A DNA stretch of 64,000 bases from the NCBI RefSeq assembly GCF_030733425.1, contig NZ_JASHIZ010000001.1, positions 186,001 to 250,000 on the forward strand, given 5' to 3'. The DNA is from Roseovarius sp. MMSF_3350 (lineage in GTDB: Bacteria; Pseudomonadota; Alphaproteobacteria; Rhodobacterales; Rhodobacteraceae). Numbering within the stretch: position 1 is the stretch's first letter; each line of letters starts with the position of its first letter. Shown here piece by piece: positions 1 through 64,000 of the stretch. A program made the translations under genes and the position numbers. The notes beneath the pieces were generated by a model, which did not search any database, had not been told where the DNA came from, and saw nothing but the letters and a program-made list of their open reading frames with translations.

Positions 1-573
1 GGTGGAATCCTGCTTGGTGAGCCAATCGGGCCGCGGCGCTATGCGGCGTGCGCTGTCGGGTTCGTAGGCGCGCTTTTCGTCATTCAGCCTAGCTTCAGCG
101 AGGTGGGGCCGATCGTGATGTTGCCGTTGGTCACCGCCGTCTGCTTTGCCTTCTACATGATCCTGACCCGAAGGATGGCGGCCCGGATGCATCCGATTTC
201 CATGCAGGCCTATACGGGGCTTGCCGCGCTGCTTCTTGTGCTGCCGGTCCTGTGGATATTCGATGGCTCTGGCGTCGCGCCGTTGGACCCGTCTTGGCCC
301 GGACAGCGCGAAATGCTTTTGCTCGTTGCGGTAGGGCTTATCGCGACGGCCAGTCACGTCTGTATCAGCTTCGCGCTGAAGCTGGCACCCGCATCCGTGC
401 TCGCGCCTATCCAGTATCTCGAAATCGTCGGTGCCAGTGTTCTGGGCTATATCATATTCGGGGATCTGCTGGATGCCACGACCCTGTTCGGTATCGCACT
501 GATCGTTTCGGCAGGGCTTTACGTCTTCGTTCGCGAAAGGCGGCTGGAGCGTCGCCCTATGCCGGCCCCCTGA
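1..573 (+). CDS. DMT/EamA-family transporter, 3' part (5' end outside window)
   Basis: The frame is open from the first base to a TGA at 571-573, so the start lies before the window; 190 codons are visible. The product is almost all hydrophobic helices with short loops. The last third shows the EamA pattern, including the stretch QYLEIVGASVLGYIIFGD followed by a Gly-rich helix and a basic tail. EamA proteins are inner-membrane exporters or importers of small metabolites; the substrate cannot be told from sequence. It converges on thiN with only 4 bases between the two stop codons, so the two transcripts must overlap. Confidence 0.85.
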   Translation, partial: GGILLGEPIGPRRYAACAVGFVGALFVIQPSFSEVGPIVMLPLVTAVCFAFYMILTRRMAARMHPISMQAYTGLAALLLVLPVLWIFDGSGVAPLDPSWPGQREMLLLVAVGLIATASHVCISFALKLAPASVLAPIQYLEIVGASVLGYIIFGDLLDATTLFGIALIVSAGLYVFVRERRLERRPMPAP

Positions 574-577
574 TACG

Positions 578-1264
578 TCACGCAGTGGATGCCGTGGCCG
601 ACCAGGTGGCGGCATTCTGCAGGAGCACATCGACAGCCGCTTCGAAAGCTGTGGCGGGCAGGATCAGCAGCATTTTCGGTGCGGTGACGTGAAGCGAAAC
701 GGGGCCCGTCGCTCGGTTGGATGTTCCGACACGACCATCCGGGGTGAATGTCAGCCCCGAGATCGGCCATTCCAGACCTTCTGACATCCCCTCCACTATG
801 CCGAGCGGAAAGAGAGACACAGGTGTGCCCGGGGGAAGATCCAGGGCAATGGAAGGTGGCGCGAGGAACACGATGTCGGTGCCGTCCAGCAGAATGCAGC
901 GGCGGTGCGGATAGCGTACCAGCGCATTGAGGTTGGCCAGGTGGTGGTCGATGCGGCGGCCTGTGAACCCGACACCAAGGATCAGCGGCGCGTCGACGTT
1001 GCGCAAGCATTTCTCGAAATCGGTGCTGTCCTGCTCAGAAATGTGATACAGTCGGTCTGGCGACAAAGTGGCGCGCGTCTCATCGCTCAACGAATCAAAA
1101 TCGCCGATTACGGCGGAGGGAACCAGGCCCGCTCGTTTGACGCTGTCAGCACCACCATCTGCTGCAACGACATGGTTACCGACGGCGAGGGCGCGCTTCA
1201 GATCGTTTTCGCCAAGCTGGCCACCTCCCACCAGCGTAACAGGGTTCAATTGGTGAACAATCAC
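578..1264 (-). CDS. thiN: Thiamine pyrophosphokinase
   Basis: A 228-residue cytoplasmic enzyme that transfers pyrophosphate from ATP to thiamine, giving the cofactor thiamine diphosphate. Motifs in order: an N-terminal VGGG nucleotide loop (about 12-15), ADGGAD (35-40), GDFDS (about 54-58) which binds metal and nucleotide, QDSTDFEK (about 78-85), and GRRIDHH (about 102-108). The C-terminal part carries the thiamine-binding GxTSN-like motif (VGTSN). The start is a GTG (1262-1264) with GGAA eight bases upstream; no ATG fits better. It is transcribed away from the acidic-protein gene. It needs thiamine diphosphate partners elsewhere in the window such as xsc, while thiD, under a TPP riboswitch, lies 25 kb away. 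Confidence 0.9.
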   Translation of the reverse strand: MIVHQLNPVTLVGGGQLGENDLKRALAVGNHVVAADGGADSVKRAGLVPSAVIGDFDSLSDETRATLSPDRLYHISEQDSTDFEKCLRNVDAPLILGVGFTGRRIDHHLANLNALVRYPHRRCILLDGTDIVFLAPPSIALDLPPGTPVSLFPLGIVEGMSEGLEWPISGLTFTPDGRVGTSNRATGPVSLHVTAPKMLLILPATAFEAAVDVLLQNAATWSATASTA

Positions 1265-1411
1265 GATGAATTTCCGACATTAACCACTATTTTGGAAACA
1301 AGACACATTCTGGCCTCGAAATGATACGGTAAAGTTCTAAGAATCGGGCCGCTTTCGTCGCTGCGATCATGGTAAAAATTATGATTGCAGGCAAAGTAGA
1401 GCGAGCGAAAA

Positions 1412-4333
1412 ATGGTAAGTACAAGCAAAATTCTGACCGTATCTTACGGCACGTTCTCGTGCACGTTGGAAGGTTTTGACGATTCGTTCGAAACCATGAA
1501 GGCGATTGCAGAGTATTTCCGCGACTTGGCCGCTGACGACAGATACTTCGGAGCAGAGCCGCCGACCCCGGACGCAGAAATGCTCGCCCGCATTGCCGAG
1601 CGCGAGATTTCGCGCCGCGTAGAAGCCCGGGAAGAGCAGGGAAAAATCCATCTGCGCGCAAATGAAAGCCAAGGCGCCGCCGAGGCTCTGACCCATGCCG
1701 CTCCGGTCGCTGCGCCTGCAACGGAGGAATCAGCCCAAACCGCGCCTTACGCGGAAAGCGCTCAGGCTGGGGAAGAATTCGCGGCGAAGAAAAACCCCGA
1801 GGCGCCGGAAGCTCCGGTGAACGATGCCTCCGAAACGGACTCCGAGACTCCCGAGATGGCGAAAGACCTCTCATCTGCCTCCGAGGAGCCTGACGAGGAG
1901 GTTTCCCAAGAAGCGGTGCAGTCCGACCCAGAAAAAGAGATCGCGTCGGAAGAAGATGACACCACGTCTGAAGTTGCGGATGAAAGCGAAGCGAAAGAAA
2001 CCAAAATTGCTTCCGAAACGGAAGAGGTTCTCGCCGGGATCGAAATAACGGACGAGGCGCTTCCCGATGTTGCGGAAGCCCAGGCTGATCATTCCGAAGC
2101 TGGCTCGCAGGAACACGCCCGGCAGGTTCCGCAAAATGAGGTTGAAAATCATACTCCTGTGGAGACAGGAGCAGAGAAAGCCTCTGAACAAGAAGACGAT
2201 TACTCGTACGATGCCGACCTCGAGGCGTTCATAGCCGATGCCGCTGTTGACGAGGCTGGTGCCTCGATGCCGGATGAGCCCGAGCAAGACGAGAATGTTG
2301 CCACTCCGGTTGTCGACGAAGCCGCCAATGCCGCCGCTGAGGCGGATGCCCCCGATATTTATAAGGAAGGAAAAAAGCCGGACGCCGAGTTCGATGGCGA
2401 GCTTGTCGAAGCTCCGGTCGTCAACGACGATACTGACAGCGTGGCGGAAAAGCTTCGCCGGATCCGCTCCGTCGTGTCGCAAAGCCAATTGGACTACGGA
2501 GCGTCCGAGTACAGCGAGGACGAGCACGCCTACGGCACGATGGGCAACGCGTCCGACGAGTTGGATGAGTTGCTGAAGGGCCCCTATGACGAAAGTTATG
2601 AAGAGGCTGACGACGCTGCTCCGATGGACGCGGCAGTCTCGGTGAAAGACGCTGGTGACGGTGCGCTCGAGCCTGAGCCCGCGTACGATGACGCCTCGGA
2701 GCATACTGTCGCCAAAGACGGCAGCGACGCAGCGGCCCATGAAGGTCTACCGTCGGAAAAAGCCGATACGTTGCAGACGTTTGTCGAAGATGTGGCTGAT
2801 GACGACCTCACCGACGAGGATGAGGCCGAAGATATGCTGGAAACGGACCTCGACGCCGCTGTGATCGTGGATGACGACACTCTTTCGCAACTGCTGGCGG
2901 ATGCCGCGCCCGAGGGACCCCGGCGCGCCGAAGTGCCCGGCATTGCAGAGAATTTGGAAGACTCCCCTGCTGAAGTTATCGAAGACGGCAACGCTCCGGA
3001 ATCTCTTTTCGCCGACCTTGACGACGCGCTCGAAACACATGTGCCTGCATCGGCAGACAGAGGTGGGGCGCCGTTCGTTCTGGGCAATGACGCCCGTGTC
3101 GCAGAGCGCGATGAGGAAACGGCTTCGCGACCGCTGAACGCTCGCGTACTCAAGATGAAAAAGTCCGAGTTTGAGACGGCGGTCACGCAAGGCATGATTG
3201 TGGAAGAGGTCGAGGCGGTTGAAGCCACCCACCTTGGCGACGAAGCAATCCTCAGCCCCGAAGAAGAAGCTGATCTGCAGCGCGAATTAGCCGAGGTCGA
3301 GGCGGAACTGGCCGAACAGAACCCGCAGAGCGACGGCGATGCGAAAGACGATCTGTCGAACGTGGCGCACGCGGAAGAAGCCCAGGCAGACGAGGATGAT
3401 CTTCAGGTCGAGCAAGGCCCGAAAGATGCCGCTTCAGACACCGTCGATGACGACATTTTGGCGGATGAAACCTCTGCATCGGAAATTCGGGCAGAAGCCT
3501 CGACTTATTCCGAAGACGAGCAATACGATGCCCTGCCCACGGCTGAAAACCGTGAAGCATTCGACGCGCTGGACGAGACTGAAGCAGTCGATGAGGAATT
3601 CCCGGCCGACGACACCCGGACCGAAGAGACGGCAGACAAGCCCCGCCGCGGACTGTCGCGTTTCCTTGGAATGGGAAAACGCGCCCCTGAGGACGAAAAG
3701 CGCATATTCGAGGAAGCCGACAGCCAGATGGGCGACAAGGATGCCAGCATGCGGCGAACCGCAATTCAGCATCTGCGCGCTGCCGTAGCCGCGACCAAGG
3801 CCGAAAAAAGCGCCGGAGTCGACGTTGACCTCGGAGTAGACGAGACGCCTTATCGATCTGACCTGGCCGAAGTGGTTCGCCCGCGCCGCCCCAACACAGC
3901 AGCGCCAACAACCCGGTCGGCGCGCCCGAACGAACAACGCCCCGCACCGCTCAAACTGGTGGCCGAGCAACGTGTCGATACGGAACGTGCCCCCGTGCGT
4001 CCGCGTCGTGTCGTTTCAGTGCCCGCATCGATGCCCGCGGCAAATGACGGTGGCTTCACGGCGTTCGCGGAAGAGATGGGCGCGACCGGACTTTCCGATC
4101 TGCTCGAGGCAGCGGCCGCCTACATGTCTGATGTCGAGGGCCATTCGGAATTCACCCGACCAATGCTCATGGGTAAGCTGAAGGAAGTGAACCGCGGTGA
4201 TTACAGTCGCGAAGATGGCCTGCGCTCGTTCGGCCAGCTTCTGCGGCAAGGGAAGCTGCGCAAGGTTCGGGGCGGACGTTTCTCTGCGACGGAAGAGACC
4301 GAGTTCCGGGCCGAAGCCAGAAACGTCGGCTAA
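1412..4333 (+). CDS. Large acidic conserved hypothetical protein
   Basis: A 973-residue protein of unknown function. Three parts are visible. Residues about 1-70 look folded and conserved-like (SKILTVSYGTFSCTLEGF, then an amphipathic helix with AEYFRDLAADDRYF). Residues about 75-720 are low complexity, very rich in Glu, Asp, Ala and Ser and probably disordered. From about 725 the charge flips: Arg/Lys-rich segments (PRRGLSRFLGMGKRAP) lead to a folded C-terminal domain (about 870-960) with helices and a final RxGRFSATEE-like strand. There is no signal peptide or membrane segment. Rhodobacterales genomes carry similar proteins under uninformative names (recalled, not searched). The ATG is preceded by a weak GAGCGAG; the gene ends at a strong terminator and appears monocistronic. 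Confidence 0.85.
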   Translation: MVSTSKILTVSYGTFSCTLEGFDDSFETMKAIAEYFRDLAADDRYFGAEPPTPDAEMLARIAEREISRRVEAREEQGKIHLRANESQGAAEALTHAAPVAAPATEESAQTAPYAESAQAGEEFAAKKNPEAPEAPVNDASETDSETPEMAKDLSSASEEPDEEVSQEAVQSDPEKEIASEEDDTTSEVADESEAKETKIASETEEVLAGIEITDEALPDVAEAQADHSEAGSQEHARQVPQNEVENHTPVETGAEKASEQEDDYSYDADLEAFIADAAVDEAGASMPDEPEQDENVATPVVDEAANAAAEADAPDIYKEGKKPDAEFDGELVEAPVVNDDTDSVAEKLRRIRSVVSQSQLDYGASEYSEDEHAYGTMGNASDELDELLKGPYDESYEEADDAAPMDAAVSVKDAGDGALEPEPAYDDASEHTVAKDGSDAAAHEGLPSEKADTLQTFVEDVADDDLTDEDEAEDMLETDLDAAVIVDDDTLSQLLADAAPEGPRRAEVPGIAENLEDSPAEVIEDGNAPESLFADLDDALETHVPASADRGGAPFVLGNDARVAERDEETASRPLNARVLKMKKSEFETAVTQGMIVEEVEAVEATHLGDEAILSPEEEADLQRELAEVEAELAEQNPQSDGDAKDDLSNVAHAEEAQADEDDLQVEQGPKDAASDTVDDDILADETSASEIRAEASTYSEDEQYDALPTAENREAFDALDETEAVDEEFPADDTRTEETADKPRRGLSRFLGMGKRAPEDEKRIFEEADSQMGDKDASMRRTAIQHLRAAVAATKAEKSAGVDVDLGVDETPYRSDLAEVVRPRRPNTAAPTTRSARPNEQRPAPLKLVAEQRVDTERAPVRPRRVVSVPASMPAANDGGFTAFAEEMGATGLSDLLEAAAAYMSDVEGHSEFTRPMLMGKLKEVNRGDYSREDGLRSFGQLLRQGKLRKVRGGRFSATEETEFRAEARNVG

Positions 4334-4358
4334 CTGACTCCAAACTTGTCGTTGAGGG

Positions 4359-4385
4359 CCCCCGGTCCATTTGCCGGGGGTTTTT
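4359..4385 (+). terminator. Rho-independent terminator of the acidic-protein gene
   Basis: CCCCCGG (4359-4365) pairs perfectly with CCGGGGG (4374-4380) across an 8-base loop and is followed at once by five T residues. It lies 26 bases after the stop codon. The opposite strand has no T-run after the stem, so it should terminate only the plus-strand transcript. Confidence 0.9.
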
Positions 4386-4390
4386 CCGTA

Positions 4391-5383
4391 TCAGTGAATG
4401 CCGTGGAACGCCCGTCGCCGCACATCGCAAGGGGGCTCGCCGTACCTTCTTTGGAACCAACGTTTCATGAGGGTGACGTTGGAGAAACCGCATGCAATGG
4501 CGATTTCGCCCAAAGGCAATGCGGTTTGTGTCACGAGGTCATGGGCTCGGTCGAGACGCAGGTCGCGATAAACCTTGAGCGGAGATCGCCCCAGCTTCTC
4601 GGCGAAGCCGCGTTCGAGCTTGCGGGCTGAAATGCCGATAATGTCAGCGACTTGCGAGACGCTCAGGGTATCCTCGATGTGGTCCTCCATGATCTGGAGC
4701 GCATCAGAAATCATGTCGCACCCTTCGGCCCGCCGGTGCAGGCGCCATCGTTCGCCCGAGCAGTTACTGTCCTGCGTATCAGGGCTTGAAATGCCCAGAT
4801 CGCGGGCCAGTGCAGCTTCGGTGAAATTCCCTTCTCGTGCACCGATCAGTTCGACCATCATGCGGATCGCCGCCGCCGGGCCGGTGGCGCTGCTGAGCGC
4901 TTTGTGATGGCAAGTCGTGTCGCTGTGCAACTCCAGACTGGCGCAGGTTTCCCGTACGGCCGCATGGAATGCGGCGTGGACTGACAAGCGTTTGGCCCCC
5001 AGCACGCCCGTTGCCAAAGGCACAAAGACGGCACCCCCAACCACACAAACCCGCGCGGCGTTCCTGATCGCGGCGCGCAGCTTCGATACTTCCGACCTTG
5101 CGGGTCTCCAGGGCATGTCCACGCCGCCTACCAGCACCAGCACTTCATCCGGTGCACAGCTGAGTGTTGCCCGCCGCGAAACCGTGGCATCAACGCAATT
5201 CCAGCTATAGATTTCTTGACCCAGAATACTATTGGCGCGTCGCAGGACATGGATGCAAGTTTCCGCGACGAAAGCGTTTTCTGCATTCTGCACGACAAAA
5301 ACGAACTTGTCCGAAAGGCTGCGCTGGTCGCGCAGCGGGCGCGGGTCGGATGTACCGACGGGATCGAGGTTTGAGAGGTACAT
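4391..5383 (-). CDS. GlxA-type AraC-family transcriptional regulator
   Basis: A 330-residue regulator with an N-terminal DJ-1/PfpI-like (class-I amidotransferase fold) sensor domain (about 20-200) and a C-terminal AraC double helix-turn-helix (about 225-325). The HTH region shows LSVSQVADIIGISARKLERG and the second helix set GEIAIACGFSNVTLMKRWFQ. Members of this subfamily control amino-acid, betaine and sarcosine catabolism. The gene starts 61 bases downstream of the soxG stop on the same strand, so it may be read from the sarcosine oxidase operon. The ATG has no obvious Shine-Dalgarno sequence. The sensor domain is degenerate enough that no ligand can be named. Confidence 0.85.
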   Translation of the reverse strand: MYLSNLDPVGTSDPRPLRDQRSLSDKFVFVVQNAENAFVAETCIHVLRRANSILGQEIYSWNCVDATVSRRATLSCAPDEVLVLVGGVDMPWRPARSEVSKLRAAIRNAARVCVVGGAVFVPLATGVLGAKRLSVHAAFHAAVRETCASLELHSDTTCHHKALSSATGPAAAIRMMVELIGAREGNFTEAALARDLGISSPDTQDSNCSGERWRLHRRAEGCDMISDALQIMEDHIEDTLSVSQVADIIGISARKLERGFAEKLGRSPLKVYRDLRLDRAHDLVTQTALPLGEIAIACGFSNVTLMKRWFQRRYGEPPCDVRRRAFHGIH

Positions 5384-5444
5384 GTCTTGATTGACTTTCC
5401 CTATTGCGAACGGATCCCTGAATTCCGTGCTTGATTTCTGACCT

Positions 5445-6011
5445 TTAAGTTACGTTGACGAGCGAGGTCTCGACCGCGTGCAGAAAGGACCCTGCCGAGG
5501 AGGATGCTGAGAGGAGAAGATAGGCGTCTGGGCCAGTACGAAGGATCAGCACGCCAAGATGTTCCATGACCGTGCGCGCGGCAGCACCTTCGACAAAGGC
5601 GTCGGGGTGCAGGTCGATCGGGCAGATGCGTTCCAGCGCGGTACGCGCGAGCGGGCCGTCGAGCACGAGGCCGGACCAGACATCGGTCTGGTCGGTGGTG
5701 TAGGCCGCACCCTTGAGCAGGTTTTGCACATGCGGTTCGGCATCGGGCGTCGCGCGGGTGAAGATCGCGAAGGCCTGGTCGGGGCCAAGGCGCACCAGGC
5801 GGGTTTCGTCCTTGCCCATGACAGAGAGACCCGGCGCGGGCAGGTCGGCGTCGAAGGCGGATCTGATCGCTTTCAGCGCCGCGTCCTCGGCCCCGAGGGG
5901 CAGGGCGATGGACACGATCGCCAAGTCGGCGGGCGCGTGAAGCCGCGTGTCGCCGAAGCTATGGTCAAAGCCCTTGAGGGGCAGTTCCGAGGTGAGGGTG
6001 AAATCAGCCAC
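5445..6011 (-). CDS. soxG: Sarcosine oxidase gamma subunit
   Basis: A 188-residue gamma subunit of the heterotetrameric sarcosine oxidase, which oxidatively demethylates sarcosine to glycine with transfer of the methyl group to tetrahydrofolate. The start chosen is GTG at 6009-6011, preceded by AAGGAG nine to ten bases upstream; it overlaps the soxA stop by 8 bases, so translation is probably coupled. A longer frame to 6146 exists but its extra residues lie inside soxA and are shadow sequence. The small folate-binding-like gamma fold shows GPDQAFAIFT in the middle and a Trp-Ser-Gly-Leu stretch (DVWSGLVLDGPLAR). It is the last sox gene of the operon. Confidence 0.88.
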   Translation of the reverse strand: MADFTLTSELPLKGFDHSFGDTRLHAPADLAIVSIALPLGAEDAALKAIRSAFDADLPAPGLSVMGKDETRLVRLGPDQAFAIFTRATPDAEPHVQNLLKGAAYTTDQTDVWSGLVLDGPLARTALERICPIDLHPDAFVEGAAARTVMEHLGVLILRTGPDAYLLLSASSSAGSFLHAVETSLVNVT

Positions 6012-8952
6012 GCAGACGCTCTCCTTCCGGGTCGACGAAATGGGCCGAAACGATTTCGACCTCCATCTCGGTGCCGTGGACGGGGCTGACCGCGCGGACG
6101 ATTTCGCCCATGCGCTCGTGCCCGCTCTTGATGAAGCCCAGGCCAATATGGTGACCGAGGTTGGGCGAATAGGCGACCGAGGTCATCCAGCCCTGGTCAT
6201 GCTCCATGTCGGAAGGGGCATGCTTGTTCAGGAAATGCGAGCCCGCGATCAGTTTCTTGTCCCGGTCGACCGGGCGGAAGCCGACCAGCCGCACGGCATC
6301 TTCGCGGGTCAGTTCGGGGCGTTGGGCCAGGACCTGGCCGATGCATTCCTTCTTCTGGCTGACCATCTTGCCCAGCCCGATATTGTGGGCGGTGGTCTGA
6401 CCGTTCAGCTCGTTGCCGGTGCAATGACCCTTTTCGATCCGCATGACGCCCAGCGCCTCGGTCCCATACGGTGCCGCATCGAACTCCTTGCCGGCCTCGT
6501 TCAGCACCGCCATCATGGAGTTACCGAACCGCGCGGGCACGGCGATTTCATACGCCATCTCGCCCGAGAACGAGATCCGGAAGAGCCGCCCGGGCGTGCC
6601 GCCGCAGACGGTGACGTGACCGCAAGCCATGAAGGGGAACGCCTCGTTCGAGATGTCGTGGTCGGCGTCGATCACCTTGCGCAGGAGGTCGCGGGATTTT
6701 GGCCCGGCGACGGCGAACTGCGCCCAGCCGTCGGTGGTGGAGATCAGGTGCACGTCCATGTCGGGCCAGAGGCACTGGCGCGCGAATTCCAGACGGCGGA
6801 AGACCGTGACCGCGTTGGCGGTGGTGGTGGTCATCACGTAATGGTTCTCGTCCATCCGCGCGGTGGTGCCGTCGTCGTAGCAGATCCCGTCCTCGCGCAG
6901 CATCAGGCCATAGCGGACCCGGCCGACCTTGAGGGTCGAGAAGGTGTTGGCATAGACCTTGTCGAGGAAGGCGCCGGCATCCTTGCCCTGGATGTCGATC
7001 TTGCCCAGTGTGGTGACGTCGCAGATGCCGACACTCGTGCGGGCCGCCTGGGCCTCGCGGTCGACGGAATCGCGCCAGCCTTGCTCGCCCGGACGCGTGT
7101 ACCATTCGGCCCGCAGCCAGTTGCCCACGGTGACGAAGCTGGCGCCGTTCTCCTCGGCCCATTTGTGGCTGGGGGTCAGGCGGTAGGGGCGGAAATCCTT
7201 GCCGCGCGCGCGCCCGGCCAGCGCGCCGATGGGAACGGGCGTGTAGGGCGGGCGGAAGATGGTGGTGCCGACCTCGGGGATGGTCTTGCCGCGTTCCTCG
7301 GCCAGGATCGCGAGACCCGCGATGTTCGAGGTCTTGCCCTGGTCGGTGGCCATGCCCATCGTCGTGTAGCGCTTGAGCAGCTCGACCGAGCGGAAACCCT
7401 CGGTATTGGCGAGCTTGATGTCCTTGACGGTGACGTCGTTCTGCAGGTCGACCCAGGCGCGGTGCCTGCTTTGCTTGACGTGCCAGAAGGCGGCAGCCTC
7501 GCGCGGTTCATCCTCGGCCTGCGGCAGGTCGTCGGCGGTGGATTTGATCCCGAGCGCGTCAAGTTGTGCGGTGGCCTGGGCCTGCCCCTCTGCCAAGGCG
7601 GCGGCGAGGGTCATGGCGCCGTTCGCCGCCCCGGCGACGGCCATGCCGACGGGCAGGTCGCCACCCGGCACGAAGGCGCAGAGGTCGTCGCGCCATGTGG
7701 GGCGGCCGCGTTGGTGGCAGGTGAGGTGCACGTTGGGGTTCCAGCCGCCGGACACGGCCAGCGCGTCGACGGGGATGACCTGGCCGTTGGTCAGGGTGAT
7801 CGACTTCACGCCCTTGCGCCCGATTGTGTTCATCACCGCCTCGCCCGCGACGTGGCGCACGCCGGGCAGGTCGATGGGGGCAGGCCTGTCACGGCTGTCG
7901 ACGACGACGGGCACCTCGACGCCCTTTGCGATCAGGTCGGCGGCGGTGCGCCAGCCGTCGTCGTTGTTGGTGAAGACTGCGACGTGCTTGCCCGGGGTGG
8001 CGGCATAGCGGTTGGCATAGCTGCGCACGGCGCTGGCCAGCATGATGCCGGGGCGGTCATTGTTGCCGAAGGCGATGGGGCGCTCGGTGGCGCCAGCGGC
8101 CAGAACGGCGCGCCTGGAATAGATGCGCCATAGGACCTGGCGCGGCTTGCCGCCGCCATCGGCGAGGTGATCGGTGCAGCGTTCGAGCGCGCCGTAGATG
8201 CCGTGATCGTAAGCACCGTAGACGGTGGTGCGGGGCATCAGGCGGACGTTGTCCATCGACGCCAGCTCGGCGGCGGTCTCTGCCGCCCAGTCGGTGCCGG
8301 ACATCCCGCCCAGTTCCAGCGTCTCGGAGTTGAGGCGGCCGCCGGGGCGGAAATCCTCGTCGGCGAGGATCACGCGGGCGCCGGAGCGCGCGGCGGTCAG
8401 CGCGGCCATCAGGCCCGAGGGACCCGCGCCGATGACCAGCAGGTCGCAATGCAGGAAGCCCTTGTCGTACGTGTCGGGGTCGTCCTTCATCGACAGTCGG
8501 CCAAGGCCGGCGGCGGAGCGGATGATCGGCTCGTAGAGCTTTTCCCAGAACGCCTTGGGCCACATGAAGGTCTTGTAGTAGAAGCCCGCAGACAGGAAAG
8601 GCGATAAGAAGTCGTTGACCGCCAGGAGGTCGTATTCCAGCGAGCCGCGATGGTTCTGCGAGGTGGCGTTGAGGCCATCGAAGAGTTCGACCATCGTGGC
8701 GCGCGTGTTCGGCTCCTGGTAGGCGCCGTCGCGCAGGTGGACCAGCGCGTTGGGTTCCTCGGAGCCGTCGGTGAACACGCCGCGCGGGCGGTGATACTTG
8801 AACGAGCGGCCCACAAGAAGCTGGCCGTTGGCCAGCAGCGCTGAGGCCAGCGTGTCGCCGGGATGGCCCCGAAACCACTTGTTATTGAAGCGGAACTTGA
8901 TCTCTTTCGAGCGGTCGATCAGGCCGCCCGTGATGCGGTTCTTCTGGCTCAT
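6004..8952 (-). CDS. soxA: Sarcosine oxidase alpha subunit
   Basis: A 982-residue alpha subunit. The N-terminal part has a ferredoxin-like 2Fe-2S domain remnant typical of the family, then an NAD-binding Rossmann motif (LLVIGAGPSGLMAALTAARS, about 155-175) and a second dinucleotide region (GKHVAVFTNNDDGW). The C-terminal 380 residues form an aminomethyltransferase (GcvT)-like folate domain, with the GRVRYGLMLREDGICYDDG stretch and TTDGWAQFAVAGPKSRDLL. In the complex it binds NAD and hosts the folate site to which formaldehyde is passed. The start is ATG at 8952, overlapping the soxD stop by 4 bases (ATGA); a 30-residue upstream extension is shadow sequence. Confidence 0.95.
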   Translation of the reverse strand: MSQKNRITGGLIDRSKEIKFRFNNKWFRGHPGDTLASALLANGQLLVGRSFKYHRPRGVFTDGSEEPNALVHLRDGAYQEPNTRATMVELFDGLNATSQNHRGSLEYDLLAVNDFLSPFLSAGFYYKTFMWPKAFWEKLYEPIIRSAAGLGRLSMKDDPDTYDKGFLHCDLLVIGAGPSGLMAALTAARSGARVILADEDFRPGGRLNSETLELGGMSGTDWAAETAAELASMDNVRLMPRTTVYGAYDHGIYGALERCTDHLADGGGKPRQVLWRIYSRRAVLAAGATERPIAFGNNDRPGIMLASAVRSYANRYAATPGKHVAVFTNNDDGWRTAADLIAKGVEVPVVVDSRDRPAPIDLPGVRHVAGEAVMNTIGRKGVKSITLTNGQVIPVDALAVSGGWNPNVHLTCHQRGRPTWRDDLCAFVPGGDLPVGMAVAGAANGAMTLAAALAEGQAQATAQLDALGIKSTADDLPQAEDEPREAAAFWHVKQSRHRAWVDLQNDVTVKDIKLANTEGFRSVELLKRYTTMGMATDQGKTSNIAGLAILAEERGKTIPEVGTTIFRPPYTPVPIGALAGRARGKDFRPYRLTPSHKWAEENGASFVTVGNWLRAEWYTRPGEQGWRDSVDREAQAARTSVGICDVTTLGKIDIQGKDAGAFLDKVYANTFSTLKVGRVRYGLMLREDGICYDDGTTARMDENHYVMTTTTANAVTVFRRLEFARQCLWPDMDVHLISTTDGWAQFAVAGPKSRDLLRKVIDADHDISNEAFPFMACGHVTVCGGTPGRLFRISFSGEMAYEIAVPARFGNSMMAVLNEAGKEFDAAPYGTEALGVMRIEKGHCTGNELNGQTTAHNIGLGKMVSQKKECIGQVLAQRPELTREDAVRLVGFRPVDRDKKLIAGSHFLNKHAPSDMEHDQGWMTSVAYSPNLGHHIGLGFIKSGHERMGEIVRAVSPVHGTEMEVEIVSAHFVDPEGERLRG

Positions 8953-9236
8953 TTGCCGCGCCCCCGTTTGCGCGCGACGTCGCGGGCCAGTTCGACTGCC
9001 GTGATCTCGTGCGTGAGGGTGTTGCGCGTGACCACCAGCCACGAGCGGTCACCCTGTTCGTGGTACCAAAGCTCCTGGTGCTGGCCTGCGGGGTTGTCGC
9101 GCAGGTAGCCGTAGCTGTGGAACTGTTCCATCGCGTCGTCGGCCTGCCAGTCGGGTCGGTCGATGAGGGCGGCATCGCCGAGATAGACGAACTCGGCGGC
9201 GTCGCGCGGGCCCAGAAGGGGATGGTCGATGATCAT
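8949..9236 (-). CDS. soxD: Sarcosine oxidase delta subunit
   Basis: A 95-residue delta subunit. It has the usual short form: an N-terminal LLGPRDAAEFVYLGDA segment, a central WQADDAMEQFHSYGYLRDNP, and a C-terminal HEITAVELARD motif followed by a basic tail. In homologues this small subunit carries a structural zinc, but the usual Cys ligands at the N-terminus (CPxCGxR-type) are not present here, where the equivalent positions read HPLLGPRD. It sits 13 bases downstream of soxB and overlaps soxA by 4 bases, so stoichiometric co-translation is likely. Confidence 0.92.
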   Translation of the reverse strand: MIIDHPLLGPRDAAEFVYLGDAALIDRPDWQADDAMEQFHSYGYLRDNPAGQHQELWYHEQGDRSWLVVTRNTLTHEITAVELARDVARKRGRGK

Positions 9237-9249
9237 GTCTGTGCGCCCC

Positions 9250-10500
9250 TCAATGCAGGTTGGGCTGGTTGCCCATGCCCTTTTCGTCGATCAGGTTGCC
9301 GGTCATGAACCTATCCAGCCGCATTTGCGTGGCGGTGGGGTGCGGCTCGTCCCTGGCGAGCAGGTGGGCATAGCAGAAGCCCGACGCGGGCGTGGCCTTG
9401 AACCCGCCATAGCACCAACCGCCGTTGAAATAGAGCCCGTCGATATGGGTCTTGTCGATGAAGGGCGAGCCGTCCATCGACATGTCCATGACGCCACCCC
9501 AGGACCGCAGGAGGCGGGCGCGGCCGATCATCGGCATGATCGCCATGCCGCCCTCGCAGACATCCTCGACAACCGGAAGATTGCCGCGCTGGGCGTAGGT
9601 GTTGTAGCCGTCGATGTCGCCGCCGAAGACCAGCCCGCCCTTGTCGGACTGGCTGACGTAGAAATGGCCGGCGCCGAAGGTGATCACGCCGGGGAGCGTC
9701 GGCTTCAGGCCCTCGGACACGAACGCCTGCAATACGTGTGATTCAATGGGCAGGCGCATGCCGGCCATCGCGGCGACACGGCCGGAGGAGCCGGCGACGC
9801 ACATCGCCACTTTCTTGGCGCGGATGGGGCCGCGCGAGGTCTCGACCCCGAGGCAGCGGCCATTCTCAATCTGAAAGCCGGTGACCTCGCAGTTCTGGAT
9901 GATGTCGACGCCGCGGCTGTCGGCGCCGCGGGCATAGCCCCAGGCGACGGCGTCGTGCCGGGCGGTGCCGCCGCGGCGCTGAAAGAGGCCCCCCTTGATG
10001 GGGAAGCGGGCGTTGTCATAGTCGAGGAACGGCAGTTCCTTTTTCAGTTGCGCGGCATCGACCAGTTCGGCGTCGGCGCCGGCCAGGAACATCGCGTTCG
10101 CGCGCCGCACGAAGGCGTCGCGCTGGCCGTCTGTGTGAATCAGGTTCAGGATCGACCGCTGCGAGACCATCGAGTTGTAGTTCGTGTCCTGCTCGAGGTT
10201 TTCCCAAAGCTTCATCGAGAATTCGTAGAACGGCTCGTTCCCTGGCAGCAGGTAGTTGGAGCGGATGATCGTGGTATTGCGCCCGATATTGCCCGAACCC
10301 AGCCAGCCCTTTTCCAGAACGGCGACCTTGGTCAGACCGAACTCCTTGGCGAGGTAATAGGCCGTCGACAGGCCATGCCCGCCGCCGCCGATGATGACGA
10401 TGTCGTATTCCGCCTTGGGCTCGGGCTCGCGCCAGACGCGCGCCCAACCCTTGTTGCCGGTCAGGCCTTCCCAGAGGACCTTGAACCCACTGTAGCGCAT
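9250..10500 (-). CDS. soxB: Sarcosine oxidase beta subunit
   Basis: A 416-residue FAD/FMN-binding catalytic subunit. The DAO-type FAD motif is DIVIIGGGGHGLSTAYYLA (about 33-51), followed by the glutamate ending the second strand (VAVLEKGWLGSGNIGRN). The C-terminal part has DGSPFIDKTHIDGLYFNGGW and the conserved Cys-Tyr-Gly-Gly-Phe-Lys. The start is taken as ATG at 10498-10500 (MRYSGFK), where other family members begin; an in-frame GTG five codons earlier is less likely. It is the first gene of the soxBDAG operon and diverges from a GlxA-type regulator over an 86-base spacer. Confidence 0.95.
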   Translation of the reverse strand: MRYSGFKVLWEGLTGNKGWARVWREPEPKAEYDIVIIGGGGHGLSTAYYLAKEFGLTKVAVLEKGWLGSGNIGRNTTIIRSNYLLPGNEPFYEFSMKLWENLEQDTNYNSMVSQRSILNLIHTDGQRDAFVRRANAMFLAGADAELVDAAQLKKELPFLDYDNARFPIKGGLFQRRGGTARHDAVAWGYARGADSRGVDIIQNCEVTGFQIENGRCLGVETSRGPIRAKKVAMCVAGSSGRVAAMAGMRLPIESHVLQAFVSEGLKPTLPGVITFGAGHFYVSQSDKGGLVFGGDIDGYNTYAQRGNLPVVEDVCEGGMAIMPMIGRARLLRSWGGVMDMSMDGSPFIDKTHIDGLYFNGGWCYGGFKATPASGFCYAHLLARDEPHPTATQMRLDRFMTGNLIDEKGMGNQPNLH

Positions 10501-10586
10501 AAGATGATTTCCCACGGTTGCTGTAATCAGTTTGCGGTATTTCGCGGCGAATGGACTTTTCCAAAAAAGACGGATAGTTTCCGATT
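10501..10586. promoter_or_regulatory. Divergent control region between soxB and its GlxA-type regulator
   Basis: This 86-base spacer must hold the promoters of both the sarcosine oxidase operon and the divergent regulator gene. It is more AT-rich than its surroundings. A short inverted repeat CGGA-TAGTT-TCCG lies at 10571-10583, directly before the regulator ATG, and would be well placed for autoregulation. No convincing -35/-10 pair was seen, which fits activator-dependent transcription. The operator assignment is inference. Confidence 0.45.
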
Positions 10587-11546
10587 ATGGACAATATTGG
10601 TTCAAATTTGGATGCTTCCCGCCGAATCGGGGTCCTGCCGATTCCGGGGTTCGCGATGATGTCCTTCGCCGCGCTGACCGAACCGATGCGTGCGGCGAAC
10701 CTGCTGGCGCGGCGGGAGCTTTACCACGTAATTACCGTAGGAAGTGACCTGGATCCGGTGCCGAGCTCCGGGGCGGGCATGGTTTTGCCCGAAATCGAAG
10801 TGGGCGAGACCGACGTGTTCGATTACCTCTTTGTCGTCGCGGGCGGGGACCCCACGCTTTATAACGACCGCGCGGTGCTGAACTGGCTGGCGCGGCTGGC
10901 GCGGGCGGGTGTGCCACTGGGCGGGGTTTCGGGCGGACCGATCATTCTGGCGCGGGCGGGGCTGATGAATGGGCGTCGCATGACGGTCCACTGGGAACAT
11001 GCCGGTGCGCTGGCAGAAATCTCGCCCAGCCTGGTACTGGAACGCTCCCTTTATGTGATCGACCGGGACCGGGTGACCTGTGCGGGGGGAACCGCGCCGA
11101 TGGATTTGATGCACGCTCTGATCACACAGCATCACGGCGCGCATTTCGCCCGGTTGGTTAGCGACTGGTTCATGCATACAGAGGTTCGCCCTTCGGCCGG
11201 GCCGCAGCGGTCGGGGTTGGTGGAGCGTGTAGGGACGACGGTGCCTGCAATTCTGGACGCGGTAGAGGCGATGGAGGCGAACGTGGCTGATCCGCTGGAG
11301 CTGTCTCGGCTGGCGCAGGTGGCCGGGCTGTCGCCCCGGCAGTTGAACCGACTGTTTCACGACAAGCTGAGGAGGTCGGTGATGCGCTATTACCGCGAAT
11401 TGCGGCTGGAGAAGGCGCAGAGCCTCTTGCGCAACTCACCGTTGAGCCTGACCGAGATCGCTTTGGCCACGGGCTTTGCAAGTTCAGCGCATTTCTCGCG
11501 CGCATACAGTGCACGCTTCGGGCAGCCGCCTTCGGCCTATCGCTAG
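10587..11546 (+). CDS. GlxA/GbdR-type AraC-family regulator
   Basis: A 319-residue regulator: an N-terminal DJ-1/PfpI-like sensor (about 12-190, with GVLPIPGFAMMSFAALTEP and VAGGDP) followed by an AraC HTH domain (about 215-318, with LSRLAQVAGLSPRQLNRLFH and LTEIALATGFASSAHFSRAY). This architecture is that of GbdR and SouR, which activate glycine betaine and sarcosine catabolism in Pseudomonas. Its divergent position next to soxB makes control of soxBDAG the best guess. The ATG lacks a Shine-Dalgarno sequence and may be leaderless or start at a nearby alternative. It is a paralogue of the regulator at 4391-5383. Confidence 0.88.
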   Translation: MDNIGSNLDASRRIGVLPIPGFAMMSFAALTEPMRAANLLARRELYHVITVGSDLDPVPSSGAGMVLPEIEVGETDVFDYLFVVAGGDPTLYNDRAVLNWLARLARAGVPLGGVSGGPIILARAGLMNGRRMTVHWEHAGALAEISPSLVLERSLYVIDRDRVTCAGGTAPMDLMHALITQHHGAHFARLVSDWFMHTEVRPSAGPQRSGLVERVGTTVPAILDAVEAMEANVADPLELSRLAQVAGLSPRQLNRLFHDKLRRSVMRYYRELRLEKAQSLLRNSPLSLTEIALATGFASSAHFSRAYSARFGQPPSAYR

Positions 11547-11637
11547 GTTTACGTCACGTGGTGTTCGGTTTGCGCCCGATGGCTTGTCATGGTCGCGCGG
11601 CACGTTAAGGTTCGGCAAAGCAAAGGTGAGGGTCCCC

Positions 11638-12360
11638 ATGCATATTCTGGTCCTGCAACATGAACGCGTCGAGCATCCGGCCGTTTTCCGCAAGTTTCTC
11701 AAGGAAGACGGTCACACCTGGGATGCGATCGAGTTGGACGAGGGCGAGGCGTTGCCCGAGAGCATGGACGGCTACGATGCGCTGTGGGTCCTTGGGGGGC
11801 CCATGGACACGTGGCAGGAGGACGAGCACCCTTGGCTGAAAGCGGAAAAGGCTTTCATCCGCGAGGCGGTCGAGGGGCAGGGTGTGCCGTATCTTGGCCT
11901 TTGCCTCGGCCACCAGCTGCTGGCCGATGCGCTTGGCGGCGCCGTTGGCCCGTCGAAGACGCCCGAGATCGGAGTGCTGGACGTGCAATTGACCGAGGCT
12001 GGGGCAAGCGGCGTGTTCTTCGATGGGCTGCCCGAGGTATTTCAGGCCTTGCAATGGCATTCGGCCGAAGTGACCGCGCTACCTGAGGGCGCTCAGGTGC
12101 TGGCCACGTCCCCTGCCTGCCCGGTGCAGGCGATGAAATGGGGAACGCGCGCCTTTTCGATGCAGTTCCATATCGAGATCGAACATGACACGGTGCAGGC
12201 TTGGGGTGAAATTCCAGAATACGCCCAAGCTTTGGAAAAGGCTCTGGGTCCGGGTGCGCTGGACGCGTTTCAGGAAAACTGCTCCAAGCGCATGGGTGAG
12301 TTCAACGAGATGGCTGAGCGTATCTACATCAACTGGCTACAGGCGACGGCGCGCACCTGA
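11638..12360 (+). CDS. Class-I glutamine amidotransferase (GMP synthase-like)
   Basis: A 240-residue stand-alone amidotransferase-fold protein. The nucleophile elbow is YLGLCLGHQLLADALGG with the catalytic Cys near residue 91, and the His-x-Glu pair is in MQFHIEIEHD near 184. This is the YLR126C/GuaA-like group of free GATases, several of which hydrolyse gamma-glutamyl amides. The oxyanion-loop motif VLGGPMD is present. The start is the ATG at 11638 (GAGGG about 7 bases before); the frame extends further upstream but those residues overlap the AraC-type regulator. No linked synthetase is present, so the true substrate is unknown. Confidence 0.85.
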   Translation: MHILVLQHERVEHPAVFRKFLKEDGHTWDAIELDEGEALPESMDGYDALWVLGGPMDTWQEDEHPWLKAEKAFIREAVEGQGVPYLGLCLGHQLLADALGGAVGPSKTPEIGVLDVQLTEAGASGVFFDGLPEVFQALQWHSAEVTALPEGAQVLATSPACPVQAMKWGTRAFSMQFHIEIEHDTVQAWGEIPEYAQALEKALGPGALDAFQENCSKRMGEFNEMAERIYINWLQATART

Positions 12361-12403
12361 GTCGGGTAATACAATTAACTCGTAGAGCCGGCGAAACGGC
12401 GGC

Positions 12404-13465
12404 TCAAGGATCCTGGCCCCACCCCTCGGATTGCATTTCGCGCAGGCGGCTTGCGGTACGTTCGAACTCGAAACTGCCCTCGCCCTCGACATAAAGATAT
12501 TCGGGCGCTGCGGCGGCGGAACAGATAAGACGCACCTTCGCCTCGTAGAGTGCGTCGACCAGGGTCACGAAACGCTTGGCCTCGTTGAAATTCGACCGGC
12601 CGAGTTGTGGGATGTTCTCCAGCACAAGCACGCGGGCCGCCTGGGCGAGCGCGAGGTAGTCCGCAGGCCCCAAAGACCGACCGCACAGGTCATAGAAAGT
12701 GGCCCGCGCAACACCGTTGTGAAAGGCGGGTATCTCGACCTCGCGTTTATTCACCACCAGGGTCAGCGGCTGACTTTTGCCTTCGGTCAGATCCTGCCAG
12801 ATCGCGTTGATCTTGGCGCGCGCTTCGGGGTTGTTTGGTGTGAAATAGGTCGGACTGCCAGCAAGGCGCCCCTGCCGGTGATCGGTGGGGCTGATCATTT
12901 CGTGGATGACCATCCTTTCCTTCAAGAGTTCGATGAAGGGCAGGAAAAGTTGCCGGTTGAGGCCATCTTTGTAAAGGTCGTCGGGCACGCGGTTGGAGGT
13001 TGTCACCACGGCGACGCCGGAATCGAACAGCGACTCGAACAACCGGCCAACGATCATCGCGTCGGTGATATCCGTGATCTGCATTTCGTCGAATGCGAGA
13101 CAGCGCACCGAATCGGCGACGGACTTGGCCACCGGGGCAAGCGCATCTTCCTTCCCTTCGGCGCGCGCCTTGTGCATGCCGGCATGAATTTCTTGCATGA
13201 AGGCGTGAAAATGCACGCGGCGCTTTGGGACCGTCAGTGTGTCGACAAACATATCCATCAACATGGATTTGCCGCGGCCGACGCCGCCCCAAAGGTAAAG
13301 ACCCATGGGAGCTTCCACCTGCCTGCGGAAAAATCCCTTCTTCTGAGGTTGCGCAAGATCGGCGCGAAGCCGTTCCAACTCTTCCACCGCGGCGACCTGT
13401 GCTTCGTCACGCTTCAGAACGCCTTCGGACACCAAACGCTCATATCTGTCGGGCACAGTCTCCAT
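12404..13465 (-). CDS. zapE: AFG1/ZapE-family cell-division ATPase
   Basis: A 353-residue AAA+-like P-loop ATPase. Walker A is GGVGRGKSMLMD (about 60-71), Walker B is VRCLAFDEMQITDITDA, followed by the sensor region VVTTSNRVPDDLYKDGLNR typical of the AFG1/ZapE family. In E. coli ZapE associates with the Z-ring during constriction; the mitochondrial relative Afg1 aids turnover of respiratory-complex subunits. The start is ATG at 13465 (METVPDRYERL), 13 codons inside the longest frame, because it fits the usual N-terminus. It stands alone, convergent with the amidotransferase gene. Confidence 0.92.
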   Translation of the reverse strand: METVPDRYERLVSEGVLKRDEAQVAAVEELERLRADLAQPQKKGFFRRQVEAPMGLYLWGGVGRGKSMLMDMFVDTLTVPKRRVHFHAFMQEIHAGMHKARAEGKEDALAPVAKSVADSVRCLAFDEMQITDITDAMIVGRLFESLFDSGVAVVTTSNRVPDDLYKDGLNRQLFLPFIELLKERMVIHEMISPTDHRQGRLAGSPTYFTPNNPEARAKINAIWQDLTEGKSQPLTLVVNKREVEIPAFHNGVARATFYDLCGRSLGPADYLALAQAARVLVLENIPQLGRSNFNEAKRFVTLVDALYEAKVRLICSAAAAPEYLYVEGEGSFEFERTASRLREMQSEGWGQDP

Positions 13466-13600
13466 GCACTCTGGATATCGAAGCGGCGCAGGCGTGGAAA
13501 GCACGAAGCAGATCGCGAAACGGAATTGTGTGCATCACAATCCATAAATTGACGGCGGGTCGGGCTCGGGTAAATCTGCGCGGGTTGTTCGGAGGATGCG

Positions 13601-14842
13601 ATGCAGAAAGCGGCGCCACTTTTCACGTCTGTCCTTGTGGCGGGCTGCCTGATCATGCTCGTTTCGTTCTCGATCCGGGCAGCCTTTGGCGTGTTCCAGA
13701 TCCCGATTGCCGAGGAATTCAACTGGCTGCGGGTGGAGTTCAGCCTTGCCATAGCAGTTCAGAACCTGGCCTGGGGGATCGGCCAGCCGATATTCGGCGC
13801 GATTGCCGAAAAGGTGGGCGACCGCAAGGCCATCATCCTCGGTGCATTGATGTATGCCGCTGGGCTGGTCCTGTCGTCCTTTGCAACGACGCCGCTGGCG
13901 CACCAGCTTTACGAGGTGCTGGTGGGCTTCGGTATCGCGGGCACCGGGTTCGGCGTGATCCTGGCCGTTGTCGGCCGCGCGAGCAGCGACGAGAACCGCT
14001 CGATGAGCCTTGCCATCGCGACGGCGGCCGGATCGGCGGGGCAGGTGTTCGGCCCGCCGATCGCGGAGTACCTGTTGTCGATGATGGGCTGGCAGTCGGT
14101 CTTCCTGATCTTCGCGGCGGCGATCCTGGCGGTGCTGGCCTGCCTGCCGCTGATGCGGGCGCCGGAGCCTGTCAGCACGGCGGAGCTGGAAGAGACGATG
14201 GGCCAGATCCTGGTCAAGGCGTTCCGGGACCCGAGTTACACGCTGATCTTCCTTGGCTTCTTTTCCTGTGGCTATCAGTTGGGGTTCATCACGGCGCACT
14301 TCCCGGCCTTCGTGACGGAGTATTGCGGGCCGATTGCGGCCGGCAGCGTGTTGCACAACATGGGGGTGACCACGACCTCGGCGCTGGGGGCGGTGGCCAT
14401 CGCGCTGATCGGGCTGGCCAATATCGCGGGGACGCTGACGGCGGGGTGGCTGGGCAAACGCCATTCCAAGAAACTGTTGCTGGCCGGAATATACACCGGG
14501 CGGACGCTCGTCGCGGCGGCCTTCATCCTGTTTCCGATCACGCCGACCAGCGTGCTCTTGTTCTCGGCGGCGATGGGGTCCCTTTGGCTGGCCACTGTGC
14601 CGCTGACCAGCGGGCTGATCGCGCATATCTACGGTCTTAGATACATGGGCACGCTTTACGGGATTGTTTTCTTCAGCCACCAGTTAGGCAGTTTCCTAGG
14701 TGTCTGGTTAGGGGGGCAGTTGTATGATATGTATGGCAACTATTCGCTTGTCTGGTGGATTGGCGTAGGAGTGGGCGCATTCTCGGCCATCGTACATCTT
14801 CCGGTGAAAGAACGAGTCCTGCCGCGTGGTGCCTTGGCCTGA
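13601..14842 (+). CDS. MFS transporter (oxalate/formate antiporter-like)
   Basis: A 413-residue major facilitator with 12 predicted membrane helices. The loop between helices 2 and 3 carries the MFS signature GAIAEKVGDRKAIILGA, and the second half repeats it weakly (AGWLGKRHSKKLLLAG). Overall it resembles the monocarboxylate/OFA-like MFS group. The ATG follows CGGAGG with seven bases spacing. No linked enzyme tells the substrate. Its last 88 bases overlap the putative start of the next gene in another frame. Confidence 0.87.
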   Translation: MQKAAPLFTSVLVAGCLIMLVSFSIRAAFGVFQIPIAEEFNWLRVEFSLAIAVQNLAWGIGQPIFGAIAEKVGDRKAIILGALMYAAGLVLSSFATTPLAHQLYEVLVGFGIAGTGFGVILAVVGRASSDENRSMSLAIATAAGSAGQVFGPPIAEYLLSMMGWQSVFLIFAAAILAVLACLPLMRAPEPVSTAELEETMGQILVKAFRDPSYTLIFLGFFSCGYQLGFITAHFPAFVTEYCGPIAAGSVLHNMGVTTTSALGAVAIALIGLANIAGTLTAGWLGKRHSKKLLLAGIYTGRTLVAAAFILFPITPTSVLLFSAAMGSLWLATVPLTSGLIAHIYGLRYMGTLYGIVFFSHQLGSFLGVWLGGQLYDMYGNYSLVWWIGVGVGAFSAIVHLPVKERVLPRGALA

Positions 14843-15474
14843 CGGCAGTCCTTTTACTTGCTGCGGTGGCTGTCCCTGCCGCGGCAGATGTCGACAGCTG
14901 GATCGCAACCCAGCCCGAACGCTATCGGGCCGCCCTTCAAGCGGGACAGGACGACCCGGTCTTTGCCACCTATCGGGATCAATGCCCGGCGGACGTCTAC
15001 CGGACCCCTGCACAGGACACCAGCGGTACGCGGGATTGCACGGATCGGCCCGGATGGTGCATGGCTTTGTGTCGCGCGGGGCAGGCAAAGGCGTGTTTCG
15101 GGCTGGCGCGAGCGGTCGAGATCGAACTTGACGTCAACGGTCAGGCCAATGTCAAGTTCCCCTTCTTCATGGCAGCCTGTGCCGCAGGCGATGCCAACGG
15201 CTGCACCAATGCCGGGGCGACCGCGAAGAAAGGCAACTGGATTCAGAACACTCGCCCCGATGCGGCCGCGACATCGCATTGTCAGGTCCGAACCTATGAA
15301 ACAGCCTGCGATGCCAAAGCGCCTTGGGGGTGCTTCATGCTGGGGATGGAGTACGAAAGCAACGGGGCAGAATCCGGCAAGACGCGCGATGCGTTGGAGC
15401 GTGCGTGTGATGTCGACCCGGATGGCAGCGCCTGCGATGCCGCAAGGGCACGGCTGGGTCAGCTCTCCGAGTGA
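14755..15474 (+). CDS. Secreted Cys-rich Sel1-like repeat protein
   Basis: A 239-residue protein with an unusually long N-terminus, then a hydrophobic segment (LGLTAVLLLAAVAVPAAADV) that reads as a signal peptide. The mature part has about ten cysteines in Sel1/TPR-like units such as CMALCRAGQAKACFGLA, FMAACAAGDANGCTNAGA and CFMLGMEYESNG, resembling Helicobacter cysteine-rich proteins; each repeat probably forms a disulfide-bonded helix pair in the periplasm. The only usable start before the signal segment is GTG at 14755, inside the MFS gene (88-base overlap); a non-standard start nearer 14820 cannot be ruled out. The stop overlaps the 3' end of the convergent hydrolase gene by 16 bases. Confidence 0.72.
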   Translation: MDWRRSGRILGHRTSSGERTSPAAWCLGLTAVLLLAAVAVPAAADVDSWIATQPERYRAALQAGQDDPVFATYRDQCPADVYRTPAQDTSGTRDCTDRPGWCMALCRAGQAKACFGLARAVEIELDVNGQANVKFPFFMAACAAGDANGCTNAGATAKKGNWIQNTRPDAAATSHCQVRTYETACDAKAPWGCFMLGMEYESNGAESGKTRDALERACDVDPDGSACDAARARLGQLSE

Positions 15475-16397
15475 TCGGCCACGCGAAGACTGTCCAAAAT
15501 GGCGGTCACTTCGGAGACGTGAGTGTAGGCCAGCGCATGACCCGCCCCGGATATGACCACGTTGCGGGCTGACGGGTTCAACTCCGACAGCCGGTCGCGG
15601 CCCGAGAGGGGGATAACATCGTCTTTTTCTCCCCATATTGCAATCGTGGGTATTCGCGCCTCACCTATGGCCCGGTGCGCAAGTGCCATATCCTCGTCCA
15701 TGATGCCGCGCAGCGAGGCCATGACGGCTGGCGCAAAGCCGTGCTTGCGAGTTTCTGCGATCTGCATGTCCACCATATCGGGAATGGCTGAGGGCAAAGC
15801 GCGCTCGGCGTCCAGCGCGCGACGGAGACTGCGGCCATAAAAGCCCAGCATCATCCACCGGCCAAGTGCGGGGTGGCTGACAGCCATATCTGCCACCGGC
15901 CCAAGATCGTGGCCCAATCCGGCCGGTGCGATGAGGCAAAGCTGGCGCAGACGGTCGGGGTGACTTGCTGCAAAGCCGGATGCGATGGCGCCGCCCATCG
16001 AATACCCCAAGACCGTTATGTCACCTTCAACGCCCTCGTGATCGAGCAGCGCGAGGAGCTGGGCATTAAAAAAGCTGCTGTCCTGCACCCCCTTCGGACG
16101 CGCGGAAAGGCCCCGGCCATAAAGATCATAGACCAGAACGCGAAACCCCATATTCGTCAGGTGCTCGGCGATTGGCCCCCAGACGAAGCTCGGTGTTGTT
16201 AGCCCGTGAATACAGACCGCGACCGGACCATCCTTCGGTCCCTGCCAACTGAAGAATGTCGCGCCGCCCGGCAGATTTGCCGTCTGGCCAGAGGCGACGG
16301 CGCGGTGTCGATCGCCGACGCGGGAACGGACGGCTTCGGCCGCGAAGGGTGCCGCCGCGATTGCGGCGCCGGCGGCAACAAGCGCCCAGCCGATCAA
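15459..16397 (-). CDS. Alpha/beta hydrolase
   Basis: A 312-residue serine hydrolase. The N-terminus is a hydrophobic Ala-rich helix (WALVAAGAAIAAAPFAAEAV), a signal anchor that should place the enzyme on the periplasmic face or in the membrane. The catalytic set is visible: oxyanion HG (CIHGLTTPSFVW), nucleophile elbow VLGYSMGGAIASG, acid in IWGEKDDVIP and His in ISGAGHALAY. It overlaps the preceding ornithine-cyclodeaminase-like gene by 4 bases (ATGA), so the two are translationally coupled, though no shared pathway is obvious. Substrate unknown. Confidence 0.85.
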   Translation of the reverse strand: MIGWALVAAGAAIAAAPFAAEAVRSRVGDRHRAVASGQTANLPGGATFFSWQGPKDGPVAVCIHGLTTPSFVWGPIAEHLTNMGFRVLVYDLYGRGLSARPKGVQDSSFFNAQLLALLDHEGVEGDITVLGYSMGGAIASGFAASHPDRLRQLCLIAPAGLGHDLGPVADMAVSHPALGRWMMLGFYGRSLRRALDAERALPSAIPDMVDMQIAETRKHGFAPAVMASLRGIMDEDMALAHRAIGEARIPTIAIWGEKDDVIPLSGRDRLSELNPSARNVVISGAGHALAYTHVSEVTAILDSLRVADHSES

Positions 16398-17311
16398 CCG
16401 CCGGCCTGCCAGGCGTCGAGGATGTACCGGCTGGTCATCAGGTCCAGATGCGCGCCTCCGCCATTCTTGAACAGCGTGATCTCGTCTTCGCAGCGCCGAT
16501 TGAACAAATTGGGCTCGTAATAGTCGGCCACGAGGTGGTCACGGTTGATCGCACCGGCCTCGAGCGGGATCTTGATCTCGCCGATATGACCGACCGTTGT
16601 GTCATAACTGTCGACGAAGACGCGGGCGCGTTGCAGGGCGGCGTCGTCGGCCTCTCGCATGTCGGGGCGATAGGCGCCGATCAGGTCGATATGCTGGCCC
16701 GGCTGGAACCAGTCGCCCTTGAGCACCGGCTCGGTGGACATGGTGGCCGAGGTGACGATGTCGGCGGCGCGCACGGCGGTTTCCAGGTCGTCCGCGACGC
16801 TCAGGCCGGGGCAATCTTCGGACATAGCCTCGGCATTGGCACGGGTGCGGTTCCAGACGGTGAATCGCGCGTCGGGAAATCCCGCACTGTAGGCCTGAAA
16901 GAGCGAGCGGCCCACGGTGCCTGCGCCGACGATCAGGATATTGCGGCTGTCGGGCCGGGCCAGGCGTCGGGCGGCAAAGAGGCTGTCGCCCGCGGTTTTC
17001 CACTTGGTCACGAGGTGGAAGTCGATGACCGCCTCCAGACTGCCAGTCGTATCGGAAAACACGCTGACCGATCCGTTGATCATCGGTTGGCCCTTGTCAG
17101 GGTTGCCGGGAAAGATCGTGGCGGATTTGACGGCCAGACCCATGCCGTCGATCCACGCGGACCGGCTGAGCAGCGTGTCGGGGTCGCGGTAGAGGAACGT
17201 GTCGCCGATCTCGGCCTTGGGGCGCATGTGCCCGGCTTCGAAGGTGTCGCACAGTGCCAACCAGTTCAGTAGCGCCTCGCCTTCGTCGAAGGGAATGATG
17301 GATATGCTCAT
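16394..17311 (-). CDS. Ornithine cyclodeaminase / mu-crystallin family enzyme
   Basis: A 305-residue NAD(P)-dependent enzyme. The Rossmann motif is NILIVGAGTVGRSLFQAY (about 123-140), followed by the conserved VWNRT at the end of the second strand. The N-terminal part has the family KSATIFPGNPDKGQP stretch with its substrate-binding Lys, and VLSATMS-type Ser/Thr-rich loop (DIVTSATMSTEP). Relatives include ornithine cyclodeaminase, alanine dehydrogenase and Δ1-pyrroline-2-carboxylate reductase. The reaction cannot be chosen from sequence. ATG start with AAGGAG six to ten bases upstream; the gene is first in a pair with the coupled hydrolase. Confidence 0.82.
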   Translation of the reverse strand: MSISIIPFDEGEALLNWLALCDTFEAGHMRPKAEIGDTFLYRDPDTLLSRSAWIDGMGLAVKSATIFPGNPDKGQPMINGSVSVFSDTTGSLEAVIDFHLVTKWKTAGDSLFAARRLARPDSRNILIVGAGTVGRSLFQAYSAGFPDARFTVWNRTRANAEAMSEDCPGLSVADDLETAVRAADIVTSATMSTEPVLKGDWFQPGQHIDLIGAYRPDMREADDAALQRARVFVDSYDTTVGHIGEIKIPLEAGAINRDHLVADYYEPNLFNRRCEDEITLFKNGGGAHLDLMTSRYILDAWQAGG

Positions 17312-17378
17312 GGGGGCGCTCCTTGCTGGTTGTTTCGCAAGGTATGCGTGCTGGCGCGGTTGGCGTCAAATAGTGCTG

Positions 17379-18332
17379 TCAAAGGTGGCGGGGCTCATCG
17401 CTGGCGACGATCTGGTCCTTACGGGATTCGCGCCAAATCAAATAGAGACCGGAGCCGAGGATCAGCGCGATGCCGATCCACGCGGTACGGTCCGGCCATG
17501 TTCCGAACACGGTGACGCCCCACATGATGGCCATGGGCATGGCGACGTATTCGAAGGGTGCGGCGAACGCGGCCTCGGAAATGCGGTAGGCTTGGCTGAT
17601 GAAGAAACCGCCCGTGACGCCGCTGACACCCAGCATGATGAGGATCCACCAGTCATGCGCCGCGATCGGCCCCCACGCTCGGAAAAGGAAGGCCAGTGAC
17701 GCGTGATCCTGTTGGGCGAACTTGCCGTCGCCAATGGAGAGGCCGATGAAGGTGCAGGCAATGATGAAGGTGATCTGGATATAGACCGCCATGGTGGCCG
17801 CGGATTCCGTGCCGCCGACCTTGCGGGCGACCATGTGGATCACTGCGTAAAGGACCGCGGCAGCCATGGGTAGGAGGGCGGCCACCTGGAAGGCCGACGT
17901 GCCGGGCTTGACGATCACCAGCACGCCCAGAAATCCCACGGCGATGGCGGCCCAGCGGCGGGCGCCCACGGTTTCGCGCAGGAAGATCACCGAGAAGACG
18001 GTGATCACCAGCGGCGAGATGAAGAACACCGCCACCGCATCGGCAATGGGCATCGCCGCCAGCCCGAGGAACAGGCAGGAATTGGCACCGACCACGCAGA
18101 CCCCGCGCAACAGGTGCGCACCCGGGCGCCGTGTGCGCAGCACCCGCAGACCGTAGATGGGCAGGAAGATCACCGCGAAGGTCAGCAGGCCGATGGCTGA
18201 CCGGAAGAATACGATCTGGTGCAGGGCATAATCGTCCGACAGGAACTTGATGCCCACGTCGTTCAGCGAAAAGCACATTACAGCCAGCAGGGCACAGCCC
18301 GCTCCGGCGAGGTTCGTGCGCGACACGCTCAT
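17379..18332 (-). CDS. DMT/EamA-family transporter
   Basis: A 317-residue permease with ten predicted helices in two EamA halves; the first half ends in [20 protein letters not shown] and the second in [20 protein letters not shown], both typical. The start is ATG at 18332, overlapping the yaiI stop by 4 bases; a much longer frame reaching to 18608 is shadow sequence inside yaiI. It ends the fghA-sthA-yaiI operon. Substrate unknown; members export amino acids, nucleosides or drugs. Confidence 0.87.
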
Positions 18333-18778
18333 CCCTGCGCTGCCTTGCGGACCATGCGTTCCAGCGCGTCGAGAAAGCGCGAGCGGTCGGCCTTGGTAAA
18401 CCCTTTGCCGCCGCCCTGCCGGAACGGGTCGGCGGCGCGCAGGTCGCTCATCAGGTCGCGGGTGGCCAGCGCGTTGCCGATATTGGCCTGGGTCAGCGCC
18501 TCGCCGTTGTGTTTCAACACCAGCGCGCCGGCCTCGACGCATTTGGCCGCGAGGGGGATGTCGCCGGTGATGACCACGTCGCCCGGCCCGGCACGCTCGG
18601 CGATCCACATGTCGGCCGCGTCGGGGCCGTCGGGCACGATGATGGTTTCCACCAGCGGATTGCGCGAGGGGCGCAGGCCGCCGTTGGAGACGATGAAGAT
18701 CTTCTGTTTGTGACGGGTGCCCACCCGCTCGACCTCGTCCTTGACCGGACAGGCATCGGCATCGACGTAGAGGGACAT
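18329..18778 (-). CDS. yaiI: YaiI/YqxD (UPF0178, PIN-like) family protein
   Basis: A 149-residue cytoplasmic protein of the YaiI/YqxD family, predicted to have a NYN/PIN-like nuclease fold. The start [15 protein letters not shown] carries the acidic metal-binding pair of the family, and [21 protein letters not shown] the second conserved acidic block. Function is not experimentally settled. The gene lies 4 bases after sthA and overlaps the DMT permease by 4 bases. Confidence 0.88.
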
Positions 18779-18782
18779 GGGC

Positions 18783-20213
18783 CTATTCCGCCGCCTTGGC
18801 GCCGCGCGCGACCTTGTATTCCTCTGGGATCGGCATGCGGTTGAACGCGTCGAGACCGGCGATCTTGTAGGCCTCAGCCAGCGTGGGGTAGTTGAACGTG
18901 TTCTGCACGAAGTAATCCACCGTGCCCTTCAAATTCAGCACCGCTTGGGCGATGTGAATGAGTTCGGTCGCGCCTTCGCCGACGATCTGGACGCCCAGCA
19001 CACGGCGGGTTTTCAGCGACACGAGCATTTTCAGCATCCCGTGTTCCAGCCCCATGATGTTGCCGCGGGATGTTTCGCGGAAGCGGGCGATGCCGACCTC
19101 GTACGCGATGCCGCGCTCCTGCATTTCCTCCTCTGACATGCCGCAGGTGGAAATCTCTGGCACGGAATAGATGCCGTAGGGAAACCACGGGCTTTCGGGC
19201 AAGGTGGGCGTGTTGAGCGCGTGGCAGGCGGCAATGCGGCCTTGCTGCAAAGAGGTCGAGGCAAGCGAAGGGTGCCCGATCACGTCGCCCGCGGCGTAGA
19301 TATGCGGCACGCTGGTCTGGTAGGTCTTGCGGTCGACTTCGAGCCGGCCGCGGTGGTCGGTGTTCAACCCGGCTTTGTCGAGCCCCAGCCGATCCGTGGC
19401 GCCCATGCGCCCGGCGGCGAAAAGCAGCATCTCGGAGCGGACGTGCCGCCCGTTGGCCAGCGTCGTCTCGATATGCTCGCCCGCGTCCTCGATCGTCTCG
19501 ATGGCCGAGCCGAGGCGCAAATCGACGCCGTTCTCGCGGATCTGGTGGGTGAAGTCGTCGATCAGGGTCTTGTCGATGAAGTCTAGGAAGCTGTCGCGCG
19601 GCTCGATCAGGGTGACGCGCACGTCGAGGGCCGAGAACATGGTGGCGTATTCGACGCCGATAACGCCCGCCCCCACCACCACGAGGCTGCGCGGGATCTG
19701 ACCCAGTTCGAGGAACTCGTCGCTGTCGACGACCGTATTGCTGTTGAAAGGCACGTAGTCGGGGCGATAGGTCTTGGTGCCGGTGGAGATCAGGAAGCGG
19801 TCGGCGGTGAGAGACATGGTTTCACCCGCCTCGGTTGCAACATCCAGCGCATTGGGCCCCGTAAAACTCGCCATCCCGTGGAGGGTATCGACGTGGTTGC
19901 GGTTAAACTGGTGCTCCAGGACATCAACCTCGTAATCCAGCGTCTTGTGCAGTCGCATTTTCAGGTCCTGCGCGCCGATATCCTCTTTCACGCGGTATGA
20001 GCGCCCATAAAAGCTGCGTTCGCGGTAACCCGAGAGGTTGAGCACGGTCTCTCGCAGAGTCTTGGACGGGATCGTGCCGGTATGCACCGACACGCCACCC
20101 AGCCTGTTCTTGCGGTCCACGACCAGCACCCGGCGTTTCAGCTTGCCCGCCTGGATCGCGGCAGAGCGTCCGGCGGGGCCGGAGCCTATGATGATGAGGT
20201 CGTAATGGCTCAT
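18783..20213 (-). CDS. sthA: Soluble NAD(P)+ transhydrogenase
   Basis: A 476-residue flavoprotein that moves hydride between NADPH and NAD+, balancing the two pools in the cytoplasm. FAD motif [20 protein letters not shown] (about 5-24), NAD(P) motif [18 protein letters not shown] (about 176-193), second FAD motif [16 protein letters not shown] and the C-terminal dimerisation domain are in place. The redox-disulfide region reads [13 protein letters not shown], with no cysteine, which separates SthA from dihydrolipoamide dehydrogenase and related disulfide reductases. It begins 3 bases after fghA, which suggests joint expression with formaldehyde detoxification. Confidence 0.95.
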
Positions 20214-20216
20214 GAC

Positions 20217-21050
20217 TTACCCTGCGTAGAGCGCTTCGGCGTGGAAGGCGATGTGTTCTTCCATGAAGGAGGAAACGAAGAAATAGCTGTGGTCGTAACC
20301 GGGCTGCATCCGCAGGATGGATTGCTGGCGTCGGGTGGCGCAAGCCTTGGCAAAGCTTTCGGGCATCAGCAGGTCCAGAAACTGGTCCGACGTGCCGGTA
20401 TCGCACAAAATCGGACCATCGAAGCCCTTTTCGTTCATCAGCAGCGTGGCGTCATGCTTGGCCCAGAGGCTTTCGTCCGAGCCCAGATAGGCGCCGAACT
20501 GCTTGCGCCCCCAGCTGCTTTGGGTGGGGTTGACGATGGGCGAGAAGGCCGAGACCGAGGCGAAGCGGTCGGGCATGTTCATCGCGATGGTCAGCGCACC
20601 ATGCCCGCCCATGGAGTGGCCGGTGATGGCCTGCCGGGCGCTGTCGATGGCGAAGTTTGAGGCGATCAGCACTGGCAGTTCCTCGGTCACGTAGTCCCAC
20701 ATGCGGAAATTCGGCGCCCAGGGGTCCTGCGTGGCGTTGACGTAGAAGCCCGCGCCCTGGCCGAGGTCGAAGGCGTCGTCATTGGCCACGCCCTCGCCCC
20801 TTGGCGAGGTGTCGGGGAAGACGAGCGCGATGCCCTGTTCGGCCGCCCATTGCTGGGCGCCGGCCTTGGTCATGGCGTTCTCATGGGTGCAGGTCAGGCC
20901 AGACAGGTACCACAGCACGGGGACGGTGCCCCATTTCGCCTCTTCCGGCAGAAAGAGGCCAAAGGTCATGTCGCAATCGCAGGCCTTGGATTTGTGGGTG
21001 TAGACACCTTGCGTGCCGCCAAAGCAGGCATTTTCCGAAACGGTTTCCAT
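20217..21050 (-). CDS. fghA: S-formylglutathione hydrolase
   Basis: A 277-residue cytoplasmic esterase that hydrolyses S-formylglutathione to formate and glutathione, the second step of glutathione-dependent formaldehyde oxidation. The catalytic Ser is in AITGHSMGGHGALT, the Asp in TGTSDQFLDL and the His in MQPGYDHSYFF. The oxyanion and substrate loop LWYLSGLTCTHENAM is family-typical. The ATG at 21050 is preferred over an adjacent GTG because AAGGAA then lies seven bases upstream. It is the first gene of an operon with sthA. The partner formaldehyde dehydrogenase is not in the window; formaldehyde could come from demethylations such as sarcosine oxidation. Confidence 0.95.
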   Translation of the reverse strand: METVSENACFGGTQGVYTHKSKACDCDMTFGLFLPEEAKWGTVPVLWYLSGLTCTHENAMTKAGAQQWAAEQGIALVFPDTSPRGEGVANDDAFDLGQGAGFYVNATQDPWAPNFRMWDYVTEELPVLIASNFAIDSARQAITGHSMGGHGALTIAMNMPDRFASVSAFSPIVNPTQSSWGRKQFGAYLGSDESLWAKHDATLLMNEKGFDGPILCDTGTSDQFLDLLMPESFAKACATRRQQSILRMQPGYDHSYFFVSSFMEEHIAFHAEALYAG

Positions 21051-21217
21051 CACGATCTTCCTTCTGTCCTTAACGCGGTGAGGCGCCGGGTCGGCATTAT
21101 CCGGCGACTTTCGCGGACCGTATCATGCCCAGCCCTGCGGCCAACCGCGAATTTGCTCGGCGCCGGCATAGCGCCAACAGGTTTCAGTTTCACAAATGCC
21201 AGGCTGCGGGCGCGGCG

Positions 21218-22153
21218 TTACTGGTAGAGACCGGTGACCCAGCCAATGACGATCGACACGGTAATGACAGCTACGGCGGTCGAGATCAGGATCGAGGCCG
21301 AGACCCGCTGGGGCGCGACGCGGTAATGCTCGGCCAGGATGTAGACGTTACCGGCCACGGGCAGGGCGGCGGCGGTGATCATCACGGCGGCCGGGTAGGG
21401 GTCGACCGGGAAAAGATAAAGCGCGGAAAAGGCGACGAAGAGCGGATGCAGGATCAGCTTGTTAAAGCTGAGCCAGCCAGCGACGAAGGGGCGTTCGGCG
21501 GACTTTGTGGCCAGCGACGCGCCGATGGCAAAGAGCGCGCCCGGGGTCGCCGCGCCGCCCAGCAGGGACAGGAAATCGTTCATCACGTTGGGGATCGGCA
21601 GGTCGAAGGCGGACCAGGCAAGGCCGAGCGTTATCGACACGATCATCGGGTTTTTCACGAGGCCGATGCCGACGGTGCGAAAGATTCCGAGGCTCATCCG
21701 ACCGTCGCGGGTGCCTGTGACGACGATCACGATCAGCGAGCCGAAGACGATCAGGTCAACAGCAAGCACCAGCATGACTGGTCCGATCGCGTCCGGCCCC
21801 AGAAGCAGGGTCAGCATTGGCACGCCCAGAAAGCCTACATTGCCGATCACGCCGCATTGAGCCTCGAACGCGGCTTCCTCTGCCTTGAGCCGGCGGACGA
21901 AGGCGACCAGCGTCACCAGCCCGTAAACAAAGGCGGTGCCCCAAAGGTAGGCCATGACGAACCGCCAGTCGAAGATCTCGCTCATGGTCAGGTTCGCGGA
22001 GAACCGGAACAGCATGGCCGACAAGGCGAAGTAGAAGACGAATTTGGTGAGGTAGGCGGTCGCCTCTTCGCTGAAGAACCCGGTGCGCCCTGCCCAGTAG
22101 CCAAGCCCGATCAGCAGAAAGAAGGGCAGGGTTTGCAAGAAGATATCCAGCAT
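21218..22153 (-). CDS. AEC-family (auxin efflux carrier) transporter
   Basis: A 311-residue permease with ten predicted helices in two five-helix halves. The family pattern includes a charged-helix motif near residues 90-100 and the second-half sequence FAIGASLATKSAERPFVAGWL, plus IILHPLFVAF-like helix 7 (KLILHPLFVAFSALYLFP). Bacterial AEC proteins carry dicarboxylates or amino acids. No linked enzyme tells the substrate. It diverges from the small peptide gene and shares its 179-base control region, so the operator-like palindromes there could also affect it. Confidence 0.87.
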   Translation of the reverse strand: MLDIFLQTLPFFLLIGLGYWAGRTGFFSEEATAYLTKFVFYFALSAMLFRFSANLTMSEIFDWRFVMAYLWGTAFVYGLVTLVAFVRRLKAEEAAFEAQCGVIGNVGFLGVPMLTLLLGPDAIGPVMLVLAVDLIVFGSLIVIVVTGTRDGRMSLGIFRTVGIGLVKNPMIVSITLGLAWSAFDLPIPNVMNDFLSLLGGAATPGALFAIGASLATKSAERPFVAGWLSFNKLILHPLFVAFSALYLFPVDPYPAAVMITAAALPVAGNVYILAEHYRVAPQRVSASILISTAVAVITVSIVIGWVTGLYQ

Positions 22154-22242
22154 GGACCGGTCCTAGCATGTTGGCGGGGCGCGTCAATCTTATTGGGTGG
22201 ACGCCGGGCCAATCGAGAATGAATAGCGAATATTCGAATAAG

Positions 22243-22317
22243 TAAACTGGTTTGTTTATTTCCCACATTGCAAAATGAACCGATCTGTTTAGATTGTTAA
22301 TTGAACTGAATAGTTCA
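22243..22317 (+). promoter_or_regulatory. Array of three operator-like palindromes with overlapping promoter
   Basis: Three 16-base sites share the pattern T(A/G)AAC-N6-GTT(T/C)A: 22243-22258 (TAAAC/GTTTA, perfect), 22276-22291 (TGAAC/GTTTA, one mismatch between arms) and 22302-22317 (TGAACT/AGTTCA, perfect). A candidate promoter TTGCAA (22268-22273) with a 16-base spacer and TAGATT (22290-22295) places the second site between -35 and -10 and the third over the start point. This is the layout of a TetR-type repressor, and a TetR gene follows at 22612. Binding is inferred. Confidence 0.6.
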
Positions 22318-22332
22318 GAAAAGGAACATGAT

Positions 22333-22494
22333 ATGAAATCTCTTCTTTTGACATTGACGCTTGTCGCGTCTGCATTTGCAGGGCCTGCCATGGCGGTAAG
22401 TGTCGATATGTCCAGCCTGACGCCGGTTCTGACCTTCCCGGAACCCGCGCCCGAGCCGGTGACGCAAGGCGATGGTGGCATCGCGTCCCAGTAA
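22333..22494 (+). CDS. Small secreted peptide, unknown function
   Basis: A 53-residue product. ATG at 22333 has AAGGAAC six bases upstream. Residues 1-21 form a classical signal peptide (Lys at position 2, a Leu/Ala core and a GPAMA cleavage site). The predicted mature peptide is only about 32 residues, Pro- and acid-rich (TFPEPAPEPVTQGDGG), with no Cys. It has no recognised domain. It lies directly downstream of the triple operator array and 117 bases upstream of the TetR gene, so it could be the first gene of the regulator transcript or a separate target of it. Confidence 0.6.
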   Translation: MKSLLLTLTLVASAFAGPAMAVSVDMSSLTPVLTFPEPAPEPVTQGDGGIASQ

Positions 22495-22611
22495 CTTTTG
22501 CGCATCACGTCTGCGGGCCAGCCATCCTCTTCTCCCCCGCTTGCCCGCAGACAGGCTTGCAGTTCGCCGCGTCGGACCTGTAAGCTGACAGGAACAGGCA
22601 GGAGGACTTGC

Positions 22612-23229
22612 ATGACGGCCATGGACGCCGAGATCAAGAAAGGTCGGAAATTCGACCAGGTGCTTGAAGGCGCGCGGCAAATCTTCATGCGAGACGGATT
22701 CGAAGGCGCCAGTGTGGATGACATTGCCCGTGCGGCAAGCGTGTCGAAGGCGACGCTTTACAGCTATTTCCCGGACAAGCGGTTGCTGTTTTCCGAGGTT
22801 GCGCGGGTCGAGTGCAACCGGCAGGCCGAAGAGGCGCTGCAACAGATTGGCCACGCGGTGTCGATCGAGGACGCCCTGCACGAGACGGCGAGCCGGGCCG
22901 TGCGGTTTTTCCTGTCGGATTTCGGTCAGCAGATGTTCCGGATCTGCGTCGCGGAATCCTATCGTTTTCCGGAACTGGGCCAACGGTTCTATGCCTCCGG
23001 TCCGGCGCTGTTCAGCGAACGGATCGGACGTTTGCTGGCCCCGTACGTGGAGCGCGGCGAGCTGAAGATCGAAGACATGGACCTGGCCACCAAGCAGTTC
23101 GGAGAACTGTGCAAATGTGACCTCTTCGTGCGATGCCTGTGCGGCGTGGAATGTGACAAGTCCGAAGATGCGATAGAGCGCATCGCGACCGGCGCGGTCG
23201 AAACCTTTCTGGCGCGGTACGGCGCCTAG
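22612..23229 (+). CDS. TetR/AcrR-family transcriptional regulator
   Basis: A 205-residue repressor. The N-terminal HTH is unmistakable (ARQIFMRDGFEGASVDDIAR then SVSKATLYSYFPDKRLLF). The C-terminal ligand domain (about 75-205) matches the TetR_C_7/AefR-like group and contains a Cys cluster (LCKCDLFVRCLCGVEC, about 165-180) that could sense redox state or metals. ATG at 22612 has GGAGGA five to ten bases upstream; a longer frame reaching 22498 is less likely. It probably controls the preceding promoter with the three palindromes. Confidence 0.9.
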   Translation: MTAMDAEIKKGRKFDQVLEGARQIFMRDGFEGASVDDIARAASVSKATLYSYFPDKRLLFSEVARVECNRQAEEALQQIGHAVSIEDALHETASRAVRFFLSDFGQQMFRICVAESYRFPELGQRFYASGPALFSERIGRLLAPYVERGELKIEDMDLATKQFGELCKCDLFVRCLCGVECDKSEDAIERIATGAVETFLARYGA

Positions 23230-23245
23230 CGCTTTGATAAAGCGC
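23229..23245. terminator. Hairpin after the TetR gene
   Basis: GCGCTTT-GAT-AAAGCGC forms a perfect 7-base-pair stem that begins at the last base of the TetR stop codon. No T-run follows on either strand, so it may be a weak terminator or a 3' stabiliser between the convergent TetR and aminotransferase transcripts. Confidence 0.35.
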
Positions 23246-23315
23246 CAACCGGCAGGTGTCTCTCCAATTCCCGTAACCGTCGCTGACAACAATTGAGAAA
23301 AGTTTAACGGGGCGC

Positions 23316-24500
23316 TCAGGCGCCCACGTCGATGATTGCCTTTGCCAGCAGCGGCACGGTGTTGGCATTCAGGCCCGCGATGTTGATCCGGCTGTCGCCG
23401 ACCATGTAGATTGCGTGATCGCGGCGCAGCGCCTCGACCTTGTCAGGCGCGAGACCCAGGCGCGAGAACATCCCGCGGTGTTGCCCGATGAAGCCAAAGC
23501 GGTCGGACCCCGAGAGCGTGCGCAATTCCTGTGCCAGTTGCTCGCGCAGGCCGAGCATCCCGCGGCGGACCTCTTCGAGTTCGGCCTGCCAGTCGGCGCG
23601 CAGGGCGTCATCATTCAGCACCAGCGAAACGAGCCGCGCGCCGTGATCGGGCGGGAAGGAATAGTTCTGACGGTTGAGATAGGCGAGGTTCGCCTGCGTT
23701 GTCGGGCGACGCGCGCTGTCCTGGCAGACCGCCATCAGGAGGCCGGTGCGCTCGCGGTAGATGCCGAAATTCTTGGAGCAGCTGGCAGCGATCAGGACCT
23801 CGGGGCAGGAGGACACGACGTAGCGGGTGCCGGCCGCGTCGGCATCCAGGCCGTCGCCAAACCCCTGGTAGGCGATGTCGATCATCGGGATGGCGCCCTT
23901 GGCGTTGGCCAGGTCAGTCACCTCGCCCCATTGCTGCATCGTCAGGTTGGCGCCGGTCGGGTTGTGGCAGCAGCCGTGCAGCAGGATCACGTCACCGGCT
24001 TTGACGCTGTCCAGATCCTGCATCATGCCGTCGAAATCGACGCCGCCGGTCTCGTTGTCGAAATAACGGTAGGGGACATGTTCGATCCCCATGTGCTTGA
24101 GGATGCTGAGGTGGTTGGGCCAGGTCGGGTCCGACACGAACACGCGCGCCCCGGGGTTGGCCATCTTCACCAGGTCGAACGCCTGCCGCACCGCGCCGGT
24201 GCCGCCCGGGGTGGCCACGGCCGCCACCGCATCGCGGGGGGCGGCATCGTCGAGGATGAGCTTGACCATCGCGTCGGAAAAGGCCGGGTCGCCGGCGAGG
24301 CCGACATAGGCCTTTGTCTCTTCCTTCTTCCACCATTCCTTTTCGGCGGCCTTGACGGCGCGCATGATTGGCGTGCGGCCTTCGGCATCCTTGTAGACAC
24401 CGACGCCGAGGTCGATCTTGGTCTCGCGCGGATCCTCCTTGTAGGCCTCCATCAGTGCCAGGATCTTGTCGGCGGGTTGTTCCTTGAGGTGTTCGAACAT
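23316..24500 (-). CDS. Aspartate/aromatic-amino-acid aminotransferase
   Basis: A 394-residue PLP-dependent aminotransferase of the AspC/TyrB (class I) group. Diagnostic pieces: IDLGVGVYKDAEGRTPI at the N-terminus, TPGGTGAVRQAFD, the WPNHLSI loop, HGCCHNPTGANLT with the Asn/Pro-Thr-Gly motif, DIAYQGFGDG with the Asp that holds the PLP nitrogen, and SCSKNFGIYRERTG with the Schiff-base Lys. Start is ATG at 24500, sharing one base with the sseA stop (TGATG), so translation is coupled. Enzymes of this class also transaminate cysteine to 3-mercaptopyruvate, the substrate of the upstream sseA product. Confidence 0.93.
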   Translation of the reverse strand: MFEHLKEQPADKILALMEAYKEDPRETKIDLGVGVYKDAEGRTPIMRAVKAAEKEWWKKEETKAYVGLAGDPAFSDAMVKLILDDAAPRDAVAAVATPGGTGAVRQAFDLVKMANPGARVFVSDPTWPNHLSILKHMGIEHVPYRYFDNETGGVDFDGMMQDLDSVKAGDVILLHGCCHNPTGANLTMQQWGEVTDLANAKGAIPMIDIAYQGFGDGLDADAAGTRYVVSSCPEVLIAASCSKNFGIYRERTGLLMAVCQDSARRPTTQANLAYLNRQNYSFPPDHGARLVSLVLNDDALRADWQAELEEVRRGMLGLREQLAQELRTLSGSDRFGFIGQHRGMFSRLGLAPDKVEALRRDHAIYMVGDSRINIAGLNANTVPLLAKAIIDVGA

Positions 24501-25357
24501 CAGGCTTCTCCGGTGGCGACGGAGACGGTGGGGAAGGCGCCCCATTCGGTCCAGGATCCGTCGTAGAGCGCATGGTCGGTCTTGCCGATCCGTTCCAGCG
24601 CAAGGTTGATCACCGCGGCGGTCACGCCGGAGCCGCAGCTTGTGATGACGGGCCTGGTGAGGTCCGCGCCGGCGGCGTCGAAGATCGCGCGCAATTCGTC
24701 GGGGGACTTCATCGTTGCGTCATCGTTGAGCAGTGTGCTGTAGGGCACGTTGCGGGAATTGGGGATATGCCCAGCCCGCAGCCCTTTGCGCGGCTCGGGT
24801 TCGTCCCCGCGGAAACGACCCGGGGCGCGGGCGTCCAGGATGGTGTAGTCGCCCAGCTTCGATGCGGCCGCGACTTGCGTCACGTCCTTGACGCGGTGCG
24901 CTTCGCGCCGGACAGTCATGTGCCGGTCTCGGATCATCGGAGGCAGATCCTCGGTCGGGCGGCCCTCGGCCAGCCACTTGGGCAGTCCACCATCCAGGAC
25001 GGCGACATCCGTCTGGCCCATCAGGCGGAAGAGCCACCATACGCGGGCCGCCGAGAACAGGCCGTGGGTGTCGTAGACCACCACCTGGTGACCGTCGCCC
25101 ACGCCCATCTGACGCATACGGGACATGAATTTCTCCACCGGCGGAGCCATATGCGGCAGGTCGGAGCGGTGGTCGGAAATATCGTCAATGTCGAAGAAAC
25201 GTGCGCCGGGGATGTGCGCCTGATCGTATTCCGCCCTGGCATCGCGTTCGACGCCGGGCAGGAAATAGGTGGCATCGAGGACCCGCAGGTCGGGATCGCC
25301 CAGATGCGCGGCAAGCCAATCGGTGGATACCAGTGTTTTCGGATCGTCGTTTGCCAT
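24500..25357 (-). CDS. sseA: 3-Mercaptopyruvate sulfurtransferase
   Basis: A 285-residue protein with two rhodanese domains. It moves the sulfur of 3-mercaptopyruvate to thiols or thioredoxin, releasing pyruvate. The N-terminal domain is inactive (GDGHQVVVYDTHGLFSAARV, no Cys). The C-terminal active loop reads SCGSGVTAAV; the CGSGVTA form is typical of mercaptopyruvate rather than thiosulfate users. The N-terminal STDWLAAHLGDPDLRVLDA is also typical. It is coupled to the downstream aminotransferase, giving a compact cysteine-desulfuration module. Confidence 0.93.
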   Translation of the reverse strand: MANDDPKTLVSTDWLAAHLGDPDLRVLDATYFLPGVERDARAEYDQAHIPGARFFDIDDISDHRSDLPHMAPPVEKFMSRMRQMGVGDGHQVVVYDTHGLFSAARVWWLFRLMGQTDVAVLDGGLPKWLAEGRPTEDLPPMIRDRHMTVRREAHRVKDVTQVAAASKLGDYTILDARAPGRFRGDEPEPRKGLRAGHIPNSRNVPYSTLLNDDATMKSPDELRAIFDAAGADLTRPVITSCGSGVTAAVINLALERIGKTDHALYDGSWTEWGAFPTVSVATGEA

Positions 25358-25438
25358 GACAGCCCCCAGAAACGGTTGCGAATGACGTAGCGCGGGATGC
25401 AGGCCAGTGCAAGCCGACGGGCGATTGCCGCACCGACT

Positions 25439-25729
25439 TCAGCGGGCGACCAGATTGCGCAACAGGCCCGCGACCAGAAGGCAGGCGGCACCACCAAGGC
25501 CCCCTGCTGCGAGCTCGATGGCAAGGGCGGTGGGGTCGAGCGCGGCGTCGTGCGGCGCGGTCTGTGCCAGCCCGCCGAGCGCCATAAGACCAAGAGCTTG
25601 GCCGCCCATTGCGCCGCCGAGAGTGCCGGCAAGAGAGTTGACCAGAAAGCCGAGGTTGAGCGTGCGCAGGAGGCCGCCGGCGAAGTTGCCGCCAATGGCG
25701 CCGGCAATGAGGCTGATCAGTAGGTCCAT
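25439..25729 (-). CDS. Small Gly/Ala-rich membrane protein
   Basis: A 96-residue protein from ATG at 25729 (MDLLISLIAGAIGG), the position preferred over an upstream frame start because it begins with a hydrophobic helix. It has two or three Gly/Ala/Leu-rich segments, including GTLGGAMGGQALGLMALGGLA, that could each cross the membrane. Such short glycine-zipper proteins are common in Rhodobacterales but have no known role. It lies between smpB and sseA on the same strand, 97 bases after smpB and 81 before sseA. Confidence 0.7.
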   Translation of the reverse strand: MDLLISLIAGAIGGNFAGGLLRTLNLGFLVNSLAGTLGGAMGGQALGLMALGGLAQTAPHDAALDPTALAIELAAGGLGGAACLLVAGLLRNLVAR

Positions 25730-25826
25730 GCGGTCCGGTCCCTCGTGCAACCGCGCGCGTGACGCCCGGAACAAGAGGGATGATAGCAAAAGGCCCGACA
25801 CCCGCAGAGGCCGAAATCGGAACGGA

Positions 25827-26303
25827 TTACATACCGTGGCGCAAAAGCCGCTGCTTCTGGCGGTTCCAGTCGCGCTTGGCCTCGGTCTGGCGCTTGTCGG
25901 TGTTTTTCTTGCCTTTGGCGATGCCGATCTTGATCTTGGCGATGCCGCGGTCGTTGAAATACATGACCAGCGGCACGAGGGTCATGCCCTTGCGCTGGGT
26001 CTCGTTCCACAGCCGCGCCATTTCCTTGCGTGAAACCAGTAGCTTGCGCTTGCGCCGGTCTTCGTGGCCGAAAGGCACGGCCTGCTCGTAGGGCGCGATG
26101 TAACTGTTGACCAGCCACAACTCGCCATCCTCCACCGCGGCGTAGCTTTCGGCGATGTTGGAGCTTTTCTGGCGCAGGGATTTGACCTCGGACCCTTCGA
26201 GCACCATGCCGCATTCGAGGTCGTCCTCGATGGCATAGTCGTGCCGCGCCTTGCGGTTCTCGGCGACGACCTTGTAGTTGGGATTGATCTTGGGCTTAAC
26301 CAT
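25827..26303 (-). CDS. smpB: SsrA-binding protein
   Basis: A 158-residue protein that binds tmRNA and brings it to stalled ribosomes. The OB-fold is complete: [20 protein letters not shown] near the N-terminus, [30 protein letters not shown] and [16 protein letters not shown], followed by [19 protein letters not shown] and a basic C-terminal tail ([20 protein letters not shown]) that inserts into the mRNA channel. Start ATG at 26303. The gene diverges from the TPP-riboswitch-controlled thiD. Confidence 0.97.
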
Positions 26304-26413
26304 CTCAAAATGCCTTCCGGGCGGTGCGAAGGATGAAGATAGCGCCTGTGTCGGAGGCTTCCAACCCCCTGAAACGACTCGAAAGGTGAACGGGGCGGCG
26401 AGGGGCAGATCGG

Positions 26414-26436
26414 CACGTCGGTATCACGTCGGTATC
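26414..26436. repeat. Tandem 11-base direct repeat in the smpB/thiD spacer
   Basis: CACGTCGGTAT occurs twice back to back (26414-26424 and 26425-26435). The 11-base period is one DNA helical turn, so a protein dimer could contact both copies on one face. It lies about 110 bases upstream of the smpB start and 80 upstream of the thiD promoter. No regulator can be named. Confidence 0.5.
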
Positions 26437-26512
26437 CTAACAGTATGGCGACGGTGCTATTATTCGCAAATGGCATGATTAACCGGGCGGGCGTTGCGCC
26501 GCGCCACCGCAG

Positions 26513-26540
26513 TTGACAGGACCGCCGCCGTGCCTATCGT
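26513..26540 (+). promoter_or_regulatory. Predicted sigma-70-type promoter for thiD
   Basis: A consensus TTGACA (26513-26518) is followed after 16 bases by TATCGT (26535-26540), which matches the -10 box at four of six positions. Transcription would start near 26547, just before the conserved TPP aptamer bases. The fit between promoter and riboswitch position supports it. Confidence 0.65.
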
Positions 26541-26544
26541 CGGG

Positions 26545-26620
26545 GATGAGCCAGGGGCGCCTTCGGGCTGAGATGCACCCTTTGAACCTGACCCAGATCA
26601 TGCTGGCGGAGGAAGGCGCG
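26545..26620 (+). ncRNA. TPP riboswitch (THI element)
   Basis: The conserved aptamer blocks are all present in order: GGGGCGCC (26554-26561), GGGCTGAGAT (26565-26574), then CCCTTTGAACCTGAC and AGATCATGCTGGCGGAGGAA (26594-26614). These match the thi-box helices and TPP-contacting bases. Downstream are two perfect hairpins: CGACCGG/CCGGTCG (26619-26634) and CCTTTCG/CGAAAGG (26642-26661). The second masks AAGG of the thiD Shine-Dalgarno sequence (AAAGGAG, 26657-26663), which points to control of translation start. There is no T-run, so transcription termination is unlikely. Confidence 0.93.
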
Positions 26621-26667
26621 ACCGGAACCGGTCGGACCCAGCCTTTCGACGTCGCGAAAGGAGCCGG

Positions 26668-27492
26668 ATGAAACCCCAGACAAGGAACACTGCCAAGGGC
26701 CGGATCGCCAACGTCCTGTCGATCGCGGGGTCGGACCCGTCGGGCGGTGCGGGCGTGCAGGCCGATCTCAAGGCAATCTCGGCGAACGGAGCCTATGGCA
26801 TGGCGGCGCTGACCGCGTTGACGGCGCAGAACACCCAAGGCGTGCAGGGCGTGCACCTGGTGCCGCCGGAGTTCGTGGCCGACCAGATCCGTGTGGTGGC
26901 CGAGGACGTGCGGATCGACGCGGTGAAGATCGGGATGATCGCCACGGCAGAGATCGCGCGGGCGGTGGCGGATGCCTTGCCCGAGGCGCCGGTGGTGCTG
27001 GACCCGGTGATGGTGGCCAAGGGGGGTTCGTCGCTTCTGTCCGAGGACGCGGTGGCGGCGCTGCGCGATGCGCTGGTGCCGAAGGCGGCGGTGATCACGC
27101 CGAACCTGCCGGAGGCGGCGGCGTTGCTGGGCCGCGACGAGGCGACGACGCGGGACGCGATGGCCGAACAGGCGCAGGCGTTGCGGACGCTGGGCTGCGC
27201 GGCGGTGCTGTTGAAGGGCGGGCACCTTGTGGGCGAGGACAGCCCGGACGTGCTGGCCGATGCGGACGGCGTGCATTGGTTCGAGGGCGCGCGGGTGGCG
27301 ACGCGCAATACCCATGGCACGGGATGCACCCTGTCGGCGGCGCTGGCAGCCCGGATCGGGCGGGGAGACCCTCTGCCCGAGGCGGTGGCCGAGGCCAAGG
27401 CCTATGTCGCGCGGGCGATTGCCGGGGCCGGGGCGCTGGATGTCGGGTCTGGGCATGGTCCGACGCATCATTTTGCCGGGATGTGGGCGTGA
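26668..27492 (+). CDS. thiD: Hydroxymethylpyrimidine / phosphomethylpyrimidine kinase
   Basis: A 274-residue ribokinase-fold enzyme that phosphorylates HMP and HMP-phosphate for thiamine synthesis or salvage. Motifs: VLSIAGSDPSGGAGVQADLK (about 15-34), the substrate loop AYGMAALTALTAQNT, IGMI, DPVMVAKGGSSLL, TPNLPEAA and the anion-hole/base motif ATRNTHGTGCTLSAALAA near residue 215. ATG is six bases after AAGGAG. It is the only gene behind the TPP riboswitch; no thiC, thiE or thiG is nearby, so the switch serves a single step here. Confidence 0.96.
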   Translation: MKPQTRNTAKGRIANVLSIAGSDPSGGAGVQADLKAISANGAYGMAALTALTAQNTQGVQGVHLVPPEFVADQIRVVAEDVRIDAVKIGMIATAEIARAVADALPEAPVVLDPVMVAKGGSSLLSEDAVAALRDALVPKAAVITPNLPEAAALLGRDEATTRDAMAEQAQALRTLGCAAVLLKGGHLVGEDSPDVLADADGVHWFEGARVATRNTHGTGCTLSAALAARIGRGDPLPEAVAEAKAYVARAIAGAGALDVGSGHGPTHHFAGMWA

Positions 27493-27515
27493 CCGTCGTA
27501 TCAGGGCGCATCCCG

Positions 27516-27534
27516 CCCCGGACCTGATCCGGGG
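27516..27534. repeat. Short palindromic repeat CCCCGGA-N5-TCCGGGG
   Basis: CCCCGGA and TCCGGGG flank CCTGA 24 bases after the thiD stop. A close relative, TCCCGGACTTGATCCGGGA, lies at 32581-32599. The shared core CCGGAC(C/T)TGATCCGG is a dispersed intergenic repeat in this group of bacteria (recalled). It may also act as a 3' hairpin for thiD. Confidence 0.6.
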
Positions 27535-27650
27535 CCTCTGGCCCGATGGAAACAAGCCCGCATTTGGCGGATCCGGATCGGCCAATTCCCGCTCTCGGGA
27601 ATCGCGCCGGGACGTGGTAGTTTTGCGCGAACCATGCGGAGCCCCGTGTC

Positions 27651-28814
27651 ATGCCTTCCCCCTGCGTCAGCCTTCTTGTCGGCACCACCAAGGGTGCCTT
27701 TATCCTGTCGGCCGGTCCGGACCGGAACGGCTGGGACGTCACCGGCCCGCATTGTGATGGCTGGTGCATCAACCACATGGCGGGCGATCCCGACACCGGC
27801 ACGATCTGGGCCGGGGGTGGCGGTGCGTTTCACGGGGCGGGCATCTGGCGCTCCGAGGACCATGGGCGGTCATGGACGCTTGCCCGCCTGACCCGCGGCC
27901 AGATGGACGAGTGGGCCGCGCAGGATCCGGGCTTTGCCGAGATGATCGGTTGGACCGACACGCCGCTGCCGTTCGAGGATGGGTTCGAGCAGATCTGGTC
28001 GCTGGGGTTCGCGCACGGGACGCTTTATGCCGGAACGAAGCCCGCGAATTTGCTGAGGAGCGGTGATCACGGTAGGACATGGAGTCGCGTCGACGCCTTG
28101 ACCGATCATCCATCGGCCAAGGACTGGAACCCCGGTGCCGCGGGGCTGGTTTTGCACACGATCGTCTTCGACCCTGATGAACCCCGGAAGCAGTGGATCG
28201 GGATTTCCGCCGCCGGGGTGTTCGCCACCGAGGATGGCGGAGCCACCTGGGCGCGGCGCAACCGGCTGTCGAATGCCGAGGCCTGTGGCGCACACGATCA
28301 TCCAGCCGGACCGAGCAACGGGGAAACCGGGCATTGCGTGCACAACATCATGCGCGCACCGGGTAAGACGGACCTGCTCTATCAGCAGAACCACCACGGG
28401 GTCTGGCGGTCGTCCGATGGCGGGCGGTCGTGGGACGACATAACCCGGGGTCTGCCGTCGACCTTCGGCTTTCCGATCCGGGTGCATCCGCGCGATCCGC
28501 GCACGATCTGGACGTTGCCGCTGAATGGCGACATGGCGGGGCGCTACCCGCCCGATTCGGCCTGTGCTGTCTGGCGTTCGCGCGACGGGGGCGAAACATG
28601 GGAGGCGCTGCGCGAGGGGCTGCCGCAGGAGAACTGTTTCTTCACCGTGCTGAGGCAGGCCATGGCGGGGGATACGCTGGACGCGCCGGGCCTGTATTTC
28701 GGGACCAACTCGGGGTCGGTCTTTGCCAGCCTTGACGAAGGCGACAGCTGGCGCGAGATTGCGCGGCACATGCCCACGATCCTGTCGGTCGAGGCGTTCG
28801 AGCCGGGCGCTTGA
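27651..28814 (+). CDS. BNR/WD40-type beta-propeller repeat protein
   Basis: A 387-residue protein built from Asp-box (BNR) and sortilin-like propeller repeats. Four are easy to see: GIWRSEDHGRSWTLARL (about 63), NLLRSGDHGRTWSRVD (about 137), GVFATEDGGATWARRN (about 185) and GVWRSSDGGRSWDDITRG (about 250), with a last one in AVWRSRDGGETWEALREG. No signal peptide is visible, so it should be cytoplasmic. Such proteins are often called exo-sialidase-like, but the catalytic Arg/Tyr set of sialidases is not evident, so no enzyme activity is claimed. Monocistronic. Confidence 0.82.
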   Translation: MPSPCVSLLVGTTKGAFILSAGPDRNGWDVTGPHCDGWCINHMAGDPDTGTIWAGGGGAFHGAGIWRSEDHGRSWTLARLTRGQMDEWAAQDPGFAEMIGWTDTPLPFEDGFEQIWSLGFAHGTLYAGTKPANLLRSGDHGRTWSRVDALTDHPSAKDWNPGAAGLVLHTIVFDPDEPRKQWIGISAAGVFATEDGGATWARRNRLSNAEACGAHDHPAGPSNGETGHCVHNIMRAPGKTDLLYQQNHHGVWRSSDGGRSWDDITRGLPSTFGFPIRVHPRDPRTIWTLPLNGDMAGRYPPDSACAVWRSRDGGETWEALREGLPQENCFFTVLRQAMAGDTLDAPGLYFGTNSGSVFASLDEGDSWREIARHMPTILSVEAFEPGA

Positions 28815-28895
28815 GCGCGCAGAACGGGAATTGAACGAATGTTCATTTTCCTTTATGCACGCCCCGACCCCTTGCACGACTTCGGGAGACAGCCG

Positions 28896-30095
28896 ATGCC
28901 CCAGCGCCCCGCCTTTGCCAAATGGCTTGACGATACCAACGACGTGACAGCCACTTTCCTGGCTGCCGGGCGTATTCCCGGTCTTGTCAATCTTGGCGGT
29001 GGCCTGCCGGGAACCGAGATTTGGCCGATCGAGGACATGACGAAACTGGCGACGTCTGCCGTGGCCGATCATGCGGACGAGACCCTGGCCTATGCCCCCG
29101 TCGCGGGCCTGCCCAAGCTGCGCGACCTGATTGCGGCGCGGTATTCCGAGGGCGATCTTACCCTGACGCGCGACAACGTCCTGATCACCGCGGGCGGGGC
29201 GCAGGCGCTGAACCTGATCGGCACGGTGTTGCTGGAGGAAGGCAGCGTGGTCGCCTCGCAGACGCCGGCCTATCTGGGGGCGCTGGACAACTGGCGGCCG
29301 CGGCAGCCGGTCTATCGCCCGATGCGGCTGGAGGCGAACGACCTTGACCCGGTGGCGGCGATGACCGGAGCGCAGTTTGCCTATACGGTGCCGAATTTCT
29401 CGAACCCGACGGGCAAGCTGGTGAATGCGGCGACGCGCCGGCGGCTGGTGGATGCCGCGCACGAGACAGGCACCTGGCTGATCGAGGATGACCCCTACGG
29501 CACGCTTTATTATGACGACGCGCCGATGCCGCGGATGCTGACGCTGTCGGCGGAGCGGGCCGGGGCGCCCTATGACGGGCCGGTGATCTATCTTGGCACC
29601 GTGTCCAAGGAGCTGGCGCCGGGGCTGCGCATCGGCTGGATCATCGCCGCGCCCGAGATGATTGAGGTGCTGAAAGCCGCCAAGCAGAGTGCCGACATGT
29701 GCACCAGCGGCCTGTGCCAGCAGATCACCCATGACGCCTTCGCCACCGGGCTGGCCGATGACATGCTGCCGACGATCCTGGATCTTTACCGCGCGCGGCG
29801 CGATGCGCTGTGCGCGGCGATGGACGAGCATCTGCCCGAGATGTTCACCTGGGAGCGGCCCACGGGGGGCATGTTCGTCTGGGCCACGGCGAAGGACCCC
29901 GCGCTGGATACAAACCGGCTGATGGAGGTGGGGCTGGAGCATGGGGTGTGCATCTCGCCCTCGTCGGTGTTCGATCCAGAGGGGCGCGACCACAGCTCGA
30001 TCCGCATCAACTTTACCTACAATACCGAGGACAAGCTGGTCACGGGAATTGAGCGCCTCGCCACCGCGACCCGCGCCGCGCTTGCGGAGACCTGA
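28896..30095 (+). CDS. PLP-dependent aminotransferase (2-aminoadipate type)
   Basis: A 399-residue fold-type I aminotransferase of the MocR/LysN-like group without a DNA-binding domain. It shows LGGGLPGTEIWP, YAPVAGLPKLRDLIAARYS, ITAGGAQALNLIG, the PNFSNPTGKL motif with Asn that contacts PLP, IEDDPYGTLYYD with the Asp, and LGTVSKELAPGLRIGW with the Schiff-base Lys. The chosen ATG at 28896 has GGGAGA ten bases upstream; an upstream ATG at 28839 gives an unlikely 19-residue extension. Probable substrates are 2-oxo acids with branched, aromatic or aminoadipate side chains. Confidence 0.88.
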   Translation: MPQRPAFAKWLDDTNDVTATFLAAGRIPGLVNLGGGLPGTEIWPIEDMTKLATSAVADHADETLAYAPVAGLPKLRDLIAARYSEGDLTLTRDNVLITAGGAQALNLIGTVLLEEGSVVASQTPAYLGALDNWRPRQPVYRPMRLEANDLDPVAAMTGAQFAYTVPNFSNPTGKLVNAATRRRLVDAAHETGTWLIEDDPYGTLYYDDAPMPRMLTLSAERAGAPYDGPVIYLGTVSKELAPGLRIGWIIAAPEMIEVLKAAKQSADMCTSGLCQQITHDAFATGLADDMLPTILDLYRARRDALCAAMDEHLPEMFTWERPTGGMFVWATAKDPALDTNRLMEVGLEHGVCISPSSVFDPEGRDHSSIRINFTYNTEDKLVTGIERLATATRAALAET

Positions 30096-30140
30096 CCACT
30101 TTGCTCTAAGAGGCGGCGCAACTACCCCGGGAGGCCGCCC

Positions 30141-31433
30141 ATGGTCGACATCGCGACCCGTGTCTGGAACCACAAGTGGAAAATCGACCCGATCGTCCGC
30201 TCGCTGATCGACACCGATTTCTACAAGCTGCTGATGTGCCAGTCGGTGTTCCGCAACCGGCCCCATACCACCGTCACCTTCTCGCTGATCAACCGCAGCA
30301 AGGACATCCGACTGGCCGAGCTGGTGGACGAGGGAGAGCTGCGCGAACAGCTGGACCACATCCGCTCGCTGTCACTGTCGCGCGGGGAGTCCACGTGGAT
30401 GCGGGGCAACACGTTCTATGGCAAGCGGCAGATGTTCACGCCCGAGTTCATGGACTGGTTCGAGAAGCTGCGGTTGCCGCCCTATCACCTGGAGAAACGC
30501 GACGGGCAGTACGAGCTGACCTTCGAGGGGACCTGGCCGCAGGTGATGCTTTGGGAAATTCCCGCGCTGGCGGTGCTGATGGAGCTGCGGTCGCGCGCCG
30601 TGCTGCACGACATGGCCCGGTTCGAGCTTCAGGTGCTTTATGCCCGTGCCATGACACGCCTGTGGGAAAAGACCGAGATCCTGCGCGACACGCCGGGCCT
30701 GCGCATCGCCGATTTCGGCACGCGGCGGCGGCATTCGTTCCTGTGGCAGGACTGGTGCGTGCAGGCGATGACCGAACGGCTGGGCGAGAATTTCGTGGGC
30801 ACCTCGAACTGCCTGATCGCCAAGAACCGCGACCTGGAGGCGATCGGGACCAACGCACATGAGCTGCCGATGGTCTATGCCGCGGTGGCCGAGGATGATG
30901 CCAGCCTGGCCCGCGCGCCCTACGAGGTGCTGTCGGACTGGCATGACGAGCACGATGGCAACCTGAGGATCATCCTGCCCGATACATACGGCACCGAAGG
31001 GTTTCTGGAGAAGGCGCCCGACTGGCTGGCCGGGTGGACCGGCATCCGGATCGATTCGGGCGACCCGGCGACCGGGGCCGAGATCGCGATCCGGTGGTGG
31101 AAGGACCGTGGCGAGGATCCGACGCAGAAGCTGATCATCTTTTCCGACGGGCTGGACGAGGAGAAGATCCTGTCGCTGCACAAGCAGTTCGCGGGCCGGG
31201 TGCGGGTGTCGTTCGGTTGGGGGACGCTCTTGACCAACGATTTTCGCGGCCTGACTCCGGGAGACGCGCTGGCGCCGTTCAGCCTGGTCTGCAAGGCCGT
31301 TGCCGCGAACGGACGGCCCACGGTGAAACTGTCGGACAACCCGCGCAAGGCGATGGGGCCCGCCGACCAGATCGACCGCTACAAGCGGGTGTTCGGGGTG
31401 GGCGAGCAGGAGGAGATGGAGGTGGTGGTGTGA
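30141..31433 (+). CDS. pncB: Nicotinate phosphoribosyltransferase
   Basis: A 430-residue cytoplasmic enzyme making nicotinate mononucleotide from nicotinate, PRPP and ATP in NAD salvage. SLIDTDFYKLLMCQSVF at the N-terminus, the GTRRRHSFLWQDW loop with catalytic basic residues, VGTSNCLIAKNRDLEAIGTNAHE holding the phosphorylatable His, and the phosphate-binding RIDSGDPATGAE and FSDGLDEEKI motifs all match. ATG has GGAGG six bases before. Its TGA overlaps the GTG start of the next gene. Confidence 0.96.
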   Translation: MVDIATRVWNHKWKIDPIVRSLIDTDFYKLLMCQSVFRNRPHTTVTFSLINRSKDIRLAELVDEGELREQLDHIRSLSLSRGESTWMRGNTFYGKRQMFTPEFMDWFEKLRLPPYHLEKRDGQYELTFEGTWPQVMLWEIPALAVLMELRSRAVLHDMARFELQVLYARAMTRLWEKTEILRDTPGLRIADFGTRRRHSFLWQDWCVQAMTERLGENFVGTSNCLIAKNRDLEAIGTNAHELPMVYAAVAEDDASLARAPYEVLSDWHDEHDGNLRIILPDTYGTEGFLEKAPDWLAGWTGIRIDSGDPATGAEIAIRWWKDRGEDPTQKLIIFSDGLDEEKILSLHKQFAGRVRVSFGWGTLLTNDFRGLTPGDALAPFSLVCKAVAANGRPTVKLSDNPRKAMGPADQIDRYKRVFGVGEQEEMEVVV

Positions 31434-32536
31434 GCGCCCCCATGCTCGCTGGTCTGAAAATAATCGAGTTCGAGGGCCTTGGCCCCGCGCCTTTTGCCGC
31501 CATGATGTTGGCGGATCTGGGCGCGGAGGTCACCGTTGTCCAGAGGCCCGGGCCTGCCAATCCGACGATGGGCGCGCACAACATGCTGGACAGGGGGAAG
31601 CGGGCCGTTGTGCTGGATCTCAAGGATCCCCGCGACATGGCGGTCGCGAAGGCGCTGGTGAACGAGGCCGATGCGCTGATCGAGGGGTTGCGGCCCGGGG
31701 TGATGGAGCGGCTGGGACTGGGGCCGGAGGCGTTTGCGCAGAGCAATCCGAGGCTTGTCTATGGCCGGATGACCGGCTGGGGGCAGGACGGGCCGCGGGC
31801 GCATCTGGCGGGGCATGACTATAACTATATCGCCACGGCGGGGGCGCTATACTATGCCTCGACCCCCGGCGATGCGCCGCTGACGCCGCCGACGATCGTG
31901 GGGGATATCGGGGGCGGGGCGCTGTACCTGGTGGCGGGCGTCCTGAGCGGTCTGTTGAATGCGCAGCGGACGGGCCGGGGCACGGTGGTGGACGCGGCGA
32001 TCACCGACGGGTCGGCGCACATGATGGCGTTGTTCATGGCGATGGCGGGGGGCGGGAACCTGTCGCGGGAGCGGGGGCAGAGCCTGCTGGACGCACCGCC
32101 CTGGGGGCGGACCTATGTCTGCGCCGACGGGCGGTACCTGTCGGTGCAATGCCTGGAGCCGCAGTTCTATGCGATGTTTCTGGATCTTCTCGGGCTTGAT
32201 GACCACCCGCTCTTTGCCGCTCAGTACGACCGTGCCCAGTGGCCGGATCAGACGGCGCACCTTTCGCGGCTGTTCGCCGAGCATCCCGTGGCCCATTGGG
32301 CCGCCCTGTTTGAAAATTCCGATGCCTGTGTCGCGCCGGTGCTGAGCCCGTGGGAGGCGGCGGCGGATCCGCATATCGCGGCGCGCGCGATCTGGCACGC
32401 GTCGGAGGGCGACGTGCTGCAACCCGCGCCGGCGCCGCGCTTTGACGGGAAAGCCCTAGCGCCGAACCCGACCCCGGCGCGGGGGCAGGATACGGAGGCC
32501 GTCCTGAAGGACCTGCGAGCGCGCGGTTTGATCTGA
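31430..32536 (+). CDS. CaiB/BaiF-family CoA transferase or alpha-methylacyl-CoA racemase
   Basis: A 368-residue class III CoA-transferase-fold protein. The N-terminus has the family pattern LKIIEFEGLGPAPFAAMMLA and LGAEVTVVQRP; the middle holds GLGPEAFAQSNPRLVYGRMTGWGQ and the GHDYNYIATAG segment, where the His and Asp match the catalytic pair of alpha-methylacyl-CoA racemase. Start is the GTG at 31430, overlapping the pncB stop by 4 bases and preceded by GGAGG; the ATG four codons later has no ribosome site. Racemase is more likely than transferase because of the GHD-Y motif, but this is not certain. Confidence 0.85.
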   Translation: MSAPMLAGLKIIEFEGLGPAPFAAMMLADLGAEVTVVQRPGPANPTMGAHNMLDRGKRAVVLDLKDPRDMAVAKALVNEADALIEGLRPGVMERLGLGPEAFAQSNPRLVYGRMTGWGQDGPRAHLAGHDYNYIATAGALYYASTPGDAPLTPPTIVGDIGGGALYLVAGVLSGLLNAQRTGRGTVVDAAITDGSAHMMALFMAMAGGGNLSRERGQSLLDAPPWGRTYVCADGRYLSVQCLEPQFYAMFLDLLGLDDHPLFAAQYDRAQWPDQTAHLSRLFAEHPVAHWAALFENSDACVAPVLSPWEAAADPHIAARAIWHASEGDVLQPAPAPRFDGKALAPNPTPARGQDTEAVLKDLRARGLI

Positions 32537-32580
32537 CCGGCGTGCGTAAAACAAACGGCAGCGTATGTTGAGCTGCGCGA

Positions 32581-32640
32581 TCCCGGACTTGATCCGGGAT
32601 CTCTTGCCGCGAGAGTCCCCGGATCAGGCCAGGACGGAAG
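32581..32640. repeat. Composite intergenic palindromic repeat
   Basis: TCCCGGACTTGATCCGGGA (32581-32599) is a palindrome related to the one at 27516-27534. It is followed by CTTGCCGCGAGAG, a short inverted pair, and then CCCCGGATCAGGCCAGGAC (32617-32635), a diverged second half. The whole block fills the 120-base gap between the convergent CoA-transferase-family and monooxygenase-fold genes. Confidence 0.55.
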
Positions 32641-32656
32641 CCGCGACAGGGACGTC

Positions 32657-33004
32657 TCAGCCGTTATGAACCTGTTTGCTGTCCTCGGGGGCTTCGTCGC
32701 GTTGATGCATGCCGTAGTCGCGGATGACCGACACGACGCGCAGGCGGTAATCGTCGAACATCATTTCGCGGCCCGCGCGCTGGGCGCCGCGGTGCGCCTC
32801 GAGCCGGCGCCATTCGTCCAACGCGGCCTCGTCGCGCCAGAAGCTGAGCGAGAGAAGCTTTTCAGGGTTCACAAGGCTTTGGAAGCGCTCGACGGAAATG
32901 AAGCCGTCGATGCTTTCGGCCAGAGGCTTCATCTTCGCGGCCATGGCGAGATAGGCGTCTTTCTGGTCGGGGTGCGGCATGACCTCGAAAATGACGGCGA
33001 TCAT
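32657..33004 (-). CDS. Antibiotic biosynthesis monooxygenase (ABM) domain protein
   Basis: A 115-residue dimeric alpha/beta-barrel protein. It starts MIAVIFEVMPHPDQKDAYLA and has the family core MKPLAESIDGFISVERFQSL and LLSLSFWRDEAALDEWRRLE. Small ABM proteins can be quinone-forming monooxygenases, heme-degrading enzymes or stress proteins; no cofactor motif decides between these. Start is ATG at 33004 with AGGAG eight to ten bases upstream; the longer frame includes only spacer sequence. Confidence 0.83.
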   Translation of the reverse strand: MIAVIFEVMPHPDQKDAYLAMAAKMKPLAESIDGFISVERFQSLVNPEKLLSLSFWRDEAALDEWRRLEAHRGAQRAGREMMFDDYRLRVVSVIRDYGMHQRDEAPEDSKQVHNG

Positions 33005-33334
33005 CTGGGCTCTCCTGTGCTTAGTGTCGAAACACATTTCAGGAAGGTTCGTTCCTCGCGCAAGAGGAACTTCTCTGATTGGGCAAAAGCGTCGTTTTCT
33101 CGCGCCAAGGAGATGACGGAGCAGGGACGCGGCCTTGTGACCGGTTCGGGAGCGATCCGAACGGTTTGCCGCAATCGCGGGCGCCCTTGTGCCGGCGGCT
33201 GCGTTCGCGGAGGCGTTGGACGGCGCGTGGGTTTTCACCCACCCTACGTGGCCGGTCGGCGGCATCGCCGCCTCCGGCACCTGGGGCGGGACGGCTTTGC
33301 GTTCGAATGCGCGCCGGGTGGGGTTCGGCCCGGT
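33005..33334. other. 330-base spacer between panB and the ABM gene
   Basis: No coding frame with believable codon use is seen. It contains the promoter of the ABM gene at its left end and the repeat copy at 33225-33248. The rest is GC-rich with several short self-complementary stretches such as GCCGGTCGGCGGC. Nothing else was identified. Confidence 0.5.
33225..33248. repeat. Dispersed repeat with GTGGGT-TTTC-ACCCAC hairpin, copy 1
   Basis: GTGGGT (33227-33232) pairs with ACCCAC across TTTC, followed by CCTACG. The same 23 bases occur at 46748-46770. Both copies lie in spacers 3' to genes. A diverged relative is part of the tandem block near 50130-50155. Confidence 0.7.
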
Positions 33335-34198
33335 TCAGACCTGGCGGCGTTTCTCGACCATGTCGCGGAAGGCGTCGGTTACGCTGTCATCGACATGGTA
33401 GCTATGGTCGTCGTCGGGAAAGGCGCCGGACCGGACGTCGGCGGCGTAATCGGACAGGCCCTTTACCGCGGCCTCGGTCAGGTTTGCGTAGCGCTTGGTG
33501 AACTTGGGTTTGAAATCGGTGAATACACCGAGAAGATCGTAGCTGAGCAGGATCTGTCCGTCGGTGCCGGCGCCGGCGCCGATGCCGATGGTGGGGATCT
33601 CGAGCTCGGCGGAGATGATGCGGGCGATCGAGGCCGGCACCGCCTCGAATTCAAGCATGAAACAGCCGGCGTCCTGGATGGCGAGCGCGTCCTGCAGGAT
33701 GTCCATCGCGTCCTCGGGAGTCTTGCCCTGTACGCGGAAGCCGCCATACATCGCGACGCGGTGCGGGGCCATGCCGATATGGCTGGCCGTGGGGATGCCC
33801 GCCGCGACGAGAGCCTTGAGGATGTCGGCCTGGCTGCGGCCGCCCTGGGGTTTGACCGCGTCGCAGCCGCCGTCCTGCATGAAGCGCGTGGCGTTGGTCA
33901 GGGCGCGGTCCACTGTGTGATAGCTCTGATAGGGCATGCAACCGAGCGAGAAGGTATTGGGCGCGCCCCGGCGGATGGCCTGGGCGTGCAGGACCATCAT
34001 GTCCATCGTCGCGGGTGCGGTCGAGGCGTGGCCGTGGGCGATCATGGCGAGGCTGTCGCCGACCACGACGACATCGACGCCCGCCGCCTCGGCCCATTGC
34101 GCTGAAGTGTAATCTGGCACGGAGGTGTAGACCATGCGCGTGCCGTCATGTTTCGAGGCCCTGATCTGGGTGATTGTCCGTTTTTTTCGTTCGGTCAT
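33335..34198 (-). CDS. panB: 3-Methyl-2-oxobutanoate hydroxymethyltransferase
   Basis: A 287-residue enzyme that transfers a hydroxymethyl group from methylenetetrahydrofolate to 2-oxoisovalerate, giving ketopantoate for CoA synthesis. Metal and substrate residues are in VVVVGDSLAMIAHGH, the QAIRRGAPNTFSLGCMPYQS loop, the KPQGG motif, HIGMAPHRVAMYGGFRVQGK, the catalytic FEAVPA and TIGIGAGAGTDGQILLSYDL. Start is ATG at 34198 with GGGAGGA nine bases upstream. panC is not adjacent in the window. Confidence 0.96.
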   Translation of the reverse strand: MTERKKRTITQIRASKHDGTRMVYTSVPDYTSAQWAEAAGVDVVVVGDSLAMIAHGHASTAPATMDMMVLHAQAIRRGAPNTFSLGCMPYQSYHTVDRALTNATRFMQDGGCDAVKPQGGRSQADILKALVAAGIPTASHIGMAPHRVAMYGGFRVQGKTPEDAMDILQDALAIQDAGCFMLEFEAVPASIARIISAELEIPTIGIGAGAGTDGQILLSYDLLGVFTDFKPKFTKRYANLTEAAVKGLSDYAADVRSGAFPDDDHSYHVDDSVTDAFRDMVEKRRQV

Positions 34199-34246
34199 GT
34201 GGCCGTCCTCCCTTGAGCCATCGATGTGCCGCGCCGTAGCTGGCAC

Positions 34247-34275
34247 AGTATTGTCGGCAATTGATATATCATCAA
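34247..34275 (-). promoter_or_regulatory. Predicted panB promoter
   Basis: On the minus strand TTGATG (34275-34270) and AATACT (34252-34247) are separated by 17 bases and sit about 50 bases before the panB ATG. The area is AT-rich and includes the palindrome TGATATATCA (34262-34271), which lies between panB and the divergent TauR-type gene and could be an operator for either. Confidence 0.5.
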
Positions 34276-34360
34276 GATATTAAATGGCAACGGCAGAATC
34301 AGCCGAAATGCCGATCGGTCCAGATTGCCGCGACGATGGGGCCAGTGTAGGATCCCGCGC

Positions 34361-35818
34361 ATGGCCATATCGGTGGAAAGCTTTTTCCTGTCGCCCGAGG
34401 CGGAAGGGACGTTGCAGGCGCAGATCCAGCAGATGATCGCGCAGGGCATCCTGTCGGGGCGGTTCCGGAAAGGCGAGAGGCTGCCGAGTTCCCGCAAGAT
34501 GGCCGAACATCTTGGGGTGAGCCGGATCACGGTGACGCTGGCCTATACCGAGTTGCAGGCCAACGATTACCTGGAGAGCCGGGACCGGTCGGGGTATTTC
34601 GTGTCGCAGAACGCGCCGGAGCCGCCGGCGTTCACGCCCAGTGCGGCGAAGGGCGACATGATCGATTGGGGGCGGGCGATCGGGCGGCGCTATACCGGCG
34701 GAGCGACCCCGGAGAAACCGCGGGACTGGTCGGACTATCCCTATCCGTTCATCTTCGGGCAGACCGATCCGAGCCTGTTCGATCACGCAAGCTGGCGGCA
34801 TTGCGCGCTGCGGGCGCTGGGGCAGAAGGAGTTCCAGGCGCTGGCGGCGGATGCGTATGACCAGGACGATCCCAAGCTCATCGAATTCATCGCGCGGCAT
34901 ACTCTGCCGCGCCGGGGGATATTGGCGGAGCCGGGGGAGATATTGCTGACGATGGGGGCGCAGAACGCGCTGTGGCTGACGGCGCAGGTGTTGTTGACCC
35001 AGCGGCGGACGGCGGCGGTGGAGGAGCCGTGTTACCACGCGCTGCGCGATATCCTGACGCAGTCGCGCTGTCACATGGCGCCGGTGCCGGTGGATCGTGA
35101 CGGGTTGCGGCCACAGGATCTGCCGGAGCGGGCGGACGTGATTTTCACCACTCCGAGCCACCAGGCGCCCACGAATGCCACCATGCCGCTGGACCGGCGG
35201 CAGGAGTTGCTGGCGCGGGCGCGCGAGATGGAGGCGCTGATCGTCGAGGACGATTACGAGTTCGAGATCAGCTTTCTGCGCGCGCCGCTGCCGTCGCTGA
35301 AATCGCTCGATAGCGACGGGCGCGTGATCTACGTGGGCAGTTTTTCCAAGTCGATCTTTCCGGGGCTGCGGCTGGGGTATCTGGTGGGGCCGCAGGCGTT
35401 CATCCGTGAGGCGCGGGCGCTGCGGGCCAGCGTTCTGCGGCATCCGCCGGGGCATGTGCAGCGGACCACGGCCTATTTCCTGAGCCTGGGTCATTACGAC
35501 AGCCTGATCCGGCGGATCGGCAAGGCCTATGCGCGGCGGCGGCAGGTGATGGAGGCGGCGCTGGACGATCAGGGCCTCGGCGTGGAGGGGCGCGGCGTGT
35601 TCGGCGGAAGTTCGATCTGGATGCGGGCGCCCGAGGGCGTGGATACCGAGGATCTTGCGCGCCGGTTGCAGACCCGGGGCGTTCTGATCGAGCCGGGGCG
35701 GCCGTTCTTTGACGCTGCGAATGCGCCGCGGAATTTCTACCGGCTGGCCTATTCCTCGATTCCCTCGGAGCGGATCGCGGACGGGATCGGGATACTGGCA
35801 AATGAGCTGGGTTCGTGA
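34361..35818 (+). CDS. tauR: MocR-family regulator, probable taurine/sulfonate regulator TauR
   Basis: A 485-residue fusion of a GntR winged helix (about 5-75, with GILSGRFRKGERLPSSRKMA and LGVSRITVTLAYTELQ) and a class-I aminotransferase domain (about 110-480). The PLP pocket is kept: GAQNALWLTAQVLL, TPSHQAPTNATMPL, IVEDDYEFEISF with the Asp, and GSFSKSIFPGLRLGY with the Lys. In Rhodobacter and other alphaproteobacteria the MocR protein TauR activates taurine and xsc-pta genes; this gene lies directly before xsc on the same strand. The start is ATG at 34361; twelve upstream residues in frame look non-coding. The symbol rests on context plus family. Confidence 0.85.
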   Translation: MAISVESFFLSPEAEGTLQAQIQQMIAQGILSGRFRKGERLPSSRKMAEHLGVSRITVTLAYTELQANDYLESRDRSGYFVSQNAPEPPAFTPSAAKGDMIDWGRAIGRRYTGGATPEKPRDWSDYPYPFIFGQTDPSLFDHASWRHCALRALGQKEFQALAADAYDQDDPKLIEFIARHTLPRRGILAEPGEILLTMGAQNALWLTAQVLLTQRRTAAVEEPCYHALRDILTQSRCHMAPVPVDRDGLRPQDLPERADVIFTTPSHQAPTNATMPLDRRQELLARAREMEALIVEDDYEFEISFLRAPLPSLKSLDSDGRVIYVGSFSKSIFPGLRLGYLVGPQAFIREARALRASVLRHPPGHVQRTTAYFLSLGHYDSLIRRIGKAYARRRQVMEAALDDQGLGVEGRGVFGGSSIWMRAPEGVDTEDLARRLQTRGVLIEPGRPFFDAANAPRNFYRLAYSSIPSERIADGIGILANELGS

Positions 35819-35917
35819 GGCCGTTTACGGTCGCGCCGCCGAAAGGCGAACGCGCCTTGCATGACAGGGCGTAAAGCCCCTCGCGGAATCACAAAAGAGA
35901 TCCGGAGTGCAAATAAA

Positions 35918-35980
35918 TGAGACCAAAAGTCTCAATAAAAATACTCTCTGGCTATAGTATGCAGCGGAAACTGGCCCTAG
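35918..35980 (+). promoter_or_regulatory. Candidate control region of xsc with inverted and direct repeats
   Basis: Within the AT-rich 245-base gap before xsc are TGAGAC-CAAAA-GTCTCA (35918-35934, perfect 6-base arms) and two direct repeats CTGGCTATAG (35948-35957) and CTGGCCCTAG (35971-35980), 23 bases apart. TauR-like regulators bind paired direct repeats beginning CTGGA in Rhodobacter (recalled), so these are reasonable TauR sites. TATAGT (35953-35958) could be the -10 box; no good -35 is present, as expected of an activated promoter. Inference from sequence only. Confidence 0.45.
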
Positions 35981-36063
35981 AATGGGGGTGACTGCGAGGG
36001 TAGCTTCCCCCCCAAGCCGCGCCGGTGGAGGACCGGCCTTTTCCAATGTTCAGGAGCACAGTC

Positions 36064-37842
36064 ATGAAGATGACCACCGAAGAAGCCTTTGTCAAAACGC
36101 TGCAACGTCACGGGATTCAGCACGCGTTCGGGATCATCGGGTCGGCGATGATGCCGATTTCGGACCTGTTCCCGAAGGCCGGGATCACGTTCTGGGATTG
36201 CGCGCATGAAGGCAGCGCGGGGATGATGGCCGATGGCTATACCCGTGCGACCGGCAAGATGAGCATGATGATCGCGCAGAACGGGCCGGGGATCACCAAT
36301 TTCGTGACGGCCGTGAAAACCGCCTACTGGAACCACACACCGCTGTTGCTGGTGACGCCGCAAGCGGCGAACAAGACGATCGGTCAGGGTGGCTTTCAGG
36401 AAGTCGAGCAGATGAAGCTGTTCGAGGACATGGTGGCCTATCAGGAAGAGGTGCGCGACCCGACGCGCGTGGCCGAGGTGCTGGCGCGGGTGATCAGCCA
36501 GGCCAAGCGCCTGTCTGGGCCGGCGCAGATCAACATCCCGCGCGATTTCTGGACGCAGGTGGTGGATATCGAGATCCCCAACGCGATCGAGTTCGAGGTG
36601 AGCCCTGGCGGCAGCAACTCGGTCGCCGAGGCTGCCGCGCTTTTGAGCGATGCCAAGAACCCGGTGATCCTGAACGGGGCGGGCGTGGTCTTGTCCAAGG
36701 GCGGGATCGAGGCGTCGATGGAGCTGGCCGAGCGGCTGACCGCGCCGGTCTGCGTGGGCTATCAGCACAACGATGCGTTCCCGGGCTCGCATCCGCTGTT
36801 TGCCGGGCCGCTGGGCTATAACGGCAGCAAGGCGGGGATGGAGCTGATCAAGGACGCGGACGTGGTGCTGTGCCTTGGCACGCGTCTGAACCCGTTCTCG
36901 ACCCTGCCGGGGTACGGGATGGAATATTGGCCCACGAATGCCAAGATCATTCAGGTGGATATCAACCCGAACCGGATCGGCCTGACCAAGAAGGTAACCG
37001 TCGGGATCGTGGGCGATGCGGCCAAGGTGGCGCAGGGCATCCTGAAGAACCTGGGCGAGACGGCGGGGGATCACGACCGCGAAGCGCGCAAGGCGAAGAT
37101 TGCCGAGACCAAGAGCCGTTGGGCGCAGCAGCTGGCGAGCATGGACCACGAGGATGACGACCCCGGCACCACCTGGAACGAGCGGGCGCGCAAGGACAAG
37201 CCCGACTGGATGAGCCCCCGCATGGCGTGGCGGGCGATACAGGGCGCGCTGCCGCGCAACGCGATCATCTCCAGCGATATCGGCAACAACTGTGCGATCG
37301 GCAACGCCTATCCGGATTTCGACGAGGGGCGAAAATACCTGGCGCCGGGGCTGTTCGGGCCTTGTGGCTATGGTCTGCCCGCCATTGTCGGCGCCAAGAT
37401 CGGTTGCCCGGACGTGCCCGTGGTGGGCTTTGCCGGCGACGGTGCGTTCGGCATCGCTGTCAACGAGCTGACGGCCATTGGCCGGAGCGAGTGGCCGGGG
37501 ATCACGCAGATCGTGTTCCGCAACTACCAGTGGGGTGCGGAGAAGCGGAACTCGACCCTGTGGTTCGACGACAATTTCGTGGGGACCGAGCTGGATGACG
37601 ATGTCAGCTATGCCGGGATCGCCAATGCCTGCGGGCTGAAAGGGGTCGTGGCGCGGACGATGGACGAGCTGACCGATGCGCTGAACACCGCGATCAAGGA
37701 GCAGATGGAGAACGGCACGACCACGCTGATCGAGGCGATGATCAACCAGGAGCTGGGTGAGCCGTTCCGCCGGGATGCCATGAAGAAACCTGTGGAAGTG
37801 GCCGGCATCAGCGCTGACGACATGATCGAGCAACGGGTCTGA
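36064..37842 (+). CDS. xsc: Sulfoacetaldehyde acetyltransferase
   Basis: A 592-residue thiamine-diphosphate enzyme that cleaves sulfoacetaldehyde with phosphate into acetyl phosphate and sulfite, the core step of taurine, isethionate and sulfoacetate degradation. The N-terminal Pyr domain has IIGSAMMPISDLFPKAGITF and the catalytic-Glu region CAHEGSAGMMADGYTRATGK; the C-terminal PP domain has the TPP motif FAGDGAFGIAVNEL ending in RNYQWGAEKRNS. These strings set Xsc apart from acetolactate synthase. ATG at 36064 follows AGGAG by eight bases. It is first in the xsc-pta-ackA-soe cluster. Confidence 0.95.
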   Translation: MKMTTEEAFVKTLQRHGIQHAFGIIGSAMMPISDLFPKAGITFWDCAHEGSAGMMADGYTRATGKMSMMIAQNGPGITNFVTAVKTAYWNHTPLLLVTPQAANKTIGQGGFQEVEQMKLFEDMVAYQEEVRDPTRVAEVLARVISQAKRLSGPAQINIPRDFWTQVVDIEIPNAIEFEVSPGGSNSVAEAAALLSDAKNPVILNGAGVVLSKGGIEASMELAERLTAPVCVGYQHNDAFPGSHPLFAGPLGYNGSKAGMELIKDADVVLCLGTRLNPFSTLPGYGMEYWPTNAKIIQVDINPNRIGLTKKVTVGIVGDAAKVAQGILKNLGETAGDHDREARKAKIAETKSRWAQQLASMDHEDDDPGTTWNERARKDKPDWMSPRMAWRAIQGALPRNAIISSDIGNNCAIGNAYPDFDEGRKYLAPGLFGPCGYGLPAIVGAKIGCPDVPVVGFAGDGAFGIAVNELTAIGRSEWPGITQIVFRNYQWGAEKRNSTLWFDDNFVGTELDDDVSYAGIANACGLKGVVARTMDELTDALNTAIKEQMENGTTTLIEAMINQELGEPFRRDAMKKPVEVAGISADDMIEQRV

Positions 37843-37924
37843 GACGTCGCAATCCTGACGCCCCGCAGGCATACTCTTGCCACGCGGGGCCGATCAGGGC
37901 CCTGGACAGAGCACAGGACAAGAC

Positions 37925-38857
37925 ATGACAGACCGATATCCCTTTCTCGCCGCGAGTGAGCCCACCTGCCCGCCTTCGTTGTTGACGCGGGCGCAAGGCT
38001 TGCCGCGGCCGCGCGTGGCGCTGGTGAATGCCGGTGCGCCGAACCCGTTGCAGGGCATCCGCGAGGCGTCCGAGGCCGGGCTGGCCGAGCCGGTGCTGAT
38101 CGGGGACAGCGACAAGATCAAGGCCACGGCGAAGGAGATCGGGTGGGATATCGCGGGGCTGCCGCTGATCCACGCGCCGAAGGAGAGCGCCGCGCCGGTG
38201 GCGGCCGAGATGGCGCGGGGCGGCGAGGTGGGCGCGATCATGAAGGGGCAGATCCACACGTCGACTTTTCTCAAGGGGCTTTTGCCGTCGGCGGCTGGGC
38301 TGCGCGAGAAGGGCACGCGCTGCGGGCATGTGTTTCACATCACCATGCCGGGGTCGGAGCGGCCCTTGCTGTTGACCGATGCGGCGTTGAACGTGGACCC
38401 GGACGTCGAAACGCGGCAGGCCTGTCTGAGCCATGCCGTTACTCTGGCGCGCAAGCTGGGGATCGAGCGGCCCAAGGCGGGGATCCTGGCGCCGACCGAG
38501 GACCCCATTCCGACGGTACCCAACACCATGGAGGCGCAGGAGATCGCGGAGTGGGCCAAGAGCGCGCTGCCGGGGGCGGTGGTGCAAGGGCCGATGGCGA
38601 TGGACCTGATCCTGTCGAAGGCGGCGGCGGCGGCGAAGAATTACGAGTCCGAGGTGTCGGGCGATGCCGACATCATGCTGACGCCGAACATCACCACGGG
38701 CAACGCGCTGTTCAAGCTGATGTCGTTCGGCATGGGGTGCTGCTGTGCCGGCGTGGTGCTGGGGGCCAAGGTGCCGATCCTGCTGACCAGCCGGGCGCAG
38801 GGGGCGGAAGAGCGCATCGCCTCGGCGGCGCTGGGCGTGATCGGGGGGGCGGCATGA
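37925..38857 (+). CDS. pta: Phosphate acetyltransferase
   Basis: A 310-residue short-form phosphotransacetylase turning the acetyl phosphate from Xsc into acetyl-CoA. It has the PTA/PTB fold markers: RVALVNAGAPNPLQGIREA, IMKGQIHTSTFLKGLL, FHITMPGSERPLLLTDAALN, the VQGPMAMDLILSK segment and the C-terminal SGDADIMLTPNITTGNALFK. The run GMGCCCAGVVLGAKVPI near the end is Cys-rich but otherwise usual. ATG at 37925; the stop overlaps ackA by 4 bases. Confidence 0.92.
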   Translation: MTDRYPFLAASEPTCPPSLLTRAQGLPRPRVALVNAGAPNPLQGIREASEAGLAEPVLIGDSDKIKATAKEIGWDIAGLPLIHAPKESAAPVAAEMARGGEVGAIMKGQIHTSTFLKGLLPSAAGLREKGTRCGHVFHITMPGSERPLLLTDAALNVDPDVETRQACLSHAVTLARKLGIERPKAGILAPTEDPIPTVPNTMEAQEIAEWAKSALPGAVVQGPMAMDLILSKAAAAAKNYESEVSGDADIMLTPNITTGNALFKLMSFGMGCCCAGVVLGAKVPILLTSRAQGAEERIASAALGVIGGAA

Positions 38858-39912
38858 TTTTGGTGGTCAACGCCGGGTCGTCCTCGATCAAGGTGGAGCT
38901 GTTCACGCCTGCTCTGGAGTCGGTTTTGTCGGGCTCGGTGACCGAGATCGGCGGGCAGGGGCGGCTGAGCCTTGGGGGTGACAAGCAGGACGTGTCTGTT
39001 GCTGACCATACGGCTGCGTTGGGTTTGATCCTGGAGAAGCTGGAGGCGGCGGGGCATCCGGTGTCGTCGCTTGCGGCGGCAGGGCATCGCGTGGTGCATG
39101 GCGGGGCGCATCTGACCGCGCCGGAGCGGCTGACCGACGAGGTGATTGCCAGGATCGAGGCGGTGGTGCCGCTGGCGCCGCTGCACAATCCGCATAACTT
39201 GTCGGGGGTGCGGGCGCTGGCCGGGCTGGCCCCGGACCTGCCGCAATTCGCCAGTTTCGACACGGCGTTTCATGCGACCAATTCCGACGTGGCGGTGACC
39301 TATGCATTGCCGCGCGCGGAGCGGGACAAGGGCATAAGGCGGTACGGGTTTCATGGCCTTTCCTATGCCGGGATGGTGGCGCAGTTCGGGGATGACCTGC
39401 CGCGGCGGTTGCTGGGGCTGCACCTTGGGAACGGGGCCAGCCTGTGCGCGATGGTCGAGGGCAAGTCTGTGGCGAACTCGATGGGGTATTCGCCGTTGGA
39501 CGGCCTTGTGATGGGCACGCGGACGGGGTGCATCGACGGTATGGCGGTGCTGCGTTTGGCCGAGGATCACGGGATCGAGGCTGCGGGCAAGATCCTGAAC
39601 AAGGAAAGCGGGCTGAAGGGGCTGGCCGGGACGAATGACATGGCGACGCTGCTGAGTCGCGACGACGAGGACGCGCGGTTCGCGGTCGAGCATTTTTGTT
39701 ACTGGGCGGCGCGGCAGGCCGGGTCGGCGATTGCCGCGATGCAGGGCGTGGACGCGGTGGCGTTTACCGGGGGCATCGGCGAGAACGCCGAATCCATACG
39801 GGAGCGTATCATGGAGCATCTGACATGGCTGGGGGATATCCCCGTGCACGTGGTGCCCGCCGACGAGGAACGGCAGATTGCGCGGGATGTGGTCGGGCTG
39901 TTGCCCGGCTGA
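38854..39912 (+). CDS. ackA: Acetate kinase
   Basis: A 352-residue ASKHA-fold kinase that makes ATP and acetate from acetyl phosphate. Motifs: VVNAGSSSIKVELF with the first phosphate loop, AAGHRVVHGGAHLTAPERLT with the catalytic Arg, PLHNPHNLSGVRAL, FDTAFHAT, RRYGFHGLSY, LGLHLGNGASLCAM, the GTRTGCIDGMAV loop and FTGGIGENAESIRER. It is about 40-50 residues shorter than E. coli AckA, with most loss before the Arg motif. The ATGA overlap with pta implies coupled translation. Its presence lets the cell draw ATP from sulfonate carbon instead of making acetyl-CoA. Confidence 0.93.
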   Translation: MILVVNAGSSSIKVELFTPALESVLSGSVTEIGGQGRLSLGGDKQDVSVADHTAALGLILEKLEAAGHPVSSLAAAGHRVVHGGAHLTAPERLTDEVIARIEAVVPLAPLHNPHNLSGVRALAGLAPDLPQFASFDTAFHATNSDVAVTYALPRAERDKGIRRYGFHGLSYAGMVAQFGDDLPRRLLGLHLGNGASLCAMVEGKSVANSMGYSPLDGLVMGTRTGCIDGMAVLRLAEDHGIEAAGKILNKESGLKGLAGTNDMATLLSRDDEDARFAVEHFCYWAARQAGSAIAAMQGVDAVAFTGGIGENAESIRERIMEHLTWLGDIPVHVVPADEERQIARDVVGLLPG

Positions 39913-40035
39913 GCGCAAAGGATTTTCGGCTTTTCCGGCAGAGCGCTTCGGGAAAGCGAACGAACCGAGAGAAGCAGTCGCGGGGCGGTGAGAACTGGCC
40001 TAGCGTGACCGGGACAAGCAAAGGGAGGCGACGAC

Positions 40036-42861
40036 ATGCTGGATCAGCCCAAACTGGATACCTCGCCCAAGGTGTCCGACGAGGTGCGCAAGACCACCTG
40101 TTACATGTGCGCCTGCCGCTGCGGGATCAACGTGCATATGAAGGACGGCAAGGTCGCCTATATCGAGGGCAACCGCGACCACCCGGTGAACAAGGGCGTG
40201 CTGTGCGCCAAGGGCAGCGCCGGGATCATGCAGCACAACGCGCCGGCGCGGCTGCGGGCGCCGTTGAAGCGGGTCGGGCCTCGGGGGTCGGGCGAGTTCG
40301 AGGAGATCAGCTGGGACGAGGCGCTTGAGATCGCCACGGGCTGGCTGGAGCCCTTGCGGCAGGAGGCGCCGGAGAAGCTGGCGTTCTTTACCGGGCGGGA
40401 CCAGAGCCAGAGCTTCACCAGTTTCTGGGCGCAGAATTTCGGAACGCCGAACTATGCCGCGCATGGCGGGTTCTGCTCCGTCAACATGGCGGCGGCGGGC
40501 ATCTACACGATGGGCGGCGCGTTCTGGGAGTTCGGTCAGCCGGACTGGGAGAATACCAAGCTGTTCATGATCTTCGGCGTGGCCGAGGACCATGACAGCA
40601 ACCCGATCAAGATGGGGATCGGGCGCGTGAAGGAGCGCGGCGCCAAGGTGATCGGGGTGAACCCGATCCGATCAGGGTACAACGCCGTGGCGGACGAATG
40701 GGTCGGGATCACGCCGGGGACGGATGGGTTGTTCATCCTGGCGCTCGTGCATGAATTGCTGCGCGCGGGGAAGATCGACCTGCGGTACCTGGCGGAGTAT
40801 ACCAATGCGCCGGTGCTGGTGAATTGCGATGCCAGCTCGCCGGAGCAGGGCCTGTTGATGCGCGACGCCGATGGCAAGCTCTTGGTGATCGACCGGGCGA
40901 CGGGGGAACCTGCGGCGTTCGACAAGAAGGGTGTGAAGCCGGACCTGTCGGCCAGCTATGAAAAGGATGGCGTGACGCACCGGCCGGTGATGCATTTGCT
41001 GGCCGAGCGCTACATGGGCGAAGAATACGCGCCCGAGGCGGTGGCGGAGCGGTGCGGCGTGAGTGCGCGGCGCATCCGGGCGATTGCTGCGGAACTGGCG
41101 CGGGTTGCCTTCGAGGAAGAGATCGTGCTGGACCGCGAATGGACGGACTTCCGGGGGCAGACACACAAGACGATGGTGGGCCGCCCGGTGAGTTTCCACG
41201 CGATGCGGGGGATCTCGGCGCATTCCAACGGGTTTCAGACCTGCCGGAGCCTGCATTTGTTGCAGATCCTGCTGGGGTCGGTCGAGGTGCCGGGGGGCTT
41301 TCGGTTCAAGCCGCCTTATCCCAAGCCCGTGAGCATCCACCCGACGCCGCATTGCAAGGTGACGCCCGGCAAGCCCTTGGACGGGCCGCATCTGGGGTTC
41401 GTGCGCGGGCCGGAGGATCTGGCGCTGAAGGAGGACGGGACACCGGCGCGGATCGACAAGGCGTTCACCTGGGAGAACCCGATGAGCGCGCATGGCATGA
41501 TGCACATGGTCATCAGCAATGCCCATGCGGGAGACCCCTACAAGATCGACACGCTGTTCATGTACATGGCGAACATGGCGTGGAATTCCACGATGAACAC
41601 GCGCGGCGTGATCGACATGCTGACGGACAAGGGCGACGACGGCGAGTATGTCATTCCGCATATCATCTATTCGGATGCGTATAGTTCCGAGATGGTTGCC
41701 TATTCCGACCTGATCCTGCCCGACACGACCTATCTGGAGCGGCATGACTGCATCAGCCTGCTGGACCGCCCGATCTGCGAGGCGGATGCCGCCGCCGACG
41801 CGATCCGCTGGCCGGTGGTGGAGCCAGACCGGGATGTGAAGGGGTTTCAGACCGCGCTGGTTCTGTTGGCCAACAAGATGGGGCTGCCGGGGTTCACCAA
41901 CGAGGATGGCAGCGCCAAGTGGGCGGACTATGCCGATTACATCGTCAACCACGAACGCAAGCCGGGGATCGGCCCGCTGGCCGGGTGGCGCAAGGGCGAG
42001 GACGGTCTGACCCACGGGCGTGGCGCGCCGAACGAGGACCAACTGGAGAAATATATCGAGAATGGCGGGTTCTTCGTGAACCACATCGCCGAGGAACACG
42101 CCTATATGAAGCCATGGAACATGGGCTATCAGGAGTGGGCGGTGGGTATGGGCCTGTATGACAGCCCGCAGCCTTATATCTTCGATCTTTATGCCGAAAC
42201 GATGCGCAAGTTCCAGCTGGCCGCCGAGGGGCATGGGGAACGGCAACCACCCGAACATCTGCGCGAGCGGATCAAGGCGACGCTGGACCCTCTGCCGGTG
42301 TGGTATCCGCCCTTCGAGGACGGGCATGTGGACCCGGTGGAGTATCCCGTGCACGCGCTGACGCAGCGGCCGATGGCGATGTATCATTCCTGGGGGAGCC
42401 AGAACGCGTGGCTGCGGCAGATTCATGGGCGCAATCCGCTGTACCTGCCGACGAAGATCTGGGAGGCGGAGGGGTTTGCCGAGGGGGATTGGGCGCGTGT
42501 GACCTCAGCGCATGGCGAGATCACGGTGCCGGTGGCGCATATGGCCGCGCTCAATGAGAATACCGTCTGGACGTGGAACGCGATCGGCAAGCGCAAGGGG
42601 GCCTGGGCGCTGGAAAAGGACGCGCCGGAGGCCACGAAGGGGTTTCTGCTCAATCACCTGATTCACGAGTTGTTGCCGCCCAAGGGCGACGGGCTGCGCT
42701 GGGCGAACAGCGACCCGGTGACGGGGCAGGCGGCGTGGTTCGACCTGCGCGTGAAGATCGAGAAGACAGCAGCGCCCGAGGAGGTGCACCCGACATTAGC
42801 GCCGATCCGGTCGCCGGTGGGGACCGGGCCGGACGAGCTGCGCTGGAAGGTGGGCAAATGA
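40036..42861 (+). CDS. soeA: Sulfite dehydrogenase (SoeA-type), molybdopterin subunit
   Basis: A 941-residue Mo-bisMGD enzyme of the DMSO reductase superfamily. The N-terminal 4Fe-4S site is C22-x2-C25-x3-C29-x27-C57. Later blocks include FFTGRDQSQSFTSFWAQNFG, GVNPIRSGYNAVADEWVGIT, HSNGFQTCRSLHLLQILLGS and the C-terminal Mo-pterin domain with MYHSWGSQNAWLRQIHGRNP and HGEITVPVAHMA. There is no twin-arginine signal, so the catalytic subunit faces the cytoplasm, which is the arrangement of SoeABC (cytoplasmic sulfite oxidation) rather than of periplasmic reductases. Its place right after xsc-pta fits oxidation of the sulfite released by Xsc. Formate or polysulfide oxidoreductase is the main alternative. 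GGGAGG precedes the ATG. Confidence 0.85.
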   Translation: MLDQPKLDTSPKVSDEVRKTTCYMCACRCGINVHMKDGKVAYIEGNRDHPVNKGVLCAKGSAGIMQHNAPARLRAPLKRVGPRGSGEFEEISWDEALEIATGWLEPLRQEAPEKLAFFTGRDQSQSFTSFWAQNFGTPNYAAHGGFCSVNMAAAGIYTMGGAFWEFGQPDWENTKLFMIFGVAEDHDSNPIKMGIGRVKERGAKVIGVNPIRSGYNAVADEWVGITPGTDGLFILALVHELLRAGKIDLRYLAEYTNAPVLVNCDASSPEQGLLMRDADGKLLVIDRATGEPAAFDKKGVKPDLSASYEKDGVTHRPVMHLLAERYMGEEYAPEAVAERCGVSARRIRAIAAELARVAFEEEIVLDREWTDFRGQTHKTMVGRPVSFHAMRGISAHSNGFQTCRSLHLLQILLGSVEVPGGFRFKPPYPKPVSIHPTPHCKVTPGKPLDGPHLGFVRGPEDLALKEDGTPARIDKAFTWENPMSAHGMMHMVISNAHAGDPYKIDTLFMYMANMAWNSTMNTRGVIDMLTDKGDDGEYVIPHIIYSDAYSSEMVAYSDLILPDTTYLERHDCISLLDRPICEADAAADAIRWPVVEPDRDVKGFQTALVLLANKMGLPGFTNEDGSAKWADYADYIVNHERKPGIGPLAGWRKGEDGLTHGRGAPNEDQLEKYIENGGFFVNHIAEEHAYMKPWNMGYQEWAVGMGLYDSPQPYIFDLYAETMRKFQLAAEGHGERQPPEHLRERIKATLDPLPVWYPPFEDGHVDPVEYPVHALTQRPMAMYHSWGSQNAWLRQIHGRNPLYLPTKIWEAEGFAEGDWARVTSAHGEITVPVAHMAALNENTVWTWNAIGKRKGAWALEKDAPEATKGFLLNHLIHELLPPKGDGLRWANSDPVTGQAAWFDLRVKIEKTAAPEEVHPTLAPIRSPVGTGPDELRWKVGK

Positions 42862-42980
42862 GCGCGGGACTTTTCTTGGAAGAAAATTGCCAAGACTTTT
42901 TGAAAAGTCTTGGGCGGAAAATGCGTATTTTCCGGCCCATTTTCCGCGCGGAAAATGAGTGCGCGGAGGTGCGGCGGTGA
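42858..42980 (+). CDS. Short 40-codon frame formed by the palindromic element
   Basis: ATG at 42858-42860 overlaps the soeA TGA by 4 bases, and the TGA at 42978-42980 overlaps the GTG of the next frame, so a ribosome could pass from soeA to the membrane peptide through this frame. Most of its codons are made of the palindromes described at 42870-42957, giving a Lys/Arg/Phe-rich product (e.g. RKMRIFRPIFRAENE) unlike normal proteins of this genome. It is probably a coupling relay rather than a functional protein. Confidence 0.4.
   Translation: MSAGLFLEENCQDFLKSLGRKMRIFRPIFRAENECAEVRR
42870..42957. repeat. Cluster of four consecutive palindromes inside the soe operon
   Basis: Four inverted repeats follow each other: TTTTCTT-GG-AAGAAAA (42871-42886), CAAGACTTTT-TG-AAAAGTCTTG (42891-42912, ten pairs), CGGAAAAT-GCGT-ATTTTCCG (42915-42934, eight pairs) and ATTTTCCGCGCGGAAAAT (42939-42956, a perfect 18-base palindrome). 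The last two share the half-site CGGAAAAT. The element is far more AT-rich than the flanking genes. It looks like a REP/BIME-type mobile repeat inserted between soeA and its downstream partner. Confidence 0.85.
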
Positions 42981-43129
42981 GCGGCAAGACCCTGACATTG
43001 GTCGCCATATTGGCGTTCGTGATTTTCGTGGTCGGCACCTTCGCGTGGTTCATCGGCAATTGGAATGCGAGCGAGGACGCGGCCCCGACCGGCGCGGTCC
43101 CAGCCAAGACAGAGGAGCGGCAAGCATGA
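42977..43129 (+). CDS. Small single-span membrane peptide between soeA and soeB
   Basis: A 50-residue frame from GTG at 42977 (preceded by GGAGGTGCGGCG) to TGA at 43127-43129. It has a basic start (SGK), one hydrophobic helix (LVAILAFVIFVVGTFAWFI), then an acidic/polar tail (NWNASEDAAPTG, ending KTEERQA). Its stop overlaps the soeB ATG as ATGA, and its GTG overlaps the preceding frame's stop, so it is built into the translational chain of the operon. Too short for usual gene calls. It may be an accessory subunit or assembly factor of the sulfite dehydrogenase; homologues were not checked. Confidence 0.65.
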   Translation: MSGKTLTLVAILAFVIFVVGTFAWFIGNWNASEDAAPTGAVPAKTEERQA

Positions 43130-43905
43130 CGACGCTTCCCGAGACGACGCAGCGCAAGATGGGGCTGGTGATCGACCTGGATACCTGTGTGGGCTGTCAC
43201 GCTTGCGTGGTCAGCTGCAAAGGGTGGAACACCGAGAATTACGGCGCGCCGCTGAGCGATCAGGACGCCTATGGGGCCGATCCTCGCGGGACGTACCTGA
43301 ACCGGGTGCATTCCTACGAGGTGCAACCCCTGGCGGAAAGCGGGATGCCGCAGCCGGCGGCGCAGCTCATTCACTTTCCCAAGTCGTGTCTGCATTGCGA
43401 GGATGCACCATGCGTCACCGTATGTCCGACTGGCGCCAGCTACAAGCGGGTCGAGGACGGGATCGTTCTGGTGAACGAGAGCGACTGCATCGGCTGTGGC
43501 TTGTGCGCCTGGGCCTGTCCCTATGGCGCGCGCGAGATGGACGCGGCCGAGGGCGTGATGAAGAAATGCACGCTGTGCGTCGACCGGATCTACAACGACA
43601 ACTTGCCGGAGGTGGACCGGGTGCCGGCCTGCGTGCGGACATGCCCGGCAGGGGCACGGCATTTCGGAGATCTTGGCGATCCGGAGAGCGACGTGTCGAA
43701 GCTGGTCGAAGAGCGTGGCGGAATGGACCTGATGCCGGAACAGGGTACCAAGCCGGTGAACCAGTACCTGCCGCCGCGGCCCAAGGACCGCGTCATGGCG
43801 GCGCCGGATGAGCAGATCGACGTCCTGGCGCCGCTTTTGGCGCCCGTGGCCGAAGAACCCAAGGGATTCATCGGCTGGCTCGACAAGGCTCTGGAGAAGA
43901 TCTGA
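43126..43905 (+). CDS. soeB: Sulfite dehydrogenase iron-sulfur subunit (SoeB-type)
   Basis: A 259-residue ferredoxin-like electron-transfer subunit with sixteen Cys in four groups for four 4Fe-4S clusters: CVGCHACVVSCK near 21, CLHCEDAPCVTVCP near 90, CIGCGLCAWACP near 122 and CTLCVDR...CVRTCP near 150-175. This is the DmsB/NrfC/PsrB type that links a Mo catalytic subunit to a membrane anchor. The C-terminal tail (LDKALEKI) is extended beyond the minimal family core. No signal peptide. Coupled to the small membrane peptide before and to soeC after (TGATG). Confidence 0.88.
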   Translation: MTTLPETTQRKMGLVIDLDTCVGCHACVVSCKGWNTENYGAPLSDQDAYGADPRGTYLNRVHSYEVQPLAESGMPQPAAQLIHFPKSCLHCEDAPCVTVCPTGASYKRVEDGIVLVNESDCIGCGLCAWACPYGAREMDAAEGVMKKCTLCVDRIYNDNLPEVDRVPACVRTCPAGARHFGDLGDPESDVSKLVEERGGMDLMPEQGTKPVNQYLPPRPKDRVMAAPDEQIDVLAPLLAPVAEEPKGFIGWLDKALEKI

Positions 43906-44777
43906 TGCATCCTGCACCGTCCGTTATCGTATTCACCACGCTGTCGGGGCTTGGGTTCGGCCTGTTGTTCTGGCTGGGGCTTGGGGTTTTGGTGCCCACA
44001 GGCTGGGTCGCGTTTACCTTTTTCGTGATCGGCTACCTGCTGGCGGTGGGCGGGCTGATGGCTTCGACCTTTCACCTGGGCCACCCGGAGCGGGCGCTGA
44101 AGGCGTTCACGCAGTGGCGGTCTTCGTGGCTGAGCCGGGAAGGGGTTTCATCTGTCGCGGCGCTGATCGTGATGGCGATTTATGGCGCGGGACTGGTATT
44201 CTTCGATACGCGGTGGGTGCTGGTGGGGGTGATCGGGGCGGTGCTGTCGGCGGTGACGGTGTTCACCACCTCGATGATCTACACGCAGATGAAGACCGTG
44301 CCGCGGTGGAACACGCCGCTGACGCCGCTGCTTTACATGTCGACCTCGCTGGCGGGCGGCGCATTGCTGGCTGGGCAGGTGATGATCGCGCTGGTCATGC
44401 TACCCGTGGCGGCGGCGCTGCAGGTGTTGTATTGGCTGCGCGGGGACAAGGCGCTGGAAAAGAGCGGCACGAACCTGGCGACGGCGACGGGGCTGGGGCA
44501 TATCGGCAGCGTGCGGTCGTTCGAGCCGCCGCATACCGGCAACAATTACCTGTTGCGGGAATTCGTCTACGTGGTGGGGCGCAAGCACGCGCAGAAGCTG
44601 CGGATGATCGCGCTCTTGTTCGGATACACGGTGCCGTTCGTCCTGCTGCTGGTGCCGTTTTCGCATATCGCGGCGCTGGTGGCCGTGCTGGCGCATCTGG
44701 GCGGGATCGCGGCGTCGCGCTGGCTGTTCTTTGCCGAGGCCGAGCACGTGGTGGGCCTCTATTACGGAAAGCGCTAG
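43905..44777 (+). CDS. soeC: Sulfite dehydrogenase membrane anchor (SoeC-type, DmsC/NrfD family)
   Basis: A 290-residue integral protein with eight or so predicted helices, of the DmsC family that passes electrons to the quinone pool. The first helix is preceded by HPAPSVIVFTTLSG, the second loop has the conserved HLGHPERALKAFTQWRSSWLSRE, and the end has WLFFAEAEHVVGLYYG, all typical of DmsC-like anchors. It shares one base with the soeB stop. With SoeA and SoeB it would deliver sulfite electrons to ubiquinone. Confidence 0.88.
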   Translation: MHPAPSVIVFTTLSGLGFGLLFWLGLGVLVPTGWVAFTFFVIGYLLAVGGLMASTFHLGHPERALKAFTQWRSSWLSREGVSSVAALIVMAIYGAGLVFFDTRWVLVGVIGAVLSAVTVFTTSMIYTQMKTVPRWNTPLTPLLYMSTSLAGGALLAGQVMIALVMLPVAAALQVLYWLRGDKALEKSGTNLATATGLGHIGSVRSFEPPHTGNNYLLREFVYVVGRKHAQKLRMIALLFGYTVPFVLLLVPFSHIAALVAVLAHLGGIAASRWLFFAEAEHVVGLYYGKR

Positions 44778-44792
44778 GGGTCTTTCCCGCCC

Positions 44793-45389
44793 TTACAGGC
44801 GGTCGCGGCCCGGTCGGGGGTCGGTCAGGCCCCATTCGTCCGTGACGGGATCAACCCGGCGTTCGCGGAAGCGCACCCAGCGGGCGCGGATGGCCCAGAC
44901 GAGGGCGGCCAGCAGCGTCAGGAAGATGATGTTGAACCACGGGATGATTGTGACGTTCGGGCCCTCGACGGGCTCGACCGAGATGGCGTTGGGGAAGATC
45001 GAGAAGAATTCGTTGCGCCAGCCGTAATGGGTGATCGAGACCCATTTGGGCGTCTCTGAGGTCGAGCGCAGGTCGGCCGCTTCGGCCTGAAGATTCGACG
45101 TGTCGAACTTGAAATAGGGCGGCCAGCCCCAGCCGGTATCCTCATTGCGGTAGACCATGACGCCGCCGTCGGCGAGGCGGGTCTGGATGAAGAAGATATC
45201 GCGGTTGGCCGTGCCTTCGGCGTCGCCGGTGCCCACGTTGGACCAGAAGATCGAGTTTTCGCCGAAATCGATGCGCTTTTCATAGGTGTCGGTGACGCGC
45301 GCGATGTCGTGCTGCGGCAGGGTATAGTGCAGGAAGCCCGCGACCAGCAGCCAGAAGGCGGCGACGAATATCCATTTGATGTAGTGCAT
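44793..45389 (-). CDS. DUF1523 family membrane protein
   Basis: A 198-residue protein with a helix at each end: WIFVAAFWLLVAGFLHYTLP (about 6-25) and WFNIIFLTLLAALVWAIRARW (about 151-171), and a periplasmic middle part with HDIARVTDTYEKRID, DIFFIQTR and NEDTGWGWPPYFKFDTSNLQ. This is the DUF1523 pattern found mainly in Rhodobacterales; function unknown. It converges on soeC with 15 bases between stops. GAGGG lies six bases before the ATG. Confidence 0.85.
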   Translation of the reverse strand: MHYIKWIFVAAFWLLVAGFLHYTLPQHDIARVTDTYEKRIDFGENSIFWSNVGTGDAEGTANRDIFFIQTRLADGGVMVYRNEDTGWGWPPYFKFDTSNLQAEAADLRSTSETPKWVSITHYGWRNEFFSIFPNAISVEPVEGPNVTIIPWFNIIFLTLLAALVWAIRARWVRFRERRVDPVTDEWGLTDPRPGRDRL

Positions 45390-45737
45390 GGCGACCCTCT
45401 TTGGCGTGTTGCCCTTATATCTAGGTTCGCAGGACTGAAGACAACAGCCAGAGGGACAGGGAGGCCCTGGCTCGGGGGCCGGAGCGGGGTTATGTCATTT
45501 TGGAACGCGGGGTGTGTGACACCGAGCCGACCACGTTGAACTCTGGCCCGTAGTCGGGTTTGGGAGGCAGTCATGGTGTGACCCTCCTAATCAAAGAAAG
45601 GTCCCGGCGTTCAGAACTGTTGGGATGTGAGACTCGTGGTTGGGGCGACGCCCTCGCCGGCGGGTCTGAGGCTGTTGTTGCAGAGCGGAATGGGTCTGGC
45701 AAGATGGTCTGCGACAGAATGAGGACTGGAACGGACC
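45390..45737. other. 348-base spacer with a strong but oddly framed start site on the minus strand
   Basis: On the minus strand AGGAGGG lies seven bases before an ATG at 45574-45572, an unusually good ribosome site. The ATG frame soon looks non-coding, but the +1 frame gives 26 codons with normal codon use ending in TAA at 45492-45490 (peptide includes PDYGPEFNVVGSV and ends SKMT). Either a small gene has suffered a one-base change, or a +1 shift joins the two, or the match is chance. The right 150 bases carry the upstream region of the P1 peptidase gene. No RNA gene was recognised. Confidence 0.4.
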
Positions 45738-46736
45738 ATGAGGGCAAGACCGGGAATGCGGAACCTGATCACGGATGTGCCGGGGATACTGGTGGGACAG
45801 GCCGAAGATGCGGCAGTGAAGACCGGGGTGAGCGTGGTGGTGGGCGATGCCCCGTTCACGGCGGGTGTGCACGTGATGGGCGGGGCGCCGGGCACGCGCG
45901 AGACGGATCTGCTGGCGCCGGACAAGGTGGTGGAGGAGGTCGATGCGCTGGTGCTGTCGGGCGGGTCGGCCTTTGGCCTGGATGCGGCGTCGGGCGTGGC
46001 GGACGGGTTGCGCGTCGAGGGGCGCGGCTTTGCCGTGGGCGGCCAGCGCGTGCCGATCGTGCCGGGGGCGATCCTGTTCGATCTGCTGAACGGCGGGGAC
46101 AAGGATTGGGGGGAGAACCCGTACAAGCGGCTGGGGCGGGAGGCGCTGGCGGCTCGGGGCGAGGCGTTCGATCTGGGGTCGTTCGGGGCTGGTGCAGGCG
46201 CGGTGACGGCGGATTTCAAGGGCGGCGTGGGATCGGCCTCGGTCGTGCTGGCGTCGGGTGTGACGGTGGGGGCGCTGGTGGCGGTGAACGCGCTGGGCTC
46301 GGCGGTGGCCGGCGAGCGCGGGGAGTTCTGGACAGCACCGTTTGAGATGGAGGGCGAGTTTGGCGGCTTGGGCGTGGCGCGGAATTTCGGGGATGTGCAG
46401 GAGCCTCGGACAAAGCTGGGGCAGCACGCGGCGACGACGATAGGGGTGGTTGCGACGGATGCAAAGCTGACCCAGGCGCAGTGCACGCGGATGGCGGTGT
46501 CGGCGCATGACGGGTTTGCCCGGGCGCTGCTGCCGTCGCACACGCCGATGGACGGGGATCTGATCTTTGCCGCGGCCACGGGGCACGGGGAGGCACCGGA
46601 CGTGGCGGGGCAGTTGGCGCTGGGGCATGCGGCGGCGAGTTGCGTGGCGCGGGCGATTGCACGGGCGGTTTACGCGGCAAGGCCTGCCGAGGGGGATGTG
46701 GTGCCGTGTTGGGTGGAGCGGTTCGGACAGGGATGA
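45738..46736 (+). CDS. P1-family peptidase (DmpA-type aminopeptidase/beta-peptidyl aminopeptidase)
   Basis: A 332-residue Ntn-type hydrolase that is expected to cut itself and release N-terminal D- or beta-amino acids or amides. The fold markers are RPGMRNLITDVPGILVGQAE, VMGGAPGTRETDLL, VLSGGSAFGLDAASGVADGL, AGAGAVTADFKGGVGSAS and ATTIGVVATDAKLTQAQC. The last is the self-cleavage and nucleophile region, where relatives commonly read N-T-T; here the residue before T-T is Ala, so processing efficiency is uncertain. ATG at 45738 with GAGGA eleven bases upstream. Monocistronic. Confidence 0.87.
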   Translation: MRARPGMRNLITDVPGILVGQAEDAAVKTGVSVVVGDAPFTAGVHVMGGAPGTRETDLLAPDKVVEEVDALVLSGGSAFGLDAASGVADGLRVEGRGFAVGGQRVPIVPGAILFDLLNGGDKDWGENPYKRLGREALAARGEAFDLGSFGAGAGAVTADFKGGVGSASVVLASGVTVGALVAVNALGSAVAGERGEFWTAPFEMEGEFGGLGVARNFGDVQEPRTKLGQHAATTIGVVATDAKLTQAQCTRMAVSAHDGFARALLPSHTPMDGDLIFAAATGHGEAPDVAGQLALGHAAASCVARAIARAVYAARPAEGDVVPCWVERFGQG

Positions 46737-46747
46737 GGCGCGGGGAG

Positions 46748-46770
46748 GCGTGGGTTTTCACCCACCCTAC
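46748..46770. repeat. Dispersed repeat with GTGGGT-TTTC-ACCCAC hairpin, copy 2
   Basis: Identical over 23 bases to the copy at 33225-33248 and placed 12 bases after the peptidase stop, in the gap before a convergent hydrolase gene. The hairpin has six pairs and a four-base loop, with CCTAC after it. Confidence 0.7.
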
Positions 46771-46825
46771 GCAGGGCCTTCGCATCGGGCGCGGCGGGTT
46801 GCGGCGAGAAAAAGCTGGGTGTGGG

Positions 46826-47614
46826 TCAGCCGAGGATGTCTTGCATCAGCGGGCTGTCGGGGCCCTTGAGGGCGTCGATGATATCGAAATGATGGCGGCC
46901 TGCGTCGATGCGCAGAGGGCAGGACCAGGCGTCGGCCTGCCAGCGGGCCTGGTCTAGGAAGACGGGGCGTTCCTCGGCGCCGACCCAGATGTGGGTGGGG
47001 ATGGCGAGGCGGTCGGTCATGAGTGCGGGGCTTTCGGCGGCGGCGGTGGCTTCGGTGAGCTGGAACTGGTCGTTCATCGACGTCTGCAGGAGCGGGCGCA
47101 GGTCGGAGACCGGGGAGATCGGGGTGATGGTGGTGATGCGGTCTGTGACATCGCCGGGCAGGAGGCCGGGCTGGGCCATGCGCGAGACGAGGTGGCCGCC
47201 GGCGGAGTGGCCGGCGAGGGCGAGGGGGCCGGGTTCGGCGGCGGCGATCGTCTCTACCGCGCGGGCGATCTGGGTGGTGATGTCGGCGATGCGGACGTCG
47301 GGGCAGAGGTCGTAGGACGGCATGGCGACGGACCACCCCCGGGCCAGCGCGCCGGTGGCGAAGTGGGACCAGTAGCTGCGGTCGAAGCGGAGCCAGTAGC
47401 CGCCGTGGACGAAGATGAGCGTGCCATTCTGATCGGTTTCGGGGCGGAAGATATCATAGGCCTGGCGCGGCGTGTCGCCGTAGGCAACGCCGAGCGCGTC
47501 GTGTGCCTGCGCGCGCGCCTCGCGGAAGGTGGCTGCCTCGGCCGCCCAGCGGGGCGGGTAGCTTTCGCCGTCCGGGATGTAGGGGACGTTGGCGTAGGCG
47601 TCGTCCAGTTTCAT
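46826..47614 (-). CDS. Alpha/beta hydrolase (kynurenine formamidase-like)
   Basis: A 262-residue hydrolase of the esterase/formamidase group. The oxyanion motif is LIFVHGGYWLRFDRSYWSHF, the nucleophile elbow LALAGHSAGGHLVSRM with Ser near 133, and the end has AGRHHFDIIDAL with the His. The HGGxW start of the fold and the missing lid point to the KynB-like/formamidase-like set rather than to lipases. Start ATG at 47614 has AAAGGAG six bases upstream; 20 further residues of open frame are spacer. It diverges from gabD. Confidence 0.83.
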   Translation of the reverse strand: MKLDDAYANVPYIPDGESYPPRWAAEAATFREARAQAHDALGVAYGDTPRQAYDIFRPETDQNGTLIFVHGGYWLRFDRSYWSHFATGALARGWSVAMPSYDLCPDVRIADITTQIARAVETIAAAEPGPLALAGHSAGGHLVSRMAQPGLLPGDVTDRITTITPISPVSDLRPLLQTSMNDQFQLTEATAAAESPALMTDRLAIPTHIWVGAEERPVFLDQARWQADAWSCPLRIDAGRHHFDIIDALKGPDSPLMQDILG

Positions 47615-47697
47615 GATTTTCTCCTTTGGTCTGGCCCTAGACATTCCGTGCCCCAGATGCTTTGCCATGAGCAACAGTTTTTGCCGGAGGATGCGTC

Positions 47698-49176
47698 ATG
47701 CTCGATACTGCCACCAACCTGAAATCGCTGCTGAAGGACCCCGACCTGCTGGCCGAGAAGGCTTATGCCGGGGGTGAGTGGATCGACGGCGCGGACGGCG
47801 CGACCTTCGAGGTTGTGAACCCGGCGCGACGGGACGTGATCGCCAACGTGGCGGACCTCGATCGCAAGCAGGTGGCCGATGTGATTGCGGGAGCCGCGAA
47901 GGCGCAGAAGGAATGGGCCAAGTGGACCGGCAAGGAGCGCGCCGCGGTGCTGCGCAAGTGGTTCGACCTGATGATGGAGCACCAGGAGGACCTGGGCACG
48001 ATCCTGACCGCAGAGCAGGGCAAGCCGCTGGCCGAGGCCAAGGGCGAGATCGCCTATGGAGCGTCGTTCATCGAATTCTTCGGCGAGGAAGCCAAGCGGG
48101 TCTATGGCGAGATGATCCCCGGCCACCAGCGCGACAAGCGGATCATGGTGTTGAAGCAGCCCATCGGGGTGGCGGCATCGATCACGCCGTGGAATTTCCC
48201 GAATGCGATGATCACGCGCAAGGCTGCGCCCGCGCTGGCGGCGGGCTGTGCCTTTGTCGGGCGTCCGGCGGCGGAGACGCCCCTTTCGGCCACGGCGATG
48301 GGTGTGCTGGCCGAGCGGGCGGGGATCCCGGCGGGGGTGTTCAACATCGTGACCTCGTCGCGGTCCTCGGACATCGGCAAGGAGTTCTGCGAGAACCCGA
48401 ACGTGCGCAAGCTGACCTTTACCGGGTCGACCGAAGTGGGGCGGATCCTGCTGCGGCAAGCTGCCGACCAGGTGATGAAATGCTCGATGGAGCTGGGCGG
48501 GAACGCGCCCTTCATCGTGTTCGACGACGCCGACGTGGATGCCGCCGTGGAAGGCGCGATCATGTGCAAGTTCCGCAACAACGGGCAGACCTGTGTCTGC
48601 GCCAACCGGATCTATGTGCAGGCCGGGGTGTATGATGCCTTTGCCGAGAAGCTGAAGGACCGGGTGAGCCAGATGAAGGTGGGCGACGGGCTGGAGGACG
48701 GCACCGAGTTGGGGCCGCTGATCAACCCGGAAGCGTCCGAGAAGGTGGTGGAGCATATCGAGGATGCCAAGGTCAAGGGTGGCAAGGTGATCCTTGGGGG
48801 TGCGGATGGCGAGATGGACGGCAACTTCTTTCAGCCGACGATCCTGACGGGTGTGACGCAGGACATGAAGGTGAGCCAGGAAGAGACGTTCGGGCCGCTG
48901 GCGCCGCTCTTCAAGTTCGAGGACGAGGATGACGTGATCGCCATGGCGAACGACACTATCTTTGGCCTTGCCAGCTATTTCTATGCCAAGGATTTGAGCC
49001 GGGTCTACAAGGTGGCCGAGGCGCTGGAATACGGGATTGTGGGGGTGAATACCGGCATCATCTCGACCGAGGTGGCGCCGTTCGGCGGCGTGAAGCAGTC
49101 GGGCTTGGGCCGGGAAGGCAGCCATCACGGGATCGACGATTTCCTGGAGATGAAATACGTCTGCATGAGCGTGTGA
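47698..49176 (+). CDS. gabD: NAD(P)-dependent succinate-semialdehyde dehydrogenase
   Basis: A 492-residue aldehyde dehydrogenase that oxidises succinate semialdehyde to succinate, the last step of 4-aminobutyrate use. The family strings are [57 protein letters not shown] with the catalytic Glu, and [14 protein letters not shown] with the catalytic Cys. The usual V-x-K-P of the cofactor pocket reads VGRPAAETP, an Arg for Lys exchange. The gene ends [15 protein letters not shown]-like ([20 protein letters not shown]), as in GabD. GGAGG precedes the ATG. No GABA aminotransferase is next to it. Confidence 0.92.
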
Positions 49177-49184
49177 GGCGCGGC

Positions 49185-50078
49185 ATGGAAGACGGGTTTC
49201 ACGGGGTCTTTCCCTACCTGGTGTCGCCGCTGGATGGCGAGGGCCGGGTCAATCGCGAGGTGCTGACGCGGCTTTGTGACGACCTGATCGACGCGGGCGT
49301 GCATGGGCTGACGCCGCTGGGCTCGACGGGAGAGTTCGCGTATCTCAGCTGGGAGCAGAAGCGCGATATCGTCGAGACGGTCGTGGCGGCCGCCAGAGGC
49401 CGGGTGCCGGTGATCGCGGGTGTTGCGGCGACGACGACGCAAGAGGCCGTGCGGCAGGCGCGGGAATTCGCGGCGATGGGCTGTGACGGTATTCTTGCCG
49501 TTCTGGAGGCGTACTTCCCGGTGAGCGATGCTGGCATCAAGGCGTATTTCACTGCCGTTGCCGCGGCGGTGGACCTGCCGATCGTGATCTACACCAACCC
49601 GAATTTTCAGCGTAGCGATCTGAGCGTGCCATTGATCGCGGAGCTGGCGGAGATACCGAACATCCGCTGCCTGAAAGACGCGTCGAGCAATACCGGGCGG
49701 CTGTTGTCGATCATGGAAAGGGTGGGCGACAAGCTGGATATCTTTGCCGCGTCGGCGCATATCCCGGCCTGCGTGATGCTGATCGGGGGCAAGGGCTGGA
49801 TGGCGGGGCCGGCGTGCATCGTGCCGAAGCAGAGTGTGAAACTCTATGAGCTGTGCAAGGTCGGGCAGTATCAGGCGGCGATGGAGTTGCAGCGCGAATT
49901 GTGGGCGCTGAACCAGGCGTTCGCGAAATACAATCTTGCAGCCTGCGTGAAGGGTGGGCTGGAGTTGCAGGGGTATGCCGTGGGCGAACCGCTGCCGCCG
50001 CAGGACGGGTTGAGCGATGCCGGCCGGGCCGAGTTGAAGGCGGTGCTGGAACGGGTCGGGGCCCTGCAGGCGGGATGA
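49185..50078 (+). CDS. DapA-family aldolase (dihydrodipicolinate synthase-like)
   Basis: A 297-residue TIM-barrel enzyme of the DHDPS/N-acetylneuraminate lyase family. [17 protein letters not shown] opens the barrel; [17 protein letters not shown] holds the Thr-Thr/Tyr-type proton relay as [17 protein letters not shown] has the conserved Tyr; and [14 protein letters not shown] has the Schiff-base Lys. These positions fit the family, but true DapA would normally read the pathway context of lysine synthesis, which is missing, so a catabolic 2-keto-acid lyase is as likely. ATG at 49185 follows GAGG by seven bases; a GTG at 49173 overlapping gabD is possible. Probably in operon with gabD. Confidence 0.85.
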
Positions 50079-50086
50079 CATCTTGC

Positions 50087-50149
50087 CGAGGTGGGATGGA
50101 ATCCCGTCAAGGTGGAATGGAATCCCGTCAAGGTGGGATGAAATCCAAC
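50087..50149. repeat. Three tandem 21-base repeats
   Basis: Units at 50087-50107, 50108-50128 and 50129-50149 share the core AGGTGG(G/A)ATGGAATCC. Units 1 and 2 differ at two positions; unit 3 is degenerate at its end. GGGATGGAATCCC and GGAATGGAATCCC form small inverted repeats in each. The block lies between the DapA-family gene and the sigma factor and looks related to the GTGGGT/ACCCAC repeat followed by CCTAC. Confidence 0.75.
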
Positions 50150-50228
50150 CCTACACCCGCATTGACGGCGTGAAATTTCTTTCGCGCGTCGCCAAGAATC
50201 GAAGCTTGGGCGGCGTCCTACAATCGTG

Positions 50229-50771
50229 ATGCGCATGACAGTCAGCGACGAAACCCTGGCCCGAGCCGCCGCCGATGGCGATGTGGCGGCCTTCTCGACC
50301 TTGGTCGAGCGGCATTACGATGCCGTGTTCCGGCTGGCATTCCGACTGACCGGCGCGAGGGCGGAGGCGGAGGATTTGACGCAGGACGTGTGCGCGGCGC
50401 TGCCGGGAAAGCTGGGCGGCTTTCGTGGGGCGTCGAGGTTCACCACCTGGCTGTGGCGAGTGGTGGTGAATGCGGCCCATGACCGGCGGCGCAGGGCGGC
50501 CGTGCGGGCGAGTTACGCGGAAGGCTGGGGCGACTGGGAAGTGGACCGGCGGGCGGCGGAGGCGGAGGTGGCCGAGGCGGTGGGCTGGCTGACGGAAGCG
50601 ATGCGGGCCCTGCCGGAGGAATTGCGGGACACGCTGGCGCTGGTGCTGGACGACATGAGCCATGCGGAAGCCGGCGAGGTGCTGGGCATCTCGGGCGGCA
50701 CGGTGGGGTGGCGCGTTTCGGAGGCCAAGAAACATCTGCGCGCGATGCGCGCGCGAGAGGAGGACGCATGA
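50229..50771 (+). CDS. ECF (group IV) RNA polymerase sigma factor
   Basis: A 180-residue sigma factor with region 2 (about 8-75: DVAAFSTLVERHYDAVFRLAFR, ARAEAEDLTQDVCAAL, TWLWRVVVNAAHDRRRR) and region 4 (about 115-172: LPEELRDTLALVLDDMSHAEAG, VLGISGGTVGWRVSEAKKHL). Sigma regions 1 and 3 are absent, as expected. ATG at 50229 is chosen; an in-frame GTG just before and an ATG at 50235 are also possible and the ribosome site is weak. Its stop overlaps the start of the vWA gene by 4 bases (ATGA), the usual arrangement for a sigma factor and its anti-sigma factor. Confidence 0.9.
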   Translation: MRMTVSDETLARAAADGDVAAFSTLVERHYDAVFRLAFRLTGARAEAEDLTQDVCAALPGKLGGFRGASRFTTWLWRVVVNAAHDRRRRAAVRASYAEGWGDWEVDRRAAEAEVAEAVGWLTEAMRALPEELRDTLALVLDDMSHAEAGEVLGISGGTVGWRVSEAKKHLRAMRAREEDA

Positions 50772-52786
50772 GCGACGACCTCGACGATCTGAAGGCCATG
50801 ATGCGGGCCGCGACGCCGAAGCCGGATGCCGACAGGAAGGCGGCGGATCTGGCCTTGGCGCGGAAAAATTTCGCCGATCTCCAAGAGGCGCGGGATGGTG
50901 CCCGTCAAACCTCTGATCGCCCGAGAAAGGGCCTTGTCAGAGGAGTGAGGGACATGTTGATGCGGATGAATACGCGCGGGGCGCTGACGGCAACGACGGC
51001 GCTGGTGGCGCTGGGGATGGTCGTGGTGGTGCCGGATTGGCACAACGCGCCGGCGCTGCGGGGGGCGCAGCCGGTGGTGACCGAAGCGGATGACGGTTTG
51101 GCGGGCATGGGCGTGCGCAGGGAAGCGCCTGCGCGGGAGGCGGCGGAGCAGATGGCGCTGGACGTCGCCCCGGCAGAGCCCGCGCCGAAGGCCGAGGCGC
51201 CACGGCCTGCGCCGGAGCCCCAGGTGGCGCGACCGGAGGCAGGCGTTGCAAAGCAGAGGCAGATGGCCCCGCAGACGATGCAGTCGCAGGCCTTGTCCGA
51301 TGCGGAGGGAAATGCCGGGAGCGCGGCGAACACGACGCCGGTCGGACGCATCGCGCAGCCGGATGCGGATGGCGTGGCGGCCCTGCCGGAAAGCGATACC
51401 GAGGCGTTTCCCGAGGCGGAGCCGAACGCGCTGAAGATCACGAGCGAAGAGCCGGTTTCGACGTTCTCGATCGACGTGGATACGGCATCGTATGGTACGG
51501 TGCGGTCGTCCTTGCGAGCCGGTTTCCTGCCGCCGAAGGAGGCGGTGCGGATCGAGGAAATGGTGAACTATTTCCCCTATGAATACGCCGCGCCCGAAGG
51601 CGATGCGCCGTTCGAGCCGACGGTGAGCGTGACGGACGCGCCGTGGAACCCGGACACGCAGCTGGTGCATATCGCGATCCAGGGCGAGGTGCCCCGCGTG
51701 GCGGACCGCCCGCCACTGAACCTTGTTTTTTTGATCGACACGAGCGGGTCGATGCAGGCGGCGAACAAGCTGCCGCTGTTGAAGCAGTCCTTGGCGCTGA
51801 TGCTGCCGCAGCTGACCGAGCGGGACAGCGTGGCGATCGTGACCTACGCGGGCAGCGCGGGGCAGGCGCTGGCGCCGACACCGGCGACGGAGCGGGAGAC
51901 GATCCTGGGCGCGCTGGATCGGTTGGAGGCCGGTGGCTCGACCGCCGGACAGGCGGGTTTGGAGCAGGCGTATGCCTTGGCAGAGGAAATGGGCGGAGAT
52001 GGAGAGGTGTCGCGGGTGATCCTGGCGACGGACGGGGTTTTCAACGTGGGGATCAGCGACCCGGAGGCCTTGAAGGACTATATTGCCGAGCAGCGGGAGA
52101 GCGGCACCTACCTGTCGGTGATGGGGTTCGGGCGCGGCAACCTGGACGATGCGACAATGCAGGCGTTGGCGCAGAACGGAAACGGGCAGGCGGCCTATAT
52201 CGACACGCTGAGCGAGGCGCAGAAGGTGATGGTCGACCAGGTAAGCGGGGCGCTTTACTCGATTGCCGATGACGTGAAGATCCAGGTGGAGTTCAATCCG
52301 GCGGCCGTGGTCGAGTACCGGCTGATCGGGTACGAGACGCGTGCCTTGCGGCGCGAGGATTTCAACAATGACCGGGTGGACGCGGGCGATATCGGGGCAG
52401 GGCACCAGGTGACCGCGCTCTACGAGATCACACCCGTGGGCTCGCCCGCGCAGATGAGTGACCCGTTGCGATATGGTGCGGCGGAGGCGGTAAGCGGAGA
52501 GGCCGAGGAGCTTGGGTATTTCAAGCTGCGGTACAAAAATCCCGGCGAGGATGAGAGCCGGTTGATTGAGCAACCTATCGTCGAAGGTGGCGAGGCCGGG
52601 GCCGAAGCGCGGTTCGCGGCGGCGATTGCGGGGTTCGGGCAGTTGTTGCGGGGTGAGACGTACCTTGGGGATTGGGGCTATGCGGATGCGATTGCGCTGG
52701 CCAACGGGGCGAAGGGCGAGGACCCGTTCGGATATCGCGCCGAGGCGGTGCAGCTGATGCGGCTGGCGGAGAGCCTGTCGCGGTGA
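50768..52786 (+). CDS. Membrane-anchored vWA (YfbK-like) protein, probable anti-sigma factor
   Basis: A 672-residue protein. The cytoplasmic N-terminus (1-69) is short and charged, like an anti-sigma domain (MSDDLDDLKAMMRA, ADLALARKNFADLQE). One membrane helix follows (about 70-92, GALTATTALVALGMVVVVPDW). A Pro/Ala-rich linker leads to a YfbK-type N-terminal domain (FSIDVDTASYGTVRSSLRAG) and a vWA domain with the MIDAS motif LVFLIDTSGSM (Asp324, Ser326, Ser328) and VILATDGVFNVG, then a C-terminal DUF3520-like region with YEITPVG. The periplasmic vWA part should bind a divalent metal and a protein partner. Coupling to the sigma gene suggests it senses an envelope signal; this is inference. Confidence 0.85.
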   Translation: MSDDLDDLKAMMRAATPKPDADRKAADLALARKNFADLQEARDGARQTSDRPRKGLVRGVRDMLMRMNTRGALTATTALVALGMVVVVPDWHNAPALRGAQPVVTEADDGLAGMGVRREAPAREAAEQMALDVAPAEPAPKAEAPRPAPEPQVARPEAGVAKQRQMAPQTMQSQALSDAEGNAGSAANTTPVGRIAQPDADGVAALPESDTEAFPEAEPNALKITSEEPVSTFSIDVDTASYGTVRSSLRAGFLPPKEAVRIEEMVNYFPYEYAAPEGDAPFEPTVSVTDAPWNPDTQLVHIAIQGEVPRVADRPPLNLVFLIDTSGSMQAANKLPLLKQSLALMLPQLTERDSVAIVTYAGSAGQALAPTPATERETILGALDRLEAGGSTAGQAGLEQAYALAEEMGGDGEVSRVILATDGVFNVGISDPEALKDYIAEQRESGTYLSVMGFGRGNLDDATMQALAQNGNGQAAYIDTLSEAQKVMVDQVSGALYSIADDVKIQVEFNPAAVVEYRLIGYETRALRREDFNNDRVDAGDIGAGHQVTALYEITPVGSPAQMSDPLRYGAAEAVSGEAEELGYFKLRYKNPGEDESRLIEQPIVEGGEAGAEARFAAAIAGFGQLLRGETYLGDWGYADAIALANGAKGEDPFGYRAEAVQLMRLAESLSR

Positions 52787-52810
52787 GAGGCCACGGGCGG
52801 CTTAAGAAAA

Positions 52811-52840
52811 AACGCCCCGTGGTGGCCACGGGGCGTTTCT
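52811..52840. terminator. Bidirectional terminator between the vWA and hsp20 genes
   Basis: AACGCCCCGTGG (52811-52822) pairs perfectly with CCACGGGGCGTT (52826-52837) over a three-base loop. A run of A precedes it and T/C residues follow, so either strand ends in a U-rich tract. It lies between convergent genes, 25 bases after the vWA stop and 22 before the hsp20 stop. Confidence 0.88.
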
Positions 52841-52858
52841 TATGAAATGAAGCGTCGC

Positions 52859-53326
52859 TTAGTTGACGGTCTCGGCGTCGACGACATCCTTGTGGGTGGA
52901 TGTGCCGCTGGCGATCTCGATGCGGCGGGGTTTCAGCCGCTCGGGCACCTCGCGCACCAGCTCGATATGCAGCATGCCGTCGGTGTGGGTCGCGCCGGTG
53001 ACCTTGACGTGGTCGGCCAGCTGGAACTTGCGTTCGAAGGCGCGGGTGGCGATGCCACGATGCAGGTAGGTGCGGTCGCCGTCCTCTTCGGCCTTGCGGG
53101 CCGAGACGATCAGGGCGCCTTCGCGCAGCTCGACGGACAGTTCGTCATCGCTGAAGCCTGCGACGGCGATTGAAATGCGGTAGGCATCGTCGGCCGTCTT
53201 TTCGATGTTGTAGGGGGGATAGGTGGGGTGATTGACGTCACCGGCGAGGACGCGGTCCATCATGTCGGCAATCTGGTCAAACCCGATGGAAGCCCGGTAA
53301 AGCGGGGCAAGATCAAAGTTACGCAT
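52859..53326 (-). CDS. Hsp20/IbpA-family small heat-shock protein
   Basis: A 155-residue chaperone of the alpha-crystallin type. The N-terminus is the IbpA-like LAPLYRASIGFDQIADMMDR, the core has YNIEKTADDAYRISIAVAGF, DDELSVELREGALIVSARK and the last-strand AFERKFQLADHVKVTGATHTDGMLHIELVREVPE. The usual C-terminal I-x-I/V motif is seen as RRIEIASG. It holds unfolded proteins for later refolding. Start ATG at 53326 with AGGAT/GGAGG upstream. No CIRCE or sigma-32-like promoter was clear. Confidence 0.93.
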   Translation of the reverse strand: MRNFDLAPLYRASIGFDQIADMMDRVLAGDVNHPTYPPYNIEKTADDAYRISIAVAGFSDDELSVELREGALIVSARKAEEDGDRTYLHRGIATRAFERKFQLADHVKVTGATHTDGMLHIELVREVPERLKPRRIEIASGTSTHKDVVDAETVN

Positions 53327-53467
53327 TGGAATCCTCCGTTGAGCGATACCTATGTGGATGCCTTCCCGAACGGGACAGGCAGTTTCCGCCGACCCGCGAT
53401 GCGGCGTCGGACGACCGTTATCTGGGGAGGGAAAAAGCCGGTTTCAAGACCCCCGGCAAGGCTGAAA

Positions 53468-54289
53468 TCACTGAATTTTCTCGAAGCGGGCGCCGGAGGC
53501 TTTGCCGCCACGGGTGATGTCGACCTTGCGAAAGCCGGTGCTGGCGGTAGCGGGGGTGCCGGACGCCTCCGCGCGCAGCTTGCGCTTGAGCGCCGCGACC
53601 GCGTCGGGCAGTTCCATGCCGTATGCGATGGTGGTGCCGTGCTCGGTCCTGTGGCCGCCGACGACGAGGCTGACGATGCGGGCACGGTAGCCGCCGTCGG
53701 AGAAGACGGGTGCGCCGGAAGAACCGAAGGTCACGTTGCAGTTGAATGAAATCAGGCCCTGCCCACGGCGCAGCACATCGCACTGACGTTCCCAGGACAA
53801 GGCGTCGTCGCGCTTGCGGCCGTAGGAGACCACGCTGACGTCATCGCCCCGCGTGGGATTGTGGTGCAGCGCAAAGGGGCTGGCCGTGGCGGTGGGGATG
53901 GGGACGCTGAGCTCCAGCAAGGCAACGTCGCGGCGGACATTGGCGGCGGACATTCCGTCAGTGGGGCGATAGCCGTCGGCCACCACATAGCGGCTGACGT
54001 TCCGTGCGGCGATGGCCGCCCCGTCGCGCAGCCCGGCGCGGAAGACGATACGCTCGGGCAGGATCGGCGCGCCGCGATTGTCAAAGACGCAATGCGCCGC
54101 CGTCAGCACGAGGTTGTCGGCAATCAGGGTGCCGGTACAATAGCTGTCCTGGCCGAGGTCGATGCGGCCCACGGCCTCCCAACCCAGAAGGTCTTCGCGG
54201 TTGGTCAGGCGTATGAGATCGCTGGCGGGGGCCAGGCCGGGCAGTGCAAGCGTGAAGAGCAGAGTGAGGAGTGAAACCAGCCGGGCCAA
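53468..54289 (-). CDS. Secreted trypsin-like serine protease (copy 2)
   Basis: A 273-residue periplasmic or secreted protease. The signal peptide is about 1-21 (LVSLLTLLFTLALPGLAPAS). The chymotrypsin-fold triad is present: His in LVLTAAHCVFDNRG, Asp in VRRDVALLELSVP and Ser in VTFGSSGAPVFSDGGY. The Ser motif is GSSGAP instead of GDSGGP. One Cys pair (CTGTLIAD...AAHC) matches the classical loop. It begins 3 bases after the first protease gene; the two share gene order, length and domain layout, so they are tandem duplicates that have drifted. Confidence 0.85.
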   Translation of the reverse strand: MARLVSLLTLLFTLALPGLAPASDLIRLTNREDLLGWEAVGRIDLGQDSYCTGTLIADNLVLTAAHCVFDNRGAPILPERIVFRAGLRDGAAIAARNVSRYVVADGYRPTDGMSAANVRRDVALLELSVPIPTATASPFALHHNPTRGDDVSVVSYGRKRDDALSWERQCDVLRRGQGLISFNCNVTFGSSGAPVFSDGGYRARIVSLVVGGHRTEHGTTIAYGMELPDAVAALKRKLRAEASGTPATASTGFRKVDITRGGKASGARFEKIQ

Positions 54290-54292
54290 GGA

Positions 54293-55105
54293 TCAATCCA
54301 TGTCGGGCGAGGCGAATTTTGCCCCAGTGTCGCGGTTTTGTCCGGTCGAGAACATCTCGGACCGGGTCTGGTTTTCCAGGCGGGCGCCCCCTTCGAGCGC
54401 TTCGCGCATCATGGCGAGGGGGCGGTCGAGCGAGGCGCCGAGGGCGACCTTCTTGCCGTGGATCTCGGCCATGGCGGAGACCACGGAGACGATGCGGGGG
54501 GCGCCGTCCTCGAAGGTGAAGACAGGGGCGCCGGACGCGCCGTAATCGACGTCGCAGGACATGACCAGCACGCCGCTGCGCTTTTCCAGAACCTGGCACA
54601 TGTCCTGGAGCGAGGGCGCCTCGGAGCGTTCGCGGGCATAGCTGACCAGCCCGATACGTTCGTGCTTGCGCGGCTGCGTGTCGGTCAGGAACGGGGCGAC
54701 GCCGGACTTGGCGATGGGATGGTGGAGTTCCAGCAGGGCGATGTCGTTGCGCACGCGGGCGGCGTCGATCCGATTGGAGAAATCGTAGTCAGGGTGCACC
54801 ACGGCGCGACGGACCCAGCGATAGGCCGTGGCCCGGCCATTGCGCCAGCCGGCGAGGAACTCGATCTGCTGGGTGTCGACGGGCTTGCCGGTGGTGGCGT
54901 CGAACAGGCAGTGCGCGGCCGTCAGCACCAGATCGGGCGCGATCAGCGCGCCGGTGCAGAACCCGTTGCCGCCAATGTCGATACGGCCCACGGCCTGCCA
55001 CTCGCGGCCGTCATCGGTGGTGTCCAGCCGCTGGAGCATCGCATTCTGCGCGGATGCCGACGACATGGACCAGAGCAGGGCAATGACAAGCCCTGGGAAA
55101 CGCAT
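54293..55105 (-). CDS. Secreted trypsin-like serine protease (copy 1)
   Basis: A 270-residue protease with signal peptide (FPGLVIALLWSMSSASAQ) and the triad His in LVLTAAHCLFDATTGKP, Asp in VRNDIALLELHHP and Ser in VDYGASGAPVFTFEDG. The Ser loop reads GASGAP. The start is ATG at 55105; a TTG four codons earlier (55117) has a better ribosome site (GAGG) and adds a Lys to the signal peptide, so it cannot be excluded. It is the first of the tandem pair, whose substrates are unknown. The pair lies upstream of hsp20 on the same strand. Confidence 0.83.
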   Translation of the reverse strand: MRFPGLVIALLWSMSSASAQNAMLQRLDTTDDGREWQAVGRIDIGGNGFCTGALIAPDLVLTAAHCLFDATTGKPVDTQQIEFLAGWRNGRATAYRWVRRAVVHPDYDFSNRIDAARVRNDIALLELHHPIAKSGVAPFLTDTQPRKHERIGLVSYARERSEAPSLQDMCQVLEKRSGVLVMSCDVDYGASGAPVFTFEDGAPRIVSVVSAMAEIHGKKVALGASLDRPLAMMREALEGGARLENQTRSEMFSTGQNRDTGAKFASPDMD

Positions 55106-55186
55106 GCTCTTGAACAAACCGGGTGCCTCGCTTGATTTATCAGCGTGCTACCGGCGCAATATGTCGAAAATAGGGCTGGCCCGCGG

Positions 55187-56473
55187 TTATTGCCGCAGCG
55201 CGGGCGGTTTCGGCCCGCCGGTGGCCCAGTCGAGCAATTCGACGGTGTGCACCACGGGCACGCCGGTGCCCGAGCCGATCTGCATCATGCAGCCGATATT
55301 ACCGGCGGCGATGATGTCGGGCGACTTGGCCTCGAGCGTCTGAACCTTGCGCGTTTTCAACTGCTTGGAGATGGCGGGCTGCATCAGGTTGTAGGTGCCC
55401 GCCGAGCCGCAGCAAAGATGTGCGTCGGCGGGTTCGACCACCTCGAAACCGGCTTTTTTCAGCAGGGTCTTGGGGTGGGTCTTGATCTGCTGGCCATGTT
55501 GGAGCGAACAAGCGGCGTGGTAGGCGACGCGGGTGTTCCTGGGCGTGCCCTCTGGCAGGTCGAGTTGCATCAGGAGTTCCGAGACGTCCATGGCGATATC
55601 CGACACGCGGGCGGCGTCGTCGGCCAGCGCCTCGGTGCGGAACATGTGGCCGTAATCCTTGACCGTCGTGCCGCAGCCGGAGGTGTTGATGACGATGGCA
55701 TCCAGCCCGTCGCCGTCCATCTCGGCCGTCCAGGCGCGGATGTTGTGCGCGGCTGTCGCATGGCTTTCGCCAGTCTTGCCCATATGGTGCGTCAGCGCCC
55801 CGCAGCAGCCGGCGCCCTTGGTCACCACCACCTCGCAGCCCAGCCGGGTGAGCAGGCGGATGGTGGCGTCGTTGATGTCGGTGTTGAGCGCCTTTTGCGC
55901 GCAGCCGGTCATCAGGGCGACGCGTTTCACCGGCTTGTCCCTGGCCGGGAAGGTCTGCGGGTCGTCGTTGCGGCTGACCGGCGGGATGGTTTTTGGCGCC
56001 ATCTCGATCATGGCGCGCAGGCGGGCGTCGGGGAGGGCCCATTTGAACGGTTTGGCGATCTTGGCGCCCAGCATGGCGACGCGGAACCGGTTCGGATAGG
56101 GCAGGATGCGCGCGAGCGTCCAGCGCAGGGCACGCTCGAACATCGGGCGCTGGTAGCGATCCTCGATATATTCGCGGGCGTGGTCGACGAGGTGCATGTA
56201 GTGCACACCCGAGGGGCAGGTCGTCATGCAGGCCAGGCACGACAGGCAGCGGTCGATATGCTTCACGGTCTCGCGGTCCGGGTCGCGGTCGTTTTCCAGC
56301 ATGTCCTTGATCAGGTAGATGCGGCCGCGGGGGCTGTCGAGTTCGTCGCCGAGCACCTGGTAGGTGGGGCAGGTGGCGGTGCAGAAACCGCAATGCACAC
56401 AGGAGCGCAGGATCTCGTTCGAGCGCTGGATCGCGGGGGATTCGAGCTGTTCGGCGGTGAATTCGGTTTTCAT
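55187..56473 (-). CDS. glcF: Glycolate oxidase iron-sulfur subunit
   Basis: A 428-residue subunit of glycolate dehydrogenase. Two 4Fe-4S motifs near the N-terminus are HCGFCTATCPTYQVLGDE and LSCLACMTTCPSGVHYM; the CCG domains later read CGCCGALTHHMGKTG-like (GAGCCGALTHHMG) and LCCGSAGTYNLMQPAIS. It passes electrons from GlcDE flavin to the membrane quinone pool. Last gene of the glcDEF operon, 55 bases after glcE. Confidence 0.95.
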   Translation of the reverse strand: MKTEFTAEQLESPAIQRSNEILRSCVHCGFCTATCPTYQVLGDELDSPRGRIYLIKDMLENDRDPDRETVKHIDRCLSCLACMTTCPSGVHYMHLVDHAREYIEDRYQRPMFERALRWTLARILPYPNRFRVAMLGAKIAKPFKWALPDARLRAMIEMAPKTIPPVSRNDDPQTFPARDKPVKRVALMTGCAQKALNTDINDATIRLLTRLGCEVVVTKGAGCCGALTHHMGKTGESHATAAHNIRAWTAEMDGDGLDAIVINTSGCGTTVKDYGHMFRTEALADDAARVSDIAMDVSELLMQLDLPEGTPRNTRVAYHAACSLQHGQQIKTHPKTLLKKAGFEVVEPADAHLCCGSAGTYNLMQPAISKQLKTRKVQTLEAKSPDIIAAGNIGCMMQIGSGTGVPVVHTVELLDWATGGPKPPALRQ

Positions 56474-56528
56474 ACGATTGGCAATCTACTCAGCGGTGCG
56501 AGGGCAGGGCGAAGGATGGGCGTGACCG

Positions 56529-57665
56529 TCACGCGGCGCGGCCCATCAGGCCGGGGTTGAGAATGCCGCGAGGGTCGAAGCGGGCGCGCAGCCCGTCCTG
56601 AAGCGCGGCGACAGGGGGCGAGAGCGGCTGGAACACGCCGCCGGCGGGGTTGCCGCGGATGAGCGTGGCGTGGCCGCCGGCGGCGTTCACGGCGGCGCGG
56701 ATGGTGTCGCCCCGGGTGTCCTGCGGCACGCGCAGCCACACGAGCCCGCCGCCCCAGTCGTAAAGCGCCTCGGCCCCGTCGACCTGGGCGACGATCCCGG
56801 GCGCGTCGGAGGGTTTGACGGACAGTCGCCAGACATCCCCCGGCCCGTCATGGAAACAGGCGACATCGCGGATGTCCTGCCAGAGGCTCGCGTTGATGTC
56901 CGGGTCGGTTTCGATCTCGGCGGCGCCGAGGTCGGCCAGAAGGGTCTGGATCCGGCCCGCACGGTAGGCGACGGATTTCTCGAAGCCCTCGATGCGCAGG
57001 CAGGTTTGCGGGCCGTTTTCGGTCTGGCGATGTGCGGCGCCGGTGATCTCGAAGGGCGAGCCGAGCGCGCGGGAGAGAGCGGCGACGGCGGTGGTGTCGT
57101 CGAGGCCGTCCAATGTGAGCGTGGCGGTAAAGTGGGACTTGGGCAGCACCTTGAGCGCCACCTCGGTCAGCACCCCGAGGGTGCCGTAACTGCCCGCCAT
57201 GAGCTTGACCAGATCATAGCCGGTGACGTTCTTCATCACGCGTCCGCCGTTGCGGGTAATCTGCCCCTGCCCGTCGACGAAGCGCACGCCCAGCAGAAAA
57301 TCGCGCGCGGCGCCGGCCTGGATGCGGCGGGGGCCCGAGACATTGGCGGCAAAGACGCCGCCGATGGTGGGCTCTCCGGTGGTGCCCAGAAGGCCGCGAT
57401 GGTCCATCGGCTCGAACGCGAGGCGCTGGCCTTCTGCGGCCAGGGTCTTGCGCACCTCTTCGACGGGAGTGCCGGACTGGACCACCAGCGTCAGAGCGCC
57501 GGGTTCATAGAGGGTTACGCCGGAGAGGCCCGACGTTGTCAGCGGCTGGCCGTTGACCGGTACGCCGATGGGGCGTGTGCCGCCGCCCATGACGCGCAGG
57601 GGCTCGGAGGCGGAGGCGACCATCTCGGCCAGTTCGGCCTCGGAAGTGGGGGCAAGGGCTTTCAT
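56529..57665 (-). CDS. glcE: Glycolate oxidase FAD-binding subunit
   Basis: A 378-residue flavoprotein subunit with the FAD_binding_4 fold, in which the motif PLRVMGGGTRPIGVPVN and GLLGTTGEPTIGGVFAANVSGP mark the cofactor site. It is shorter than GlcD because it lacks the large C-terminal FAD-oxidase cap, as usual for GlcE. The ATG at 57665 is adopted; 16 residues of open frame before it lie in the repeat at 57666-57709. Together with GlcD and GlcF it forms the enzyme that turns glycolate into glyoxylate. Confidence 0.93.
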   Translation of the reverse strand: MKALAPTSEAELAEMVASASEPLRVMGGGTRPIGVPVNGQPLTTSGLSGVTLYEPGALTLVVQSGTPVEEVRKTLAAEGQRLAFEPMDHRGLLGTTGEPTIGGVFAANVSGPRRIQAGAARDFLLGVRFVDGQGQITRNGGRVMKNVTGYDLVKLMAGSYGTLGVLTEVALKVLPKSHFTATLTLDGLDDTTAVAALSRALGSPFEITGAAHRQTENGPQTCLRIEGFEKSVAYRAGRIQTLLADLGAAEIETDPDINASLWQDIRDVACFHDGPGDVWRLSVKPSDAPGIVAQVDGAEALYDWGGGLVWLRVPQDTRGDTIRAAVNAAGGHATLIRGNPAGGVFQPLSPPVAALQDGLRARFDPRGILNPGLMGRAA

Positions 57666-57709
57666 CGTTCCAAAAATACTCCGGGGTCCGGGGCAGCGCC
57701 CCGAAATGG
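57666..57709. repeat. Intergenic hairpin repeat between glcD and glcE
   Basis: CGGGGC-AGC-GCCCCG (57689-57703) makes a six-pair hairpin, followed on the minus strand by CCCCGGAGTATTTTTGG. A similar CCGG/TATTTTGGG string occurs at 59777-59810, so this is one copy of a small dispersed element. It replaces the usual close coupling and sits directly before the glcE ATG, supplying its leader. Confidence 0.6.
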
Positions 57710-59149
57710 TCATTCAGCCGCGATCCGGCGGGTGTCGGATGATGCGAGCGGGAACACCTTGGCCGGGTTCAGGAGCCACTTGGGATCGAACACGTCCTTG
57801 ACCGCCATCTGGATTTCCAGATCGGGCGGGTCGTATTGATGCAGCATCAGGTCGCGCTTTTCGATGCCGACGCCGTGCTCGCCGGTGAGGCAGCCGCCGA
57901 CCTCGACGCAGAGTCTCAGGATATCGGCGCCCAGATCCTCGCAGAGTTCCAGGTCGCCTTCCTTGTTGGCGTCGAACAGGATCAACGGGTGCATGTTGCC
58001 GTCGCCCGCATGAAAGACGTTGGCGACGTCGAGGCCGTATTCCCTGGACATCTCGCCGATGCGTTTCAGCACGTAGGGCAGTTCGTTGACCGGGATGGTG
58101 CCGTCGAGGCACATGTAGTCATTGATCTTGCCCATCGCGCCGAAGGCGGACTTGCGGCCCAGCCAGATGCGCTTGCTTTCGTCGTCGGAGGAGGATTGGC
58201 GCAGCTCGACGGGGTCGTGGCTGCGGGCAATCTCCATGATCGTCTCAAGCTGTTCGTCGATCTCGGCGTCGGAACCTTCGACCTCGACGATCAGAAGCGC
58301 CTCGCAATCGGGGTAGCCGGCGCCTGAGAAGGCCTCGGTCGCGCGGATGCAGGGGCGGTCCATGAACTCGATCGCCACGGGCAGGACGCCGGCCTTGATG
58401 ATGTCCGACACGCACTGGCCCGCGACCTCGGAGGAATCGAAGCCCATCAGCACCGGGCGCGCGCCCTCGGGTTTGTGCAGGATGCGCAGGGTCGCCTCGG
58501 TGACGATGCCAAGCTGGCCTTCGGAGCCGCAGATGAGACCGAGGAGGTCCAGCCCGGCGGCATCGAGATATGCGCCGCCGATTTCGGTGATGGTGCCGTC
58601 CATCAGCACCATGGTGACGCCCATGAGGTTGTTGGTGGTGACGCCGTATTTCAGGCAATGCGCGCCGCCGGAGTTCATCGCGATGTTGCCCGCGATGGCG
58701 CAGGCCAGCTGGCTGGACGGGTCGGGGGCGTAGAAGAAGCCGTCCTCCTCGACCGCACCGGTGACGGAAAGGTTGGTGCGCCCGGTCTGCACGCGGATGA
58801 AGCGGTTGTCGTAGTCAGTCTCCAGCACTTCGGACATGCGGGCGACGCCGATGATGACGCTGTCCTCGGTCGGAAGCGCGCCGCCGGCGAGAGAGGTGCC
58901 CGCGCCGCGTGGCACCACGGGCACGCCCAGTTCATTGCAGACCTTGAGGGTCTCGGAAACCTCCCAGGTGGAGGCGGGCAGGACCACGGCCAGCGGCGGA
59001 CATTTGTAGGCCGTCAAACCGTCGCATTCATAGGCGCGGGTCTCGGAGGGATCGTGGATCAGGGCCTCGCGCGGGAGGAACGAGGCCAGCCGGTCGAGCA
59101 GTTGCGACTTGCGGGCAAGGATGGTCGGATTGGGCTTTGGCATATCCAT
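57710..59149 (-). CDS. glcD: Glycolate oxidase subunit (FAD-linked oxidase)
   Basis: A 479-residue flavoprotein, first gene of glcDEF. FAD-binding parts are PVVPRGAGTSLAGGALPTEDSV and PDPSSQLACAIAGNIAMNSGG, and the C-terminal FAD-oxidase domain has NVFHAGDGNMHPLILFD, GGCLTGEHGVGIEKRDLM and the substrate-end FDPKWLLNPAKVFP. The ATG at 59149 follows GGAGGACC; a further upstream frame start lies in the promoter. The complex feeds glycolate carbon to glyoxylate and helps phytoplankton exudate use, which suits a marine bacterium. Confidence 0.95.
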   Translation of the reverse strand: MDMPKPNPTILARKSQLLDRLASFLPREALIHDPSETRAYECDGLTAYKCPPLAVVLPASTWEVSETLKVCNELGVPVVPRGAGTSLAGGALPTEDSVIIGVARMSEVLETDYDNRFIRVQTGRTNLSVTGAVEEDGFFYAPDPSSQLACAIAGNIAMNSGGAHCLKYGVTTNNLMGVTMVLMDGTITEIGGAYLDAAGLDLLGLICGSEGQLGIVTEATLRILHKPEGARPVLMGFDSSEVAGQCVSDIIKAGVLPVAIEFMDRPCIRATEAFSGAGYPDCEALLIVEVEGSDAEIDEQLETIMEIARSHDPVELRQSSSDDESKRIWLGRKSAFGAMGKINDYMCLDGTIPVNELPYVLKRIGEMSREYGLDVANVFHAGDGNMHPLILFDANKEGDLELCEDLGADILRLCVEVGGCLTGEHGVGIEKRDLMLHQYDPPDLEIQMAVKDVFDPKWLLNPAKVFPLASSDTRRIAAE

Positions 59150-59281
59150 GGCGGTCCTCCCGGTGAATTGGTAAGATAATATAACCAATTTCTGTTACCC
59201 GCAAGTGCGGCATCCGTGACGCGGTCACAGGAACTGTTAGAACGGCACGCGGTTGTGAGTGCATGTGCTCTGCGGCTTGCG

Positions 59282-59287
59282 TATAAT
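59282..59287 (+). promoter_or_regulatory. TATAAT box directly before the small secreted protein gene
   Basis: A perfect TATAAT ends only seven bases before the ATG at 59295, so transcription would begin at or next to the start codon. No Shine-Dalgarno sequence lies between, which fits a leaderless mRNA. The -35 region is poor: the best hexamer TTGTGA (59253-59258) is 23 bases away. Confidence 0.45.
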
Positions 59288-59294
59288 AACAGAC

Positions 59295-59654
59295 ATGAAG
59301 AGACTCGCTGCATTTTTCCTGGCCGCGCTGCTGGCCGCACCGGCTTTCGGCGACGAGCCGCAGGTTCTGGACGTGACCGTCGAAAAGGCGGGCATGGTGT
59401 GGAACATCCACGTGACGATTCGCCATCCGGACAGCGGTTGGGACCATTATGCCGATGGCTGGGAAGTCCTGGACGCGGCGGGCAACCGGCTGGGCTATCG
59501 AGAGCTGATGCATCCGCACGTGAACGAGCAGCCGTTCACCCGGTCGCTGAGCGGTGTGGTGATCCCGGACGGGACGCGCGAGATTTTCGTGCGGGCGCGC
59601 TGTTCGGTCGATGGCTGGTCCGGATCGCAGAAACGCGTGGCGTTGCAACCCTGA
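59295..59654 (+). CDS. Small secreted protein, unknown function
   Basis: A 119-residue product with a signal peptide (MKRLAAFFLAALLAAPAFGD). The mature part reads like a single beta-sandwich domain: QVLDVTVEKAGMVWNIHVTI, HYADGWEVLDAAGNRLGYRE, HPHVNEQPFTRSL and VIPDGTREIFVRARC. It resembles the group of periplasmic proteins with a conserved HPxxNEQPFTRS-like motif, but no family is named with confidence. Alone, divergent from glcD, with a terminator after it. Confidence 0.75.
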   Translation: MKRLAAFFLAALLAAPAFGDEPQVLDVTVEKAGMVWNIHVTIRHPDSGWDHYADGWEVLDAAGNRLGYRELMHPHVNEQPFTRSLSGVVIPDGTREIFVRARCSVDGWSGSQKRVALQP

Positions 59655-59662
59655 TAAAAGGG

Positions 59663-59690
59663 ACGCGCCCTGGGGCGCGTACAGGTTTTT
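59663..59690 (+). terminator. Terminator of the small secreted protein gene
   Basis: ACGCGCCC (59663-59670) pairs with GGGCGCGT (59673-59680), followed by ACAGG and five T residues. It lies eight bases after the stop codon. Confidence 0.78.
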
Positions 59691-59776
59691 CTCGGGGTCG
59701 GACTTGCGTCCGACGCCTCGGTGGCCTGTGGCGGCGTGACGGGGTTATCCGGGCGTGTCGCGTGCGGCGGATGTGG

Positions 59777-59810
59777 GAGCCTCCGGCGGGATATTTTGGG
59801 CCAGAGGAAG
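59777..59810. repeat. Dispersed Rhodobacterales-type intergenic repeat
   Basis: GAGCCTCCGGCGGGATATT followed by TTGGGCCAGAGGAAG matches a short element that recurs near gene ends in this bacterial group (recalled from experience, not searched). It lies just outside the 3' end of the GATase-like membrane gene and is a cousin of the copy at 57666-57709. Confidence 0.5.
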
Positions 59811-59820
59811 CGGAGCGGGA

Positions 59821-61869
59821 TTACTGGCGGCCTTCGCGAAGCCAGCCGCCGACGATAAGGCTTGCTGCAAGGAGCAGGACCAGCCAGGCGGGCAGAAGCG
59901 GCGTCTGCGTGACCGAGCGGGTCTGGTAGGCGTCGCGGTCCAGAAGGCCGATCCAGCCGCGGCCCGACATGGCGCGGCCTTCGCGCACCGTGCGCAGGCG
60001 GGGCGGGCCGTCGGCCAGCGGGTGGATGCCGCCGCCGGTTTCGGTGATGTAAGGGTCCAGTGTTTCCGTGTCGGCAATCGTGTTCTCGAATTCCACCGGA
60101 GAGGCGGGTCCGAGGCCGATGACGGCGCTGTGTTCGCCGTTCTCCAGCCGGTAGAGGCCGATGGTGGGGCCGTCGAAGAGGGCTTCGAACCGGCCGGGGG
60201 CGACTTCTTCGAGGTCCATCTCGATCTGTTCGCCGTCGGGTGTGGTGATGGTGACCGGGCCGACGGTGTCTTCGAGCGAGCGGCGGATGATGCGCATCTG
60301 CTGGCCGGTGGCCTCGGCCCAGAGGGCCTCTTCCTCGAGTTCCGGTTCCTTCATCATCCAGTGGGCGAGGCGGCGCAGGAGTTCCAGTTGCGGGCCGCCG
60401 CCCTCGAAACCGCGGTTCCAGAGCCAGGCGTGGTCGGAGGCCAAGAGCGCCACGCGGCCTTCGCCGACGCGGTCGAGGGTCAGCAACGGGCGGTCGCCCA
60501 CGCCGGTCATGACGGTGTCGCCGGAGGTTTCCTCGACCTCGATCTGGCGCATCCAGCGGCCCCATTCGCCGCCGAACTCCTGTTCCAGCCCCGAGGTGAC
60601 GGGATGGCGCTGGCCCAGGTCGGTGATCGAGGGGCTGTAGCGTTCCTCGAGCACGCGGGCGGTGGGGCGGCCGGGCAGGATCGGCTCGAGCGGGGTGCGG
60701 TAGAGGCTGTCGGCGGCGGCGTAATCGGGGCCGGCGGCGATGAGGACCGCGCCGCCGCCCTCGACGTAGTTGCGCACGTTGTCGAGATAGAGCGAGGGCA
60801 GGATCCCGCGGCGCTTGTAGCGGTCGAAGATGATGAGGTCGAAATCCTCGATCTTTTCGAGGAAGAGCTCGCGGGTGGGGAAGGCGATGAGGGACAGTTC
60901 GCGCACCGGCACGCCGTCCTGCTTTTCGGGCGGGCGCAGGATGGTGAAGTGGACGAGGTCGACCGAACTGTCGGATTTCAGAAGGTTGCGCCAGGTGCGC
61001 CCACCGGCGTGGGGCTCGCCCGACACCAGAAGCACGCTGAGCCGGTCGCGGACGCCGTTGATCTGGACGAGCGCGGTGTTGTTGCGGTCGGTCAGTTCGC
61101 CCTCGACGGCGGGGGTGGAGAATTGCAGCACGTTGCGACCGCCATGGGGCAGGCGGAGGGGCAGGTCGATATCCTCGTTCAGGGGGACGTTGAAACGCTG
61201 CGGTTCCTCGCCATCGACCGAAACGTCGACGGGCACGGTTGTGGTGCCTTCGGGCGCGGCGCCGTCGTCGGTGATGCGCAGGGTCATCTGGATTTCCTCA
61301 CCCAGGATGGCGAAGGCCGGGGCGTTTTCGACCACCAGCTTGCGGTCCCAGTCCTCTTTGCGGCCGGTGTGCAGCAGGTGGAGGGGCGCGGGCATGTCGG
61401 GGGCGCGGTCGAGATCGTGCAGGCGGCCGTCCGACAGGACGATCGCGCCGGCGATGCGCGCGCGGGGTTCTTCGGCCAGCGCCTCGGACAGGGCCGTCAT
61501 CAGTTGTGTGCCGGTGTTGTCGGCGCCGTCGGGGACGGTGATGCGGCGCAGTTCGGTGTTGTCGCGCGCGGCGATGCGAGCGGCAAGATCGTCGGCGGTT
61601 GTCCGGGTCAGGGTGGCGCGGTCGCCAAGCATCTGGCTGGCGCTTTCATCCTCGATCATCAGGACGATGTCGGTCAGCGGTTCGCGGTCCTCGGCCTGGT
61701 AGACGGGGCCCAGAAGGGCGGCGAGGACCACCAGCCCGGCCAGCGCGCGGAAAGGCCAGCCCGAGAGGCCGCGCCAGATGGCGAGCGCGGTTCCGGCCAT
61801 CATCATGCCGGCCAGGGCTGCGATGAACCAGGGGTTCAGGAGGGGCTCGAAAACGATGCTGCCGGTCAT
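59821..61869 (-). CDS. Large membrane protein with GATase1-like domain
   Basis: A 682-residue protein. Two helices at the N-terminus (about 12-30 and 40-57), a long soluble part with a vWA-like start (TDIVLMIEDESASQML, GAIVLSDGRLHDLDRAPD), a class-I amidotransferase-like domain (about 280-440, with LSVLLVSGEPHAGGRTWRNLL and FDLIIFDRYKRRGILP) but without a catalytic Cys, and a final helix (LPAWLVLLLAASLIVGGWL). Proteins like this are linked to MoxR ATPase / DUF58 / vWA gene clusters. It overlaps the upstream DUF4159 gene by 4 bases, so it is the next gene in that operon. Function unknown. Confidence 0.83.
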   Translation of the reverse strand: MTGSIVFEPLLNPWFIAALAGMMMAGTALAIWRGLSGWPFRALAGLVVLAALLGPVYQAEDREPLTDIVLMIEDESASQMLGDRATLTRTTADDLAARIAARDNTELRRITVPDGADNTGTQLMTALSEALAEEPRARIAGAIVLSDGRLHDLDRAPDMPAPLHLLHTGRKEDWDRKLVVENAPAFAILGEEIQMTLRITDDGAAPEGTTTVPVDVSVDGEEPQRFNVPLNEDIDLPLRLPHGGRNVLQFSTPAVEGELTDRNNTALVQINGVRDRLSVLLVSGEPHAGGRTWRNLLKSDSSVDLVHFTILRPPEKQDGVPVRELSLIAFPTRELFLEKIEDFDLIIFDRYKRRGILPSLYLDNVRNYVEGGGAVLIAAGPDYAAADSLYRTPLEPILPGRPTARVLEERYSPSITDLGQRHPVTSGLEQEFGGEWGRWMRQIEVEETSGDTVMTGVGDRPLLTLDRVGEGRVALLASDHAWLWNRGFEGGGPQLELLRRLAHWMMKEPELEEEALWAEATGQQMRIIRRSLEDTVGPVTITTPDGEQIEMDLEEVAPGRFEALFDGPTIGLYRLENGEHSAVIGLGPASPVEFENTIADTETLDPYITETGGGIHPLADGPPRLRTVREGRAMSGRGWIGLLDRDAYQTRSVTQTPLLPAWLVLLLAASLIVGGWLREGRQ

Positions 61870-64000
61870 TGGCCAAGCCTGTCGAGAAGGGCGGGCACGT
61901 GCACCTGGTCGGATTTGTAGTTTCCGGTCAGCACGTGCATCACGAGATTGACGCCGAAGCGGTAGGCCAGTTCGCGCTGGCGTTCCCCGGCAAAGCCGCG
62001 GCCCACGGGGAAGAGCGGATTGCCGCGTTCGTCCATGGCCCAGGCGGCGGCCCAGTCATTGCCGCCGATCACCACGGGCGTCACGTTGTCGTTGAGGTTG
62101 CGGAAGGGCATGCCCTCGACCTGTTCGGCGTCCGCTGGCGCGGATTCGACCCAGACGGAGCGGCCGGTGTGGCGGCCGGGGAAATCCTGCAGCAGGTAGA
62201 AGGTGCGGGTGAGCACGTGGTCCTCGGGGATGGGTTCCAGCGGGGGGATGTCGAGCGGGCGGGCGAGGCGTTGCAGCTTGCGGCCCGCCGGGGAGGAGGC
62301 GCCGAAGCCCGCGACATTGGCGTCGCGCGTGTCGAACAGGATCATGCCGCCGGTGCGCAGGTACTCGTTGAGCTTGACGTAGGCTTCTTCGGACGGGATC
62401 GGCTGATCGGGCGAGATGGGCCAGTAGAGGAACGGGTAGACCGAAAGCTCGTCGGTTTCGAGGTTCACGCCGACCGGGTCTGCCGGTTCCACGGAGGTGC
62501 GGAAGAAGAGGGTTTCGCCAAGGCCGCGCAAGCCGGCCTGGGCGGCGTTGTCGAGACTGCTGTCGCCGGTGATGATGTGGCCGAGCACGACCTCGGACGC
62601 GGCCATGAGGGCCTTTTCGTCGGCCTCGGTCATGGTGTCGTCTTGGGCGTCGGCCACCTGCGGGCCGAGCAGGAGCGCCAGAAGCAGCGCGGACATCGTG
62701 GCGCGGGCGGGCAAGAGGCGGCCCGAAAGCGCCAGCGAGGCGAGGATATCGGCCATCAGCAGCAACAGCGCCCCGGCCAGGAGCCAGCCGCCCAGGGCGG
62801 TTTCGGGCGGGCGCTCGAGACCGACGACAGAGAGGTCGGCGGGCCAGGTCACCGGGGTGAGCGTGGCGCCTGCGGGCAGGACGTTGAGCGCGAGGCGCTG
62901 GTCGGGGCCGTCATAAAGGCCCGGGCGGAAATCTGGGCCGGGAGCATCCTCGACAAAGCGGGTGCCGTCGACACCGGGCAGGTTGCCGGCGTCTTCAAGC
63001 ACACCGAAGCCGGAGAGGACCTGCACCGGTTGCCAGGTGGTGCCTTCAAGCTCGGCCAGATCGGGCAGGGCGAGGCTGGAGGAGATGGCGAGGCGTTCGA
63101 GCATCTGCACGAAGAGGCCCGAGAGCGGAAGGGTGGACCATTCGGCATTGGCGGTGACGTGAAACAGCACGACCTGGCCCGCGCCGATGCGCTTGCGGGT
63201 CACCAGCGGCGTGCCGTCGCTGAGCTGGGCGATGACGCGCTCGGAGAGGGTCGGGTCGGGCTGGGCCATGACCTGGGCGGTGACGGTGACGTCGTCCGGC
63301 ACGTCGAGGCCGAAAAAGGGGCTGGATTCGGGGAAAGACGCCAGTTGCTTGGGTTCGCCCCAGCTCATGGCGCCGCCGACGGAGCGGCCCCCGGCGCGCA
63401 GGCGGACGGGCATCAGCGGGTCTTCGTCGCTGCGCGACACGTCCGAGGCGGCGAGGCGCGGGCCTGCGAACCGCAGGAGCATGCCGCCGCGGTCGGTCCA
63501 GTCGAGCAGGTCGGCCTGTTCGGCGCCCGAGAGCGTGGCGACATCGGCCAGCACCACGACGTCGGGGTTGGCGGGCAGGATGTCCGAAAGGCTGCCATCG
63601 AGCAGGTCGGCGGTGGGTTCGAGTGCCTGTTCAAGGTAGTGGAGCGGGGAGAGCAGTTCGAGGCCTTCGCGGTCTTCGCGGCCGGCGATCAGGGCGACCT
63701 CGCGGCGCTTGAGGCTGTCGTCGGTCAGGGTGACGGCGCCGGCGTGGGACTGGCCGGCGATCTCGAACCGGGTGAGACGGGCGCGGAGTTCTGCGGGGAG
63801 GGAGAGGAGCGTGGTGGCTTCCTTGGTGCCTGCCTCGAACGTCATGTCCTGTGTCGCCAGAAGGCGCTGGGCGCCGGAGGGATCGCGGCCATGCGCCTCG
63901 ACCGTGATGTTGCGGGCGGGGCCGGGATCGGCGCGCGTGGCGGTGAGGCGCAGGGCCTCGTCCTCGACCACAGCCGGGGTCAGGGCGTAGATCGGCACGG
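61866..64000 (-). CDS. DUF4159-domain membrane protein, C-terminal 711 codons (5' end outside window)
   Basis: The frame stays open to the right edge, so the start is missing; about 900 residues would be usual, and the N-terminal BatA-like helices are probably outside. Visible parts: a GATase/vWA-like section (GAEQADLLDWTDRGGMLLRFAG), two membrane helices (ALGGWLLAGALLLLMADILASL and a shorter one near LLALLLGPQVADA), and the C-terminal DUF4159 domain with SVYPFLYWPISPDQPIP, EYLRTGGMILFDTRDAN and EDHVLTRTFYLLQDFPGR. The frame has a GTG near 63998 but this is unlikely to be the true start. Same operon as the downstream GATase-like gene. Confidence 0.85.
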   Translation of the reverse strand, partial: VPIYALTPAVVEDEALRLTATRADPGPARNITVEAHGRDPSGAQRLLATQDMTFEAGTKEATTLLSLPAELRARLTRFEIAGQSHAGAVTLTDDSLKRREVALIAGREDREGLELLSPLHYLEQALEPTADLLDGSLSDILPANPDVVVLADVATLSGAEQADLLDWTDRGGMLLRFAGPRLAASDVSRSDEDPLMPVRLRAGGRSVGGAMSWGEPKQLASFPESSPFFGLDVPDDVTVTAQVMAQPDPTLSERVIAQLSDGTPLVTRKRIGAGQVVLFHVTANAEWSTLPLSGLFVQMLERLAISSSLALPDLAELEGTTWQPVQVLSGFGVLEDAGNLPGVDGTRFVEDAPGPDFRPGLYDGPDQRLALNVLPAGATLTPVTWPADLSVVGLERPPETALGGWLLAGALLLLMADILASLALSGRLLPARATMSALLLALLLGPQVADAQDDTMTEADEKALMAASEVVLGHIITGDSSLDNAAQAGLRGLGETLFFRTSVEPADPVGVNLETDELSVYPFLYWPISPDQPIPSEEAYVKLNEYLRTGGMILFDTRDANVAGFGASSPAGRKLQRLARPLDIPPLEPIPEDHVLTRTFYLLQDFPGRHTGRSVWVESAPADAEQVEGMPFRNLNDNVTPVVIGGNDWAAAWAMDERGNPLFPVGRGFAGERQRELAYRFGVNLVMHVLTGNYKSDQVHVPALLDRLGQ

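Follow-up and report, generated by a model that had tools for sequence, protein, structure and literature searches.

A hairpin-rich repeat from a dispersed family lies between soeA and a small gene of Roseovarius sp. MMSF_3350, at a position where a close relative has a direct ATGA overlap of the two genes. Sequence comparison makes it probable that the repeat was inserted into this overlap and that its open frame of 40 codons has been kept by selection for translational coupling, as a relay. Relatives carry inserts at the corresponding position which are quite different but readable, and this suggests that selection preserves the passage of ribosomes between genes.

The soe operon and its repeat

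The following features were assigned in the window, which is the whole stretch of 64,000 nucleotides that was analysed.

40036..42861, + strand: soeA-like molybdopterin oxidoreductase, the upstream coupled gene (Pfam PF00384, PF04879, PF01568)
42858..42980, + strand: candidate relay frame through the repeat, 40 codons, with its start in an ATGA overlap and its end in a GTGA overlap
42859..42864, + strand: left copy of TGAGCG, within the putative ancestral ATGA stop/start overlap (by comparison with the empty site in L034)
42866..42891, no strand: inverted repeat 1, 12-nt arms, 83% complementary, with a 7-bp core TTTTCTT/AAGAAAA
42890..42913, no strand: inverted repeat 2, CCAAGACTTTT..AAAAGTCTTGG, perfect 11-nt arms
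42912..42937, no strand: inverted repeat 3, the B module of the hairpin-cluster family, GGAAAATGCGTATTTTCC, with 8-bp arms at 42915-42934 and the loop GCGT
42938..42957, no strand: inverted repeat 4, the C module of the hairpin-cluster family, CATTTTCCGCGCGGAAAATG, 10-nt arms without spacer
42965..42969, + strand: GGAGG, Shine-Dalgarno-like by its sequence, 7 nt 5' of the GTG of the small gene
42977..43129, + strand: small gene of 50 aa with GTG start, the likely ancestral partner in the ATGA overlap of soeA
42978..42983, + strand: right copy of TGAGCG
43126..43905, + strand: soeB-like 4Fe-4S protein (Pfam PF13247), in ATGA overlap with the small gene
43905..44777, + strand: soeC-like DmsC membrane anchor (Pfam PF04976), with a TGATG junction to soeB

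The name soe was taken from the first reading of the sequence and is not confirmed by NCBIfam: the first two genes give matches below the cut-off only, and the third gene has none. In the preliminary description, the frame following the repeat was taken to be soeB. It is instead the 50-residue gene at 42977-43129, which itself has an ATGA overlap with soeB at 43126. A Pfam search with this small protein matched no family. It has a single hydrophobic stretch which, judged by eye, may be a membrane helix.

The four back-to-back inverted repeats that had been described for positions 42858-42980 are all present. Inverted repeat 3 has the 8-bp arms and the GCGT loop that had been noted, and the arms of inverted repeat 4 had to be revised from 9 to 10 nt. 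The stretch is richer in A and T than its neighbours, as had been noticed, with a GC content of 45% in the hairpin part and 51% in the frame compared to 64% in soeA and soeB. The 40-codon frame does have an NTGA overlap at each end: its ATG at 42858 is part of the ATGA at the soeA stop codon, and its TGA ending at 42980 is part of a GTGA with the GTG at 42977. The remaining two reading frames through 42858-42980 are both interrupted by stop codons. At every step, the spacing between stop and start is within about -8 to +6 nt (ATGA at 42858, GTGA at 42977, ATGA at 43126).

Upon RNA folding, the repeat stretch has a z of -2.72, and an equally good fold was reached by 2 of 200 shuffles. The insert has several internal palindromes; repeats 1 and 4 are connected by 17-nt arms that pair imperfectly (71% complementary) and are not located at the insert ends. 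Within the 64-kb window, CCAAGACTTTT-NN-AAAAGTCTTGG has one match when up to three mismatches are allowed (shuffle mean 0.00, n=100), and CGGAAAAT-N4-ATTTTCCG also has one, with 0.11 expected. An Rfam search of 42780-43060 gave no match up to E = 1.

A dispersed family of hairpin clusters

A DNA search of the whole genome revealed many dispersed relatives of the soe repeat, the stems of which vary between copies yet mostly remain complementary. Many copies consist of three palindromes in the order A-B-C, with cores GAATTTGCGCAAATTC, GAAAATGCGYATTTTC and TTTTCYGCGCRGAAAA, and are found in either orientation. The soe copy has modules B and C, preceded by two other hairpins. The unit with the GCGT loop, singled out early as a marker of further copies, does occur elsewhere: among 30 loci of this genome, CGGAAAATGCGTATTTTCCG is found exactly at the soe site and in L004, L008 and L016 (L018 and L022 are the soe site again). 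Using a covariance model with E <= 1e-3, at least 32 distinct places were identified in this genome, which is a lower bound because only 150 of 1429 candidates were scored. Matches to the model occur in 40 of 60 genomes of the genus, this one included. In its many hairpin-forming copies, it resembles REP-like dispersed palindromic families. Of 19 copies from this genome for which the setting was analysed, seven (soe included) are between co-directional genes, seven are in convergent and two in divergent settings, and three were not callable.

The pairing was analysed in an alignment of modules, made from 45 distinct sequences of four genomes and including orthologues of one place. In this alignment, 88.9% of the cells are paired, compared to at most 58.2% in slid controls, and both sides have changed in 171 cells, compared to 57.2 in shuffles; pairs of module B are favoured in these figures, as the selection of copies relied on the B core and on its next five pairs being partly complementary. 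The modules which were not used for choosing copies are paired in 79.0% (A) and 93.6% (C) of the cells, with double changes at nine of nine and seven of nine pairs, respectively. By hand count, only 32 of the 1120 paired cells are G-U pairs. This scarcity suggests a role for the structure on both strands or as DNA. The module alignment was used in place of an automatic hairpin detection in orthologous clusters because the latter was noisy, several of its stems being chance hairpins in the flanks. Its 123 variable cells are divided into 16 compensatory, 37 otherwise still paired and 70 broken ones, and the 550 cells of slid controls into 5, 192 and 353.

These results also fit a reading in which RNA or DNA structure has been selected. 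The hairpins would then serve to adjust mRNA stability, attenuation or the insulation of soeA from the genes that follow it, and the open frame would be incidental. This reading is favoured by the strong covariation of the hairpins, by the paucity of G-U pairs and by the position of the called copies between genes. In addition, hairpins located 3' of stop codons have been reported to control re-initiation (PMC7518266). The evidence against this reading comes from other inserts and is given below.

Insertion at the soe junction

A comparison of this junction in close relatives, as had been proposed early on, is informative. The insert is present in two of them, G052 and G006 (98% identity at the soeA end), and is absent from a third, G034 (97%), where the empty site reads AAATGAGCGGCAAG and soeA overlaps the small gene directly. 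The direct overlap of soeA and the small gene is also found in more distant species (L041, L043, L058), so the empty state is likely to be ancestral. The filled site reads AAATGAGCG...GCGGTGAGCGGCAAG and contains TGAGCG twice, compared to once in the empty site of G034, and this is consistent with a target-site duplication as in MITEs. As TGAGCG is found on both flanks, the two NTGA overlaps appear to derive from a single ancestral ATGA, and the ATG of the 40-codon frame is the former start of the small gene. The suspicion that a mobile repeat had landed in an operon is supported by at least 32 family places in the genome and by the empty site in G034, which is one polymorphic site.

The insert is not one that is absent elsewhere in the genome and shared at this site by distant relatives: among 128 unique junctions, it is found in this genome, G052 and G006 only, and distant relatives have different inserts between soeA and soeB. 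The best named match, among the best 80 of 588 confirmed places, is Roseovarius atlanticus, and its junction (L061) is identical to that of G006.

Ten further copies were compared with the three relatives in search of empty sites. Eight could be aligned (L003, L005, L006, L007, L009, L010, L016, L017; not alignable were L004 and L014), and these are filled in the aligned relatives, except for the L006 site in G034, where most of the cluster has been lost. As other clusters are filled in relatives too, the family is old. The soe junction in G034 is the sole clean empty allele that was found.

Conservation of the frame

The frame is open in all three genomes with the insert (40, 39 and 40 codons; L032, L033) despite a 3-nt indel. 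Both relatives thus retain a coupled frame, and a relative with the same junction and a lost frame was not encountered. When this genome is compared with each relative, the frame shows 1 synonymous codon change and 6-7 non-synonymous ones, whereas the soeA end shows 36-38 and 3, respectively. As changes in the frame are mostly non-synonymous, its peptide is not conserved: it is the frame that is conserved, and there is no sign of purifying selection on a small protein. In hairpin 4, a compensatory change from CCGCGCGG to CTGCGCAG is seen in L032, yet the hairpin is partly broken in L033. The arms of repeat 1 are perfect in both, with other loops (by eye).

It might be argued that the 40-codon frame is a genuine small protein gene, given that start, stop and length are plausible and that it is kept in three species. 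We consider this highly improbable. The peptide has no Pfam match, its codons change as described above, the frame is missing in G034, and different peptides are encoded at the same place in other species.

Inserts at soeA-soeB junctions

The first soe listing had 60 places in 60 genomes, of which 57 were used (two pieces from G002 and a weak place in G058 were left out). The junction set consists of 137 loci which, upon removal of L092, L132 and seven exact duplicates, leave the 128 unique junctions. These comprise 28 direct and 12 long junctions, 34 with the small gene and 54 with other inserts; this genome is counted in the small-gene class and is thus outside the 54. Among the 54 inserts are pairs of hairpins, CTTCTTGCC..CCCGGGG elements and probable remnants, besides inserts of other kinds.

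Nearly all inserts (53 of 54) have a start codon in overlap with soeA, the exception being L110, which has no overlapping start. At the downstream end, an exact 4-nt overlap with soeB is found for 44 of the 54, compared to 7.1 expected from shuffles with the start given. The non-exact ends are at -4 (2), -3 (1), -2 (3), 0 (2) and +17 (1), so that eight of them precede the soeB start by no more than 4 nt. In a re-run with other code, which included the small-gene junctions, 73 of 90 ends were exact and 82 of 90 were near; the exceptions were at -154, -98, -93, -49 (2) and +17, and two had no overlapping start.

Related genomes in these counts are non-independent events and the P values are not tree-based. 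With this qualification, the relay phase is kept by 21 of the 27 different lengths found among the inserts (P about 3e-6). When the inserts are clustered with a threshold of 55% identity, relays account for about 9.3 of 12 clusters (P about 2e-5). Because this clustering is coarse, with all inserts in one group at 50% identity and 35 of the 54 in the largest cluster at 55%, it was supplemented by the analysis of distinct lengths and of neighbour pairs. Among 15 reciprocal nearest-neighbour pairs, nine differ in length, and in seven of these nine the difference is a multiple of 3 (P = 0.008). Three of the nine compare insert with insert (three of three in frame), and the others involve the small gene, which is a real gene.

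An in-frame fusion of the repeat to the small gene occurs in some species, and it still ends at or beside the overlap (L158 and L070 at +4, L151 at -1). There are also short inserts without repeat (L049, L143), and these resemble small-gene remnants that have stayed in frame.

Other junctions

In a sample of this genome (400 kb plus the window), there are 156 co-directional gaps of 10-400 nt, and 43 of them have an overlapping start codon. By hand count, 12 of these 43 frames terminate at what may be a downstream start, several having a TTG start or fewer than 10 codons; these counts are raw and were obtained with a simple gene caller. Two relay-like junctions from this sample were traced in the genus.

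One is the MoxR-CoxE gene pair, with AAA and VWA_CoxE domains (Pfam). From 56 places listed, 55 were taken (G024, at a contig edge, was left out), and 48 were usable after seven without a downstream match had been dropped. There are 41 inserts of up to 260 nt, and each of them has an overlapping start. Counting as relays those which end at -8, -4 or -1 spacing, 36 of the 41 are relays, compared to 7.3 expected. The relay definition was fixed after a first batch (24 of 24) and before a second one (12 of 17), in which the five failures end at -18, -17 (2), -3 and +30. One of the MoxR-CoxE relays (L301) contains an in-frame tandem repeat of a 30-nt unit.

The other is the junction of hydroxymethylglutaryl-CoA lyase and an enoyl-CoA hydratase family gene (NCBIfam; the second just under the cut-off, with partial sequence). 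From 57 listed places, 30 loci were used and two were dropped, leaving 28. Only 4 of 19 inserts are relays, compared to 1.4 expected, and seven have no overlapping start, so the relay rule is not universal. The soeB-soeC junction is direct in 74 of 79 relatives; the five inserts include one relay and one which ends 1 nt short. Strong retention of relays is thus a property of some junctions only.

The preliminary description had left it undecided whether coupling was kept by chance or selected as a relay. By chance, the repeat would have landed in frame and its open frame would merely not have decayed yet, and it must be kept in mind that this site represents a single insertion, shared by three closely related species between which few substitutions have accumulated, and that relays arise at about 13% in shuffles. 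However, relays make up 44 of 54 and 36 of 41 inserts at two junctions, where about 7 each are expected, and distinct insert lengths are mostly in phase. The comparative data thus favour selection, and we rate chance as an unlikely explanation. Selection for structure alone we likewise judge improbable, as it leaves unexplained the relay phase of inserts with unlike sequence and the in-frame small-gene remnants that lack a repeat. It can, however, operate together with a relay.

A proposed relay for ribosomes

According to the relay interpretation, a recent common ancestor of three Roseovarius species acquired a copy of the repeat, probably by insertion into the 4-nt ATGA. Sequence comparison shows that the old ATG of the small gene became the start of the frame which now crosses the repeat, and that the second TGAGCG, with the G before it (GTG), provided the small gene with a new start. 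The subsequent route is what we infer for the ribosomes: those finishing soeA would re-initiate at the ATGA, translate along the relay frame and melt its hairpins, terminate at the next NTGA (GTGA) and restart there. The peptide would be irrelevant and passage alone would count. The frame would be kept open because ribosomes terminating at soeA must restart at once, and the same selection would explain why unlike inserts at soeA-soeB and MoxR-CoxE are nearly always open relays with short overlaps at both ends. A point against the relay is the GGAGG 5' of the GTG, which could permit independent initiation at the small gene.

A study and a review bear on the distances involved. Coupling was almost completely abolished at a distance of about 20 nt (Huber et al. 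2023, PMC10666635), where two models are debated for the post-termination ribosome, scanning over a gap or immediate restart. Coupling was best between -4 and +3 nt, with longer gaps also coupled in E. coli (Brown and Wade 2025, PMC12548453). The insert ends match the spacings of -4, -1 and -8 that have been tied to termination-reinitiation (PMC10666635).

More tentatively, and with somewhat less than even confidence, we propose that Rhodobacteraceae routinely keep repeats which land in coupled operons as relay frames, whose only job would be to carry ribosomes across. The structures that ribosomes must translate through in operons would then come from two families, the A-B-C hairpin cluster and the CTTCTTGCCNNAAATATCCCGGGG element. 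If this is true, the inserts would reveal, across the genome, at which places coupling is essential. If the inserts are relays, evolution has repeated the scan-versus-restart experiment many times, and at two junctions gaps have been tolerated mainly when translatable. Relay frames would yield short spurious "genes" in annotations, and would mark operon junctions where coupling matters.

Comparison with known systems

Translational coupling is textbook knowledge. REP families have a REP tetranucleotide and an associated RAYT transposase. The soe family resembles REP/BIME palindromic units (PMC2267715) in consisting of dispersed intergenic hairpins, but has another sequence and the modules A-B-C. 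It shares with Rickettsia palindromic elements, ERIC, Correia and the Yersinia palindromic sequence (Delihas, PMC2229807) the nature of a small, apparently mobile palindromic repeat with open frames. Mobile palindromic repeats whose open frames are fused into proteins are thus already known; those repeats have been described as fused to another reading frame; the soe repeat is a separate intergenic frame with start and stop overlaps of its own. As in ribosome termination structures (PMC7518266), a hairpin lies just past a stop codon and would hinder re-initiation; in contrast to these, the soe frame traverses the hairpins, which would let ribosomes pass. As in termination-reinitiation coupling (PMC10666635, PMC12548453), spacings are -4, -1 and -8 nt, the genes apparently code for subunits of one enzyme, and the distance requirement is tight. 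In the soe operon, however, the genes are separated by an inserted repeat through which a coupled frame can be read, and coupling would therefore be relayed. Among the matches listed from the literature, judged mostly by title and abstract opening, none was recognised as describing repeat-derived relay frames or this hairpin family. What appears to be new here is the combination, namely repeats which are kept between genes as relay frames.

A second dispersed element

Besides the hairpin-cluster family, a second dispersed element, CTTCTTGCCNNAAATATCCCGGGG, is present in six relatives and in the MMSF_3350 genome itself. With two mismatches allowed, there are 24-33 matches in five of the six relatives (G010, G001, G019, G024 and G005) and 7 in G057, and the MMSF_3350 genome has 33 with three mismatches allowed. 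The reversed control gave 0 matches in the pattern search. A variable hairpin and then GGGGCAGCGCCCC often follow 3′ of CTTCTTGCCNNAAATATCCCGGGG, and gene stops often adjoin the copies.

The right flank of L014, an own-genome copy of the hairpin-cluster family, contains a stretch of ~120 nt (C11 ~492941-493061) with many matching places per genome in G034, G052 and G006; it is another dispersed repeat. The window also contains two features:

26543-26631: TPP riboswitch (Rfam RF00059)
33225-33248 and 46748-46771: two identical copies of the 24-nt repeat GCGTGGGTTTTCACCCACCCTACG

Genes and relays at the junctions

Between soeA and soeB a small protein is encoded:

42977-43129 (+): small gene, 50 aa

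It occurs in 34 of the 128 junctions, the one studied here included, and additionally in four longer ones. The protein carries a motif like SFIWFIATWD and matched no Pfam family; perhaps it is an unnamed subunit of the complex.

At four loci (L037, L039, L063 and L090), soeA and soeB are separated by a gene of ~280 codons, which has an ATGA overlap at each end and looks hydrolase-like by eye.

At the MoxR-CoxE junction of locus L301, the relay (an open frame with start/stop overlaps at both ends) contains 30-nt units in tandem. The length is a multiple of 3, and therefore the frame survives expansion.
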